Source: Chytridium lagenaria (Eukaryota > Chytridiomycota > Chytridiomycetes > Chytridiales > Chytridiaceae). From it: a stretch of 64,000 nt of DNA. The notes under the pieces were generated by a model that saw nothing but the letters and a program-made list of their open reading frames with translations, ran no database searches and was not told the origin of the DNA. The position numbers and the translations under genes were made by a program. Below, piece by piece: positions 1 to 64,000 of this stretch (positions are counted from its first letter, which is position 1; every line of letters starts with the position of its first letter). Location of the stretch: positions 124,001 to 188,000 of the forward strand of contig JAHLKC010000004.1 of NCBI GenBank assembly GCA_025449115.1, written 5' to 3'.

Positions 1-1532
1 ATATGCTCTCCGTACATCGTGTGATGCAGCGTCCCTAGGAACGCCAAGCCTTGCATCTATGAAATGACAGTGTGCGAGTATATAAGCCTTTAAAACCTCC
101 TACAGCATGTATCTGGGTATCGCAATAACATGCGGCATGGAAACGCAGGTTACTTACATAAACATTCGCTAACGAGCACGGCCTCGATGATCCTCTTTTC
201 TCTGTCCTCACCCATTCTTTCCCTATCTTTTTTCAGATGTAAGTGAGGGTTCCAAAGCAAAAACTATGACGCAAATGACAAATTTTCGCTTTGTTGATGG
301 GTTGCTTTGCGAGATTGATTGCAGATCTCTGTCCTGGTTTCTCACTTTCTGCTTTCACGCAAGGTCATCAGACATCCACTGTAAAATGCGTAACGGTGGT
401 ATTGACAATGACTGGTGCAATTGTAAATTCTTCTGCAGCAAGTCAGTTATGATATATAGCCGAGATACTGATGCTTGACGCGACCAGATTCTAGACGTGC
501 ATGCGTCTGTATCTTCAGTCACTCCTTATCTGGCATCGTATGAAGAAACCAAACGTGCTTCAGAGATATCCTTAAATATATCTCATGCTCTTTATCGTCG
601 GGCTTGTGTGGGTTTACTTTAACTGTGGTGAGCATATCGTGGCATTCCTTCTGACTCTTTCTTCTTGTGGCATGAGAATTCATATGGGCAGCCAAAGAAT
701 ATCTATGTGCTATCATATAGACATACTCTATGTTGTTTTGTTTTAAAATGGAAGTAAAAGACTAGCAAGACAGCAATCACGTATGTACTATATCCCGCCA
801 TCGAACCACTTCTCTGATCGTTGTATGCGTTGATGCTGTTTGCTGTCAATGTCAAACGGAGGAATAACTTTGTCCAGTGAAAACCTAACAAGACCCTCCT
901 TTCATCTTTCCCGTCCACGCCATTTCTTCTCACTCACATCCGTAGCTTTTGTATGTTATTTCCCGTTTGCCTCACGATAAATTGTTAGTTACAGAGTCCT
1001 CAAGGCAAAGGGTGATGTTGACTTTAACCGTAAAAAGATTAACACTTAGTACTTCTCAAGAGCAGATTCATTCATTCATTCACAGTGCTGCCCCCATTGC
1101 TGACAATGAAATGAATAGGAACGTGGACGCGTTCGTTCCTAGACAATGTTGTGTAAATACAATATATTTATTATTCACCCTTGTTAAATTAAGTAATGCA
1201 AGACAAATTGACAAAACAAATTCTTTTTCATGGGTTACACAAATCACTCTGGGGAGCCAAAGGGGAAGTTGTGTTGCACAGAGTGAACTCCCTTTTCAAT
1301 CAAACGGAACCATGGTACTGTATGAGTGTCGTTGGATTGCAGGAGCCTTCCATCCCATCCATCCCATCGCATCAATGAGTCCTATCGTACCGCATCAAAC
1401 ACCACACGAATACTTTAGAAAAGGACGGCGTGCTGGATCTATCGGTGTTTGGAATGACTCACTGACGGTCGACTGGGAGATGTGATGGATGGGATGGCAT
1501 GCTTTTATGGAGGGCACTTCGATAGGACCCAC
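1..1532. other. Leading region without a supportable gene
   Basis: I see no protein with recognisable family features on either strand. The open frames are short, overlap on both strands and lack conserved motifs. A short CATCC-type repeat lies near 1350-1375 and ATTC repeats near 1067-1080. The last few hundred bases should hold the promoter and 5' leader of the eS8 gene that starts at 1533. Confidence 0.5.
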
Positions 1533-2487
1533 ATGGTGACTGACATTACCTTGTCTCTCTCCTTTATCCTCTTGTCGAATAGGGTATCAGCCGAGACAGT
1601 CGCCACAAGCGCTCTGCGACCGGAGCCAAGAGGGCTCAGTACCGCAAGAAGAGGAAGTTCGAGCTCGGACGTCAGGCCGCCCAAACCAAGATCGGCGAGA
1701 AGCGTGTCCACGAGGTCCGTGTCCGTGGTGGTAACCGCAAGTTCAGGGCGTTGCGTCTTGAGGCTGGTGAGCATCATCTCCGTATTTTGGGTCTTTCTGG
1801 ATTTCTGGATATGTTGTGAAGGGCAATTGAGAATCACTCCCTCCCATGCTGCCAACTCTGAATGACGGGATTCCTGATGTTTTTTCAAGGTAACTTCTCC
1901 TGGGCTTCCGAGTACGCCACTCGCAAGACCCGTGTTGTGAATGTCAAGTACAACTCCACCAACAACGAGCTTGTCCGTACCAACACCCTTGTGAAGGGCT
2001 GCATCGTCGAGATTGATGCCACCCCGTTCCGTCAGTGGTTCGAGTCTCACTACGGCATGGCCCTTGGACGTCGTTCCAAGAAGGTGAGATTCTAGTGTCT
2101 TTTTCAATCGAATGTAAGCTTATGTCTAAACTTTTTTTAATTGCAGCAAGCTGCTGAGGGCCAGGATGATGCTGTCAACAAGCCCCGTTCCAACCACCTC
2201 CAGCGCAAGGTTGCTGAGAGGAAGGAGGGCTTCAAGGTTGACCCCGCTCTTGAGGAGCAGTTTGCTACTGGTCGTGTGTTGGCCAGGATCACCTCCCGCC
2301 CTGGCCAGTCTGGCAGGTGTGACGGTTACGTGCTTGAGGGCAAGGAGCTTGACTTCTACCTCAGGAAGATCAGGTCCAAGGTGGGTACCTTTTGTGTTCT
2401 TCCTTCTACGTTGGGAGTTTTTTCTAACCTTTTTCACCCCGTATTCGCACCGTCTGTATATTTCTTTTCTGTCCACAGGGCAAGTAA
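1533..2487 (+). CDS. RPS8: Small-subunit ribosomal protein eS8
   Basis: Component of the cytosolic 40S ribosomal subunit. Five exons can be placed by GT-AG boundaries: 1533-1535 (the ATG alone), 1583-1766, 1890-2083, 2147-2380 and 2479-2487, giving about 207 residues, close to the usual fungal length. The protein begins [18 protein letters not shown] and carries the family blocks [26 protein letters not shown] and NFSWASE in order. The C-terminal exon adds only Gly-Lys-stop. The start was chosen because exon 2 opens exactly at the GISRDS motif after an AG acceptor, and the only fitting upstream donor is ATG|GTGACT. The reading frame is intact, unlike several neighbours. mL44 follows on the same strand about 230 bp downstream. 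Confidence 0.95.
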
Positions 2488-2714
2488 ACGCTTTTGCCTT
2501 AATAAATATTCTCGTTGCGTCTTCATTCATAAATTATGACCTATACACATTTTCCCATATTTTTGTGACATACGAGCGAGACTGGCGTTTGCTGGAGTTG
2601 TCTCCAAATACCACACACTACCTACCTATTCTGATCTGGCTGACAAGCTCGGCAGTAAAGAAAAACTGCAAAACGTTCGGTTTGCTCATTTTCCTTTCGA
2701 ACACATCACCCACC

Positions 2715-4077
2715 ATGCATCGCATGCGAACAATCACCTCACGGCTGGAGGCTGGACGCGGGAACGTTTGCAAGCTATCCCGGAGCTACGCTTACACTAC
2801 CGCCAATTCCCTCCCTGCTTCTTCAAAACCCTTCTCCACCACCTCAACCATCGAAAAGGAAGACCTTGCCAAGCTATCCACCTTCTCCGCTCGATCCGGC
2901 CTCGCTCTGTCCCAGCCCACTCTCATTGAAGCCTTGACGCATCGCTCGTACAAGGACTCACTTACGCATATTCAAAGTGATCGATACCAGGTGTTGGGTG
3001 AGGATGGTCCCCAACCCCTTTCCTGCTAAAACCAAAACTACAGGTGAACGAGTCTTGACATTTTTCGTCACCGAATACCTTTTCGCAAAGTACCCAACAC
3101 TTCCTGCACATGCGCTTGCGAGCTCTTCAGAGGCCTTTGCGGGACCTTATACTCTTGCGAACGTTGGGAGAAATATTGGGTTGCCCTTTGTAATGAGATC
3201 TGGGGTGTGTATTCTCCCTTGATATTTTTGATGTCTAGCAACGGTATTAATTGGGGTATCTCCTAAATAATGTAGATGCCTGCGACCGAGAAGGATAGGG
3301 AAAGTCTCATTCTTTCGAAAATCGTTCACGCTCTTATTGGTGCGCTTTACACTGAAAAGGTTGATACTCTCTTACCTTATTTTCCATTCATTGGCTGGTG
3401 TTCGCTTAATCATCCCTATTTGTTTTGCTGTCGTAGGGCTCTAAAGCGGCAAAGGAGTTTGTTAAGGCCCATATCCTTTCTAGACAGATTGATGTGTACT
3501 TCACTTGAAGTTAAGCAACCCCAAAGCTCTCCTTCAGAGTATTTTGAAGACCGCCCAAAAGCCTCGACCCGTTTCAAGGTATATTTTTTTTGCTTTGTTT
3601 TTGGCTTCCGTGTTTTTTCTATATAGGCTGACTTTTTTTTTAGGCTATTGAAGGAAACTGGCCGTCTATCGTCTACCCCGTATTTATTGTTGGAATTTAC
3701 TCTGGCGTCGAGAAAATTGGAGAGGGTACGTCATTAATTCGGCGTGCTTTTGTCTTTTCTGATATCTTTTCTTTACCCTTATCTAATATTCGACCTTTTT
3801 CTAGGTTTCGGCAGCTCTTGGCTATGGCCGAGACAAGGGTAGGCTCTCTCATTAACTATTCAAAATATCTAACTAGCAATCAAAGGCTTCTAGAAACGCA
3901 ATAGAAAAGCATTTCCTTTCGGAAGTCAAGGATGCTGCGGTCCCATCGGATGAGGTCGTGAATGGTGATGACCTTGTATTTCAGAGAATGTACAAGATCT
4001 CAACAACAAATAAATCATCTGGTGAACAAATAAAGATCAAACATCAAACAATGAAATCCAGTGAAACCGGAACGTAA
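2715..4077 (+). CDS. MRPL3: Mitochondrial large-subunit ribosomal protein mL44 (RNase III-like)
   Basis: Mitoribosomal protein of the mL44/MRPL3 family, which has an inactive RNase III fold followed by a double-stranded-RNA-binding domain. The N terminus is rich in Arg/Ser/Thr, like a mitochondrial presequence. The RNase III part includes LIEALTHRSYKDS, then ERVLTFFVTEYLFAKYPTLP and ESLILSKIVHALIGALY. The C-terminal part includes SNPKALLQSILK, LLKETGRLSSTP, VFIVGIYSGVEKIGEGFGSS and LAMAETR. Introns include 2998-3043, 3205-3275, 3360-3436 and two or three later ones. The conserved protein can only be read with three one-base shifts, near 3503-3510, 3676-3679 and 3815-3819, each at a short T or C run. 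I read this as consensus error rather than a pseudogene, because the protein is otherwise well conserved. It converges with the B56 gene. Confidence 0.85.
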
Positions 4078-4286
4078 GTAACCCCACAAAACACAAAAAA
4101 AAAAATGTAGAAGAAAAAAGAACAAAATGTGCCCACAAATCCTCTCAATCAACAATGCTTGCTACGTGCATACAAAGGTTCGTCTTCTGAAGTTTCACGG
4201 TTTTCCCTTTTTATAATGGTATCTAATGTCGGCCTACCCCGCCCGTGTTGAAATTGTCTTTTCGGTATTAGGGTGAAGTCACAAGA

Positions 4287-7119
4287 TCAGCGTTCTCGGC
4301 TTCGGCGCGCTTCTTCTGGATAAATAAGTTAGTATGATACCATCAAAACAGGTCATTCACGCACCGTCAAGAGATTCCTCAAGAGATTTATGCGGACAGT
4401 TCGGATAAGACTTGCTCATCCACAGGCAATACTGATTTTCTGCGGAAACGTTGAGGAGTAGTCGGTCCTCGAATTGCGTCTAGAAGAAAAAGAAAGAAAA
4501 AATGGTTGTGTCAAAACGGTTTGAAAGCACATTTAAAGCTTACAAGTTCCTTTGTGAGGGTATCGTCTTCAGGAGCATCTGCCTTGGCTTGGTCGTCGCT
4601 CCTTGATCCACGGGGTCCGCAGCGACTGTGCAAAAACGAGTCAACGATATAAATAATTTTACGATTTGCCTCACCTGGTGCCGCGACAGGTGTATGAGAC
4701 ACGGGTCGAGCAGGACGGGCCGTACCAGAAGCAGGAAGATGAAGCTTCGCAGCGTTGGATGCTGCCTGTGTCTCCAGCTTGGTCCACATCTCTTCCCTAT
4801 CTTTTTGCTTCTTTCTCTCACTGTAAATGTATCAAGACAAGCGTTTACGCAATAAAACGAAAACAAAGAAAGAACGCAAGAAAGAAAGAAAACTCACAGC
4901 TGCCGATTCTGCTTGTACTTGTTTGTGCACTCATCGAAAAGCTTTGGACTAATTTCCATAAACAGTTTCAAAGCATTGTACACAAGCCCATGGATGGTCC
5001 TGACCAAAATAGATAAGACAAAGGACTGAAAGCAGAAGTCGAAAAGATGAAATGTACCTGTTCCAGTGTGTCTTAGAGTTCCGGTACAGACTGGAAAACA
5101 TAATAGGAAGGATAACGCTAGCGTTGTCTCCGATCAAATTAATAATGTAGTCGTTGTTCCAGTAGTAAAGAGCCCTCTCGGCAACCTTAAAAGAGAAGTT
5201 TAGACCAAAATTCCGAAACCTTCTGCCAAAAAAACAATACCTGGAAATGTGGTGAAGAAACGCATCTAGCAATTTGCTGGAAAAGTGCGACCTGAATCTT
5301 CACGAACTCCTGCGGTTCGATGACATCCAGTATTTCTTCAACCTCATTTAAAAACATGACTTCCTTAGGACTATTGACTTTCGGCCAGTAGCGGAGTAGG
5401 CCACAAACCACCTGCATAAAGGGGGCATCAGTAATTGTAAGAAATAGATATTGAACGACCTCCTCTGTTAGCCCTGGATCTTTTTCGAGAAACTGGACCA
5501 CGCAGTAGGCTAGCTGCGGGTGGTACAACGTTAACGACTTGGCTTTGTGGAGAGGGATGAGCACGCGGGTCAAGAACACTTTATGCTCCTCTTTCAGCGG
5601 CAAGGCGAAACCGTTAATGATACTTCAATCAAAGACAAGGTTATTACAAAATCAGGGCAGTGATAAAGCATCAAATAAACCAGTCTTAAATCCTTCCATA
5701 TTTATCTTTCCTACCTTCCAAGAATTTCGAGCAGCTCGGCAACTCCATTATGACGCTCGTTTTCGTAGATAAATTGGAAAAACACGTTGTTGATCGATCT
5801 ACGGATGAACGCGCGGAGGTTGAGGAATTTTCCGTAAATGCGGTGAAGAGTAGTTTTGAGGAAGTCGCGCTCACGGGGGTCTTCGCTGTCGAAAAGTTCG
5901 AGAAGCTACGGGGAAGGAGCGTAAGGCAGGAGAGTTATGTCAATCAGCGATGAGATGTGGCCGTTAAAATAAATTTCGCTTCAAAATCCAACGAAAGGAT
6001 CAAAAAAAACTCCTTACTTGAAGTATAAAGTGCTGGTCAATATATTTCTTTGCAATGTTCGTGTTGAAGTCGGGGGATTCGATAAAACGCAGGAAAAATT
6101 CATAAACGATCTGAAGGTGAGGCCAAGCTTGTTCCAAAACAGGTTCGTCTTCCTCCGGGTCGAATGCATCCCCTGTGGGGTTCACCTGAGGGGGGATTGT
6201 TCTGAACAAGTTGGTTGAAAACTACATAAGCAGATTAACGACCCTGGGGTAAAAATAGACAGGTTCCAACCATTCCAATAACTTCCGGGTAGATGGGTTC
6301 TGTGATCACACCCCTGTTGTTGGTGATGTACTCCACGAGCTCCGTGAGGGTTTGCCGTTTAATCTCCTTCCCCTTCAGATCCGACAGCGCATCATTAAAA
6401 TCAAAGATAACACTACATTGACCAATCTTCTTCAAAAAGAGATCCTGCCTTTCCGAAGCACCAACATCTACAAATCACAATTCGTGAAGAAAACAGGGAA
6501 AATGGGCTTAACACAAAAAGCTTTAAAACACTGAGGACTTCTCACCTTTAAAGCTGACCAATTTCTCAAGCTCCACTCTTTCAGTCACATGGAACCGAGA
6601 TGACCTCTGACGACGAGGGGTTTTACTGATAGGGATGGCATCCTTTGGAGAGTTTTTAATCCTGTTCAAGGCACCACTCTTTGGAACTTCACGACTCGTT
6701 TCCGCCGCGGGTTTGTGGGAGGCCGCGCCTCCGGCCACCTTCAGCATATCTTTAGGCATCTATAAAATAGATCAGCCTTTAAAACTCGGGTAAAGCAAGT
6801 ACAGCCGTCTGCAGTCCAGCGTTTGAAGGTACCGAGTCAGATCTAGAATTCTCCTCCTTTTTCGTTCCAGGCTTTGTTAAGTTGTCCTTTGGTTTTGACG
6901 GCGGCGACCTATCTGCTTTAGGTTGTTGAGACGGAGATGGGGCTGCTGCTATCTTGTTTGACGAAGTAGCTAAGATTCCTGTCAGCTGAAAGAAGGCGCA
7001 CTGAGAAACACTCACTGTCGGGGGCGGGAGACTTATTTCTCGACAACTGTAAATTTCGATGAATGCACTGATGCAGGGAACGATTGAGAACTTACGACGC
7101 GGTTTTTCAACCCTTTCAT
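4287..7119 (-). CDS. PP2A regulatory subunit B56 (Rts1/Par1 type)
   Basis: Targeting subunit of protein phosphatase 2A. The start at 7119 reads MKGLKNRV, similar to the N terminus of fungal Rts1/Par1. A Ser/Pro/Lys-rich low-complexity segment follows (exons near 7015-6779 and 6759-6540). The conserved junction is [37 protein letters not shown]. The HEAT-like core includes [66 protein letters not shown] and [14 protein letters not shown]. Many short introns interrupt it. The core ends near [11 protein letters not shown] (about 4790). What follows is uncertain: one frame stops at 4540, while another runs through a GTAAGC donor into exons ending at 4287 that encode a Cys-containing tail ([20 protein letters not shown]). 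That tail may be a genuine extension or a separate small gene. Same strand as MCM5, 290 bp downstream of it. Confidence 0.88.
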
Positions 7120-7409
7120 TTCGGGCCGTAAGGGCAATGAGGTTGATCCGATACAGCCACCGTGGAAAAAACGAGTATCCTTTCTCAACAAGTTTGGATC
7201 ACTCTTTCACCTGATCAAAAGCTAGAGAGAATACTCCACAGATAGTTTTAGATGAGACACCGTGACGTAAGGCCAAACGATCAATGCTCCTAGGCCGAAC
7301 GCGGTGACTCCCACAAATCTGTTTCAAGACGATCAGTCGTCCTTCTTCTGGGCAAGACGGAGGACAAATTATTGTTGGGGTTTATTCAAATTTTTCACGT
7401 CTTCAACTT

Positions 7410-10195
<2,786 letters not shown>

Positions 10196-10327
10196 GGACG
10201 AAGTTTCGGACGAAAGGTTATTGTTTCACGAAGTTTATGAGAAGGTCGAAAAAAGACCAGACAAACCACCTTGAAAAAAAAAAGTCCTGCCCATTACTCA
10301 AGTGACAACTGCGTCATCGAACTCAAA
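10196..10327. promoter_or_regulatory. Shared divergent promoter of MCM5 and BOP1
   Basis: Only 132 bp separate the two start codons, which face away from each other. The interval holds an A-rich tract near 10272-10285. I saw no TATA-like element and no ACGCGT box in it. Both promoters must overlap here or extend into the 5' ends of the genes. Confidence 0.6.
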
Positions 10328-12843
10328 ATGAAGAGGAAGATCAAACCCAGCAGCGTTGACGTCCCGGATGAGATTATCCCTGACTATAGCAGCGATACTA
10401 GTGACGAGGTACGACTTTTTAGACTAACTGTCTTACCTGTTAAAGGATCATGTCAACACCATTGGGAATGTTCCCTTAGAATGGTATGATGATCACGATC
10501 ATATTGGATACGACCTGTTAGGCCAGAAAATTAGAAGGCCGACGGCGGTAACGGATGCTTTAGATACCTTTTTGAATAACGTGGATAATCCTGATACATG
10601 GTTTGGCAGGGATTTGCTTATGCACATTAATCTTTTATTTAAAGGCGATCAGTTATTGATCCTCTCACTGGATCAAGCCTTACCTTGTCAAATGAGGATA
10701 TTTCATTGCTAAAGCGAGCCTTTGAAAACAAATATCCGGACGAGCAGTATGATCCGTATGAGGCAAGAATACTGGATAAATATTGATTCTGATAGTTTCA
10801 GGACTCCGTCGACTTTTTCTCTGGTAAATTGGAACCATTTCCGTTGAGCTCAGTACCCGAACCGAAGCGAAGATTTATCCCGTCAAAGATTGAAGCACAA
10901 AGAATTATGAAGATAGTTCGGGCAATCCGAAAGGGACTTATATCGACGAGTACAAAGAAAGAGACGCCAGAATTTTACGATATCTGGGACGGTGCACCAG
11001 AGTCTGTGGAACGAAAAATGCATATTCCTCCTCCGAAGCTTCCTCTTCCAGGTACTAATCGTCATTTAAAGTTTGCTAATGTTCAAAGATCACAAGGAAT
11101 CTTACAGGCCTCCTATTGAATACTTGCCATCTCCAAATGACGAGATTGAAGAGGGCGTCTTTGTTCCGAAAAGGTTTGCTGTTTACTACACACAATATTA
11201 ATCTCGACCAGATTTACTAGTCTAAGACTTGTGCCAGCGTACCAAAAATTCATCAATGAAAGATTTGACCGTTGCTTGGACTTGTATTTGTGCCCGAGAA
11301 TGATTAAGAACAGGGTAATTAAGTTTGCTTTTATTTCGCTGGTTTTGTGTAAGACCCCAGATTCTTACCCGCTATTACTATGTAAGATAAATGTGGACCC
11401 AGAGTCTTTAATTCCAAAGTTGCCGAGTCGACGCGAATTGGAACCCTTCCCATCTCGCTGTTCTATGGTGTACGAGGGCCATACCAGTCGTATCAGGTCG
11501 ATTGCTTTCGATCCTTCCGGGAAATGGTTTATCTCTGGGTCCGACGATGGGACTGCGCGATGCTGGGATATTCTCAGCGGACGACTTGTTAAAACCTGGA
11601 AAATTAACTCCGAGGTTCACTGGGTGGCCTGGAATCCAAATGCGGGCCTGTCTATCGTTGCCCTTGCTGCGTAAGAGGTTATTTGTCTCCTGCTTGTTTA
11701 TTTATCTTGTAGTGCTTCTGAGATTTATTTCGTCATCCCTCCTGTCGTTTCTGATGCGGTGAAAAAATCAACGCAGATGGTGGAGTCCCTGTTGCAAAAA
11801 GGTAAACAGGATTCACGTCATATTTTCGCTTATATTTAAAAGAATTCTCCGGAGATTGCTGCACCTGGAGAAAGCCCTCCGATGATGAAAAAAGCCGCGG
11901 CATTTCGTTCGTTGTTTCATTTAAAATGGTAAGCATTAGCGGGTTTTTTATGAATTTACATCAACATTTTTTGAAGCCGATTACAAGTGTAGTTTGGCAT
12001 AGAAAGGGAGAATACTTCGCGTCCGTGAGCCCTGAAGGTAAAGGCGTGACATTCAAACTTACGTCTAACATCGAAAGCCGGCTCTGCTGCTGTTGTCATT
12101 CATCACTTGCTCCGGAAGCAGAGCCAGACACCTTTCAAAAAAGCGATCGGATTGGTTCAAAAAGTGTTGTTCCATCCTTTGAAGCCCGAGCTCGTTATTT
12201 GCGTAAGAATTTGAATTGGTGCGTTGGAAGGGTGTTGACATATTATTTAGACTCAACAAGGTGTTCGCCTTTACAATTTGGTGAAGCAAGACCTTGCCGC
12301 GCGTCTTTACCCTGGAGTAAAATGGATCTCTAGCATTGATGTTCACCCTAAAGGTTAAGGCCTTATTACCATTTCAATTTAACATTGTTACAGGAGATCA
12401 TATTATTTTGGGAAGTTACGACAAAAAATTGTGCTGGTTCGACCTTGATTTATCCCCCAAACCGTACAAGATTCTTCGGTAATTGGTTGCTTGTTGCAGG
12501 AAAGCCTAATGTCGTTTTTAAAAGCTACCACACCCATGCTATTCGCAATGTTTCGTTCCACCGCCGTTACCCCCTCTTTGCGTCATGTAGTGACGATGGT
12601 ACAGTCAACGTTTTCCACAGCATGGTATACTCCGACCTTGACCGCAACCCGTTGATCGTTCCGGTCAAGTCTTTGAAAGCGCATGACATCAAGGACAACT
12701 TAGGTATGTTAAGGCGCTAGTTAGGCCGACAAAATAATAATATTATGACAGGTGTCTTATTTTCTGAGTTCCACCCTTCACAGCCATGGGTATTCTCTTG
12801 TGGATGGAGTTCAAATGGGTTTTGCATTAAATTATTTACATGA
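10328..12843 (+). CDS. ERB1: Ribosome biogenesis protein BOP1/Erb1
   Basis: WD-repeat protein of the PeBoW/Nop7 complex, needed for 27S pre-rRNA processing and 60S subunit assembly in the nucleolus. The start at 10328 reads [15 protein letters not shown]. The BOP1-specific N-terminal domain includes [56 protein letters not shown] and PPIEYLPSP. The WD40 propeller starts at [19 protein letters not shown] (about 11470) and includes [70 protein letters not shown] and [19 protein letters not shown]. It ends [12 protein letters not shown]...IKLFT, as the family does. At least eight short introns interrupt it. Confidence 0.93.
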
Positions 12844-12959
12844 GATAAGAGGAAGAACTGGTTCATCGAGACCAATGTAACAGCAGAAGTTCTAGACAAA
12901 GGCTTTCAAAAGCCGATCTGCAATGTTTGCAGTCGTTATGCTCTGAATAAAGGATTGAT

Positions 12960-14737
12960 TCAATTTAACTTTTCTTCCACTTCCTTTCTATACCTGGTTG
13001 GATGTTGGGATCTCCTTTCATTATATCCAAAATCGCCTCCGAAACACGAACTTCAAGCTCAGGATCTTAATCGTCAGATGTATTTCGCAGTTCGTGCTTA
13101 CATGTTAAGCCCTTTGCCTTGTCCGCGAATTCCGATATTGTCGGTAACGCATTTGCGTCGGTAATCCCCAAAAGTGATTGCATGATACGGTGTCGAGTCT
13201 TTAATTATAAATCACCATGCGAAAATGAGAGCAAATTACTTTTTTGGAAGGCGCCTTTAAATGTAGATGCAAGTCCAGCCTTCCCTGAACGAAGAGCAGA
13301 CTTTTCTATTTGTTGAAGATTCGGCGTAGCTGATGAAGTTGCATTAACATATACGAAACGTAGAATGATAAAAAAAGTCCTGGCACTTTGTTATAAAAAC
13401 CGGAAGTTGCTTACTCGCTATAACAAAAAGCCCTTTTTGCTCTGATAATCGCTCGAACTCTAATGTACTAGTCATAAAACGGTTTTTACTATAATAAAGT
13501 TACCTGTTAGGAAATATTTTGTAGTTCTTATAACATTCTGTGCTGCTGCGTGCGCCGGTAATACAACTTCTAGCTAAAGAAGATTAAATGTGTGCAACGA
13601 GGTTATCATACTTGATCTATCAAAATCATACACGGGGCTTTGGCAGAAGCCACCTCAAATAAATCCCGTATAGCCTTTTCCGTGCTTCCAACAGTCTTTC
13701 CTCGTAACTCCGAAGACTGATGAAGTAAATAAACCACTACGGGACCAGACGTACATCTACAAAAATAGCATGCATTCCACTGGCTTTAGCTACACATTTT
13801 GCAAGCATAGTTTTTCCTGTCCCAGAAGGCCCATGTATAATTAAACCTCGCGGGAGTCTTTGCGGTCAACTTGCCGAATTGCCGTCAATATATCCTAAAA
13901 ACTAAGTCAAACTTATTTACGAACTTAAACCTCAACAGAATCTTTAATTTCATCAAAACCAAAAAAGCCTTCGAACGCCTTTGGTGCATCAGAATTAAGT
14001 AATACTTGTTCTGCTGGCAAGCTTTTAATTGACTCCAACTTCATTTCATTGTCTTTAACAGCTTCAGAAAAGTTAAACAGCCTCGCTCTAACGCCGCGGG
14101 TCTCGAGGAAGAACGAAGGTGCGAATTTGTGATTTGATACGGAACCTACGAGGCGTTATTTTCGCGCAAATGGCAAATGTAGCCAACTTATTGCAAGGAT
14201 GCTAATTCCATTTCCTCCAGAAATTCTATGATCCATAGAGTTAAGAAAAAAAGCTTCGAGCACTATATTTAAGTGAATAATAATGTAGGCTTAACTATTA
14301 CCGGAATATATCGAACTTCCTTGATCAATGGAATCGAGATTGTCAAATAATATGATGAGAACGGATGGATGGGAATGGGAGGTCATGGTCTGTTGCAGCC
14401 TATGAACTTTTTCTCTTAAGTAATTAGGTTCTTGTACATTTACACTCACAATCTTGATGCACTGCAGTGCGGCAATCAACATATTCGCTCCTCCATTTAA
14501 GCGTAACTTTTAAAAGTTAGTCCGGACATGCGGTCGTGGCATACGTTGTAGTCCTTTTAGGAATCCTGTTGGTTGAATTACAACAGATTTTGATCTCCTA
14601 GACTTGGGATCATGCCCCTTATTCGCCGCAAATGCCCATATTTCCTCAGCAAGCTCAACAGAATGTAGGGGTCCAACGGCCTTTTCGACCTCTCTGAAAA
14701 ATTCATTCATGAGAGAAGTTTGTGCACGGTGTTTCAC
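12960..14737 (-). pseudogene. Decayed two-domain AAA+ ATPase (Pex1/SPATA5-like)
   Basis: On the minus strand a continuous but broken series of AAA+ motifs can be read. An upstream part contains QPSVLIILFDNLDSI-like sequence (about 14340), resembling a first-domain Walker B. A linker (FEGFFGFDEIKDSVE) follows, then a second domain with LPRGLIIHGPSGTGKTMLAK (Walker A, about 13820-13850) and ELRGKTVGSTEKAIRDLFE. This runs to APCMILID, where a stop or intron occurs at about 13620. Further down, segments such as ALPTISEFADKAKGLT could be the remnant of the small AAA domain. The sequence is AT-rich, has several stops, and the first domain lacks a clear Walker A. The arrangement recalls Pex1 or SPATA5/Afg2, but I cannot choose between them. 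It may be a fast-evolving gene rather than a pseudogene. Confidence 0.5.
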
Positions 14738-14998
14738 TACAAAATGGATTCTTTGCTGCTATATTTAAGGATCGCTTTATTATGTATATGCATTCTGAAC
14801 TGAAGTGTGCTTTCAACGAAGTATAGGATCACCATCTTGTGTGTTGTTGTTTTGTTTTTTTTTCAAAATAAAAGCGTTTATAATTAGTATATATGGATGA
14901 CGTAAAGAAGGTAGCTTACTTAAAATTCATTCTGCATAACGTATAATTTTTGTCAGAAAGTACGTTTCGTCAGGCAAAAGCTTAATTCAACAAATTAC

Positions 14999-16794
14999 CT
15001 ATTTTCTTTCTGCTTTTTGTAAGGCTTGTAAATACTCCAAACCGCACGTTAATCCGGCGAAGCACAGCAATAAAAAAACGAATGCATTAAAGACGTATTT
15101 AATGCCGTGAAGATTCTGAATTTGGACTCCAAATAGGGCTTAAAAATTTAACTTGCGCCAATACCGTGTCATCTTACAATTCGAGGCCGTATATCTAGCA
15201 AATCTGCCAAAAGCTTGAGAACAAAATTGTGCTACTGACAAAGATGAAAGCAGAATAACACCGCCATTGAACACTAGACTATTCATCATAGTTTCGCCCA
15301 GTCTACCAAGTTAGTTTAAAATCTCGTGTGAAAACTTACCGAAGGGGGTGTATTGTTATGAAAAAGATTCTCATGCCCAATTTTCCATTTCCTTTGATGA
15401 CGCATGCCAATAGATAGAATGAGAACATCGCGTAAAACGCCGTACCAAAGAATGGTACTGAATTTACGGATTCGAAGAATTCGTTGAGGAAAGACGAGAA
15501 TGGCGTCAAACGTAACATTGACGGTATGTGGTAGACAATAATATGTACAATCCACATAATCGAAAGAATGCCACTGTTTTCGTTAAAGATTTTCTTACTC
15601 CTAAAATATTTACCCAACACAACCGAAAATTAGCTTAGCAAACTGCCAAATAAGATTTCCTCCTTGTTGCTTGTAGGCCTCCTCTAGTCTTCGATAATGA
15701 AATTCTAAAATAAGTACATCCTACGTTGTTGGTAAGCCTTCTCTGTCTTAGAATACCTTTCGGAATGTTCCTTCCTTGAGGCGAAGAGTCCTGTATCTAC
15801 GATTCAATCTTGTCATGGCCTGAGATCGCGAGAAACCTTTCAATTCTTCCTCTATACTCTTTCCAGCTTCCATCAGAAGAACAGCCTGCTGCCCAATCGC
15901 GATTTTTTGTTGTGCATATCTTAAATATCTGTCAGTTTTTTTTGAACAAAGTCACAAACTCTTGAGCCGTAATGGGCTTGGGGCGATGTTGGAATTCTTG
16001 AACGAAGTCAAAAGGTAAAGCAAATAGACCGACTCCTCCAAAAATGGAAAATATAACCCATCCTGCAAGGAAACAATAGCAACTGTATATACAAGCCATG
16101 AAACCCATGGGAATCGCAGTCCAGTTTGCATGGTGCATTGCACGGCAGCCTAAACAACAGTATGAACTATAATAGGCATAAGACTGTTACCGTTCCAACG
16201 TTGCAATAATCAATGGCAATGTCGAAGCCATCAATGAACTGTCCAGTAATCCGGGTGGTTGGAATATCCGCATATCCTAGTTGCCAGTACATGACTGCAA
16301 TAACAGCAATGGAAAAGACCAAAGTTGGGATCAACCATTTTAGCGCATAAACGATCTGTCCACCCGAACTGTAAAAGTTGAATTTTGCTATCCATGACTG
16401 CAGACTCACCTTCGTTTCTCAACATCGTCGGTTTCGTCCGTGCCTTCATAGTAAAACACTGTAAAAGGCACGCCAACCATAACAATCAATACTGTGGTTA
16501 TGTAAAAGGCCACAGTAATCCTCTCCATAGGTATTCCTCCATCATTGCGTTGGTTCGTAACGTCCAGAGGCAGCAGAAAAAGGTTGAAGGCCGCCAACGA
16601 TAAAGAAACCACCTTTGGCACACATGAGAAAGATGGCATCACTAGAACAACAATGCCATAACCACCACCACTTTTGGAAACCACGCAAGCCATTTATCGT
16701 CAGGATGTTGAAAGTATACAAGGAAGTAGATGGATGCGACAATCACCAGGATCGCAAAGAGGATGGAGGTGACGATGAGGACAGCGTCGACCAT
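14999..16794 (-). CDS. LMBR1-domain multipass membrane protein (LMBD1-like)
   Basis: Predicted multipass membrane protein of the LMBR1 family, whose best-known member LMBD1 takes part in lysosomal cobalamin export. The function here is inferred from the family only. The start at 16794 reads MVDAVLIVTSILFAILVIV, a first membrane segment. FQHPDDKWLAWFPK, VVSLSLAAFNLFLLPLDVTN and ERITVAFYITTVLIVMVG follow. Later exons give FSIFGGVGLFALPFDFVQEF with HRPKPITAQEF, a family hallmark. The end is HGIKYVFNAFVFLLLCFAGL and AERK-stop at 14999. A 70-bp-class intron restores the frame between FPK and VVSLSL. Frames in the middle third were not fully resolved. It is divergent from the Tad2 gene. Confidence 0.8.
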
Positions 16795-16865
16795 GTCAAA
16801 TGCCTACTGACAATCTTAACGTTTTCCGCAATATTTAAGAAATTTTATTCTCCAAAAGTTACTTG
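16795..16865. promoter_or_regulatory. Shared divergent promoter of the LMBR1-family gene and TAD2
   Basis: The two start codons lie 71 bp apart and face away from each other. The interval is AT-rich (for example an ATATTTAAGAAATTTTATTC-type stretch around 16832-16851), which could serve as a TATA-like element in either direction. Confidence 0.5.
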
Positions 16866-17598
<733 letters not shown>

Positions 17599-17629
17599 AA
17601 CATTAAAGTGGTGAAAAAACGTACTCTAG

Positions 17630-19137
17630 ATGGGCTTGAAGAATGATATGGGTGAGGCTGTCGTGCCCATACCAGTCACACCTGAAGAGCAGACCTCCAT
17701 CGATCAGGATGCCGCAACAACGTCAAATACCGACAAACCCAAGATTCAATCACCCGATGAAAGCTCCGACACACTCCATGTCAATATCAGCGATCATGTT
17801 GACGGTAAAGCCCGTCCAAGACAAGATGAGGATTCACCGGAGTTCCTAGCGGCCAACGGCGCCGGCGCCGGCGTCGGCGAACCTGTTGAGCGGGCAGAGT
17901 CTGTATCAAGAAAGAGATTAAAACAGATATGGGCGTTTATCTGCAACACTGGTTCTTAGAGGTAACGTTTCTTTGTCCTTGCAAATTCTTATTTGAGACA
18001 GGGTCTGCTTATTGCAATTGCCCTTGCTGCCGTCTGGCCAAATCTGGGTAAAAAAAGGGCATTATTAGAGCGGGTATTATATATTCGTAAGAAGTTGGAA
18101 TTAAGTAGTGTAGAATACTCGGTGAAGTACGGTGCTGTTGCTTTGATTTTTATCATATCCGGTATCTCGTTAAAGTCAAAGGTCCTGATGAAGTCTTTGG
18201 CGGATTGGAAAATGCATCTTGGTGAGAATGGGAATATTGATTGATCTAAATATGTCAAGTTATTCAAGCTATCAGCTTGGGTGTGACGCCAGCTATTGGT
18301 CTTGCTTTAGGCAGATTGCTCGGATTATCGTCCTTCAACAGTACCTTGATTAAGGGGTACGGTTTATTTTTTTTTAAATGCGTTGAGCCTAATTTTTCGT
18401 ACTTAGAATGATCATCGCCTGCTCAACTCCTACAACCATTTCTTCTAATGTATTGATGACGAAGCAGGCAAACGGAAATGAAGCTGCAGCGCTTACAAAC
18501 GCCGTCATTGGCAACATTTTGGGTGTTTTTATCTCCCCATCTCTCATCATGACTTACGTTGGGAACGTCTCTTCTTCGAAATCCTTGGACTTCAAACAAA
18601 CCTTCATTGACCTTACTATCACAGTCGTGGCCCCACTAATTCTCGGCCAAATCATTCAACTGGTCTTCCCTAAGTTTGTCACGCTTATCTCCAAGTACAT
18701 CAGCCTACCTATCACAAACAGTTGTCTTTTGTTGGTTCTCGTATGGTCAGTGTTTTGCGATACTTTTGCGGATAACGTGGGAAGTCTTGTCGATCCTGGG
18801 AGTATGGTTGCGATATTGTTTATCAATTTGGGGTTGTTTATTGGGTTCTCTGCGCTGGCATTTGGGGTTTCCAGAATTCCGTTTTTCGGATTCAGTCGGG
18901 CGGATACGATCGCGATTGTTATGTGTGCGGCAACGAAGACTGTGGCCTTGGGTATTCCTATGATCAATATTATTTACGAAGGTATTTTTAAAACTACAAA
19001 TGAAATCTAATTGGGCTTTAGGGTCACCGCTTATTGGTATTCTCTCTGCCCCTCTTCTTATTTACCATGCCGAGCAATTGGTTGTCGGCTCATTCATGGT
19101 GGATCGTTTCAAAATTTGGGTGAATAAAGACCAATGA
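17630..19137 (+). CDS. SLC10A7/Rch1-type bile acid:sodium symporter family protein
   Basis: Multipass membrane transporter of the SLC10A7 (yeast Rch1/YMR034c) group, linked in other organisms to calcium homeostasis. The substrate here is not shown. The start at 17630 gives a roughly 90-residue acidic, Ser/Pro-rich cytosolic N terminus. Membrane segments follow: GLLIAIALAAVWPNLG, GAVALIFIISGISLKSK, then IIACSTPTTISSNVLMTKQA, the hallmark of the group, and NAVIGNILGVFISPSLIM. Further segments are TVVAPLILGQIIQLVFPKF, MVAILFINLGLFIGFSALAF, IAIVMCAATKTVALGIPMI and SPLIGILSAPLLIYHAEQLV. It ends with NKDQ-stop at 19137. Three introns are visible. One frame break lies at about 17930-17955, just before the HWFLE segment. 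Confidence 0.87.
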
Positions 19138-19188
19138 TTAATATCATATATGTACAGATTCACTCAGATTTTATTTATTCTCCCTCAT

Positions 19189-20105
19189 TCATTCCATACA
19201 CATCAAGAACGTCCCCACGTAAGGCATCATTGAGGGAACTGTGACAAGCACAGGTGCTGAAGAAGCCCGCACAGCTCTTCGGTTGACCATCGGTGAACCT
19301 GTCTTCGGTTGATGATTTTCCGAAAAGGGACCTTTCCCTTTTTGAAGGCTGTGCTGTGATGAAGGTGTAAGGTTCTTAGGTATGCTATGACTTGGGGAAC
19401 TTGAGGGTTCATACGTTGCGGCATTATCAAACTCGAGTTGCATGAGCATGTTTGCAGCGTCCTTCAAGTCTGCTGCGGTCATGCTACGAGATGAAGTTGA
19501 AGCGAGTGATGGAATGGGCGATCCGGTGAAGCGCCGATTCTTTCTCTCAATCTCATGTTTGACTTCATCAACGTAATCGGGCCACGGCTTCTTTCCATGT
19601 CTTGAAGATCAAGGGCAGATGACCGATAGAACGAATTAGAGGAACCGAGAGCATGCTGAACTTTCACATCAACATGTCTCTTTGAACTAGTCGTATCGCG
19701 AGTGGCGGAAAGAAGATCATTACTTCCAAAGGCCATGGACGGCATCGCTGCGGAATGTGGGGGCGACGTGTCAGTCCAAAAGTCCATGGCTCTTGCAGGG
19801 TCTGAAGATGTGGCGGCGGTTATAATAACTCTTGGTTCTCTTTCTTCTGATATTAAAGTCAGAGCTTCACTGGCTACTTGAGCTGACATTATGGTTGAGT
19901 TTTTATGATGGAACTTCACAACTGGCTTGGATGGCCTATAAAAGAGCTTGGCCACCACCAGCGAAACCAATCCTCGAACAAATATAAGTGCTAATTCCAT
20001 AGCGACGAAGGGAAGACTGAAAATGAGTATGCCTCCGGAGAAACCCAGGGATACAAGATAGAGCGGGGAGAGAAGAATGCACAGGACAAGCGAAAGCACC
20101 TCCAT
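19189..20105 (-). CDS. Unrecognised membrane-anchored protein with a Ser-rich tail
   Basis: I do not recognise the family. The start at 20105 reads MEVLSLVLCILLSPLYLVSL, and two or three hydrophobic segments occupy roughly residues 1-55. The rest is polar and Ser/Thr/Pro-rich, suggesting a short membrane hairpin with a long cytosolic tail. The frame breaks at about 19585-19600. The second frame continues with a compact motif WPDYVDEVKHEIERKNRRF and TGSPIPSLAS, then a tail to 19189. The two frames join naturally if one base is added in a short A run, so I treat them as one gene of about 305 residues. No intron is needed. It converges with the SLC10A7-type gene (51 bp apart). Confidence 0.6.
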
Positions 20106-20190
20106 GTTGATGGCTTTTTTTTTTCTCTGTGGAGTTTCAAACCCCGAACTTGTGATTTTTATTGCGAAAAACGGGTTACAGGGACTTCAA

Positions 20191-21019
20191 TTAGAGGGCT
20201 TCATGAATGAGTTGAGCCAGTAACTTTTTGGATAATCCAATAATGGAATCTTCATCTCCTTCTCTGAGAGCGAGATACGGCATGAGTAGTGGGTCATCGA
20301 TCATGAATGCGCCGCAGCAGTGGTAAACAGAGCCTTGTACAATAAGCTTATCAATGACCTCCTCTGGAATAAAAGTGAAGTGCTGTTTGGCTACGTCGAC
20401 CCCCTTGCAATCACCAGGTTAGATATACAATGGCAGATGCAAGAAAGCTGTCACCTCTACAATCTTTTTTGTTTTCAGATTCACAACAATCATGCCTCCT
20501 CTTGTTTCTGCTGGTGCCTTGCTGTAGCTTGCAAGGAACTCACGGGCTTCCTAAATTCATTTTAATTCTTTTATAAAGCTTGCTTGATTAAAAATCACCT
20601 TCTCGTTCTCGGGCTTTTCCCGAATCTGTCCCTCCCATAAAGCAACCTATACAGAAGAATAAATTTCCAAGGTTCAACATGCAGAAGATCAAACCTGATC
20701 GCATGTCACAAGAAACACATTTTCATCCTCAGGCAGTGTCCCAGTCGCAATCAAAGCATCCGCTTTTGCCCTCGCAACTCTTTTAAAGATGTCAATAGAG
20801 CTTAAACCACCCAGAATGTATCACTCACTTTAGGACAAGATCATTAGGATTCGAGCCAGGCTCTCTGGACCCGATAGCCTTTTCATCAATATCTGCAACT
20901 TGAACAGTGAATGGTATTCCAGCGAGATTCAGTACAGATGCTCTTGACTTTGAGGAGGAGCCCAGGATGATCTTGAACTTTTTGATGTAGTCAGTAGCGG
21001 CTTGCTCAAGTTCATCCAT
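20191..21019 (-). CDS. Maf/Ham1-like nucleotide pyrophosphatase
   Basis: Maf-family protein, a nucleoside triphosphate pyrophosphatase thought to remove non-canonical or modified nucleotides. The start at 21019 reads MDELEQAATDYIKKFKIILG. The family opening SSSKSRASVLNLAGIPF is followed by VADIDEKAIGSR, then ARAKADALI, FLVTCDQ, VALWEGQIREKPENEKEARE and FLASYSKAPAETRGG. The C-terminal exons give GAFMIDDPLLMPYLALREGD, EDSIIGLSKKLLAQLIHEAL and the stop at 20191. Four or five introns of about 45-60 bp are present. The protein is about 230 residues, normal for eukaryotic members. It is on the same strand as uL30m, 174 bp downstream of it. Confidence 0.9.
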
Positions 21020-21193
21020 TTTTTCAGACAGATTTTAATGTATAAATAAATGCGAATCCACAGCACTATAATTTCAACGACATACGACACGAAATTCACC
21101 TGCATGTACATAATCATTTGTTGTAATCATTTGCCTGTAAGAAAGCGAGTGCATCCTCTTATATTAATTCCCGATCACCTCATACGCATGCTT

Positions 21194-21524
21194 TTACAAT
21201 GAAAGAATCGCCGACGCGACTTTATTATACCCAGCAGGCGTCTCAATCTTCCCCGGGATCTCATTCACCAACTTGACATCCACAAGCTCCTTGACTATTA
21301 AAATATTTCCCGCCTCTTTCTCCGACACTGGTTTCAACACAACCTCATGACGTCCATGAAATCCCAGCGACTTCAAATGCAGCCGCAACTTCTTGATCAA
21401 GCCAAAAGAATCCACGACGAAGCGTGATCTGGTAGGATTTGAAAGGAACGGATTCTGACCAGATACGGGGGGAGAGGGTCGTGAGTTTCTTTGAAATGAT
21501 TTGCGGAAATGCGTGGACGGTCAT
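21194..21524 (-). CDS. MRPL33: Mitochondrial large-subunit ribosomal protein uL30m
   Basis: Small mitoribosomal protein of the uL30 family. The start at 21524 reads MTVHAFPQIISKKLTTLSPR, a basic presequence-like opening. The uL30 core is YQITLRRG, FGLIKKLRLHLKSLGFHGRH, EVVLKPVSEKEAGNILIVKE and LVDVKLVNEIP, ending at 21194 (about 109 residues). The N-terminal and core parts lie in two frames that join if one base is added at about 21409-21413. No introns. The assignment rests on the LKSLG and VKxLVxVxLV motifs and is probable rather than certain. Confidence 0.75.
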
Positions 21525-22946
21525 TTTAGGGTTGGGGAAGGTGGTGGGAAGGTGGACGGCGGTTTCAACATTGCTGATGTGACGCTTTTGTTTGGGAGGT
21601 TGATGTTTTGTGCCTAACGCTGGTTTTGTGCTAGATAGACCTTTTGCCGGTTGGGGTGGATGGAGTGTCTTTTTTTTTTTTAATGATGATGGAGAACGAC
21701 GTGTGAAGTTTTTTTCCTTTGCTTCGTGTGCGATGAAGGGTTAGGTGAACGGGATACGGGAGTTGTGGTTCTGATTCATAATGCAGTGAATGAGCAATGT
21801 TGGAAGAAAATCTTGGAATGGGAGAGTTACCACGAAAAGTGAGCGTATTAAAAGTATTTTCCCAAATCTGACGCACCGAAAACAAACAACAGAACATGCA
21901 CAACACCAAAACTATTAAAGTTTCAAGGAAAAACAAGAACATACACTCCCAAAGCAGAATGATGAATTTATTAAGGTATGTCTTTCGTTTCCACGTTTTA
22001 TTCCCCCTTTTCTTTTTTTTACCATACTCATCCCATCCCATATTAAACGGTGTAGATATCCCTCCCTTTTGACCGACACGACTGGACAGTTGATCGATGT
22101 GGAGCCTCTGTCCGCTACGTGATTGATTTCTAGTTCCTTGCAGATGCGGAACGAAAAAGCGAAAAAAGAACACCACGAGACATTTCACTGGAACAAAGCA
22201 AAAGGTGGGTTTTAAAGGATGAATAATGCAAAGTGCGTTCAACATACCAGAACAAAAGTTGATGAACAGAAGAAGGAGAATGTGTAATTAATTGTTATAT
22301 TTATTGTTTTGTCTCTACGATAACTTTCAAGAATAGAGGAAAGAATGAAAAAAAAGGATGCAAACAAACACCTTCTTCATAAAAAAAACGATATAAATCA
22401 TTTCTACATGCAACAACGCGAGATCATAAAACCTCAAAACAAAAATCATAAACACGTCAAACCAGTTTTCGGATGTGAAGCATTGTTATTTTTTTTCTAA
22501 AGACAAAACCATTGTGACAAGGTGCCAAAAAAAAAAAGAGAGGACATGTGTGTGCGCAAACAAACCCCGAAAAACCGATTTTTAAAGACCGAGAAAAGAC
22601 ATAGAAACAGCAAAAAGAAGAAAATACCGAAAAAAAAGGACGCATATGTGAGAAAGAAAAAGGGGGACGAAAAAGAAAAGGGAACAAGATAGAACATAGT
22701 AAACATACAAGAATATGAAAGAAAGAGGTGCGAAAAAATGGTTGATTAGCTGCGTACGCGAGCCTAAAAAAAACCCCCCCAACAAAAGACAATGAGAGGC
22801 AAGTAATCAAAAACGAAAACAAAAAAACGTAAAGTATGAGTGTAATGAAAAAGAAAACAAACAACGTTTACAGAACACATTATCCTGCATTTCTAATAAA
22901 AACAAAAAAAAAACAAAAAACAACAATAAAACAAAAAAGAAAACAA
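21525..22946. other. AT-rich, low-complexity intergenic region
   Basis: No gene is supported. The sequence is rich in A runs and AAAC/AAAG repeats on the given strand. Long minus-strand open frames here translate to Phe/Leu-rich low-complexity sequence and are best explained by these runs. The left part holds the promoter and leader of uL30m. The right part is the 3' region of the NDT80-like gene. Confidence 0.55.
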
Positions 22947-25900
22947 TTAAATTATTCCACCTTTGCCGACCAAAAAACAAACTTCCTTAACACCACCAAC
23001 ACCACCGCAAAAAAAGGCGTCCAACGAGTATTTTAAACGTTGTTGTACTTCACACCCCTCCCTCCTATCACCCCCAAAAGTCGACTGTCCACCCGCAAAA
23101 TCAACCGTCCCCAAATCCAACCCCCCCTCACCCTCCATCATCCCCATCCCTCCATCCATCATCCCCAACCCCATATGCAACCCCATCCCATCACTCATCA
23201 TCATCTCCCCAATCCCAATCCCACTCAAAACCCCTTCATCCACCTTCAACAACTCCTCCATCCCATGTCCATGCCCCCCAACCCCTCCCCACCCCCTTCA
23301 TCTCAAACGTCAAATCCTTGGCTGAGAACGGGTAATTCATGTAATGCGATGTATCCGACATGGTCCTCCTATGTGTGTGCGTGGGACTCACCGCAGATGG
23401 CATCAACCCCACTTGCGTCGGAACTTCATGGATACTCGCCAACGACGATCTCCGGAAATCATTCATCGTCGTATCATGCACCGTCGCCAATGATGCTCGT
23501 CGTCCCAACGATGACGGGACAGTGATGGGTGAAATGTTCCCCATGACCAGATTCGATGGGACGGCGAGAGGTGACATGGTGGTGGAGAGGGGGATGACAT
23601 TTTCGCGACAATCGCCGCGTGGGACGCGCGACGGAGGTGGCTCACTGGAGACGAGGGGACCGGGATAGGGGTTGTGGTGATGGGTTGAGGGAGAAGGGTT
23701 GGGTCGTTTTCGAGGTTGCTTGGAACGAAACCAGACGAAAGAGGGTGTGGGGATTCGGGGCGGAGGTTGGCGAGGGAGCCTCTGCGGCCTGGGAGTTGGA
23801 GGAACATGGGGACAGAGGGACGCCGGTGGAGGGAGGGAAGGTCAGGGTGGAGAGGAGAGCCAGAGTTTACAGGAAGGGTTGGAGTTAAAGGATGCATGAG
23901 ACCAGAAGAGTTATCAGAGGATGATCGGACGGGTCCATTGGATTCCTCAGGTGGAGAACCAGACGGTGCACACATAGCCGCGACCCCTCCAATCATGGAA
24001 GCGGTAGCAGGGTCATCCATCATCGGGAAGCTATGCGGCGGTCCCGTGGCTGAAGTCGCCGACAACGGTTCCGTTAAATCAAACGACGAATAAGATCCAT
24101 CGGTCCCCACCGACGTGAACGACGCTTCCGAATCAGCAAGAGACACCAACGAATGCGTTCTCCCTCTCATCCACAACGGGTTCTGTCCCATTTGTAACCC
24201 CATGGTTTGATACCCGTAAAACGCGTTCATGTTGGTTCCGGGTGGGGGGAGGGGTGAAAACGGACTCGCAGGGGCCATACATGCTGGGCTGTTCATCAAG
24301 AACCCTCCTGCAGAGGTCGGCGTCATCCCCATCTCCTCTGACGCCATAGGATAATTCTCCGAGGGTGCAGAGTTGGGCACAATTGGCGCGTTCGGCAATA
24401 TCCCTGAATGATTGTTGGCTCCCGCAAACGCAGAGGCAGAGGCTGGACCCATATGTGACCCCAAAGTAGGCATCATCTGCGGGGACGGGAATTCCATGGC
24501 CGTTGGGCTGTTCATCATTTCATTCGAAGGTCCACCCTCAAAAAAACGTTGAACTGAATCGTCGATGCATCGATCCAGGACCAGGGTAGAGAGGAGCAGA
24601 AGTCGGTCCAAGAGCGCTCGGGCTTCCATTTGCCGTATCGTTATAATGACTTGGTGACCGTCCTCGAACCACAAGCCGCAGCGACTCGATCACAGCAATC
24701 GGAATCTCCCGATTCTCAGCCGTGGTAGCAATAAGCTCCACCCTAATAACATAATACTGTTTCGCCGCCTTTCGTTTAACACTGCTCGCCGTCGCCGACT
24801 TGAACTGCAACCTCTCAAACGTCACCACCCCAACACTAGGGATTGGTCCCGTGAATTCATACGGGTTCCCATTCGGCGCCAAAGGTTTCGGTAACGGAAT
24901 GTTTTGCGGGCCTTTATCGCGTTTCGCCGTATGCTGGACAATATCTATCCGTTTCTCGGTAGACGCCACGCGCGCGCCAATGCCGATACTAAACCCTGTA
25001 ACGGTGTGAAAAGCGCCTGCTTGGTCTTGGATGCTGCATGGAAGGTCAACCGTGTTGCCGTGTTCGTCGAGGGCGGCAAAGGCGCATGAGAGTTGAAAGT
25101 AGTTTCGGCGGTAGCACGTCCAATCGTGGTCAGCATAGAAAAACCCGCGGTCAATCTTGGGTTGATGCTAACAGTATAACTGCGAGAAGAAAAAAGAAAA
25201 AAAAAAGAATTTGTAAGAATCCAAGACGATATGTTTTGTTATTTGACATAAAAGATTCAAGTAAAGACTTACTATCGTGTTCTATCCAGAGACATGACTT
25301 GCGCAAGAGGACGCGTTTGCCTGCAGTCAAAAAACTCGATCAATAAAAAAGAAATGGGAACAAAACACTACAAAAAAGGCTGGCATTCCTGCAAAAACAA
25401 AATAAAAGACAAGAAAAAAAAAGAACAGCGCATAAAATAAATGGAATATCGTGAATGTAAAGAGTTCTCGCATGAACCCTTGAGCACATCGCAACCAGAA
25501 GAAGGCAGTTCCACAACACACCCCAACTCCAATTCTCCGAAGGCCAAAAAAAAAAAAGAGTAAATTTTGCGTCATCGGCCTTAAAAAACAAATAAATCCA
25601 AAGCAGGCGAGCAAGCACCCTCCAGCGGAACGGAACACGCACACACCCTAACAACTCAGCACCGCAGCCATCCTTCATCAATGCTCAAGGGCCCACCACC
25701 CCTCTTCCTCTCCCTTGAATAATAAAAAAAAATAAAAAAAAAAGGAAATCTAAAAAAAGGGCTCATGTGTTGTGGTGTGAAGCGTACAAGTCGCCCAAAA
25801 CCAGTGATCATAAAAAGGGAGTCGAATAATCTGCATTTATCACGGGATGGTTGCCAATTTCTTTGGCACACTGCCATTCATGCTCCCACACCTATAAAAG

Positions 25901-27104
25901 CTCTGCAAAGAACAACCCCTCATGATTCCCGTTTGGTGTAAGAGAGATTTTGAGAGGTAAGAGTGGTTGAAACATGCTAAAAATACACTACAAAGATACT
26001 ACGATTCTACGCACCCAAAGAACGTAATGACATCGCCAAAGCCTGAAATATGGTTCCCCCTCCTTCTCCTCCCTGTCGGTGAATGCAACGCTGATAAATG
26101 CGCAGCAGAAGGCATAGCCAAGGGCATCACTGAATAAAACGGTGATGCCGGCGATCCCGGTTGTTTCCCAGTCGACACAGCAGCGGCAGCCGCCACCATG
26201 GCAATCGTAGTCGCGGACGATCCCGTTGAGGGCAAGTGATTTGATGTAGAGAATTGGGAAAAGTTGGGATGTGGGGTTGTAAAGTGATTGTATGAGTTGG
26301 CTTCTGTGAGCGCTGTTGGGGCGGATGCGGGTGGTGCGGTTGAGGTGTTGAGACGGAAGGAGGTGTTGATAAAGAGCTTCTTGGGGTCGGGTTTCTGAGG
26401 CGGGCGTGCTTCCTTTTTGCCAGCAGCTTTGGAGAGACGGTGAGTGTCGTCCGATGGAGGAGAATCTTCGCCGGATCCGGAGATTTCGCTGTCAGACTCT
26501 GGGGTGGGCATGGGAGTGTTCATGTTGTTCATACCATCAGGGTGTATAGGAGCGGGAGACACTGCAGAGTGGAGCATGGATGATGGCACTGAGGAAGGGG
26601 AAAACCCTTCTGCGGCTGCTGCGACAAAATGACCAGGCATGGGCATGGGCATGGAGTCTACAGATCATAATGGCTTGATGGTGATGAGTTGGGATGAAAT
26701 CCACCGTTTCGAAGGGAAGAGGGTGAGCAATGATGGTGGTGGTGATGATGGGCGGCGGGTTGTTGTTGGGGGGCATCCATATATTGTTGCTGTTGTTGTT
26801 GTTGTTGTTGTAACTTAAGGAGGTTTTGGGAGGATTCGGGTGGCATGGAAGGCGAACCGGCCTGTTGTTGCAGGTCGCTGAGGGAAGATGTGAGTTAGGG
26901 AAAAGGTAGAGGTTAGCAACAAAGTATATATGTATGATCAGTGAGAGCCAAAAGTAAAAGCGGTGGATTTGATCCCTTCAAGACTAACCCAAGGTAAGGA
27001 TTCGAGTTAAGATAGCCATCCTGCATGTAATGTGATTGCATCATGTTTGCCTCGTTTGCTGATCGAGACACATCCAAAGTATCCATGATAGAGGGAGCCA
27101 TCAT
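22947..27104 (-). CDS. NDT80/PhoG-type (p53-like fold) transcription factor
   Basis: Predicted sequence-specific transcription factor. The start at 27104 reads MMAPSIMDTLDVSRS. The N-terminal exons encode a Gln-rich stretch with poly-Q and poly-His, then a Ser/Pro-rich region. The DNA-binding domain (about 25330-24640) shows RQTRPLAQVMSLDRTR, SYTVSINPRL, DWTCYRRNYFQLSCAF, GARVASTEKRIDIVQHT, AAKQYYVIRVELIA and the signature VVRGRSPSHYND. This matches the NDT80/Vib-1/XprG and MYRF fold. A long Ser/Pro/Gly-rich C-terminal tail follows. Its frames break several times: at a seven-base A/T run (24540-24546) and again near 23580 and 23260, so the true C terminus is uncertain. Fungal homologues control meiosis, protease expression or starvation responses. 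The target process here is unknown. Confidence 0.85.
26784..26811. repeat. Trinucleotide repeat encoding poly-Q
   Basis: A run of TTG/CTG units on the given strand encodes nine consecutive Gln on the minus strand inside the NDT80-like gene. A poly-His stretch lies about 60 bp downstream in the gene. Such repeats often vary in length between strains. Confidence 0.8.
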
Positions 27105-28319
27105 TGCCTGAATGTACTCTTTGCACCCTTGGGGGGGGGGGTGTAAATTCTTTGACGTTAATGGATTAAAAGAGAAAGGGTGCCTCCTATATAGTTGCAG
27201 TTGATGAATGGAATGAGGAGGTCTCTCCAGTTGTTCCTCTTTGATCCACCGAAACGCAAGAAGGGGCCCTTTTGCTTCTATTTTTTCACAGACAGTGCAC
27301 CTCTCCTGATCTTGCAGAGTAATGAATGAATGAATGAATGAATGAAGGGAGTAGAGTGAGTATATAGTGAGTGTGATGATGATGTAAGTGTGCCAATTAA
27401 ACCCTCCTCCCTTTCAAAGGTCCAAATAATTAAATTATTTTATTTATTTATTTTTATTAATTAAAATAAATAATTAATAAAATAAATAATAAATAAAATA
27501 AAATAAAATAATAAACAAAAATTCCTTGTTGCATAAATATATAATAATAAATAATAAATATGGTTTGTGAAATGAAGAAATGTTTTTATTATAATAATAA
27601 TACAAACAGATGATCACATTCACAATAATAAATACATCTACATATATATAATACTTGCTTATGTAAATATTTACTTTCTTACTTTCTTACTTACTCACTC
27701 ACTTTCTTACTTATACACTCACTCATACACTTTCTTACTTTCTTACTTTGTCACTCACTTATACACTTACTTACTTTCTTGTTCACAAGAATCAAAAGAT
27801 GGAATGCCCCACTCTAACTCTAATAAAATAAAAAATGTACATACATAACATCACATACATATACATACAATACATACATACATAACATACATATACATAC
27901 ACGTCAATGACGTGGATCATCATTAAATATCTTTTTTTTCTTCTTCTGTCTTGTTACATAATAAATAACAGTGACATTTTACATACATTTCACATATTTA
28001 TATTATACATTAAATTTATTCTTTATGTTGTAAAAAAGTGATGTATAAAAATTTACTACCTACATACATACATACAGTATTATATGTACTACTTATTTTA
28101 TTGGGAGGCCACAAAAGCATCCTACAACAACAACAACAACAAGTTACACAAACAGCATGTTTCAGGTTCTCTTATAATTGGCGTATAATGAATCCATATC
28201 CAAAAGCATATCTTATAAAAGCCCAAAAGGATAGAGATAAATATGTAGAATATTTGTATGTATATGAATGTATGTATGTAGAGAGAATATCATATTTATA
28301 AAACACCATCATCATGGCT
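27105..28319. other. AT-rich intergenic region with microsatellites
   Basis: No gene is supported. The interval contains an AATG tetranucleotide array (about 27321-27346), a nearly pure A/T segment (about 27425-27560), TTACTTTC-type repeats (about 27670-27780) and ATAC-type repeats (about 27840-27900 and 28060-28075). It holds the promoter of the NDT80-like gene and the 3' end of RRP46. Confidence 0.6.
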
Positions 28320-29620
28320 TCATGACAATGATGCTGTTGTTGTTGTTGTTGTTGTTAATGACGCTCCTGCAAGCTCAGGAAAGTCCTTGTTCAACTTGCG
28401 CTCTACCGCTGCTCTGTAAAACTCTTGCACCTTTCCTACGGCTGTCTGGCAGAGGTCAAAGCATTGTTCAAACTGAAATAGAGATAAATAAATATTGTTA
28501 GTATTAATAAAAGAGATCAAAAGGGATGTTCTTTGTTTAAAGAAACGTATTTGACAGATAAAAATAAATATACCTCCTCGCTATCAAACACTCCTGTCGA
28601 TACCACCGTTAAAACTTCCTCGGGGTTGACATTGTCAAAAGCAAACACGTGTGTAGAAGCCGCATCCTGAAACGTAAAGGATTGTGGTGTTTTTGTTTTT
28701 GTTTTTTCATGGTAAAAAATGATAAAATCCATCAGTACATATTCATGGCCTTGCCTTCTTAAAATTAACACACAAACCTTGATCTCTTCTAATGTAGGGT
28801 CAAGAACCAATGTCCCGTCGTGTCGTGTAATACATGTCACCGACGCTGCCATGGCCTTTAATGGGACGCCCGCGTCCAAAAGGGCAAGCACCGCCGCATT
28901 GATTGCTGTGGAAAGCATCTAATTATATCACAGGTTATAACCACGAAAAGATCACAACAAGAGCACTTAAAAATCAAGAGACTTAAAGTTTATAACAGCA
29001 ATAAAGGACTCACCCCGCCGTCATCCGACATGACCTGAATAGTAATCTCAATGGCCGTCCGAGGATGCATTGTCGATAAAATCAAAGAGCTCGCAAGCTC
29101 CTTTATCACACGCTCATAATGTCTCTCTGTTGTCCCTACATTCCCGAAATAATAATAAAACAAAAAAAAAAAAGGCTGTCAGCTAAAACACTTGCAAAAA
29201 TAATATCCGAAAGATTATCAGTTTTACCTGATAAACCTATCAATGGCTTCATGTTCACATCAATGAACGCACGGTCTATTTGCTCTTCCCTGACTTTCAC
29301 TTCTTTAGGCCCGTAGACTGCCGCCAGTGCTGATGATTTGTCTATTCATTTACACAAAATACATCGGAAAAGGAAGAAAAAACAGTCAAAATGTTAGCAT
29401 ATCATTTATTTCTGCAGCAGGTTTGAACAATGAAAGAACCTTATACCCTTTCAAGAAATTCTAAAAAAAACAACAAAGTAATAACCTTCCACCTTCAAAC
29501 ACACACACCTAATGTGAATCTTGCAGACCCATCCGCTCGTTGTAATAAAGATAGCATCGTCGACATGGATCGAATCTGAAAGTCGGACCGGCCGTCCGGT
29601 CTAGAGCTCGTTTCAACCAT
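28320..29620 (-). CDS. RRP46: Exosome core subunit RRP46 (EXOSC5)
   Basis: RNase PH-like subunit of the nine-subunit RNA exosome ring, which processes and degrades RNA in nucleus and cytoplasm. The start at 29620 reads MVETSSRPDGRSDFQIRSM. Successive exons give LQRADGSARFTLG, KSSALAAVYGPKEVKVREEQ, RAFIDVNMKPLIGLS, ERHYERVIKELASSLIL, TAIEITIQVMSDDG, MLSTAINAAVLALLDAG, MAASVTCITR and LVLDPTLEEI. The last exons contain VLTVVSTGVFDSEE, FEQCFDLCQTAVGK and a Thr-rich C terminus to 28320. Five or six introns are present, one of which (around 28680-28790) is longer than usual. The frame is intact. The family lacks phosphorolytic activity in eukaryotes. Confidence 0.92.
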
Positions 29621-30413
29621 TTTTTTTTTACTTTCTCTTTTGAATTCTTGTCTGGATTGTCAGAAATGTGTTGGACTCTCATGCTTGATTAACTCGAGAC
29701 AGGAGAACTGTGGTTGGGGGAGTCGATAACTGTGGGTAAAAAGTCGAAGCTTGGAGGGTGATGATGATGGTGAAACACTTTTGGAAATTGTGAGGACTAA
29801 GGATCTGACCGAATGACGGTCGATAATCCAAGGCGTTAAACTTCCAAGTCGAAGTACGGCCTTTTCCGTTTTCGAGGCATTGCCCCTATTCTCTAGACCC
29901 GCCTTCATTCTTGTAATTATTTATTATCCACCAATAAGCGTCATATTATTAAAAGCGAATCTTCCGGAATGAACAAAAAAAGCCACATAAAGTATCTCAT
30001 GGAAAACATTAATGTGTATTTAACTTACTTGATATAAAGCTATTATTTCACATTATCAAAGGTGTTTTCATATTACATTCTGATCAGGTTTTTATTTTTC
30101 TGAGGAATCGCATCCGTAAGGAGTAAAGAACGGATACATGTCGATGAGACAAGGATAAACACAAAAAACAAAGATCTTTGCGCTATACCTTCTTCAAGCG
30201 AATGTTTAGAAACCACGTAGCATTCTTTTGCATTCCATTTATCCAAGCTACCTTCCTCGCTTCCGATATCCGCAGACTCCAAGGTCTCAACTCTCAACGA
30301 CAATTTCAAGATTGTCAGATTTCCTGTTGCATGCTCAACACACATCAGACCTTGTCAAAGCCAACAAAACCCATAGAGCAAAAACCAACCCCCAGCAGGC
30401 GCACCCCCCAGCC
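29621..30413. other. Divergent intergenic region between RRP46 and AK9
   Basis: This holds the promoters of both genes. A minus-strand open frame (29660-29908, 82 residues, Ser/Leu-rich) has no recognisable features and is probably part of the RRP46 leader. An open frame continues upstream of the chosen AK9 start to 30228, so AK9 could begin somewhat earlier. Confidence 0.45.
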
Positions 30414-33400
30414 ATGCTCACCCCTCCTCAACTCCCCGCCCACCTCCCACCCGGCCACCCCATCTCTAATGTCGATCACATTTTAAGCTCCATCCCTCCC
30501 CCCCGTCTCCCCCCTAAATTCGATCGCAACTGTCTCGTCATCACGGGGAAACCGGGGGCAGGGAAAACCACCCTTGCAAAACGTATCGCACAGGCCATGT
30601 CGGTGGAGCTTGTGAGTCCAGAGTTTATTGTTGAGAGTATGATCAAGGTGGAGGCGGGGGAGGGGGAGGAGGTGGCGGAGAATGAGGAGACGGGGGAGGG
30701 GGAGGGGGAGGGGGATGGACAGAATCATTCGGAACCTGTGGAGAAAACGTTAGAGGAGGAGGTAGATTGTGTTTTCTTTTTCCTTTCTTTTTTTTTTAAA
30801 GTAAAAGCACCACCTCCCCGCACAAACCTCATAAAACCAATTTTACATTAGATCCGTGCCATGCTTAAAAACGGTAAAAGCATCTCCACAGAAATGATGA
30901 TGAGTCTTATTGAACGTGCCGCCAATTCTGAGGAATCCCAGTACAAGGGTTTCGTGTTAGACGGTCTCCCTCATTCCGGTCCCCACCCCAAACCCCTCCC
31001 TCCGAAACCTTCCACGGGTCACGGGAAAAAACAATCCAAAGAAGCAACCCCTCGTCAACCCGACGCCACTCCACTTCTCGCATCCGACTTGGCTATGATC
31101 CAAGATATTGTAGATAAACGTCGAAAGGGATTCAAGCCAATCCTGATCAATTTAGAGATTGAACAGGAGGATTTGATTCAACGACGTGGAGACCAGTGGT
31201 TGGATCCTGTTAGTGGGAGTGTCTTCCCAGGCGCTCAAGTCGCGTATTCGAGACGTCGGAAAGCTGAAGGATATGTTGATGGCACGCCTGACGGTGAGGC
31301 GTTGAAGGAGGAGGATGAGGAAGAGGAATCTTGGACGTTTGATTATAATCTTGAGGAGGTTGGGAAAGAGGGGGAACATGAGGAGGAGGCTGAGGAGGGT
31401 GTGGAAGACGAGGAGAAGGGGGATGGAGAGGATGGGGAGAGTGATGGAGCTGTTGCGAGGAGAACTGGGAGTGCGAGAAGGGCGGCGATGAGGTTGAAAA
31501 GGAAACATGCAGGAGAGGCGAAAAGGATTCGATTGGATAATAAAGTGTCGTGGCCCATCATTGCAAAGGAAGTTTTGGAAAGGTTTGTTCATATTCCGTG
31601 GAAACTTTCAATCTCATTATTCTTGTATAAAGACTTATCCGACGACCTGAGGACACGTATGATGAGGTTGTGAAACAGATGGAAGATTACAAGTCGATTG
31701 AGCATGATTTGAATGAATTGTCGATGCGTCTTTTTGATCATATGGCCATCATTCAAATCGACGCGACGCAACATCCCGACCTGGTCGTTCGTAACGTTCT
31801 CGAACGTCTTCAATCTATGGGTGTTCCCACCTTTCTTAAACCGTCATCCCACGTCGTCTTGAAGTCCCTGACAAAGGATTCCGAGGTACACATCCTTTTC
31901 CGAATATTCAGATACGATTTTTTTTTTCTTCTTTGTTTTCCTCTTACCCAACTTACAATTTATTGCTTGCTATAGGCGTCCCTGAAGCAGATGTTGTAAG
32001 CTACCTCTCACATTTGACTTGGAGGACGGTGAACCCCCACGTGAAGCCAGCATGTGGGGTCGCTACTGCCCCGTCACCTACATAGACGAAGGAACCTCCT
32101 CCAAACCTCCATGTCCTTCCCAGTGACCTACCGCGGTCTCATCCATTTCCTCTCCTCCGAATCCTGCGTCAAGAATTCATCACAAATCCCGACAAATACC
32201 TGTCTCGACCTCCTCAACTCCCCTCACTCACCCTTTGCGTGCTCGGCGGGCCATTCACGGGGAAGACGTCGCAGAGTCAATTGTTGGCGAAAATCTATGG
32301 ATTGAGATTGTTGAGCTTGGATCAAATCTTGGAGGATTGGAGTTTGGAAACGGATCAGGCGGCGTTGTTGAGACGGAATCCCATTTACGCGCAGATTGTA
32401 AAAAGTGTAAGGCGGGACGGACGGTGCCGCCAGAGTTGATGGTGGAGGTTTTGAAACAGGTTTTGGAGGTGAAAGAAAAAAGGAAGAGGAAGAGGAGAAG
32501 GTAATGATTTTATTCTCTCTTTGTGTTGAATGTAGGAGAATTATAAAATAATTTATGACTCTGCATTTCCAAAAGATAAATGGCGTTAGCGAGATAAGGG
32601 ATGGGTTTTGGACGGGTTCCCGCGTACCATTGATCAAGCATCCGCCATGATTGCCGCTGGAATTGTCCCTCAATACGTCATGGTCCTCACAAATGGTAAC
32701 TGCCACCCCAACTCCACCGAAAAGATTAACCCCACACCCCCTTCCTCTCCAAAAATAAACAAACAAAAATAGACATCAACGACGAAGCCGTCCGCGTCCG
32801 TCTCAAATTCCACCAAGCCAATTCCCGCACCGGTCTCCCCTGGAGCGAGTCCACCAAAGACTCCAAACCTGCTTCCCCGCCTCAAATCAGCTACGCCACA
32901 ACCCCCCTCCAAAGTGGCGCCGGAACACAAGCTCGAGCCACCCCGTTTCAGCCTTCATCAAAACCACCATCAGCAGGAGGGTTGCAACCTACACCCCCGG
33001 GAACAGCTCCACAGGGTCCTAATCGCTCGCGTCCAGTATCAGGACGTCCCATAGGTCGAACGAGCATCACCACGGCCCCACCCGTGGAGCCTGTTGAGAA
33101 AACTCCACGGTCGAAATACGCCATGCCTCCCATCCCTGTCTCCATGTACCCGTATTTCGATAACCTGTTCAACGGATTCCGCGAAGAATTCCAAGCTATC
33201 CTGAAACAATTGCAAGACAATGCCGCGTTCATCCTTCAGATCGGTGCTGAACAGAGTGTTCCAACGGTGCTCTCATTGATCCAATCATCAGTCGACCCGT
33301 TCCTCCCAAAAGCAAAGGCGTTGAACTCGAAGCAGATTGCAGAATTGCCCAACGTGTTTGAGTTTGGGTTCACAAAAGATTATTGTCCGTTTGCCTTGAG

Positions 33401-36400
33401 ACAGGCCGGGTTGTTGCAAAAGGGGGATGCGAATTTGGCCGTCAAATATGAGGTTTGTTGGATATTCATGGATCCCATTTTCCTTTTTGGTCCTAAATAA
33501 CCCTTGGTTTATTGTAGTCACGTATCTACTATTTGTCGAGTGAGGAAGCTAGAAGCGCGTTTGTCACGGAACCTCATAATTTTGTAAACTTTCGTTCACC
33601 CATGACACCACCACCCCCACGTTTGTTCTTCCTCGGTCCAAGCGGTTCCGGAAAGGTAGATATTATTTTATATTTGTTTGTTTGTTTGTTTTTCTTCTTC
33701 TTCTTTTTTCTCCATCCCGATTCGCTCACTGTAAAACTATAGACAACGCTCATCAACTCCCTCGCCTCATGGAACGTCCCCTCTTTGACATTTAAACAAC
33801 TCGTTGACGAATTCTCCAAAGTTGTTGACACGGATGAACGTGAAGAAATCGAATACATGATGCGCGAAAACGCTGGTCTCCTCTCCCCTCTCATCGTCCA
33901 AGACATGATCACCTATTTATTCCAACGAGAGGTAAACCCCCCCTCCCCCCTTTCTCCCCTGCCGTTTGCTGTTTATATTTCTAACAATAACGCTTAGCCA
34001 TACGCCTCCAAAGGATTCCTACTCGAAGGCTTCCCACGCACTAAAGTCGAAGCCGAAGTCCTCATGAAGCATAACTTATTCGTCGATGCTTTTGTTAATC
34101 TGATGGTAGAGCCGGATATGGCGGCAAAAAGGATGATGAGGGATTTTCAGAGTTCCGCGGTAAAGGTAAAGGCGAGGCGCGCAGAAATGGAGGAAAAGTA
34201 TGGGGTGGATAGTCATGAAGCTAAGATGGCGATGAAGGAGGAGGAAGAGGTTGTTCAGAGAATGGCGAGACAGGATGATGAGATTATGGAGGAGTTTATT
34301 GATATGTAGGAAATCACGCTTTCCCTTTCCTTTCCAGCCATCCATCCGTTACCTTTTTTTGGTGCTTATTTAGGAATAATAATAACCGGATTTATCTAAT
34401 GTACGTTTCTAGCGCTGAGAAAGAAAACATGAGGGTTTCGGAAGTCATTGGCTCTGTTGACGGTAATTGGTCTGTCCCCATTATCGAATTGGATGGTTCC
34501 AAATGCATCCGTCCCGTTGTCTCCAGCTTAAAAAAAAAACTCTTCTCCGTATTTGATGCCGTGAGTTTTTTTCTTTCTCATCATACACACGCCTAAATTT
34601 CTAATTCAACCACTATTTTTTTTTATAGAGGAAAAGCATATTTTCTAATGCTATCAGTATCGAGAAACCCGAGGCTGAGACGCTTCTTCGACTTGGGATT
34701 AAATCTTATAGTCCGTTTGGACAGTATTGCCCTGTTTCGATGGCTTCAAGTGTATCTGTCATGCAGAGACAGGTCGGAACCAAGCCAATTATATATGGAG
34801 ATCATATATATTATATGAAGGGTGAGACGCAGTGCAAGGTACCACCGCCCTCATTTTTCGATGACAATGTTAACCTATTTTTATGTTAAGGATTTCCTTG
34901 AAAATACTTTAGAATACGTCACCCTCGCCTCCCCCAAGCCCGTCGTCCGACCGCGCGTATGCATCCTCGGTCGTCCCAAATCCGGAAAAACAACACTCGC
35001 CATCAAAGCTTGTGCAGAACTGGAACTGATCCATCTCTCGATCCCAAGTGTTCTCGAAAGTCTTCTGTCATCCGGTGAATACTGCAACTTGTCGAAAAAG
35101 GTACCAAAAAGGAGATGTATTGATGGTTAATGTTATATTTAGATTAGAGATGTGTTGACAAAGGGCGGGACGTTACCGGATAAACTTGTGAATGAGGCGT
35201 TGTTGAAGGTCACGTCTCGGGGAATATGTCAGGCAAAGGGATGGGTGCTAGATGGTTATCCCATGACGTTAGATCAAGCCGAGTACCTCGAAAAACGTGG
35301 TTTCATCCCTCACCTTATTATTCAACTTGACATCCTTGATTCCTCCATGATCAAACGAACCATGGATGATTATAAACACGACGCAAGGTTATAATTTTTT
35401 TTTTTGTAATTCAACCCCCTGACATTTTACTGTAGGACTGGGCATCCGGATCTAAATGTTGAACCAGCGGTGCGAGATCGTGATGAGACGCATAGAGCCG
35501 AGATACACTCTTTACAGACGTTCTACGATAAGAGATACGCGAACTGGATTGTGTTGGATTCGTCACGTTCAAAATGGTCGTTGAAAAGCACTTTAAAGGA
35601 TTTCTTGGAGGGTGGAACCACGAGAAGGCAGAATTATGTTGACTTAAGGACAAAGGGTATAAAGATATGAGAATGTCTGATACTAATATTTTTACTAGGA
35701 CGCGCTGCTCCTGTTGGAAATATTGGATTGAGTCTCGCTTATTTGGCTCGACAGATGGGAAAATATGGAGATTACTGTCCCGTCAACTTACTTGATCGAG
35801 GAGAGCTTGTTAAAGGTCCAATGGATACGACGTTTACAGCAGAGTATCAAGTACGTTACATTTAGTTTTCTTTATTCTGATTACATTTAGAACCTGTATT
35901 ACAGAATGTCAGACGGGGAGGCTTTGGAGGCGTTCTTGCTTGCACCTGAGAAATATGTGACAGGCCCAGATCTTCCTGATTCGCTGCCCGAAAGACGACC
36001 TATGACTGTTTTGACCTTTCCCCGGCAATTGGAGCTGCAAGGATTCTGTCCAGTGACTTATTATGAGGGGCCGCAAGGGTAACCATAAAATGACTGCCTT
36101 TTCCCTAAATTTTAAAGATCTTTTGGGAGTATGGTGACCGGAAGGCTGGATATGATTGTGGAGTACGAGGGGAAACTGTTTGCGATGGCATCAGAAGAGA
36201 AATTGGACAAGTTTATGCGGTGAGTGTTCTTGCCAATTTAGAAACGAGGCAGATACTCATGCTTGCTTGTGTAAAGGACACCGTGGAATTTTACATCATT
36301 GGAGCTTCCTCGAAAGTTACCGCCTAAACTCGCCCCTATTCCCGTGGGAACGCTTCCTCTTATCGGATATCTTGAACAATCTGTTGCGAGATCTCTTTCA

Positions 36401-36756
36401 GAGGCTCTAGGCGCAGTGGGACGAGTCCGACCAAAGCACCCTTCAACGACCTGAAAAAATCGGCATGCGAGTTTCTAGCTCTTTATCTCAAAGGTATATT
36501 TTGATTGTTCACGAACGTATTGACGTTTTTTCTATTTAATAAAGCCAACAATGTACGTTCCAAAGACTGGGTACGACGGAATTTTGAGCAGCGACTCTCA
36601 AAATTTAAGGACAGATGTGATTTGATCAAAGACCTTATAGACATCATCAAAACCACCGGTGGCCATTTCGTACCCCCCGAGCATCGTGAACTAGACATGG
36701 ATCGCAAAATCTCTTCCTTTGTCAGCCTTCGCCCCAAAAACTACCCTATGGATTGA
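30414..36756 (+). CDS. AK9: Adenylate kinase 9 (multidomain nucleoside monophosphate kinase)
   Basis: Very large protein with several adenylate-kinase-like domains. In animals AK9 phosphorylates AMP/dAMP/CMP/dCMP and is linked to cilia and sperm. Four P-loops are visible: GKPGAGKTT (about 30546-30570), GGPFTGKTS (about 32246), GPSGSGK|T split by an intron (about 33636-33750) and GRPKSGKTT (about 34970). NMP-binding and lid features recur: GFVLDGLPHS, GWVLDGFPRT, GFLLEGFPRT and GWVLDGYPMT. Between kinase units lie repeated CPV modules (see findings). A Glu-rich insert (about 31300-31450) resembles the acidic insert of animal AK9. The protein ends SFVSLRPKNYPMD at 36756. Some 20 short introns are present, and frame breaks occur near 31998, 32100-32180 and 32410. 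The start at 30414 is the first Met before the conserved domain and is provisional. It converges with cyclin Y. Confidence 0.88.
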
Positions 36757-36858
36757 CTCAAATGATCAAATACCATCACCGAAAACCACTGAGTGGGCTG
36801 TGGAATAATTAATAAACGTAATTAAGTGTGAAGGAAATGAAGATATGTTATTGAGGAG

Positions 36859-39175
36859 CTATATAACTTGTGCTGGTGGTTGAACGGGGATATATACATA
36901 ATCACTGTGTGATTTCTTCATTTTACGGTCTTGGGTGCCGGTTTGGGATTTTGAGGACATCTTGAGGGAGCCTTGGGATGTAAGGTCTTTGCTTTGACTT
37001 CCGGAAGGTTTTGAATCTGATTGCTGTGTGAGGGGGAGCTCGAAAGCGGTGGAGCCCAGAAGGACGGAGCCAGTGCCGTATCTAGGGCTTAGTTTTCCCT
37101 AAAAATGCGTGTAAGAACATGACGAAGAGTGTGAATTGCTTACTGTGAGTAGGGTGACGTCGTTGCGACTGAGTGGTTTGCTTGTTTTTGATTGTAATTG
37201 GGAATCTGCGAGATCTCGTAACTCGAAATAATATCTTGCATACAACGATGCTTTGATAGAGACGTTGTATTGTATCGCAGACATGTACCAACGTTCCAAT
37301 TCATTCCTGATTAATTTAGCCAATGTTAACTTTCATCCACCCACATGTCAGTCACATCCACGTCGGGAAAGATTTGGCAAAAGTCGATGTTCCAGACAGC
37401 GTGATCGTCCCAAACTTTGGATGCCAACAAAAGTCCTCCAAGGACGATCCTGGCCCAGTTATGAGTGTGCAGCGTGACTTGAGTGTTAATTAACATTCTC
37501 TCAATATAGATAAGGGTAATGACAGCGCATTCCACAGACAAGTCCGCTGCTTGGAACAGACATTCCAGAAATTTAAACACGTCATCTTCGGAAGGAGTAT
37601 TTAAATAAAATTGAATGTGTTTCTAGCAATCTTTAGTTGTTGATATAACGAAAATTTACCGATAGGGGCCGAAGTTGCTCAGAAAAATATCGGAAGACTT
37701 AAATTCTCCTTTCTCAATATTTCTCCGTATGCTATTCACAAGGGCCATGGAAACGCTAAACCCTCCATTAGCTTACGAAAAGTATAAAAAAATCTACCAT
37801 TTCAAGGTCTGGTTCAAATCAGCATGACTCAGTGTTGAATCTATAAATAGAGTCGAGCAAGAGTTGTATTTCGGCAGATTCGGCCGCATGGTCTCAAACG
37901 CCACGCTTCCTCCAAGTTTCCCCGACTTCCATGAACTTTCCATTAAGGTGGCTGTTGCTGATACTGCATTGTGACGAGCTTGTGCTCTTAGCCGCTTAAT
38001 CTTTGCTGCCGCCGCTAGAGCTGCCAATGATTCTTTGATAGTGGGGAGCTCAGAGGACCGTCGATAAGGCTCCAGTTTTCTTTGATTTACCACATCGATG
38101 GGAGGGGCGGGTTCTGGCTCGAGGGCTTTGGGAGCCTTTATTTTCGGGGAAGTGGTGGACGGAGAGGGAGCTGGTGGGTTTGGGTTGATGCTGAATATGA
38201 ATGTTCAGATTGAGCGGCTTCGAGGTCATAAAGCTTTAAGTGTTGGAGGGAGTCGTCAATGGTGCGAGAATCTGAAGTATCGTCCTGAATTGGTGGGTAG
38301 GCTTGATCCATAAATGCGTGATCAATTATAACGGAATCTAAGTTCATGTCGAGACTCAGACGGTGTTCTACAAAATCCTGACAGCCCATCTCATATTGAG
38401 TATGGCAAGGCTCTGTAGATTTCTGGCGTCCTATATGTATTTGAGGTCGATCCTGAATGTCTTCCAAAGGCAAAGAAATCGCGGCCTGTGACGATAAGAA
38501 TTGTTCAGACCGGTCAACAGGAGCAGGCCATGCTTCAGAAGTCCCAACTTCATGGTGTTTTCTGAAATCACGCGAATTTGATAAAGTACTTGTAGGTTCA
38601 GTTGGGGTTTTCTGCCGACTTTGTCCCGAATTGAAGACCTCTAAATCGTGTTTTCCATCGTTGAAAGAATCAAAATTAGGTTTTTGACCTGACAGATATT
38701 AGAAAGCTCAAATCTTCATGATCGCTTGTATATACCAGTATCGCTGTAACTTCTTGGCCACCAGTCTCTCTTTCGCAATTAGACTCATCTGGCGAGGCAG
38801 CAATTTCTTCGTCATTTACTTTTCTCCTTGAGAAGAACCCTTCAATATGGGAGAGACTGCTCAGCTCCCCTAGTATAAAAGAGCTAGGATCCCTGCTTGG
38901 AAGTTGATTGAATCCTTCACCCTTCTCTGGATCGAGTTGTGGATGGTCGGAGAAGTCCTGTGACCTCAAGATCCTCGGTGTTCTGCCAGTCCCCCTCCCG
39001 AATGCAATACTTTAATGCTACCCTTGCTCCTCATACCTCCTGAAGTAGTAGTAGCGGTATTTATTAGGCTTAAGGAGTCCTCGTCTGCCGATGTTGAGGA
39101 GGATGATCGTCGTTCCTGCTGGCTCTCCAGAACAGCAGGGGCATTTGCACCCTCACTTGAAGGATTGTTTCCCAT
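36859..39175 (-). CDS. CCNY: Cyclin Y family protein
   Basis: Cyclin Y activates CDK14/CDK16-type kinases at the plasma membrane in animals. The start at 39175 reads MGNNPSSEGANAP; Gly2 with Asn3 and Ser6-7 fits an N-myristoylation site, as in animal cyclin Y. The N-terminal half is a disordered Ser/Asp/Glu-rich region. The cyclin box begins with the family block YNSCSTLFIDSTLSHADLNQ and continues FLECLFQAADLSVECAVITL, IYIERMLINTQV, ARIVLGGLLLASKVWDD, AVWNIDFCQIFPDVDV and NELERWYMSAIQYNVSIKAS. LYARYYFELRDLADSQ then leads into a Ser/Lys-rich tail ending IPVQPPAQVI at 36859. Several short introns interrupt it. The extended N terminus is longer than in animals. Confidence 0.9.
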
Positions 39176-40141
39176 ACTGAATTGTCATTCGTGAATTATT
39201 ATTATTTGAAGGTGTAATTGTCAATTTTCATTGTGTGTTTTGCAGCACTATTACTGAAAAAGAAAAAATGACCTTAGTGGTCGCCCACCACTGTCCATCT
39301 ACATCTCTGCAAACAATACGACGAAAAATCCCGATGCGTCCATATCTGCAAATTGAGTTATCTATCGAACCTTAAGAACAAAAGTGCACATATTGAGTGA
39401 GCTTATCCTTGGTTTTTAAAAAGCGACGGTCTGACAACCTTTTAATTGTCGATTAAATCTACCAAAGACCTTTTCCTGAAAGATTCGTCGAGGTTTGAGG
39501 AAGTTTTCAAGCTGAACGTAAGACAGCTATCGAAATGCTAACATAATCTATAGCGCGAGAGGAGAAAGACAAGTATTATATTTCTCCGAGTCTAGGACTT
39601 ATTACCTCTGATTACTCCATTAATAAGCTGCAGAGATAAGCCACCTGCGGAATTTGGTAGGAACAAATGAAGTTTGGAGCTAGAGTCAACAGAGACAATC
39701 AGAAAAGAGGACGCGGATTTTATATATTTTTTATGAAATAAACGGAAGTAGCGAGCTTTGCGCAAACGAATTTGAAGTGATCACTTACTTAATATCTACC
39801 CTATTTTTCTTGAACTCCAATCCTCTGTGACTTTCTTCTACAATACTAATACTTAAATCATGTTATACAAAAGACTAAAATTGTATTTTTATAAAGAATG
39901 TTGGCCGTGGTATGACATCTCAGAAGCTAACAGGCGCGGTTGAGATGCCTGTTGTTATTTATAGCTTCCCATTTTTGTTTGATTTTGTTAATTATTCAAA
40001 AGTAAATATGGGTATTTATCTGATTATAAACCCAAAAAGTCAATAAACTAGATTTTCTTAAATATGTTCACCCACGTCTCACCTCACCCAGCCTCACCCA
40101 CCATTCCGACTTTAAATTTTTATACTTCGACACCAATCATT
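39176..40141. other. AT-rich gap without a gene
   Basis: This is the upstream region of cyclin Y followed by AT-rich sequence. I see no coding motif and no clear repeat. It marks the change from the gene-dense left part to the transposon-rich right part of the window. Confidence 0.5.
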
Positions 40142-41968
40142 ATGCCCCGCAGAAGCAAGCGAAGAAGCTACAGAGAAGCTGGACAAAAGTTGCGGCAAGC
40201 AAAGCAAAGCTGAAAAAACCAACAACGAGAGAAGAACGGCCATCCAGGCGCTTGCTGATGCGGGTCTAGTAGCAGCCACTCAGAGAATAGGATGCGTCAT
40301 GGAGGAGGCTTCCAAGACCATCACCTCCATGAAACACGAGCCCAATACTCAGCGGGCGTACGAGAAACACTTCCGTGGACTCAGAAAGTTTTTTGAGCGT
40401 ATCATGGGGATTATGATAGCCTCATCATTCTGGAAGAGAAGCCTCCGAAGCATTTTTGCGAATCCATGAGGTCGGAATCCATTGGCCTTTACGTCCAATG
40501 GAAGAGGAGGGACCCGGACGAGTATCCATTGCTTTAATTGCACCGGAATTATAATCTTGTGAAGGATGTATTGGGGGACGGAAAATTGTCGGATCCGCGC
40601 AACCTTGACCAACTGTAGTCTAGCAAAACGGGTCCTACAAGGAGGTTTGCGAGCTCTGTGCTGCAAATTCCGTTCTTCACGAGAGGCAGGTGTGGGTTCA
40701 GGAATCCTACTTGAAGATTCGTGATCACTTAATTGATTGCGATACGTCTTTTCCTGCGTTGTCATGAAGTCATCAATATGAATTTGGAAATTCAGGAGAA
40801 TCTTTCATTAAGAACGACAGATTTGACGCTGGAAAGCTTGGTCATCAAAATACAGGTTGGATACCAATTATATATTTTATTTTTCTAATATGATTATAGC
40901 GTTGAAAAGGGAAAAAGCGATAAGAGCCCGGTCTATCTTATCTTATGGTGAAACAACACAATTTCCTTGATTTTGCCCTATTTGTCACCTCCTCATTTAC
41001 GTCAAGCTTCTCAGTGTGGTCTCCAGCTTCCTTTGTCCTGACAAGGATCATTTAACGGCTCTTCTTGCCTGGCCAAAGCCAGACAAGAAAGTCAAGAATA
41101 ATATTTCGTATGATGCCTACCAAACCGCATACAAGAATCTCTGCCACAAGGTGATCAAGAGACCAGGACCTTTTGGCACTCACTCAAATCAAAAAACAGG
41201 CTATTTCTTTGCAGTTTGAGGTGATGGTGGAGAAGCGGAAAAAATCATGCTCTCCGCACGACACAAATCAGTACAGGAAGGGCACAAGCACACTCCTGGA
41301 ACTCTAAAAACGAAAAAACTCGGATGGACAACTCCAAATCTGTGACCCTTAAGCTCAAGTGGCCGTCAGTTTACAATCAAGATCTGCAAAGTCAAAGGAT
41401 CCCTATGACAAAAGTGAGTGATCTTTTATTTGACCTCAATTGTATTTCAATAAAAGTCACAAACCTGTTCCATTTTTTGAAAATTTGGGACTTTTTTTTG
41501 GCCGTCCATTATTGGCCTTCATGCGAAATGCGCTCAGCCGTTTCATAACCTATTTTGGGGGTTTGGGACCTATTTTTCACACATCTGTGATGAGAATTGC
41601 ATTATTTTGCGTCGTTTTTTTCATCCATATGGAACAATATTTAGCAGATGGACACATGTACATATCAGTTACATAACATATTATTATTTATTTACATATA
41701 AAATAATACTTTTATTCATGTATTCCAACCAGAATAACATATCTATAAACTAAATACACAACTACTATAAAGAATAATAAATAAAATAGTAGGTATAAAA
41801 CGAATAAGGCAAAACTCGTTAAACTAACTAACAGATTATGATATCATTTCAATATTTAGTCTTACCTAATTACTCCTCGTTGACCTTTTAGTGAGGGGTG
41901 CAGGACTACTTGACCCTGGTTAATCCTGAGTGGAAGTACGCCTTGGACGTTGCGGAAGCCTTCGACGC
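40142..41968 (+). pseudogene. Decayed Crypton-like tyrosine recombinase
   Basis: A chain of short plus-strand frames resembles the eukaryotic tyrosine recombinases found in Crypton-type elements. An N-terminal basic region is followed by a SAM-like segment NTQRAYEKHFRGLRKFFE (about 40345-40400) and ESIGLYVQWKRRDPDEYPLL. A later frame (41016-41219) ends GTHSNQKTGYFFAV, at the place where such enzymes have their H/R-K-T box. The next frame contains IMLSARHKSVQEGHK (about 41247-41290), like the SARHKSV segment before the catalytic Tyr region. A last short frame (DYLTLVNPEWKYAL) ends at 41968. Many stops and shifts show that it is not functional as read. The assignment depends on motif order, not on a complete domain. 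Confidence 0.45.
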
Positions 41969-41979
41969 GTAAGCCCTAG

Positions 41980-42122
41980 TGTGATCTTCTCTTGACCCAT
42001 CCCTCCTGCTTAGCTTCGACTAGGGGGTAGGGGAGAAGAGTGAAGGAGTTTGTGATCTTCTCTTGACCCATCCCTCCCTACCTAGCTTCGACTAGGGGGT
42101 AGGGGAGAAGAGTAAAGGAGTT
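41980..42122. repeat. Tandem duplication, two units of about 71 bp
   Basis: Two adjacent near-identical units begin GTGATCTTCTCTTGACCCAT (about 41980 and 42051). Each contains an inverted pair: GACCCATCCCTCC... against ...GGGGTAGGGGAGAAG, with CTTCGACTAGGGGGTAGGGG in both. They differ by a few bases and a short indel. Confidence 0.8.
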
Positions 42123-42480
42123 GCTCCAGCAGAGCAAGTCCACAGAGCACCTAGGGACAGGATGTACTCCTGAATCTAAGTGATGTTGTTGTTGTTTGGC
42201 GATGGTGTGGCTGAGTGATCGCGAGATTCTGCTTATTTAAGGGAGAAGGGAACGTGTTTAGTATCTTCATTGTCGACTTACCTTGCTGCTAAACCAATAT
42301 CAGCACCAGATCGTCTCCAGGCGATCGGGGATGGCTATAAGTCTCCATGCCACCCTACTATGGCACCTTTTGGAACATGGGCTCTCGTTTGCCTCTCAGA
42401 GCTTAGAACAGGGTAACCTCACTCATTGCCTGCCGTTAGCGCCTGATCATCGGGTCGGAGAGCACCAGAGGTGGAATGTA

Positions 42481-42971
42481 GCTGACCAAGCCTTGACTAA
42501 AGGACACTGTGAATGAGGAGGGATTCCATCACAGCCTTCTGTCTCAAACGGCCGGATTGCAGCTTCACCAGGTGGTAAGGGGGCAGAGGGGTCGACTGTC
42601 ATCCAACTAAGAGTGAAGGGGAGATCACGCCGTGAGGCCACGCGCGTGGTGATAGAGGATAGGGGATCAACTCAATATCAACTACTTAATTCAACAAGGT
42701 ACAAATTAAATCAAGAAATCTCTCATATTAAAGTAATACACAAAATACAAATAAATAACAGACACAACATATGCACACACACATAAACGGCACATATGCG
42801 CGCCACCTCCTTCAATAAAAACCCTATAAACGTGGGAAAAAAGTATATATTAAAAACCCAAAGGGAAAAGAAGGGAGGATTCAATATGACGCGGGATACA
42901 ACGGAACTCAACGGACTTATACAAAATGTCCTTATGAGCCATAAGCCATGTGAATAATGTAATTCTTCACA
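42481..42971 (-). repeat. Left terminal direct repeat (LTR-D, 3' copy)
   Basis: About 85-90% similar by eye to 47228-47735 over its full length. Shared blocks include GGCCACGCGCGTG, CTCAATATCAACTACTTAAT and ACAAAATGTCCTTA. It ends TCTTCACA at 42971. Confidence 0.8.
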
Positions 42972-43089
42972 TTCTCCTGTTTTTAAGAAAAGACTTACGT
43001 AGAAAAAGTCAAACTTAGTTGTCAGAAGTATAAGAACTATCTGTAAATATACCAGAGCTTGCATTATGAGCAAGTCTATAAGGCCAAGT

Positions 43090-44567
43090 ATTGGCAAGAG
43101 TTATAGAATTGTTACCGTCTAGCATTTCTATAGCTAAAGGTACTTCAAGTTATTATCAGGTAATCATTATCCAGATTATTATCAATATCAGGTTCCGACT
43201 GAGGAACTTCAATTTCAATAGCATTCTGGTCATCAGAATCTATAGGCGCTGCCTGCCGTAAAGAACGTTTTACCCTGCACTTCTATTATTTGCAGAAGGC
43301 CTGGGGTTGTTTGGGGCTTTGTGCAGCGTCCCTTGATCAGGTAGGTCAAGTGCTGGCAAAAAGATCATGTTATCATAATTGTTATGGTGAGCATCACTGT
43401 ACTCTAAAACCAATTCAACTATCTCATGGTCAGTCAGTGACGCCAAGAAATGGTGGTTGACATTCCATTTGCAAGGAATTTGTTTATCTACAAAGGCGTA
43501 GTCTATTCTCCAAACAGCTTTATAGAACTCTGTTGGATCATGCCAAGTATATCCTGGCGTATGCGGATGGCTATGACGAAATCCATCCTTAAAACCTAAG
43601 TTAATGAATGAGCTAAGCCAGTAGCGTTCATCATTGCGGAATCCAGAGTGTCCGTAGAATCTGGATGGTTCTCAAACATCAATTGCTTTGTGAGCAATGT
43701 TGAAATCTCCTACAACAATTGTATTTGACTGAGCTTTGAGACTCTTTACAAAAGTGTGCAGTTGTTCAAGGAACTTCATTTTGTATTCCTGTCTGTGATC
43801 ATGCCTTGTGCCATTTGGCGCATAGACATTCACTATATTCATACCTAAAAGGCAGAGTGTAAGGCACCGTTCTTCTTCAACAAAGTCGTGAAAGTCAGTG
43901 CGCATCATATGAGTCCCACATATTACTGAAAGTACGGGATATCTTCGCGGACCATGGTCATAACACCATTGTGTCCATTTCTTTTGTCGTCAGCATACAT
44001 CTTCCATCCACGGACGGAGTTCAGTTGTTGCCAAAACTTCTCATGACCATGGCCGACCATAGTCTCTTGGAAGCAGGCGATGTCACATTCCATTTCATCC
44101 AAATATTCAGCAAAGAACTCTGCTCTATTGGATTCATCACCTTCAATTCTCTTTGCAAAATGCTTCTTAACAAGAGCTTGAAGGCTGTTTGCAGTCCATC
44201 TTATAATCTTGTGGAATGGTGTGCGTATAATATAAGTGGGATATAACTTTTTCATTGACTCTGGTGGAAAGTCATGGATCATACGAGAAGGAACATCTGG
44301 CAGAGCCGTTGTTCTCTCAACGCCATATATCTCGCGTAGAGATAGGGGTGATTCTGCAGTAGTTCTCTTTTCATTGAGGGGTGAGAAGAGCTCGCGTATC
44401 TCAAGTATCTCGTAAGCGTAAAAACCACTTAGAGATTTTGGACCAGTGTCAGGCACTGGGTAGTTTACAGCATCTGGTGGTAAACCAGCATTAACTGTTA
44501 TGACATGGGTAATCTGTCCAGGTATGTGCCTAGGTGCGCGAGAGGAGTTGACCTCAGGATCAGGCAC
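43090..44567 (-). pseudogene. ExoIII-type AP endonuclease/exonuclease, lightly broken
   Basis: Endonuclease/exonuclease/phosphatase fold of the ExoIII/APE1 type, which nicks DNA at abasic sites. A roughly 110-residue N-terminal extension precedes the domain. Core motifs in order are KIIRWTANSLQALV, DIACFQETMVGHG (catalytic Glu), MNIVNVYAPNGTRHDHRQEY, NTIVVGDFNIAHKAID (Asp/Asn, about 43697), GHSGFRNDERYWLSSFINLG, FKDGFRHSHPHTPGYTW, FYKAVWRIDYAFVDK and LTDHEIVELVLEYS (Asp-His). The frame is broken near 43920 and by one in-frame TGA at 43672-43674. The catalytic residues are all retained, so decay is recent or partly due to sequence error. The HSHPHTPGYTW and WRIDYAF blocks are typical of stand-alone ExoIII, not of LINE endonucleases. 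No introns. It lies inside element D. Confidence 0.75.
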
Positions 44568-45541
44568 CTGGCAAATCCAGAATCGGGTAGTTCCTGTGAA
44601 CTCCCGTTTTTGATATTCGAATAGTCTGCGTCTCTCCTAACAAAGACATTATCAATGAGCTGTTCAGGGAAGATAGCTTCGCTGGAAAGCAATGGTCGAT
44701 CAGATACAAACTCCCGTTTTTGAGAAGGAGAAAAGACATGGGCGGGTGGGTGGGTATAAGCAATGTGTTAGCATACGTTGCGTTGAGGTTGGAAGCCACA
44801 AATGGTCAACATCGTCGAGATAAGGCGTCATTCGGGACGAGCGACTGCTATCGGTCATCTGGACATCCAGAGATGAGGATTGTTTTAAGCCAAGCGGCGT
44901 TGAGACAGTAAACAACAGGTAGAAACGTGTTAAGATGCGTCAGTTTATTGAGAGAATCAAAAGGACCCATGCAGAAACGTGTCCTAGTGAAACTACTCAA
45001 CTTTTATAACAGATCTATCTCCGTATTAAGAGCAAAGTTGCGACAAAGGACCGTTGTAAGTGGACAAAGTGTTGTGGAGGTGTTTTTCATTAGGGCTGCC
45101 GTGAAGAAGAAGCGTCGAATGGGTTGTGTCCAGGTTTTCACAAGGGAACGGGGTTGTTGTGGATATACACCACGTAATATTATATTGCATCTACATAGGC
45201 GACTTGAAGCCCATGGATGCGGTAAGAGCAAAGGGAATCTCCTAATAGGGAAATTTGCCCTTGCAAGTTTATGAAAACGTTAACGGGTAGTTAACGTCTG
45301 CATGGTTGTATCATCGAGTTTTGGAGGGGGAGATGGATTGCGCCAAGTGGCGTGGTTGTCTCCCGACTCTAGCACTCATAGTGTATTTTTGAAGTTGATA
45401 AATTTCGTCTTCAGAATATTGATACCATACACGACGTAGGTAACAAGAGGAAGAAATCTATTATTTCTAATTATGTTCTATCACTACAGAGGGGAGAAAG
45501 AACTAAGGTAAGAGGAATGGTTCCATCATTACATTGCTCAG
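44568..45541. other. Internal region of element D without a recognisable domain
   Basis: Short overlapping frames on both strands; none has conserved motifs. An 18-bp exact repeat, ACAAACTCCCGTTTTTGA against the similar ACTCCCGTTTTTGATATT (44600 and 44706), suggests a small internal duplication. Confidence 0.4.
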
Positions 45542-47261
45542 TTAAGAGGTGGCATCAAGGACACGGTCCCAAAGAGTAGGAGAAGGTGAGCAGGGTGGAG
45601 TTGATGAGGGAATAACAGAATCATCAACTTCAATCAGCTCACCATCATTAACAGAGTTTGGCTCATCAACACCGACGGGGAGAGCCGTGCGGGGGATAGC
45701 CGCTGCCGGGTCCGCAGAGGAAGCGTTGGAACCCATGGTGAGTACTTTAGATGCATGACCATCAACTAAAGGAGTATTCTTTCCCACATCAGCGTCAACA
45801 CTCCTGAAAAGGGGGGAGAGGAGGTCTGCTGGAAGGGGTGGAAGAGCCAGAACGAAGCTCACGGTACTGAAGAAGGGTGAGCTTCTTAGCGATTCCTTCA
45901 ACATCCGACGTCAGATGCTTTGTGTTTGCTAACCCATAGACTCTAGGCGTGGCAATGGATGACGGGGTGTTCTACGGCGAGAAGCAAGAGCAACTGGAGC
46001 CACCTGACGGGGGTCGGTGTGGTCATCGTCATCACTGGCAGAGCCCACAGAGGAAGTGGTGGTGTCCGTAAGAGAATCACCATCAACCGAGGAGAGGCTG
46101 GTAAGTGGGAGTTGTTCCTTCCCAACGTTGTTGAGGGGATGGTTCAGGGGAAGACGGACCTGACTTCTCTGTTTCAGCAGAGCCCGAGGAGCTGGTACTG
46201 AAGGGACCAAAGGGACCGGAGGAGGTGCAGGGGGCGAGGATGGATGCTGACGTGAGGTGAGTCGATCACGCATCTCTTTCACCTTCATCTGACTGTTCAC
46301 CAAGCAGCTGGTGAGGTCGTGCCGTACAGCTACAAGTGCTGCATTGGTGTATTCTGTCACAGCGTCGAGCTGGCGGATATTGAAAGCACCACAGTCCATG
46401 AGCATAGCAAGTTCGTTGGTAGAGTCGACTAACATGTCTCGAACTCCATTAATTGTTTTGTATAGGCGCTTGCGACGTTCATCCACAAGAGAGGAGTCTC
46501 TCGTTACGGTAAGCAACGTTACTTTTGAGTCGTCCCTCATTAACAGTAACTTCAACACCTAGGTCTCCAAGGCGCTGAACAAGATGGAAGACCAGGTTGA
46601 TGTTGTAGCGGTTGCTACCAAGTGTCCGCTCGGTTTTGGGGTTGCTGTTGGAGTGGGAGCGGCCATGCTCGGCGTCATCAGCAGGATTGAAGCATGCTGG
46701 TGGAGTAAGTGGTGCAGGAGGTACACGACGGCGCCTAGTGATGAGTATGCGGGGGTCAAGGGAGCCCTCAGCACGCTGGCGGATGGCTTGGTCGCGATGA
46801 ACCCTAAGCAATTCTTCAAAGGAGGTGGGATCCTTGAATTTGGGGAACAGGAAGACCTCGTCCCATTCGATTACATCAGGTAAGGGTTCTTTCCCTTTGT
46901 TCGACAAATGCTCAGAGGAGGCGGGTTCAAAGCCTGCCCTGAGTTTGCAGAGGTTGGAGGTGTGTTCACCGTCTGAAAAGACATGAACTACTTCATCATC
47001 CTCATCCATTGGGTCGTCGTGTGAAGACTCCCAAGTCCGACGATGGCAGCGAGGATTGCGAGATGAAGATGCCTGGTGAGAAAGGCGGTCATCATCCTTG
47101 CTAACACCACCAGGGCGGTGAGAGTCAGAGGAGGCAACGACAGTCTTCTTGGCGACTGGGGCCTCTCTAGAGGGAGGAGGGTGACGATTTGACAAAGCTG
47201 AGGAGCCCTGAGGGTCGGAAAGGACTAGCCGACCAAAGCCTAAGCTAAAGGACACTGACAA
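45542..47261 (-). pseudogene. Unrecognised protein in the gag position of element D
   Basis: Three consecutive minus-strand frames (47261-46479, 46558-45929 and 45904-45542) read as one protein of about 570 residues if two shifts are corrected. The N-terminal part is rich in Ser/Pro/Asp. The middle has a charged helical block beginning DPTSFEELLRVHRDQAIRQR, and then RRKRLYKTINGVRDMLVDST and QLDAVTEYTNAALVAVRHDL, which look like coiled coil. The C-terminal part is Pro/Ser-rich. No zinc knuckle (CCHC), protease or polymerase motif is visible. Position and composition suggest a gag-like structural protein, but I cannot assign it to a family. Confidence 0.45.
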
Positions 47262-47735
47262 TGAGGAGGACCCTTAGGCTGCCATCGCAGCCTTCTGCTT
47301 CAAACAGCTGGATTGCGGCTTCACCAGGTGGCAGGGGGTAGAGGGGTGGGCTGCCATCCAAGAAGGAGTGAAGGGAGATCACGGCGAGGCCACGCGCGTG
47401 AGATAGAGGATGGATAATCAACTCAATATCAACTACTTAATTCAACAGGTACAAATTAAATCAAAAAATCTCTCATATTAAAGTAATAAAATAAAAAAAA
47501 AATAGACACAACATATGCACACACACATAAACAGCACATATGCACGCACCTTCTTCAATAAAACTCTTTAAATGTGGGGAAAAGGTATATATATAGAAAA
47601 CCCAGAGGGAAAAGAAGGGGAGGATCAATATGACATGTAAATGTACGCGTCAACGTGGGATATAATGGAACTGAATGGACTTAGACAAAATGTCCTTACG
47701 AGCCATAGGCCATGTGAATAATGTAGTTCTTCACA
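47228..47735 (-). repeat. Right terminal direct repeat (LTR-D, 5' copy)
   Basis: Partner of 42481-42971. On the minus strand it starts TGTGAAGAACTACATTATTC and contains a TATATATACC box (about 47587-47596), suitable for a promoter. The primer-binding site after its 3' end could not be identified. The TGGTAGCACTTCTC site used by the copia elements is absent. Confidence 0.75.
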
Positions 47736-47799
47736 CGTTGGCATCAAAGTAGTTTTTGCTTTAATTTCTTCATGAAGTTAGCTTATTATTCAAGGAACT

Positions 47800-48900
47800 C
47801 AAAATAAACCTGTGAACTATGTAACTTGACTTCGAACGAGGGCTGCATGAGATCAACTGCCATCCCTCCGTAAGTGGCCCTAAATGTAGTGTTTGGATTG
47901 TAATCTTCACAGTCTTCATCGTGATCTTAATTTGAAATTAGAGTGATGTAAAATATCAAATTACCTTCGGCGTTACAGCACACAAAGCATCCAAGGAGCG
48001 AAGTTGGGACCACAGTAAACATGTATTACTTTAATTCTGATAGCCGCGTTTCCTTGATTTAAATAAAGGTTGTAGCATACCGCATAATCTCTCGATTAGA
48101 TATTGCCAATATGCCCACATTGGCCCCATGTATTCTATAACGTCAGCAATATGTAGAATATAGTGGAAGACGGATCTGCAGGTGGAAAGCGAATTTTCGT
48201 CGTATCCGTAGTAAGTTCTTAAGTAAGAATTAATATTTATTAGTAAAGTTTATCACAAAGTTACCTTTCGTAGAAAGAATAAAACTCGAATCGACCATTC
48301 CGAATCTTCTCTAGGCAGTCTTTGTCGATCAACAGCGCATTGTGGCATAATTGGATTATATTGGAAAACTTTGACCATGCACGAAGATAATCATGCAGCA
48401 ATTATCTTTTCAACAGCGGGACGGAAGTCATTGTAGCCCAAATTTTCCATTCTTCCGATTTCAAACTTCCCTGATTATCATCAAAAATATTGCACGGCGG
48501 CCTCCCGAACGACACTGGTAGGCTAAGGTAATTGTTGTCCATCTCGGCAGAAATGTTCGTAACATTGATAGCATTAAAAAAGGACTCCGCTTGATGGGAT
48601 GATAGGAAAAACGTTCTGTTCCAATGCTTGAACATGAACTTCAAAATATTCGTTGACAAGTGCATTAAGTCAACAGCAAAAGACCATGGCCACAAAGTCG
48701 CGCAACTTGTTTAAATAACGATACCTTTGAGATACGTAAGTAATAATGATTAATGTAAGTGTAGGGGGAAAATGGTTACCAATTTCTTTAGTAACCGTCA
48801 ATCTTTGTGTCTTGTTTGTAAAGTCCAAAAGTTTTCGCCAAGCATTCACAATGCTTCTGCTGTCTCGCCGTAACATTCGGAGTGTCTTTCGTAGGGTTTC
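47800..48900 (-). pseudogene. Decayed Tnp2-like (CACTA/Plavaka-type) transposase
   Basis: Minus-strand fragments follow the order seen in Tnp2-like transposases. RYLNKLRDFVAMVF and AVDLMHLSTNILKFMFKHW (the D-x-MH segment) come first. Next are PVSFGRPPCNIFDD and LKSEEWKIWATMTSVPLLKR (about 48400-48500), then YLRAWSKFSNIIQLCHNALL and RSVFHYILHIADVIEYMGPM with WAYWQYLIERLCG (about 48090-48180). Frames are interrupted by stops and small shifts, and the DDE region upstream is not visible. It lies between element D and the copia stack. No terminal inverted repeats were found. Confidence 0.5.
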
Positions 48901-49011
48901 TTTTTTAAAGCTTCTTTCTGATTCTTCTTGCTATCTGTCCTTGCTGCGATAGGGTAGTAATATGTTTTCAGGAATGAGTTCCACGTTCACCCTTAATCAT
49001 GCAGTACTGAC

Positions 49012-49317
49012 TGTTGAACACTTGTTGTTTACGGGCTCAATTGAAACAAAGTTAAACGCACTTTTGCTCGAACAACGTTCTTAATTTATTTCGACTCAAC
49101 ACACGAGTCTTTAAATACTCAAACAAAACAAACAAGTAAAGAGGAAAGACAACACAGACGAGTCTAGAATGTAGATTAGAAGTCCAGTGGGCGTGTTCGC
49201 GCTCAACTCCAACGACGCGTAAATTCCAGAGCACTCTAGTGTTGCGCCCGACGCCGTGGACTAATGGTGCGAGTGATCCTGACGCGTTCTTGTGAGTCAA
49301 GTGAGCAAAACCCAACA
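49012..49317 (-). repeat. LTR-A, 3' LTR of host copia element A (shortened)
   Basis: On the minus strand it runs TGTTGGGTTTTGCTC to GTGTTCAACA. Compared with the 504-bp copies at 53748 and 60933 it lacks about 190 bp of its middle. The preceding purine tract (AAAAGGGGGAGAA, 49318-49330 as complement) marks it as a 3' LTR. It retains the TTTAAAGACTCGTGTGTTGA promoter-like block and an AATAAA signal. Confidence 0.85.
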
Positions 49318-49341
49318 TTCTCCCCCTTTTGTGAACTTTAC

Positions 49342-51446
49342 TCACAACTTCTCTGGCTCCCCCATCTCTGAAGCGTTATCATCAACAAGTACCATCCCCA
49401 CGCGTTCACGACACCTCTCCAGGTCCCTACGCGCCAGCCCTTTTGTAAGCATGTCTGCAGGCTGTTCCTTGGTTCCAATGTGCTCCACCTGAAGCAAACG
49501 TTTGGCAACGCCATCTCTAACCGCGTGGAACCGAAGATCCATTCATGTGTCGCGTCCTCGAGCTGATGATGGGGTTCTTTGCAATGGCCTCTGCTGCCGT
49601 GTTATCACACCAAAGCGTTGGTGGATCGTCAAAGGAGTATCCTATCTCCTCCAGAAGCTGCTTCAACCAGATGAGCTCCGACGATGCCTCACTCAACGCG
49701 GCATATTCGGCCTTTGCGCTGGAAACAGCTACTGACGCTTGTTTACGCGCACCCCACATCACAGCTCCTCCATTCAGCATGCTGACGAATCCACTGATTG
49801 ACTTCTTCTCGTCCGGATCGTTCCCAAGATCCGCGTCGCTGAATCCTTCAAGCTTCAACTTGTTCCCTTGACGCAAAAAGCTTATGCCCAAGCCACGCGT
49901 CAACTGTAAATACCCGACTAGATCACGAGCACACTCCCAGTGCTCGTGTCCAGGACGCGCCTGGTAGCGCGCCAGCATTCCAACTACAAATGCCACGTCG
50001 GGACACGAATTAACCATCGCGTACATCAATGAACCGACCACAGTTCGATAGGCTAGTCCCTTCACTTCTTCCAATGGAGTCTCGTTGTCTTCAACGCGTT
50101 TGAGACGCGTTTTTGGCCTTTGCAGAAGCTTCTTGAGATGTCCTTCTGGCACTCGTAGCTTCTTCATCATCGAGATGATATAGGCCCCTGCTTGATACGC
50201 ACATGCCTCTCATGTTGATTGTAGCGAACTTGGGTTCCAACCGCGTATCTTGGCTCCCCCTGGCTTGTGACCGTAAACCGACGCTTGAGATCGTCTTGAA
50301 ACGCGTCTGCCTCTTCCTGATCAGGACACGCGTGCACTAGGTCGTCAACATAGACAACCAGTAACGATAACCTCTCGCCGTTGCGTCGGTAGTAAAGACA
50401 GGGATCCGAGAGCGAACGTGTGAAGCCTATCGAGATGAGAAACTCATCCAACACCTCGTTCCATCCAAGAGGTGATTGCTTCAAACCGTACAAGGTCTTC
50501 AAGAGAAGACAAACCCAGTCTTCCTTCCCAACAATCACAAAACCTTCTGGTTGCTCGATGTATATCTCCTCCTTGAGATTGCCGTTGAGAAACGCCGTCT
50601 TGACGTCGTATTGGCGTAACACCATCCCCTCGTGAGCTGCCACCGCGAGTGCTGTCCGAAAGGTCGCCCCTTTCATCACTGGCGCGTAAGTCTCCAAGTA
50701 GTCCACGCCTTCTTTCTGCGAATATCCCTTCGCAACGAATCGAGCTTTTCTTCTTTCCACGGAGCCGTTTTCCTTTCGCTTGTAACGGAGCACCCATCCA
50801 CTCTTGATGATGTGCTTGCCCTTTGGTCGAGGCACCAGACGCCACGTCTGATGCTCCAGCAACGACTGGTACTCCTCCTGAAGAGCCTTCACCATTCTTC
50901 TGAATCGACGTCCCAACGCGTCCTCAACGGTTGCTGGATCTGTCACGTCCTCGTCACTCATCACGGTAACGGTGTGTGCTGCAGGCTTACGTGGAGCAGG
51001 AGCGCGCTTCCTGGCCTTGAGCCTTAAACCATTCTGCGTTTGCTGGCCTCCTCTCTCTCAGGGAATAACGACGAGTGCCTTCCTCTGCTGGTGGTGTTGC
51101 TGGTACCGGGAGACGTGAAACGCTGCGTGTAGCGCGTTGAGGAGTCCTTCTTGGCGAGGTTGGCGCGTCTTCGAACTCTTCTGACGCGTCGTTCTCTTCC
51201 TGAGCATCCTCGACATCATCCTCCAACGCTTCGCTGTCTTCACTGACCTGTGACGCGTTATCTCCATCATCCTCAGAGCTCAATGACTCATCTTCGGAAT
51301 CCTCGGAGTCTTCATCGCTCCCCCAACTCCCTGAATCGCTTCCCACCTTGTCCAGCAGCTTCCTGTGTACCTTCCAGGTGGACACGTCTGCGTCGTGTCC
51401 TTCCCACACTCCAGTGTTCAACTCGTCAAACACAAACAGTTCTTGC
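49342..51446 (-). pseudogene. Element A pol, C-terminal half (RT and RNase H)
   Basis: Ty1/copia polymerase region in minus orientation. From the right it begins with the acidic linker after integrase (VFDELNTGVWEGHDADV) and continues into reverse transcriptase: EYQSLLEHQTWRLVPRPKGK, RFVAKGYSQKEGVDYLETYA, RQYDVKTAFLNGNLKEEIYI and VVYVDDLVHA (active-site YVDD). RNase H follows with YRTVVGSLMYAMVNSCPDVA, GFSDADLGNDPDEKKSISGF and SSAKAEYAALSEASSELIWL. One or more shifts break the frame, near 51000, 50170 and 49520. The 5' half of the same element lies at 55584-56899; B1 separates the two. Confidence 0.9.
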
Positions 51447-51844
51447 TGTAGGGGTTACGGGGCTCAATTGTAATTAATATAATGAATTAGTAAAGAGAAT
51501 TAAACTATAAAATGGTGATGGAGTCTCCAGCGGTGACAGGGAGCTAATGACTACGAAACTTCCATGTATTAATGTTAACTTCTTTTTCGCAATACATGTA
51601 GAGGGTGGGATCTACATCAGAACTCATGACCCGTAAATCTCTCCTTTTACGTATCATAAACTAAACATAAAATAATAAAGTTAAGGGATTAACACATCCT
51701 CAAATGGAATGAGGAGCTCAATAAAACTGATCAAATCAAAACTTACAAATAGCGCGTAAAAAAATAAAGTTGGGGGAAAATAACTTAGACAAAATAACGA
51801 ATGTGGGTGAGTAAAACGAAATAGAAAGATGAATAAACCCAACA
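51447..51844 (-). repeat. LTR-B, 3' LTR of B1
   Basis: About 398 bp, minus strand TGTTGGGTTTATTC to ACCCCTACA. Near-identical copies lie at 55183-55583 and 58415-58817. It is followed by the purine tract GAGGGGGAGAA (as complement of 51845-51855). Confidence 0.9.
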
Positions 51845-51849
51845 TTCTC

Positions 51850-53747
51850 CCCCTCAGCTTTCTAACCTTGCAGTTTAGTCAGCCACTTTAACCATCCTGA
51901 TTTAATAATCTTTCTCCCTTTAGGTCGGGGAACCAACCTCCATGTTCCCATCTCAACCAAACTCTTCATTTCCTCCTCCATCGCTTTCCTCCACTCGTCC
52001 TTCTCCTTCCTACCCATCGCTTCCTGGTAGGTCTTTGGTTCGTCATCATCTTCTAACGATGCGGTGTTTGCTGATGGTCTAATCGTCCAAAACTCTCCAG
52101 GCTTCTTCTTGTTCCGTGATGACCTTCGAAGGATGTCTCGTATGGTTCATCCAGGTCTTCACGGAAGTTTGGAACTCTTCTTCCACCAGATCGACGAACT
52201 GTAGGTGAGTGAGGTTCCTCTCTTTCTTTGTCTTCATCGTTGCGCATCGGTGTATGATAACTAACATTATCATCTTCGTCATCTTCAGACTCTTCTCGTT
52301 TACCGCCGTATCTCCTTCACTTCCACCAGAGCTTGACGAGTCTGTAGAGTAATCCGGTAAGTCTAGGTCGTTTTTCCACTCTTGAACCTCCCCTTCAAAC
52401 TTTGATTCTCCCTTCTCTGCTTCCGCCGCCATTACTCCCTCGTTAAAAATCACTGACTTGCTTCTAACCAACTTATTCGTTTGCAAATCCCAAAGGCGAT
52501 AGCCCAGCGGTCATACCCAACGAGAGCACACGTCGTGCATTAAAGTCTCCCTTCTTTCGTTGTTGCTTGGGTATCAAGACAAGCGCCAGGCAACCCCGAC
52601 CACGAAGTCTTGACAAGTCAGGTTTCACTCCGGCGAATCTCTCAAGCGGTGTTGCATCTTGTTCGTGTTTCGGGTTGGTGATCGGTTAATGAGGTAAGCT
52701 GCAGACATTTGAAGAACTTAACATGCTTTTAGACCTCTCGTTCAAGGTCCTGTTCATCCGTTCGGCAACACCGTTCTGTTGCGGCGTGTACGGCATGGTG
52801 AAAGTAAGTCGAATCCCATGCTCTAAACACCAATCTTTCATTTGCTTGTTGTGGAATTCGCCATCGTTGTCTACCACTAATTCAATGAGCTTCCTGTTGA
52901 TTTTCTTCTCGGCTTCTTCTTTGAAACTTTTTATGTACTTGAACGACTCATTCTCCTTCTTGCACAGATAAACGGTAACGTAGTTTGTTGCGCTATCGAC
53001 AATGGTAAGGAAGTAACGTGCGCCACCATTTGACGCGGTTTTCATAGGTCCAACGATATCGACATGGATTTTCTCAAGGGTCTTTGGCCTTCAACTCATT
53101 GGGTTTGTCAGGAAATGATGTCCTTGTCATTTTCCCATCAACACATCCCTCACAAAGATAAGTGTCTTCTTCATTCGTCATGTTGACACCCTTCGCTACC
53201 TTCATTAACTTCTTCACTCCCTTCTTTCCTAGGTGACCCATCCGCAAGTGCCATTGGTGCGGTGTCAGAGACTTCTCGCTTTTGCCGTGGCAGTGCTTGG
53301 CTTGAATTCGATTACTGATCAAGTAGATAAGGTTCTCTTCGCTGCTGTAGGTGAACGTTTCAAGTGCTTGCACTGACGGTTCTTTCTTTGGTTTAAGGTC
53401 GTATCCGTCATCCTTCGGAAAGATGTCAAGGTCCTTCTTTCTCGCATCCCAAGCGAGATCAGGTTTCGTCCGATGTTTGGTACGTATAAGACGTTCTTGA
53501 GTATTAACGTTCCGGCTCTTTTGCCATTTCTAATCTTCACTTCACAGTCACCAACTCCACGGGATTCAAGATTGCTGTTATTGTCGGCAGTGCTGATGTT
53601 GCACTGGATGGAGCGGTAGTTTGACAGGATAATGCGCTGGAACGTCATGTGGTGAGTGGCTCCAGAGTCTAACATCCATCTGGTGTCTCTAGTCTGCGGA
53701 CCGCCTTCCGAGCTCATGTTGACGGTAGGTACTGCTGCAACGAAAAC
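51850..53747 (-). pseudogene. B1 pol: protease, integrase and start of RT
   Basis: Minus strand, from the right: WMLDSGATHHMTF (aspartic protease), GAG-pre-integrase HQWHLRMGHLGKKGVKKLMK with CEGCVDGKM. Integrase follows with YFLTIVDSATNYVTVY, LVVDNDGEFHNKQMKDW and MPYTPQQNGVAERMNRTLNE. The post-integrase linker comes next, then only the first part of RT (KSLVEMGTWRLVPRPKGRKI). The frame has several shifts. After about 51895 the sequence jumps directly to the RNase H end next to the LTR, so RT and RNase H are missing. Confidence 0.85.
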
Positions 53748-54251
53748 TGTTGGGTTTGCTCTCTTGACTCACGAGGACGCGTCAGGATCACTCGCACCAT
53801 TAGTCCGCGGCGTCGGGCGCAACACTAGAGTGATCTGGAATTTACGCGTTGTTAGAGTTGAGCGCGAACGCGCCCACTGGACTTCTCATCTACATTCTGG
53901 ACTCATTTGAACTTCCCACTTTGATTTACCTTCCTTAATTGGTTTATTTTCTTTATGCCAGTTTAATTATGATTCTACCTGTTTGTGATTGGACATTCCC
54001 TTCTAGCCTTTATTCCCTTTGTTCCCGTCAAGGCTCTCTGATTTGTTTATCTTTGCAGTGGAGAGTTAAACGCGTGAGTGTACGCGTCTCTGATAGGTTT
54101 ACCTTTGTGCTGTCTTTCCTTTTTACTTGTTCGTTTTATTTGAGTATTTAAAGACTCGTGTGTTGAGTCAAAATAAATCAAGAACGTTGTTCGAGCAAAA
54201 GTGCGTTTAAATTTGTTTTAATTGAGCCCCGTGAACAACAAGTATTCAACA
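53748..54251 (+). repeat. Solo LTR-A inserted in B1
   Basis: Complete 504-bp LTR-A in plus orientation, TGTTGGGTTTGCTC to GTATTCAACA. It is flanked by the 5-bp duplication AAAAC (53743-53747 and 54252-54256). On both sides the B1 minus-strand coding sequence continues (PVVFV before, AAVPTVNMSSEGG after), showing a clean solo LTR. It contains four ACGCGT sites, a TATTTAAA box and an AATAAA signal. Confidence 0.9.
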
Positions 54252-54387
54252 AAAACCACAGGATTTCCTCCGTTCTTGTTGTTCTGAAAGTTCACCTGGT
54301 TGGAAGGAGGAGTGAATCGATCCACCGAAGAGTAAAAGAGAAAAGAGCGATCATCCCAAGAAAGAAAGAAAGCTGTCAACACGAGAA

Positions 54388-55166
54388 GATGACGAAAGAG
54401 AACGACGACAAACCTGTGATGTTTGATGGGATACAGTTCCACATCTGGAAGTACCGCATGATCGGGTACTTGAAATGCAAAGGCCTTTGGAAGATCGTCG
54501 AGAAGGGCTGGACGCCCTATGCAGTCGTTGACACGCCTACAAATGCCGAAAAGGGTGAGTCTGAGTTGCACCTTCACCTTAACACAATGAGGAAATTCCA
54601 AACTCGATTATAATACCTTGCTGAACAATAGAAGACTTGGATAGAAGAAGAAGACCTGGACATGAAAGCAAAAGCAAGAATCGAATCAAGAGTCCACGAC
54701 ATCATCCTACCGTTGATACAGGATGAATCCACGGCAAAGGCAATTTGGGATAAAATCATCGCGACCTACGAGAGGACCTACGAGAGAAAGGCTCAGACCA
54801 ACAGAAACGAGATTAGACGCAAGCTCACGAACTTGAAGATGAAAGAAGAAGACGACTTGAAGACTTACATCGCGGAGGTCTCGTCAACCATTCAGCAACT
54901 GAAGGCTGCGGGGTAAGACACGGCAACCCCGCAACACATCTCCATCCTCTTGACGACCCTCCCTGAAGCATACGACATTATCGTCAACCTTCTTGAGAAC
55001 GAACCCAAAGCCGAGGCTGACTATGCCTATGTCGTTGGAAAGCTGTTAGACCATGAAACGAAACTGAAAGAGAGAAAGGAAGAAAATGAAGAGAACGAAG
55101 GCGCCCAGGCTCACGCTGCGGGACGCTACAACAATCAACAACAAAGACTCCGCGGCGGCGAGGACC
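54388..55166 (+). pseudogene. Copia gag of B1, inverted relative to pol
   Basis: Plus-strand gag (retrotran_gag/UBN2 type) starting MTKENDDKPVMFDGIQFHIW and continuing YRMIGYLKCKGLWKIVEKGW, HDIILPLIQDESTAKAIWDK, NLKMKEEDDLKTYIAEVSST and TLPEAYDIIVNLLENEP. Two shifts or stops break it, at about 54612 and 54915. It runs toward the right LTR-B, whereas B1 pol and both LTRs are oriented to the minus strand. It stops at the primer-binding site without a zinc knuckle. Confidence 0.8.
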
Positions 55167-55180
55167 GAGAAGTGCTACCA
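55167..55180 (-). promoter_or_regulatory. Primer-binding site of B1
   Basis: On the minus strand TGGTAGCACTTCTC lies 2 bp inside the 5' LTR-B. The same 14 bases lie just inside the 5' LTR of A4 (61438-61451). A tRNA ending ...AGTGCTA-CCA would pair with it; fungal initiator tRNAs have similar GCUACCA ends. Confidence 0.75.
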
Positions 55181-55182
55181 CT

Positions 55183-55583
55183 TGTAGGGGTTACGGGGCT
55201 CAATTGTTATTAAATATAATGAATTAATAAAGAGAATTAAACTATAAAATGGTGATGGAGTCTCCAGCGGTGACAGGGAGCTAATGACTACGAAACTTCC
55301 ATGTATTAATGTTAACTTCTTTTTCGCAATACATGTAGAGGGTGGGGATCTACATCAGAACTCATGACCCGTAAATCCCTCCTTTTACGTATCATAAACT
55401 AAACATATAATAATAAAGTTAAGGGATTAACACATCCTCAAATGGAATGAGGAGCTCAATAAAACTGATCAAATCAAAACATAAAAATAGCGCGTAAATA
55501 AATAAAGTTCGGGGAAAAATATCTTAGACAAAATAACGAATGTTGGTGAGAAAAACAAAATAGAAAGATGAATAAACCCAACA
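55183..55583 (-). repeat. LTR-B, 5' LTR of B1
   Basis: About 401 bp, nearly identical to 51447-51844, same orientation. Followed on the right by TTGC and then element A pol sequence. Confidence 0.9.
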
Positions 55584-56899
55584 TTGCTGCGCACTACTTT
55601 CTTCGTGACTGGGTCATAAAGGCGATATCCCATCGCCTCATATCCCAAGAAAATGCATTTGCTAGCGTTCTTCTCCATCTTCTTCCGTCGTTCCTTTGGG
55701 ACGTGCGCGTAACATGCGCAACCGAAGATTCGAACGCGTTTCAGGTTAGGCTTCCTTCCCGTGAAGCCTTCCAGAGGTGAAATTCCATCCTTACGAGGAG
55801 ATTCATTGTACAAGTGCGTGGCCCACGTAACGGCCTCTCCCCAGAATTTGTCGTCGAGACTCGCGTCGCTAGCATGCACTTTGCCTTCTCAATGAGCGAC
55901 CGATTCATTCTTTCCGCGACACCGTTCTGCTGAGGCGTGTAGGGCATGGTGAACGTGAGCTTGATGCCTTCCTCCAGCACCAAGCCTCCAGCTGCTTGTT
56001 CTTAAATTCCCCACCGTTATCTGCAACAATCTCCAAGAGATGCGGCTTTTCTCGAAGTCGTTCCATCTCCTCAGGGTTCCTTTCGAGTATCTCAACGCGT
56101 CAATCCGTCGACCTGTGAGTGCCTCGGCCTCCCTCTTGTACTGCTTGATATACGGAACCGCTTGCTTCTTTTCCTTGAGCAAGTACGTGTTGCAGTAACC
56201 CGTTGACGCGTCCACAACCACCATGAAGTAACGCGACCCTCCCAAGCTCTTCCGCTTCATGGGTCCCACCAAATCCACGTGAACGCGTTCCAAGACTTTG
56301 TAGTCCTTCTCAACTCTCTCCGGGTGAGAGGAGCGCGTAAGCTTCCCCTCAATGCATCCCTTGCACAGCACGTCGTCGTCGTCGTTTACAAACGTGATGC
56401 GTACACCCGTTGCGATTTTCAAGCTTCTTCACCGCCTTCATCGAGATGTGACCCATCCGTCGATGCCAAATCTGCGCGCTGTTGAGCGACGGGCTTTTCA
56501 CACCCATCGTGGTGTTTGCTGCGGTGTCTGGCTGCACCAGATAAAATAGGTTGTCCTCAACCTTGAACTCTGCCGTCACGTCGTTCGATCCGACGTGTCT
56601 GAGGCGATACTTGCCGCTGGATGACTCCAAAACAACGCCACGCGACGCTGCTGCACTCAGAGAGATGAGATTACGCGTGAGCTCCGGCACATAGAGTACG
56701 TTCTTGAGCGTGATCGTTTGCGTGGCCTTCCCGACCTTGATGCTGAGGGTTAAATCTCCTACCCCTCCACGCGTATTCCTTCGCCGTGCTCTGCAGTTTT
56801 TACGCGGCTGCTCGCGGTGCGGTAACCCCGCAAACCTTCCTTCGAGAAGGTCATATGGTGAGTGGCTCCAGAATCCAGAATCCATCGGTTTATCTGTTG
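55584..56899 (-). pseudogene. Element A pol, N-terminal half (protease, integrase)
   Basis: Minus strand, from the right: start of protease (WILDSGATHHM region, shifted by one base), DLTLSIKVGKATQTITLKNV, the GAG-pre-integrase block IWHRRMGHISMKAVKKLE with CKGCIEGKLTRSSHP, then integrase. Integrase shows RVHVDLVGPMKRKSLGGSRY, FMVVVDASTGYCNTYLLKEK, the DNGGEF region and MPYTPQQNGVAERMNRSLIE, then GFTGRKPNLKRVRIFGCACY. It is about 95% similar by eye to the intact A4 sequence at 62455-63770 but has several shifts. It continues in the RT half at 51446. On the right it is cut by LTR-C at 56900. Confidence 0.88.
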
Positions 56900-57130
56900 G
56901 GTTTTACATCTTCACTTATATGCACTTGTTAGTTTTCGCTATTATGTTGGTTAATGACTCTTGGTCTTTCTACTGTTTGTTTAGTTACTTGGTTTTTGTT
57001 CTTCGTGTTATTCTCCATGTCATCGACTGTGCGGGAACTGTGCTGCGACTGTGCAGGCACAGTGATGACAACAGCGGCTTTGCCGACTGTGCTAGGACTG
57101 TGCCGACTGTGATAATTTTCGTCACGTCTC
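56900..57130 (+). repeat. LTR-C (5' LTR of element C), partial
   Basis: It starts TGTTGGGTTTTACATC directly after element A protease sequence, as a copia LTR should. Its right end is not seen: coding sequence of element C begins at about 57135 with no primer-binding site or gag between. The right part (about 57025-57115) carries six ACTGTG units. Confidence 0.55.
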
Positions 57131-57134
57131 AAGC

Positions 57135-58414
57135 AGCGTTGGAACGGCAGAGTCAGGAACAAAGCTCGACGCGACAGGGATGGGGGATGCAGAACTGGAG
57201 GTGATGGTGAATGGGGAACCGTCAACAATCATCTTGAGGAACGTTCTGTATGTGCCCGGCATTAAGAGGAACTTGGTGTCGCTTGGGATGGCCAGTGGAA
57301 AGGGTCTTGAGGCGCATCCTGTTAAGGGCGGTTACATTCTCAAGTCAGCAAAAGGAGTTGGGGTTGCAGAATTCAAGAAGGATGGATCCAACCTATATTA
57401 CCTGACGGAGGGAACCCTGAGGGAAACCATACGACTACGGGGGTTAAGAGCTCGGCTCTGAATGACGTTTACACGTGGCACTGTCGAATGGGTCATTTAG
57501 GAATGAAGAACGTCAAAACTTTGCCAATGGTGGCAAAGGGAGTCAAGGTGGTTGGAACCGACTCGGATGTTCTGTGTGAGGGGTGTCTGGATGGGAAACT
57601 CACCAGGGCGTCGTTTCCGTCAAAGGAGAAGAGATCAAAGAAGCCCTTGGAGAGGGTTCACGTTGATCTTGCTGGACCTATGTCAACAAAATCGATTGGA
57701 GGGGCTCAGTACTATTTGGTGGCGGTAGACTCAATGTCTGGATACACGATGACGTACCTGCTCAAGGAGAAGTCGCAAGCTGTCAAGTACATCAAGCTGT
57801 TCAAAGAAGAAGCGGAGCGACTTACTGGTGGGAGAATCACAAGTATCGATTACTGTGAGAACTCGAAGAAGCTTGAAGAGGCCGTACTCTCGCAGGAGCC
57901 TGACAGGCTCAGAGAGATTGTAGCTGATAACGGTGGGGAGTTTAAGAACAAGGATCTTCAGGAGTGGTGTTTAGCGAAGGGGATCACGCTCACCTACACC
58001 ATGCCGTATTCGCCAGAGCAAAATGGAATTGCAGAACGAATGAATCGGACTCTCATGGAGAAGGCAAAATCCATGTTGAGTCATTCTGGCCTGCCTATGA
58101 AGTTCTGGGGAGAGGCAGTGATGACGGCTACATACCTCGTTAATCGCTCACCGAGGAAGTCGAATCCAGACTCGATAACGCCTTATGAAGTCTTCACGGG
58201 AAAGAAACCGCACCTTGATCTCGTTAGAATTTTTGGATGTGCGTCCTACATGCACGTGCCAAAGCAGCAGAGGAAGAAGGGACAGTACAACGCGAAGAAA
58301 GGCGTCTTTGTGGGTTATGAGCCTTTGGGCTTTCGGGTGTATGATCCAGTAGGGAAACGCGTGATGAGGAGCAAGTCTGTGATTTTTGACGAGACAAAAC
58401 TCGGACTTGACTAC
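57135..58414 (+). pseudogene. Element C pol: protease end, pre-integrase and integrase
   Basis: Plus-strand copia polyprotein fragment. It opens inside the protease/pre-integrase region (ELEVMVNGEPSTIILRNVLY, VPGIKRNLVSLGMA), then after one shift at about 57460 continues CRMGHLGMKNVKTLPMVAKG and CEGCLDGKLTRASFP. Integrase shows RVHVDLAGPMSTKSIGGAQY, VADNGGEFKNKDLQEWCLAK, MPYSPEQNGIAERMNRTLME, FTGKKPHLDLVRIFGCASYM and VIFDETKLGLDY. The frame from 57488 to the break is open for more than 300 codons with all three catalytic acidic residues. LTR-B of element B2 cuts it at 58415. Confidence 0.88.
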
Positions 58415-58817
58415 TGTAGGGGTTACGGGGCTCAATTGTAATTTAAATATAATGAATTAATAAAGAGAATTATAGTATAAAATGGTGATGGAGTCTCCAG
58501 CGGTGACAGGGAGGTAATTACTACGAAACTTCTATATATTAATGTTAACTACTTTACGCAATACATGTAGAGGGTGGGGATTTACATCAGAACTCATGAT
58601 CCGTAAATCCCTCCAATTACGTATCATAAACTAAACACGAAATAATAAAGTTTAGGGATTAACGCATCCTCAAATGGAATGAGGAGCTCAATAAAAAATT
58701 CATCAAGTCAAAACTTAAAATAACGCGTACATAAATAAAGTTCGGGGGAAAAATAACTTAGACAAAATAACGAATGTGGGTGAGTAAAACAAAATAGAAA
58801 GATGAATAAACCCAACA
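58415..58817 (-). repeat. LTR-B, 3' LTR of element B2
   Basis: About 403 bp, same family and orientation as the two LTRs of B1, with more base differences. Followed by TTCTCCCCCTCAGC, the complement of the polypurine tract. Confidence 0.9.
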
Positions 58818-60932
58818 TTCTCCCCCTCAGCTTTCTAACCTTGCAGTTTTTAATCAACCACTCTAACCATCCCAAACTTGCTCGTAATTCTTCAAACTTC
58901 GTTCGAGGCAAAGCTTTCGTAAACAGGTCTGCAGGTTGCTCCTTCGTGTTCAGGTACTCCACGCGTATTTTTCTTCGCGTTAATTCTATCTCGTATTGAC
59001 GTGGAACCTTCTATCCACGTGTCGCGAACTTTGCGATATTATACGGCGTGCTTGCGAGGAATTTGCCTGCCGTAGTGTTGTCGCCGTAAATCACCGGAGG
59101 GTCATTAAACGTATAACCCAACCCCCAGAAGTTGGCTGACCCAAATCATTATGCGACGATGCTTCACTAAGTGAAACATATTCAGCTTCGCGGCTGTAGA
59201 CTGAGCCGTCGTGGCTTGCTTTTTCGTTCCCCACACCACAGCTCCCCCGTTCAAAGTGATTACAAATCCACTTGTTGACTTCATATCGTCCGGATCAGTT
59301 CCCATGTCGGCGTCTGCATATCCCACCAATTCCAGCTTGTTCTTTCGAGTATACTGAATTCCCAACTGTTTCGTTTGCTATAGGTATCCACACGTTCGGT
59401 AAAGCGCATCCCAATGCGCTGGGTAAGGGTTCTCTTGAAACCTAGCGCTCATTCCGAGCGCGAATGCTATTATCAGGTCTAGTACCGATCATCGCTACTG
59501 TCGGTATCCTTGATTCTTCTCGTTCGTTTTCGTTATCTCTCCCTTCCATGTTCTTCAGGAGTTTCTTCACGGCGTCCATTGGGGTATAGTGTAAAAGAGT
59601 TTTCGGTAATTCCAGCTTTTGACCCGTCGTTTCGATGTATCTCTGCTGGAACACCACAATCTTCCCTTTTACACGATCATAGCGACATTGCCACCCCAGG
59701 ACGTATCGCAAACTTGGAGCTCTCGTACCTCGGTAACGTCTCATGAATCGTTTTTCTGATCGGTCTAACTCTTCCTTGCTTGTCGACGCCTCTATGATAT
59801 CATCGACATAGACTCCCTTCAAGGTAAGGTCCTTGCGTTTCGCTTGTAGTAAAGACACGGATCCACCGCGGAGCGAGTAAACTTTTCTTCGTCGACTTGA
59901 AATTTGTTTAAGTCGGTGTTGAAACACATTGGTGCTTGTACGAGTCCGTAGAGGCTCTTCATGCATAAACACACCCAGTCTTCTTCCCTTCTACGACGAA
60001 TCCTTCTGGTTGTTCGATATATATCTCATGATCTTCAAGCTTCCATTCAAGAACGCGGTCTTGACGTCGTATTGTCGAATCTCCATGTTTTCTTGACAAG
60101 CGACCGCAAGCATCACTCTCAACGTCGCTTGCTTGATGACAGGTGCGAATTTCGTCATAGTCGATTCCTTGTTTTGCGAGTAACCTTTAGCAACAAATCT
60201 GCTTTCGTTTATCGAGATTTCCCAACTCATCTCGCTTTGTTTTGTACACCCATCCTGATTTAATAATCTTTCTCCCTTTAGGTCGGGGAACCAACCTCCA
60301 TGTTCCCATCTCAACCAAACTCTTCATTTCCTCCTCCATCGCTTTCCTCCACTCGTCCTTCTCCTTCCTACCCATCGCTTCCTGGTAGGTCTTTGGTTCG
60401 TCGTCATCTTCTAACGATGCCGTGTTTGCTGATGGTCTAACCGTCCAAAACTCTCCAGGCTTCTTCTTGTTCCCGTGATGACCTTCGAAGGGATGTTTCG
60501 TATGGCTCATCCAGGTCTTCACGGAAGTTTGGAACTCTTCTTCCACCAGATCGACGAACCGTAGGTGAGTGAGGTTCCTCTCTTTCTTCATCTTCATCGT
60601 CGTCGCGATCGGGTGTATGATAACTAACATTATCATCTTCGTCATCTTCAGACTCTTCTTCGTTTACCGCCGTATCTTCACTTCCACCAGAGCTTGACGA
60701 GTCTGTAGAGTAATCCGGTAAGTCTAGGTCGTTTTTCCATTCTTGAACCTCCCCTTCAAACTTTGATTCTCCCTTCTCTGCTTCCGCCGCCATTACTCCC
60801 TCGTTAAAAATCACTGACTTGCTTCTAACCAACTTATTCGTTTGCAAATCCCAAAGGCGATAGCCCAGCGGCTCATACCCAACGAGAGCACAGCGTCGTG
60901 CATTAAAGTCTCCCTTCTTTCGTTGTTGCTTG
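58818..60932 (-). pseudogene. Element B2 pol: integrase end, RT and RNase H
   Basis: Minus strand, from the right: post-integrase KKGDFNARRCALVGYEPLGY and NKLVRSKSVIFNEG, a Glu/Asp/Ser-rich linker, then RT. RT shows EEEMKSLVEMGTWRLVPRPK, FVAKGYSQNKESTMTKFAPV, EIRQYDVKTAFLNGSLK and GVYVDDIIEAS. RNase H gives LELVGYADADMGTDPDDMKS and a damaged KKQATTAQSTAA block. Many shifts break the frames. This copy shows what is missing from B1. Its 5' part is separated by insertion of A4 at 60933. Confidence 0.85.
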
Positions 60933-61436
60933 TGTTGGGTTTCGCTCACTTGACTCACAAGGACGCGTCAGGATCACTCGCACCATTAGTCCGCGGCGTC
61001 GGGCGCAACACTAGAGTGCTCTGGAATTTACGCGTTGTTAGAGTTGAGCGCGAACGCGCCCACTGGACTTCTCATTTACATTCTGGACTCATTTGAATTT
61101 CCACTTTGATTTACCTTCCTTGATTGGTTTATTTTTCTTTATGCCAGCTTAATTATAATTCTACCTGTTTGTGATTGGACATTCCCTTCTAGCCTTTATT
61201 CCCTTTGTTACCGTCAAGGCTTTCTGATTTGTTTATCTTTGTAGTGGAGAGTTTAACGCGTGAGTGTACGCGTCTCCGATAGGTTTACCTTTGTGTTGTC
61301 TTTCCTCTTTACTTGTTCGTTTGTTTCAGTATTTAAAGACTCGTGTTTTGAGTTGAAATAAATTAAGAACGTTGTTCGAGCAAAAGTGCGTTTAACTTTG
61401 TTTTAATTGAGCCCCGTGAACAACAAGTATTCAACA
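60933..61436 (+). repeat. LTR-A, 5' LTR of element A4
   Basis: Complete 504-bp LTR, TGTTGGGTTTCGCTC to GTATTCAACA, inserted in B2 integrase-proximal sequence after GTTGTTGCTTG. It carries a TATTTAAAGACTCG promoter-like block and an AATAAA signal near the 3' end, plus four ACGCGT palindromes. Confidence 0.92.
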
Positions 61437-61437
61437 G

Positions 61438-61451
61438 TGGTAGCACTTCTC
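61438..61451 (+). promoter_or_regulatory. Primer-binding site of A4
   Basis: TGGTAGCACTTCTC, one base after the LTR and eight bases before the gag start codon. Identical to the B1 site at 55167-55180. Confidence 0.8.
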
Positions 61452-61458
61452 TGACGAC

Positions 61459-64000
61459 ATGGGAAAGAAAGACGACTCAGATGACGAGCGCAGCAAGCCA
61501 GTCAAGTTCGACGGGCAAGACTTTCACATCTGGAAACGTCGGATGACCACTTACCTCAAAGACAAGGGTCTTTGGGCGATCACTGAGATAGGATTTACGC
61601 CGTACGTTAACGAGAACGCTCCAACCAAAGAAGAGAAGGATCTGCGGATCAAGGAGCAGTCGGCTAACGATCGTGCTAAGAACCGGATAGAGTCTCGAGT
61701 GACTGATTCGGTCTTACACTTGATTGGCGAGGACTTCACGGCCAAGGAAGCGTGGGAGTGCCTCGTGTCATCATTTGAGCGTAAATCCCAACCCAACCGC
61801 AACGCTCTCACACGCAAGCTCACGCGTCTCAGAATGAAGGAGGACGCGTCTTTACGCGTATTCGTTGCAGAACTTTCGACAATGGTCAACCAACTCAAGG
61901 CAGCCGGCGAGGCTGTCTCCAACGAGCAACACATTGCTCACCTGCTCACCAAACTCCCGGAAGCTTACGACGTCGCAGTTGCCAACATTGAAACGGACGA
62001 CAAAGCGGTCAAGGACTACAACCTGGTCGTTGCCAGGCTTCTCGACTGTGAAGAGAAGATCAAGGACCGCGTGGAGGCATCGGAGGAAGCGGAGGCCTTC
62101 TTCACGACAAGAGCGCGTAAGGGGAAGAAACCAGCAGGAAAGGACGCGTCGAAAGGTGGAGATAAAAGGTCAGTGACTTGTTTTAAGTGCAAGAAGATAG
62201 GACACTATGCGAACAAGTGTCGCTCTGGGAAGAAGAAGGACTCGGGGGAGTCAAGTGATGATACCTCAGAGAACGAGAGAGATGGTGGTGGTAGGAACCG
62301 TCATCGTGGGAAGTGGTGGAAGAAGCGCGCCTCGGACAAGAAGAAGTCTGCAAACACGGCGCGTGCAAGTCCAATTGCCTTTATGGCTATTGTGCGTCAG
62401 GTTGACGCGGAGGCTGGGGAAGCCTTGTCGGTTAAGCTGGAGAAGCGGGATAACCGATGGATTCTGGACTCTGGAGCCACTCACCATATGACCTTCTCGA
62501 AGGAAGGATTGCGGGGTTACCGCGCCGCGAGCAGCCGCGTAAAAACTGCAGAGCACGGCGAAGGAATACGCGTGGAGGGAGTAGGAGATTTAACCCTCAG
62601 CATCAAGGTCGGGAAGGCCACGCAAACGATCACGCTCAAGAACGTACTCTATGTGCCGGAGCTCACGCGTAATCTCATCTCTCTGGGTGCAGCAGCGTCG
62701 CGTGGCGTTGTTTTGGAGTCATCCAGCGGCAAGTATCGCCTCAGACACGTCGGATCGAACGACGTGACGGCAGAGTTCAAGGTTGAGGACAACCTATTTT
62801 ATCTGGTGCAGCCAGACACCGCAGCAAACACCACGATGGGTGTGAAAAGCCAGTCGCTCAACAGCGCGCAGATTTGGCATCGACGGATGGGTCACATCTC
62901 GATGAAGGCGGTGAAGAAGCTTGAAAAATCGGCAACGGGTGTACGCATCACGTTGTATAACGACGACGACGACGTGCTGTGCAAGGGATGCATTGAGGGG
63001 AAGCTTACGCGCTCCTCTCACCCGGAGAGAGTTGAGAAGGACTACAAAGTCTTGGAACGCGTTCACGTGGATTTGGCGGGACCCATGAAGCGGAAGAGCT
63101 TGGGAGGGTCGCGTTACTTCATGGTGGTTGTGGACGCGTCAACGGGTTACTGCAACACGTACATGCTCAAGGAAAAGAAGCAAGCGGTTCAGTACATCAA
63201 GCAGTACAAGAGAGAGGCCGAGGCACTCACAGGTCGACGGATTGACGCGTTGAGATACTCGGAAAGGAACCCTGAGGAGATGGAACGACTTCGAGAAAAG
63301 CCGCATCTCCTGGAGATTGTTGCAGATAACGGTGGGGAATTTAAGAACAAGCAGCTGGAGGCATGGTGCCTGGAGGAAGGCATCAAGCTCACGTTCACCA
63401 TGCCCTACACGCCTCAGCAGAACGGTGTCGCGGAAAGAATGAATCGGTCGCTCATTGAGAAGGCAAAGTGCATGCTTAGCGACGCGAGTCTTGACGACAA
63501 ATTCTGGGGAGAGGCCGTTACGTGTGCCACGTACTTGTACAATCGATCTCCTCGTAAGGATGGGATTTCACCTCTGGAAGGCTTCACGGGAAGGAAGCCT
63601 AACCTGAAACGCGTTCGAATCTTCGGTTGCGCATGTTACGCGCACGTCCCAAAGGAACGACGGAAGAAGATGGAGAAGAACGCGCGCAAATGCATTTTCT
63701 TGGGATATGAGGCAATGGGATATCGCCTTTATGACCCAGTCACGAAGAAAGTAGTGCGCAGCAAGACTGTTGTGTTTGACGAGTTGAACACTGGAGTGTG
63801 GGAAGGACACGACGCAGACGTGTCCACCTGGAAGGTACACAGGAAGCTGCTGGACAAGGTGGGAAGCGATTCAGGGAGTTGGGGGAGCGATGAAGACTCC
63901 GAGGATTCCGAAGATGAGTCATTGAGCTCTGAGGATGATGGAGATAACGCGTCACAGGTCAGTGAAGACAGCGAAGCGTTGGAGGATGATGTCGAGGATG
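61459..64000 (+). CDS. Element A4 copia gag-pol polyprotein, intact, runs off the window
   Basis: A single open frame of 847 codons without a stop, truncated only by the window edge. Gag: KPVKFDGQDFHIWKRRMTTY, LRMKEDASLRVFVAELSTMV, LLTKLPEAYDVAVANIE. Zinc knuckle CFKCKKIGHYANKC (CCHC, about 62180-62222). Protease WILDSGATHHMTF (about 62458). Pre-integrase IWHRRMGHISMKAVKKLE. Integrase with HVDLAGPM (first Asp region), IVADNGGEFKNKQLEAW (second Asp), NGVAERMNRSL (Glu), then IFGCACYAHVPKERRKK and KKVVRSKTVVFDELN. The last part is an acidic Ser/Asp/Glu linker. RT and RNase H should follow outside the window. Frame 1 continues from gag through pol without frameshift, typical of copia. Codons carry many ACGCGT hexamers. 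Confidence 0.95.
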   Translation, partial: MGKKDDSDDERSKPVKFDGQDFHIWKRRMTTYLKDKGLWAITEIGFTPYVNENAPTKEEKDLRIKEQSANDRAKNRIESRVTDSVLHLIGEDFTAKEAWECLVSSFERKSQPNRNALTRKLTRLRMKEDASLRVFVAELSTMVNQLKAAGEAVSNEQHIAHLLTKLPEAYDVAVANIETDDKAVKDYNLVVARLLDCEEKIKDRVEASEEAEAFFTTRARKGKKPAGKDASKGGDKRSVTCFKCKKIGHYANKCRSGKKKDSGESSDDTSENERDGGGRNRHRGKWWKKRASDKKKSANTARASPIAFMAIVRQVDAEAGEALSVKLEKRDNRWILDSGATHHMTFSKEGLRGYRAASSRVKTAEHGEGIRVEGVGDLTLSIKVGKATQTITLKNVLYVPELTRNLISLGAAASRGVVLESSSGKYRLRHVGSNDVTAEFKVEDNLFYLVQPDTAANTTMGVKSQSLNSAQIWHRRMGHISMKAVKKLEKSATGVRITLYNDDDDVLCKGCIEGKLTRSSHPERVEKDYKVLERVHVDLAGPMKRKSLGGSRYFMVVVDASTGYCNTYMLKEKKQAVQYIKQYKREAEALTGRRIDALRYSERNPEEMERLREKPHLLEIVADNGGEFKNKQLEAWCLEEGIKLTFTMPYTPQQNGVAERMNRSLIEKAKCMLSDASLDDKFWGEAVTCATYLYNRSPRKDGISPLEGFTGRKPNLKRVRIFGCACYAHVPKERRKKMEKNARKCIFLGYEAMGYRLYDPVTKKVVRSKTVVFDELNTGVWEGHDADVSTWKVHRKLLDKVGSDSGSWGSDEDSEDSEDESLSSEDDGDNASQVSEDSEALEDDVED

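Follow-up and report, generated by a model that had tools for sequence, protein, structure and literature searches.

The window, a 64,000-nucleotide stretch of contig JAHLKC010000004.1 from the chytrid Chytridium lagenaria (positions 124,001 to 188,000), contains a truncated, non-autonomous relic of an LTR retrotransposon whose kin are Ty3/Gypsy elements with an ExoIII-type AP endonuclease in Pol. All parts of the element lie on the minus strand. The 3' end of the element is a full LTR of 921 bp (42051..42971), which begins TGTGATC, ends TCACA and belongs to subfamily A; its ends were taken from the LTR pairs of full copies. The 5' end is a truncated LTR of subfamily B, of which the outer 510 bp are present (47226..47735). 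An earlier note on this DNA had described two matching LTRs of about 500 bp. Direct repeats do exist (42479-42971 and 47226-47735, 81.5% identical and about 4.75 kb apart), but the left end then reported falls inside the LTR, and the right repeat comes from another subfamily. The left repeat is 91-97% identical to LTRs of subfamily A and 85-87% to those of subfamily B, whereas the right repeat is 90-92% identical to subfamily B and 82-85% to subfamily A. The right repeat meets the interior at 47225/47226, and all seven of the other copies examined continue past this point with sequence common among them (compared over 1500 bp in six copies and 580 bp in one). Full-copy LTR pairs and run-on copies thus contradict both the reported LTR length and the right boundary. 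The flanks of the window copy were inspected for a target-site duplication, as had been proposed, and none was found.

Inward from the 3' LTR lies an internal stretch common to autonomous copies (42972..43282; positions 1-969 of the autonomous copy L041 pair with 42339-43282 of the window). It ends at a deletion junction, 43282/43283, where about 2.6 kb with the integrase and the next ORF is gone. The adjoining part of pol (43283..44765) consists of the ExoIII domain and the spacer preceding it, corresponds to L041 3576-5102 and is 90.6% identical to that copy. The ExoIII domain itself (43375..44249) is broken into two frames with in-frame stops, with match pieces at 43375-43941 (one TGA) and 43887-44249 (one TGA and one TAA). 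A nuclease with its catalytic motifs intact had been claimed; a domain of the ExoIII/AP-endonuclease type is indeed present, but its frame is broken, and its first catalytic Asn block reads WTAN in place of the expected WNVN. The best single-frame piece matches PF14529 (3.5e-5) and PF03372 (7.7e-4), both below the cut-offs. A gag-position region of the non-autonomous form follows (44766..47225), cut short at 47225, with ORFs at 45929-46558 and 46479-47261. The latter is the gag-position protein described earlier, and it starts within the right repeat. The region gave no Pfam match; with the gag-position ORF of autonomous L044 it shares 42% identity across 45 aa (E 2e-10). Neither RT nor integrase was found in the window copy, in agreement with the first description, and the proposal of a non-autonomous LTR element is borne out by fuller relatives in the same genome. 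The window copy seems to have arisen by deletion from the full Ty3/Gypsy type with ExoIII in pol. No tRNA was found within the window, and a plasmid search returned no match. Many copies, the window copy among them, have broken frames.

A genome search for further copies gave at least 46 matches to the 500-bp left repeat and at least 64 to the interior. Many LTR copies have no ExoIII match nearby (L004 and L006, for instance, with 3.5 kb of each examined), which the earlier note had named as evidence against an element, together with a single-copy interior; the interior is multicopy, however, and the position of ExoIII is constant. A host repair gene that merely happens to sit between two LTRs is ruled out by this multicopy interior and by the same domain in Pol of fuller elements. 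An assembly artefact is likewise ruled out, by 30 loci, not all independent, and by a strong codon-position bias; the loci C11 and C137 look like duplicates. The LTRs end in TG...CA, and the LTR pairs of the 7-kb non-autonomous forms L043 and L045 are 98.2% and 99.4% identical. One non-autonomous copy, its LTRs 99.4% alike, has the 4-bp target-site duplication TCGC on both sides. A motif common to seven places adjoins the inner LTR edge in autonomous L044 and is a putative tRNA primer-binding site. Non-autonomous forms may be copied in trans, given that they have LTR ends and the primer-binding site in common with an autonomous copy. LTR subfamilies do not match interior types neatly: non-autonomous L014 and L015 carry subfamily B, and L003 has a subfamily A LTR yet continues like autonomous L041. 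At C4, C131:34422 and C15, no RNase H or H2C2 match was found within 4 kb of ExoIII.

The longer RT-encoding relative that the earlier note had sought was found, and the nuclease is not confined to elements lacking RT. In Ty3/Gypsy relatives within the C. lagenaria genome, natural open frames encode RT, RNase H, ExoIII, H2C2 and rve in this order, and a weak chromodomain match follows. In L046 the whole order is read in one natural frame, 2573 aa long; in L047 a natural frame of 1604 aa holds RT and RNase H with the integrase after them, and in L041 the natural frame is 1133 aa long, with RT upstream in a separate frame. PF17921 (H2C2) and PF00665 (rve) exceed their cut-offs in all three copies. 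The chromodomain matches after the integrase (PF00385; 4e-4, 0.0016 and 0.037, or 20.7, 18.7 and 14.4 bits) are all below the cut-off of 25.1; an Asp_protease_2 match in an autonomous relative likewise falls short of its own (21.9 bits, cut-off 24.3), and no Pfam gag match was obtained in the frames tested. Of the genome's 59 RNase H-H2C2 pairs, 30 enclose ExoIII; the gap between the two domains is 1222-2545 bp with ExoIII as compared with 199-505 bp in ordinary Gypsy elements. The remaining 29 pairs are without ExoIII, so Gypsy elements in general do not need it. Three metagenomic proteins, P0122-P0124, from among the best 120 of 189 matches in an integrase search, have the same ExoIII-H2C2-rve layout, with RNase H preceding in one. 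A protein search with the ExoIII region returned one protein of the same genome (P0001) and missed P0122-P0124; absence from that database is therefore weak evidence. We regard a Ty3/Gypsy Pol with ExoIII between RNase H and integrase as practically certain. The novelty is an LTR-element Pol that combines a DNA-repair endonuclease of bacterial type with an integrase, no earlier report of an LTR element with ExoIII next to integrase in Pol having been found in the literature searched.

The cellular type of the nuclease, suggested earlier, is confirmed by TIGR00633 (xth; cut-off 99), which scores 160 bits in L041, 128 in L046, 148 in L047, and 131, 116 and 110 in P0122, P0123 and P0124. Among the matches listed, ExoIII enzymes of archaea and bacteria are the closest solved structures, followed by APE1. 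These stand-alone repair nucleases include Mth212, which two entries title a DNA uridine endonuclease. No LINE endonuclease is named among the 54 solved relatives listed, and capture of one was rejected on the basis of searches, not of trees. Identity as a LINE was also rejected: LTRs and an integrase are present, and the nuclease comes after RNase H, not before RT. The structure model has a mean pLDDT of 67.8, with ExoIII residues 329-352 mostly below 50; its listed matches span 219-520 only and include no integrase or RNase H folds. The Asn, Glu, Tyr, Asp-x-Asn, Asp and Asp-His residues, which we take to have their usual catalytic roles, are kept in all nine of the complete, uninterrupted domains aligned. 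With copies missing more than 30% of a stretch left out, dN/dS in autonomous copies is 0.07 for ExoIII, 0.05 for RT and 0.06 for integrase, and 0.17-0.20 for the stretches between. ExoIII in autonomous copies is under strong purifying selection, as constrained as RT and integrase. This already contradicts the idea of a host nuclease gene picked up accidentally and useless to the element, as do open frames in families that are 43-57% alike in ExoIII and the three metagenomic relatives; the weaker constraint in non-autonomous copies (dN/dS 0.23) is in its favor, and we consider such a passenger very improbable.

Trees of RT and of integrase place the ExoIII bearers in two unrelated Gypsy lineages. 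Lineage II groups with the ExoIII-free element L058 in both (support 100/99 for RT and 100/98 for integrase). One clade of both lineages is rejected by integrase (p 5.8e-6, 53 rows) and by RT with L058 and L057 included (p 0.012, 44 rows, after removal of the long P0141-like rows P0241, P0204 and P0171 as well as near-duplicates from this genome). The first RT tree, without L058 (45 rows), did not reject such a clade (p 0.38), so the RT result depends on sampling. The trees also carry a warning of long-branch joining. All were built from pieces over a set length and from part of the proteins listed. Since the bearers fall in two unrelated lineages by RT and integrase, two captures of ExoIII at the same Pol junction look likely; the ExoIII tree (56 rows) neither shows nor rejects them. 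A single capture, followed by transfer between Gypsy lineages through recombination or by many losses, is possible but rather doubtful. The shared junction favors it, and a single clade is not rejected by the ExoIII tree (p 0.233) or by the RT tree without L058, but in the unconstrained ExoIII tree lineage II sits next to a cercozoan ExoIII (93/82) and lineage I forms a separate group (100/100), and both the grouping with L058 and the two rejections of one clade speak against it.

There is perhaps an even chance that two unrelated Ty3/Gypsy lineages independently took up a base-excision-repair nuclease at the RNase H/integrase junction of Pol and became dependent on it, either for particles with a repair kit for cDNA (AP/uridine endonuclease plus RT) or for a second entry into the chromosome besides integrase. 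In the mechanism proposed, ExoIII would be freed from Pol and packaged together with RT and integrase, and would cut abasic, perhaps uracil, sites in the element's own cDNA, which RT would refill from the 3'-OH left by the cut; it might also, or instead, clean cDNA 3' ends ahead of integration. This role would be comparable to that of the dUTPases of some retroviruses and LTR elements. Repair or trimming of cDNA by a co-packaged ExoIII is the likeliest function, plausible though slightly short of probable, and the same tentative grade applies to the best explanation of the whole, that the window copy is a relic of a Ty3/Gypsy group with ExoIII in Pol, a cDNA role and copying in trans. ExoIII enzymes also act as 3'-phosphatases, 3'-5' exonucleases and RNases H. 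The domain could have no part in repair and serve in maturation instead, taking off primers or trimming the 3' ends of the cDNA by 3'-5' exonuclease or RNase H-like action, and its place directly between RNase H and integrase would suit this; given that the genome's ordinary Gypsy elements, which account for 29 of the 59 pairs, lack ExoIII, we think this unlikely. In LINEs, a nuclease of the superfamily to which ExoIII belongs nicks the target for target-primed entry. An ExoIII that cuts the chromosome for a 3'-OH, for LINE-like target-primed reverse transcription or guidance to lesions, would agree with this precedent and with two DNA-cutting enzymes kept under equal constraint in one element. 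It is nevertheless improbable, in that LTRs, a primer-binding site, a constrained integrase and a short target-site duplication (seen in the one copy checked) are enough for ordinary integration, and no LINE endonuclease is named among the 54 solved relatives listed.

LTR retrotransposons enter DNA via integrase, and AP-type endonucleases are a mark of LINEs; LTR elements with an integrase and an equally conserved AP-type endonuclease blur this division. In LINEs the AP-like endonuclease, a member of the same endonuclease/exonuclease/phosphatase superfamily, precedes RT and carries out integration, whereas the Chytridium ExoIII follows RNase H, beside integrase, in an element with LTRs. The elements resemble chromodomain-type Ty3/Gypsy elements (chromoviruses) in LTRs, primer-binding site, RT-RNase H-H2C2-rve order and the sub-threshold chromodomain-like match, and differ in the complete ExoIII added between RNase H and integrase and the wider gap there. 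The dUTPase of lentiviruses is a Pol domain situated between RNase H and integrase. A dUTPase is reported in non-primate lentiviruses (PMC4261571) and in three LTR lineages of bdelloid rotifers (PMC5408684). In these retroelements with LTRs, too, an added enzyme serves nucleic-acid quality, although dUTPase prevents uracil incorporation and ExoIII/APE enzymes cut damaged DNA. This raises a testable question: is retroelement cDNA repaired at abasic or uracil sites inside the particle, as dUTPases suggest? If two lineages did gain ExoIII at one junction, the junction would be a docking place for new Pol functions and the gain would meet a common need.

Bdelloid LTR elements also captured a cellular-type nuclease, a DEDDy exonuclease which, according to PMC5408684, was acquired at least twice and shows no significant departure from neutrality; it is a separate ORF3 with another fold, whereas ExoIII here is a strongly constrained Pol domain. 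Archon and Chronos, described in PMC5348765, are Ty3/Gypsy elements that carry an additional RNase H of archaeal type, which several groups acquired independently; an enzyme domain was again added to Gypsy Pol, but the addition is another RNase H and no AP endonuclease, and we take the AP-like endonuclease "EN" in a figure legend of that source to refer to non-LTR elements. Stand-alone ExoIII/AP endonucleases such as Mth212, Mm3148, NApe and APE1 differ in that the Chytridium ExoIII is embedded in Pol, and in lineage I the domain shows additional residues close to its N terminus and a shorter loop ahead of the WRIDY motif.

An ExoIII-type AP endonuclease domain lies within the Pol of long Ty3/Gypsy relatives of the window element. 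The earlier note had suggested looking for further copies and for longer, RT-encoding relatives, and both exist in the source genome (41.9 Mb, 356 contigs), in which the window spans 124001-188000 of contig C4. The interior of the window copy gives at least 64 matches there, many spanning the ExoIII part only; at loci L039 and L040, RT and RNase H precede the ExoIII match and integrase follows it. At L041, a natural frame of 1133 aa joins the final part of RNase H, via a spacer, to a complete ExoIII and integrase. At L046, a single natural frame of 2573 aa runs from RVT_1 (581-739) through RNase H (831-930), ExoIII (1336-1613; TIGR00633, 5.1e-37), the H2C2 zinc finger (1744-1803) and the rve integrase core (1819-1915) to a chromodomain-like match below cut-off (2443-2487). 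L047 resembles L046, but its chromodomain-like match sits in a different frame.

Profile searches of the genome were used to count such arrangements, with all counts being lower bounds. There are at least 82 matches to RNase H (PF17917), at least 84 to the integrase zinc finger (PF17921) and at least 117 to ExoIII (TIGR00633), 28 of the last above cut-off. When RNase H and H2C2 matches within 6 kb were paired, ExoIII was enclosed in 30 of 59 pairs, with gaps of 1222-2545 bp. The 29 pairs that lack it have gaps of 199-505 bp, except for one of 5927 bp that is probably a chance pairing. H2C2 follows ExoIII by 280-587 bp at 48 of 77 merged ExoIII loci, and the remaining 29 include fragments, contig ends and non-autonomous copies. 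One pair of ExoIII fragments (86% to L041 for one, 88% for the other) recurs with equal scores on four contigs (C80, C114, C291 and C319), as either recent duplicates or assembly copies.

In autonomous copies, mean pairwise dN/dS is 0.05 for RT (9 copies, 36 pairs), 0.07 for ExoIII (14 copies, 91 pairs) and 0.06 for integrase (13 copies, 78 pairs), against 0.20 before and 0.17 after the ExoIII domain; gaps, stops and extra bases are masked, so frameshifts are uncounted in these values. Differences in ExoIII at the three codon positions number 201/149/1160. The value for ExoIII in non-autonomous copies is 0.23 (10 copies, 45 pairs), a partial constraint that is odd for an RT-less form. The catalytic positions are retained in all nine complete, uninterrupted ExoIII domains aligned (L041 and L042, which are one family, L046, L047, L053, L048 and the metagenomic proteins P0122, P0123 and P0124).

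Two separate captures of ExoIII are likely, judging from the trees, in which branches are long. Lineage I (the window family, L046, L047, L050, L053-L055 and P0122-P0124, each tree sampling part) is a single clade in the RT (100/96), integrase (95/91) and ExoIII (100/100) trees, and P0125, a protein without ExoIII, is its sister in the RT and integrase trees. In lineage II (L048, L049 and L051), ExoIII follows close behind RNase H; L048 differs from L049 and L051 by dN 0.22 and dS 1.6-1.7, which is near saturation. L058, from the same genome and without ExoIII, groups with lineage II (RT 100/99, integrase 100/98). A joint clade of both lineages is rejected by integrase (p 5.8e-6) and by RT with L058 (p 0.012), but not by RT without L058 (p 0.38) or by ExoIII (p 0.233).

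Integration can be explained without ExoIII, given the LTR ends, a PBS motif, a 4-bp target-site duplication (TSD) present in one copy, and the constrained integrase. The PBS motif occurs at 10 loci, which by coordinates are seven places (C131, C76, C15, C259, C39, C20 and C3), that on C76 being an autonomous copy. The closest relatives of the element ExoIII are stand-alone repair nucleases, and the most economical role for it would be care of the cDNA: it could cut abasic or uracil sites, which RT would then refill, or alternatively clean cDNA 3' ends. Action as a target nickase remains a rival to cDNA care.

An AP endonuclease within LTR-element Pol appears to be new, provisionally, since Repbase and most subscription papers lay outside the scope of the literature in which no report was found. 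The portions consulted of PMC5348765, PMC3248453, PMC5408684, PMC6338049, PMC9926174 and PMC9289625 describe none; in those portions, PMC9926174 attributes apurinic endonuclease to LINEs and PMC3248453 mentions a supplementary figure of complex elements with additional domains. The terms sought are absent from PMC2577118.

The window element matches L041 in its LTR, at its 3' end and across the ExoIII part, and the comparison upholds the reported lack of both RT and integrase. Its gag-position ORF matches that of the autonomous copy L044 (42% over 45 aa, E 2e-10), of which it is, by this alignment, a diverged relative. In L041 coordinates, the deletion junction is 969/3576 in the window copy and 830/3555 in L014 and L015, which also lack integrase; the difference indicates more than one origin, or more than one rearrangement, of these forms. 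Complete non-autonomous copies of about 7 kb (L043 on C131, L045 on C15) keep the gag-position region and ExoIII, with no match to RT or integrase.

The window copy itself is truncated and probably recombinant. The direct repeats of about 500 bp described earlier are present, but the real LTR is longer, at 921 bp (42051-42971; TGTGATC...TCACA), as delimited by terminal motifs and by the LTR pairs of the full copies on C131 (98.2% identity) and C15 (99.4%). The right repeat is just the outer 510 bp of the LTR, the interior is cut at 47225/47226, beyond which seven of seven other copies examined continue into mutually shared sequence, the two repeats belong to different ones of two LTR subfamilies, and no TSD was found in the flanks; together these features lead to that reading. 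The ExoIII frame is also broken in this copy, being split in two and interrupted by in-frame stops.

Some further irregularities were seen. The outer edge of the LTR is duplicated at 42005-42122 of the window, with copies 72 bp apart (46-bp repeat, 93%). On C259 (L010), two neighbouring LTR copies, one per subfamily, lie past the element 3' end (5767-6270 and 6758-7266). The C131 copy (L011, L004) has about 35 bp alike outside both LTRs, which far exceeds the usual target-site duplication. Elsewhere in the window, a 317-aa ORF at 57488-58441 (+) contains a piece of a Copia-type integrase (SH3_retrovirus 2e-21, rve 8.5e-11).
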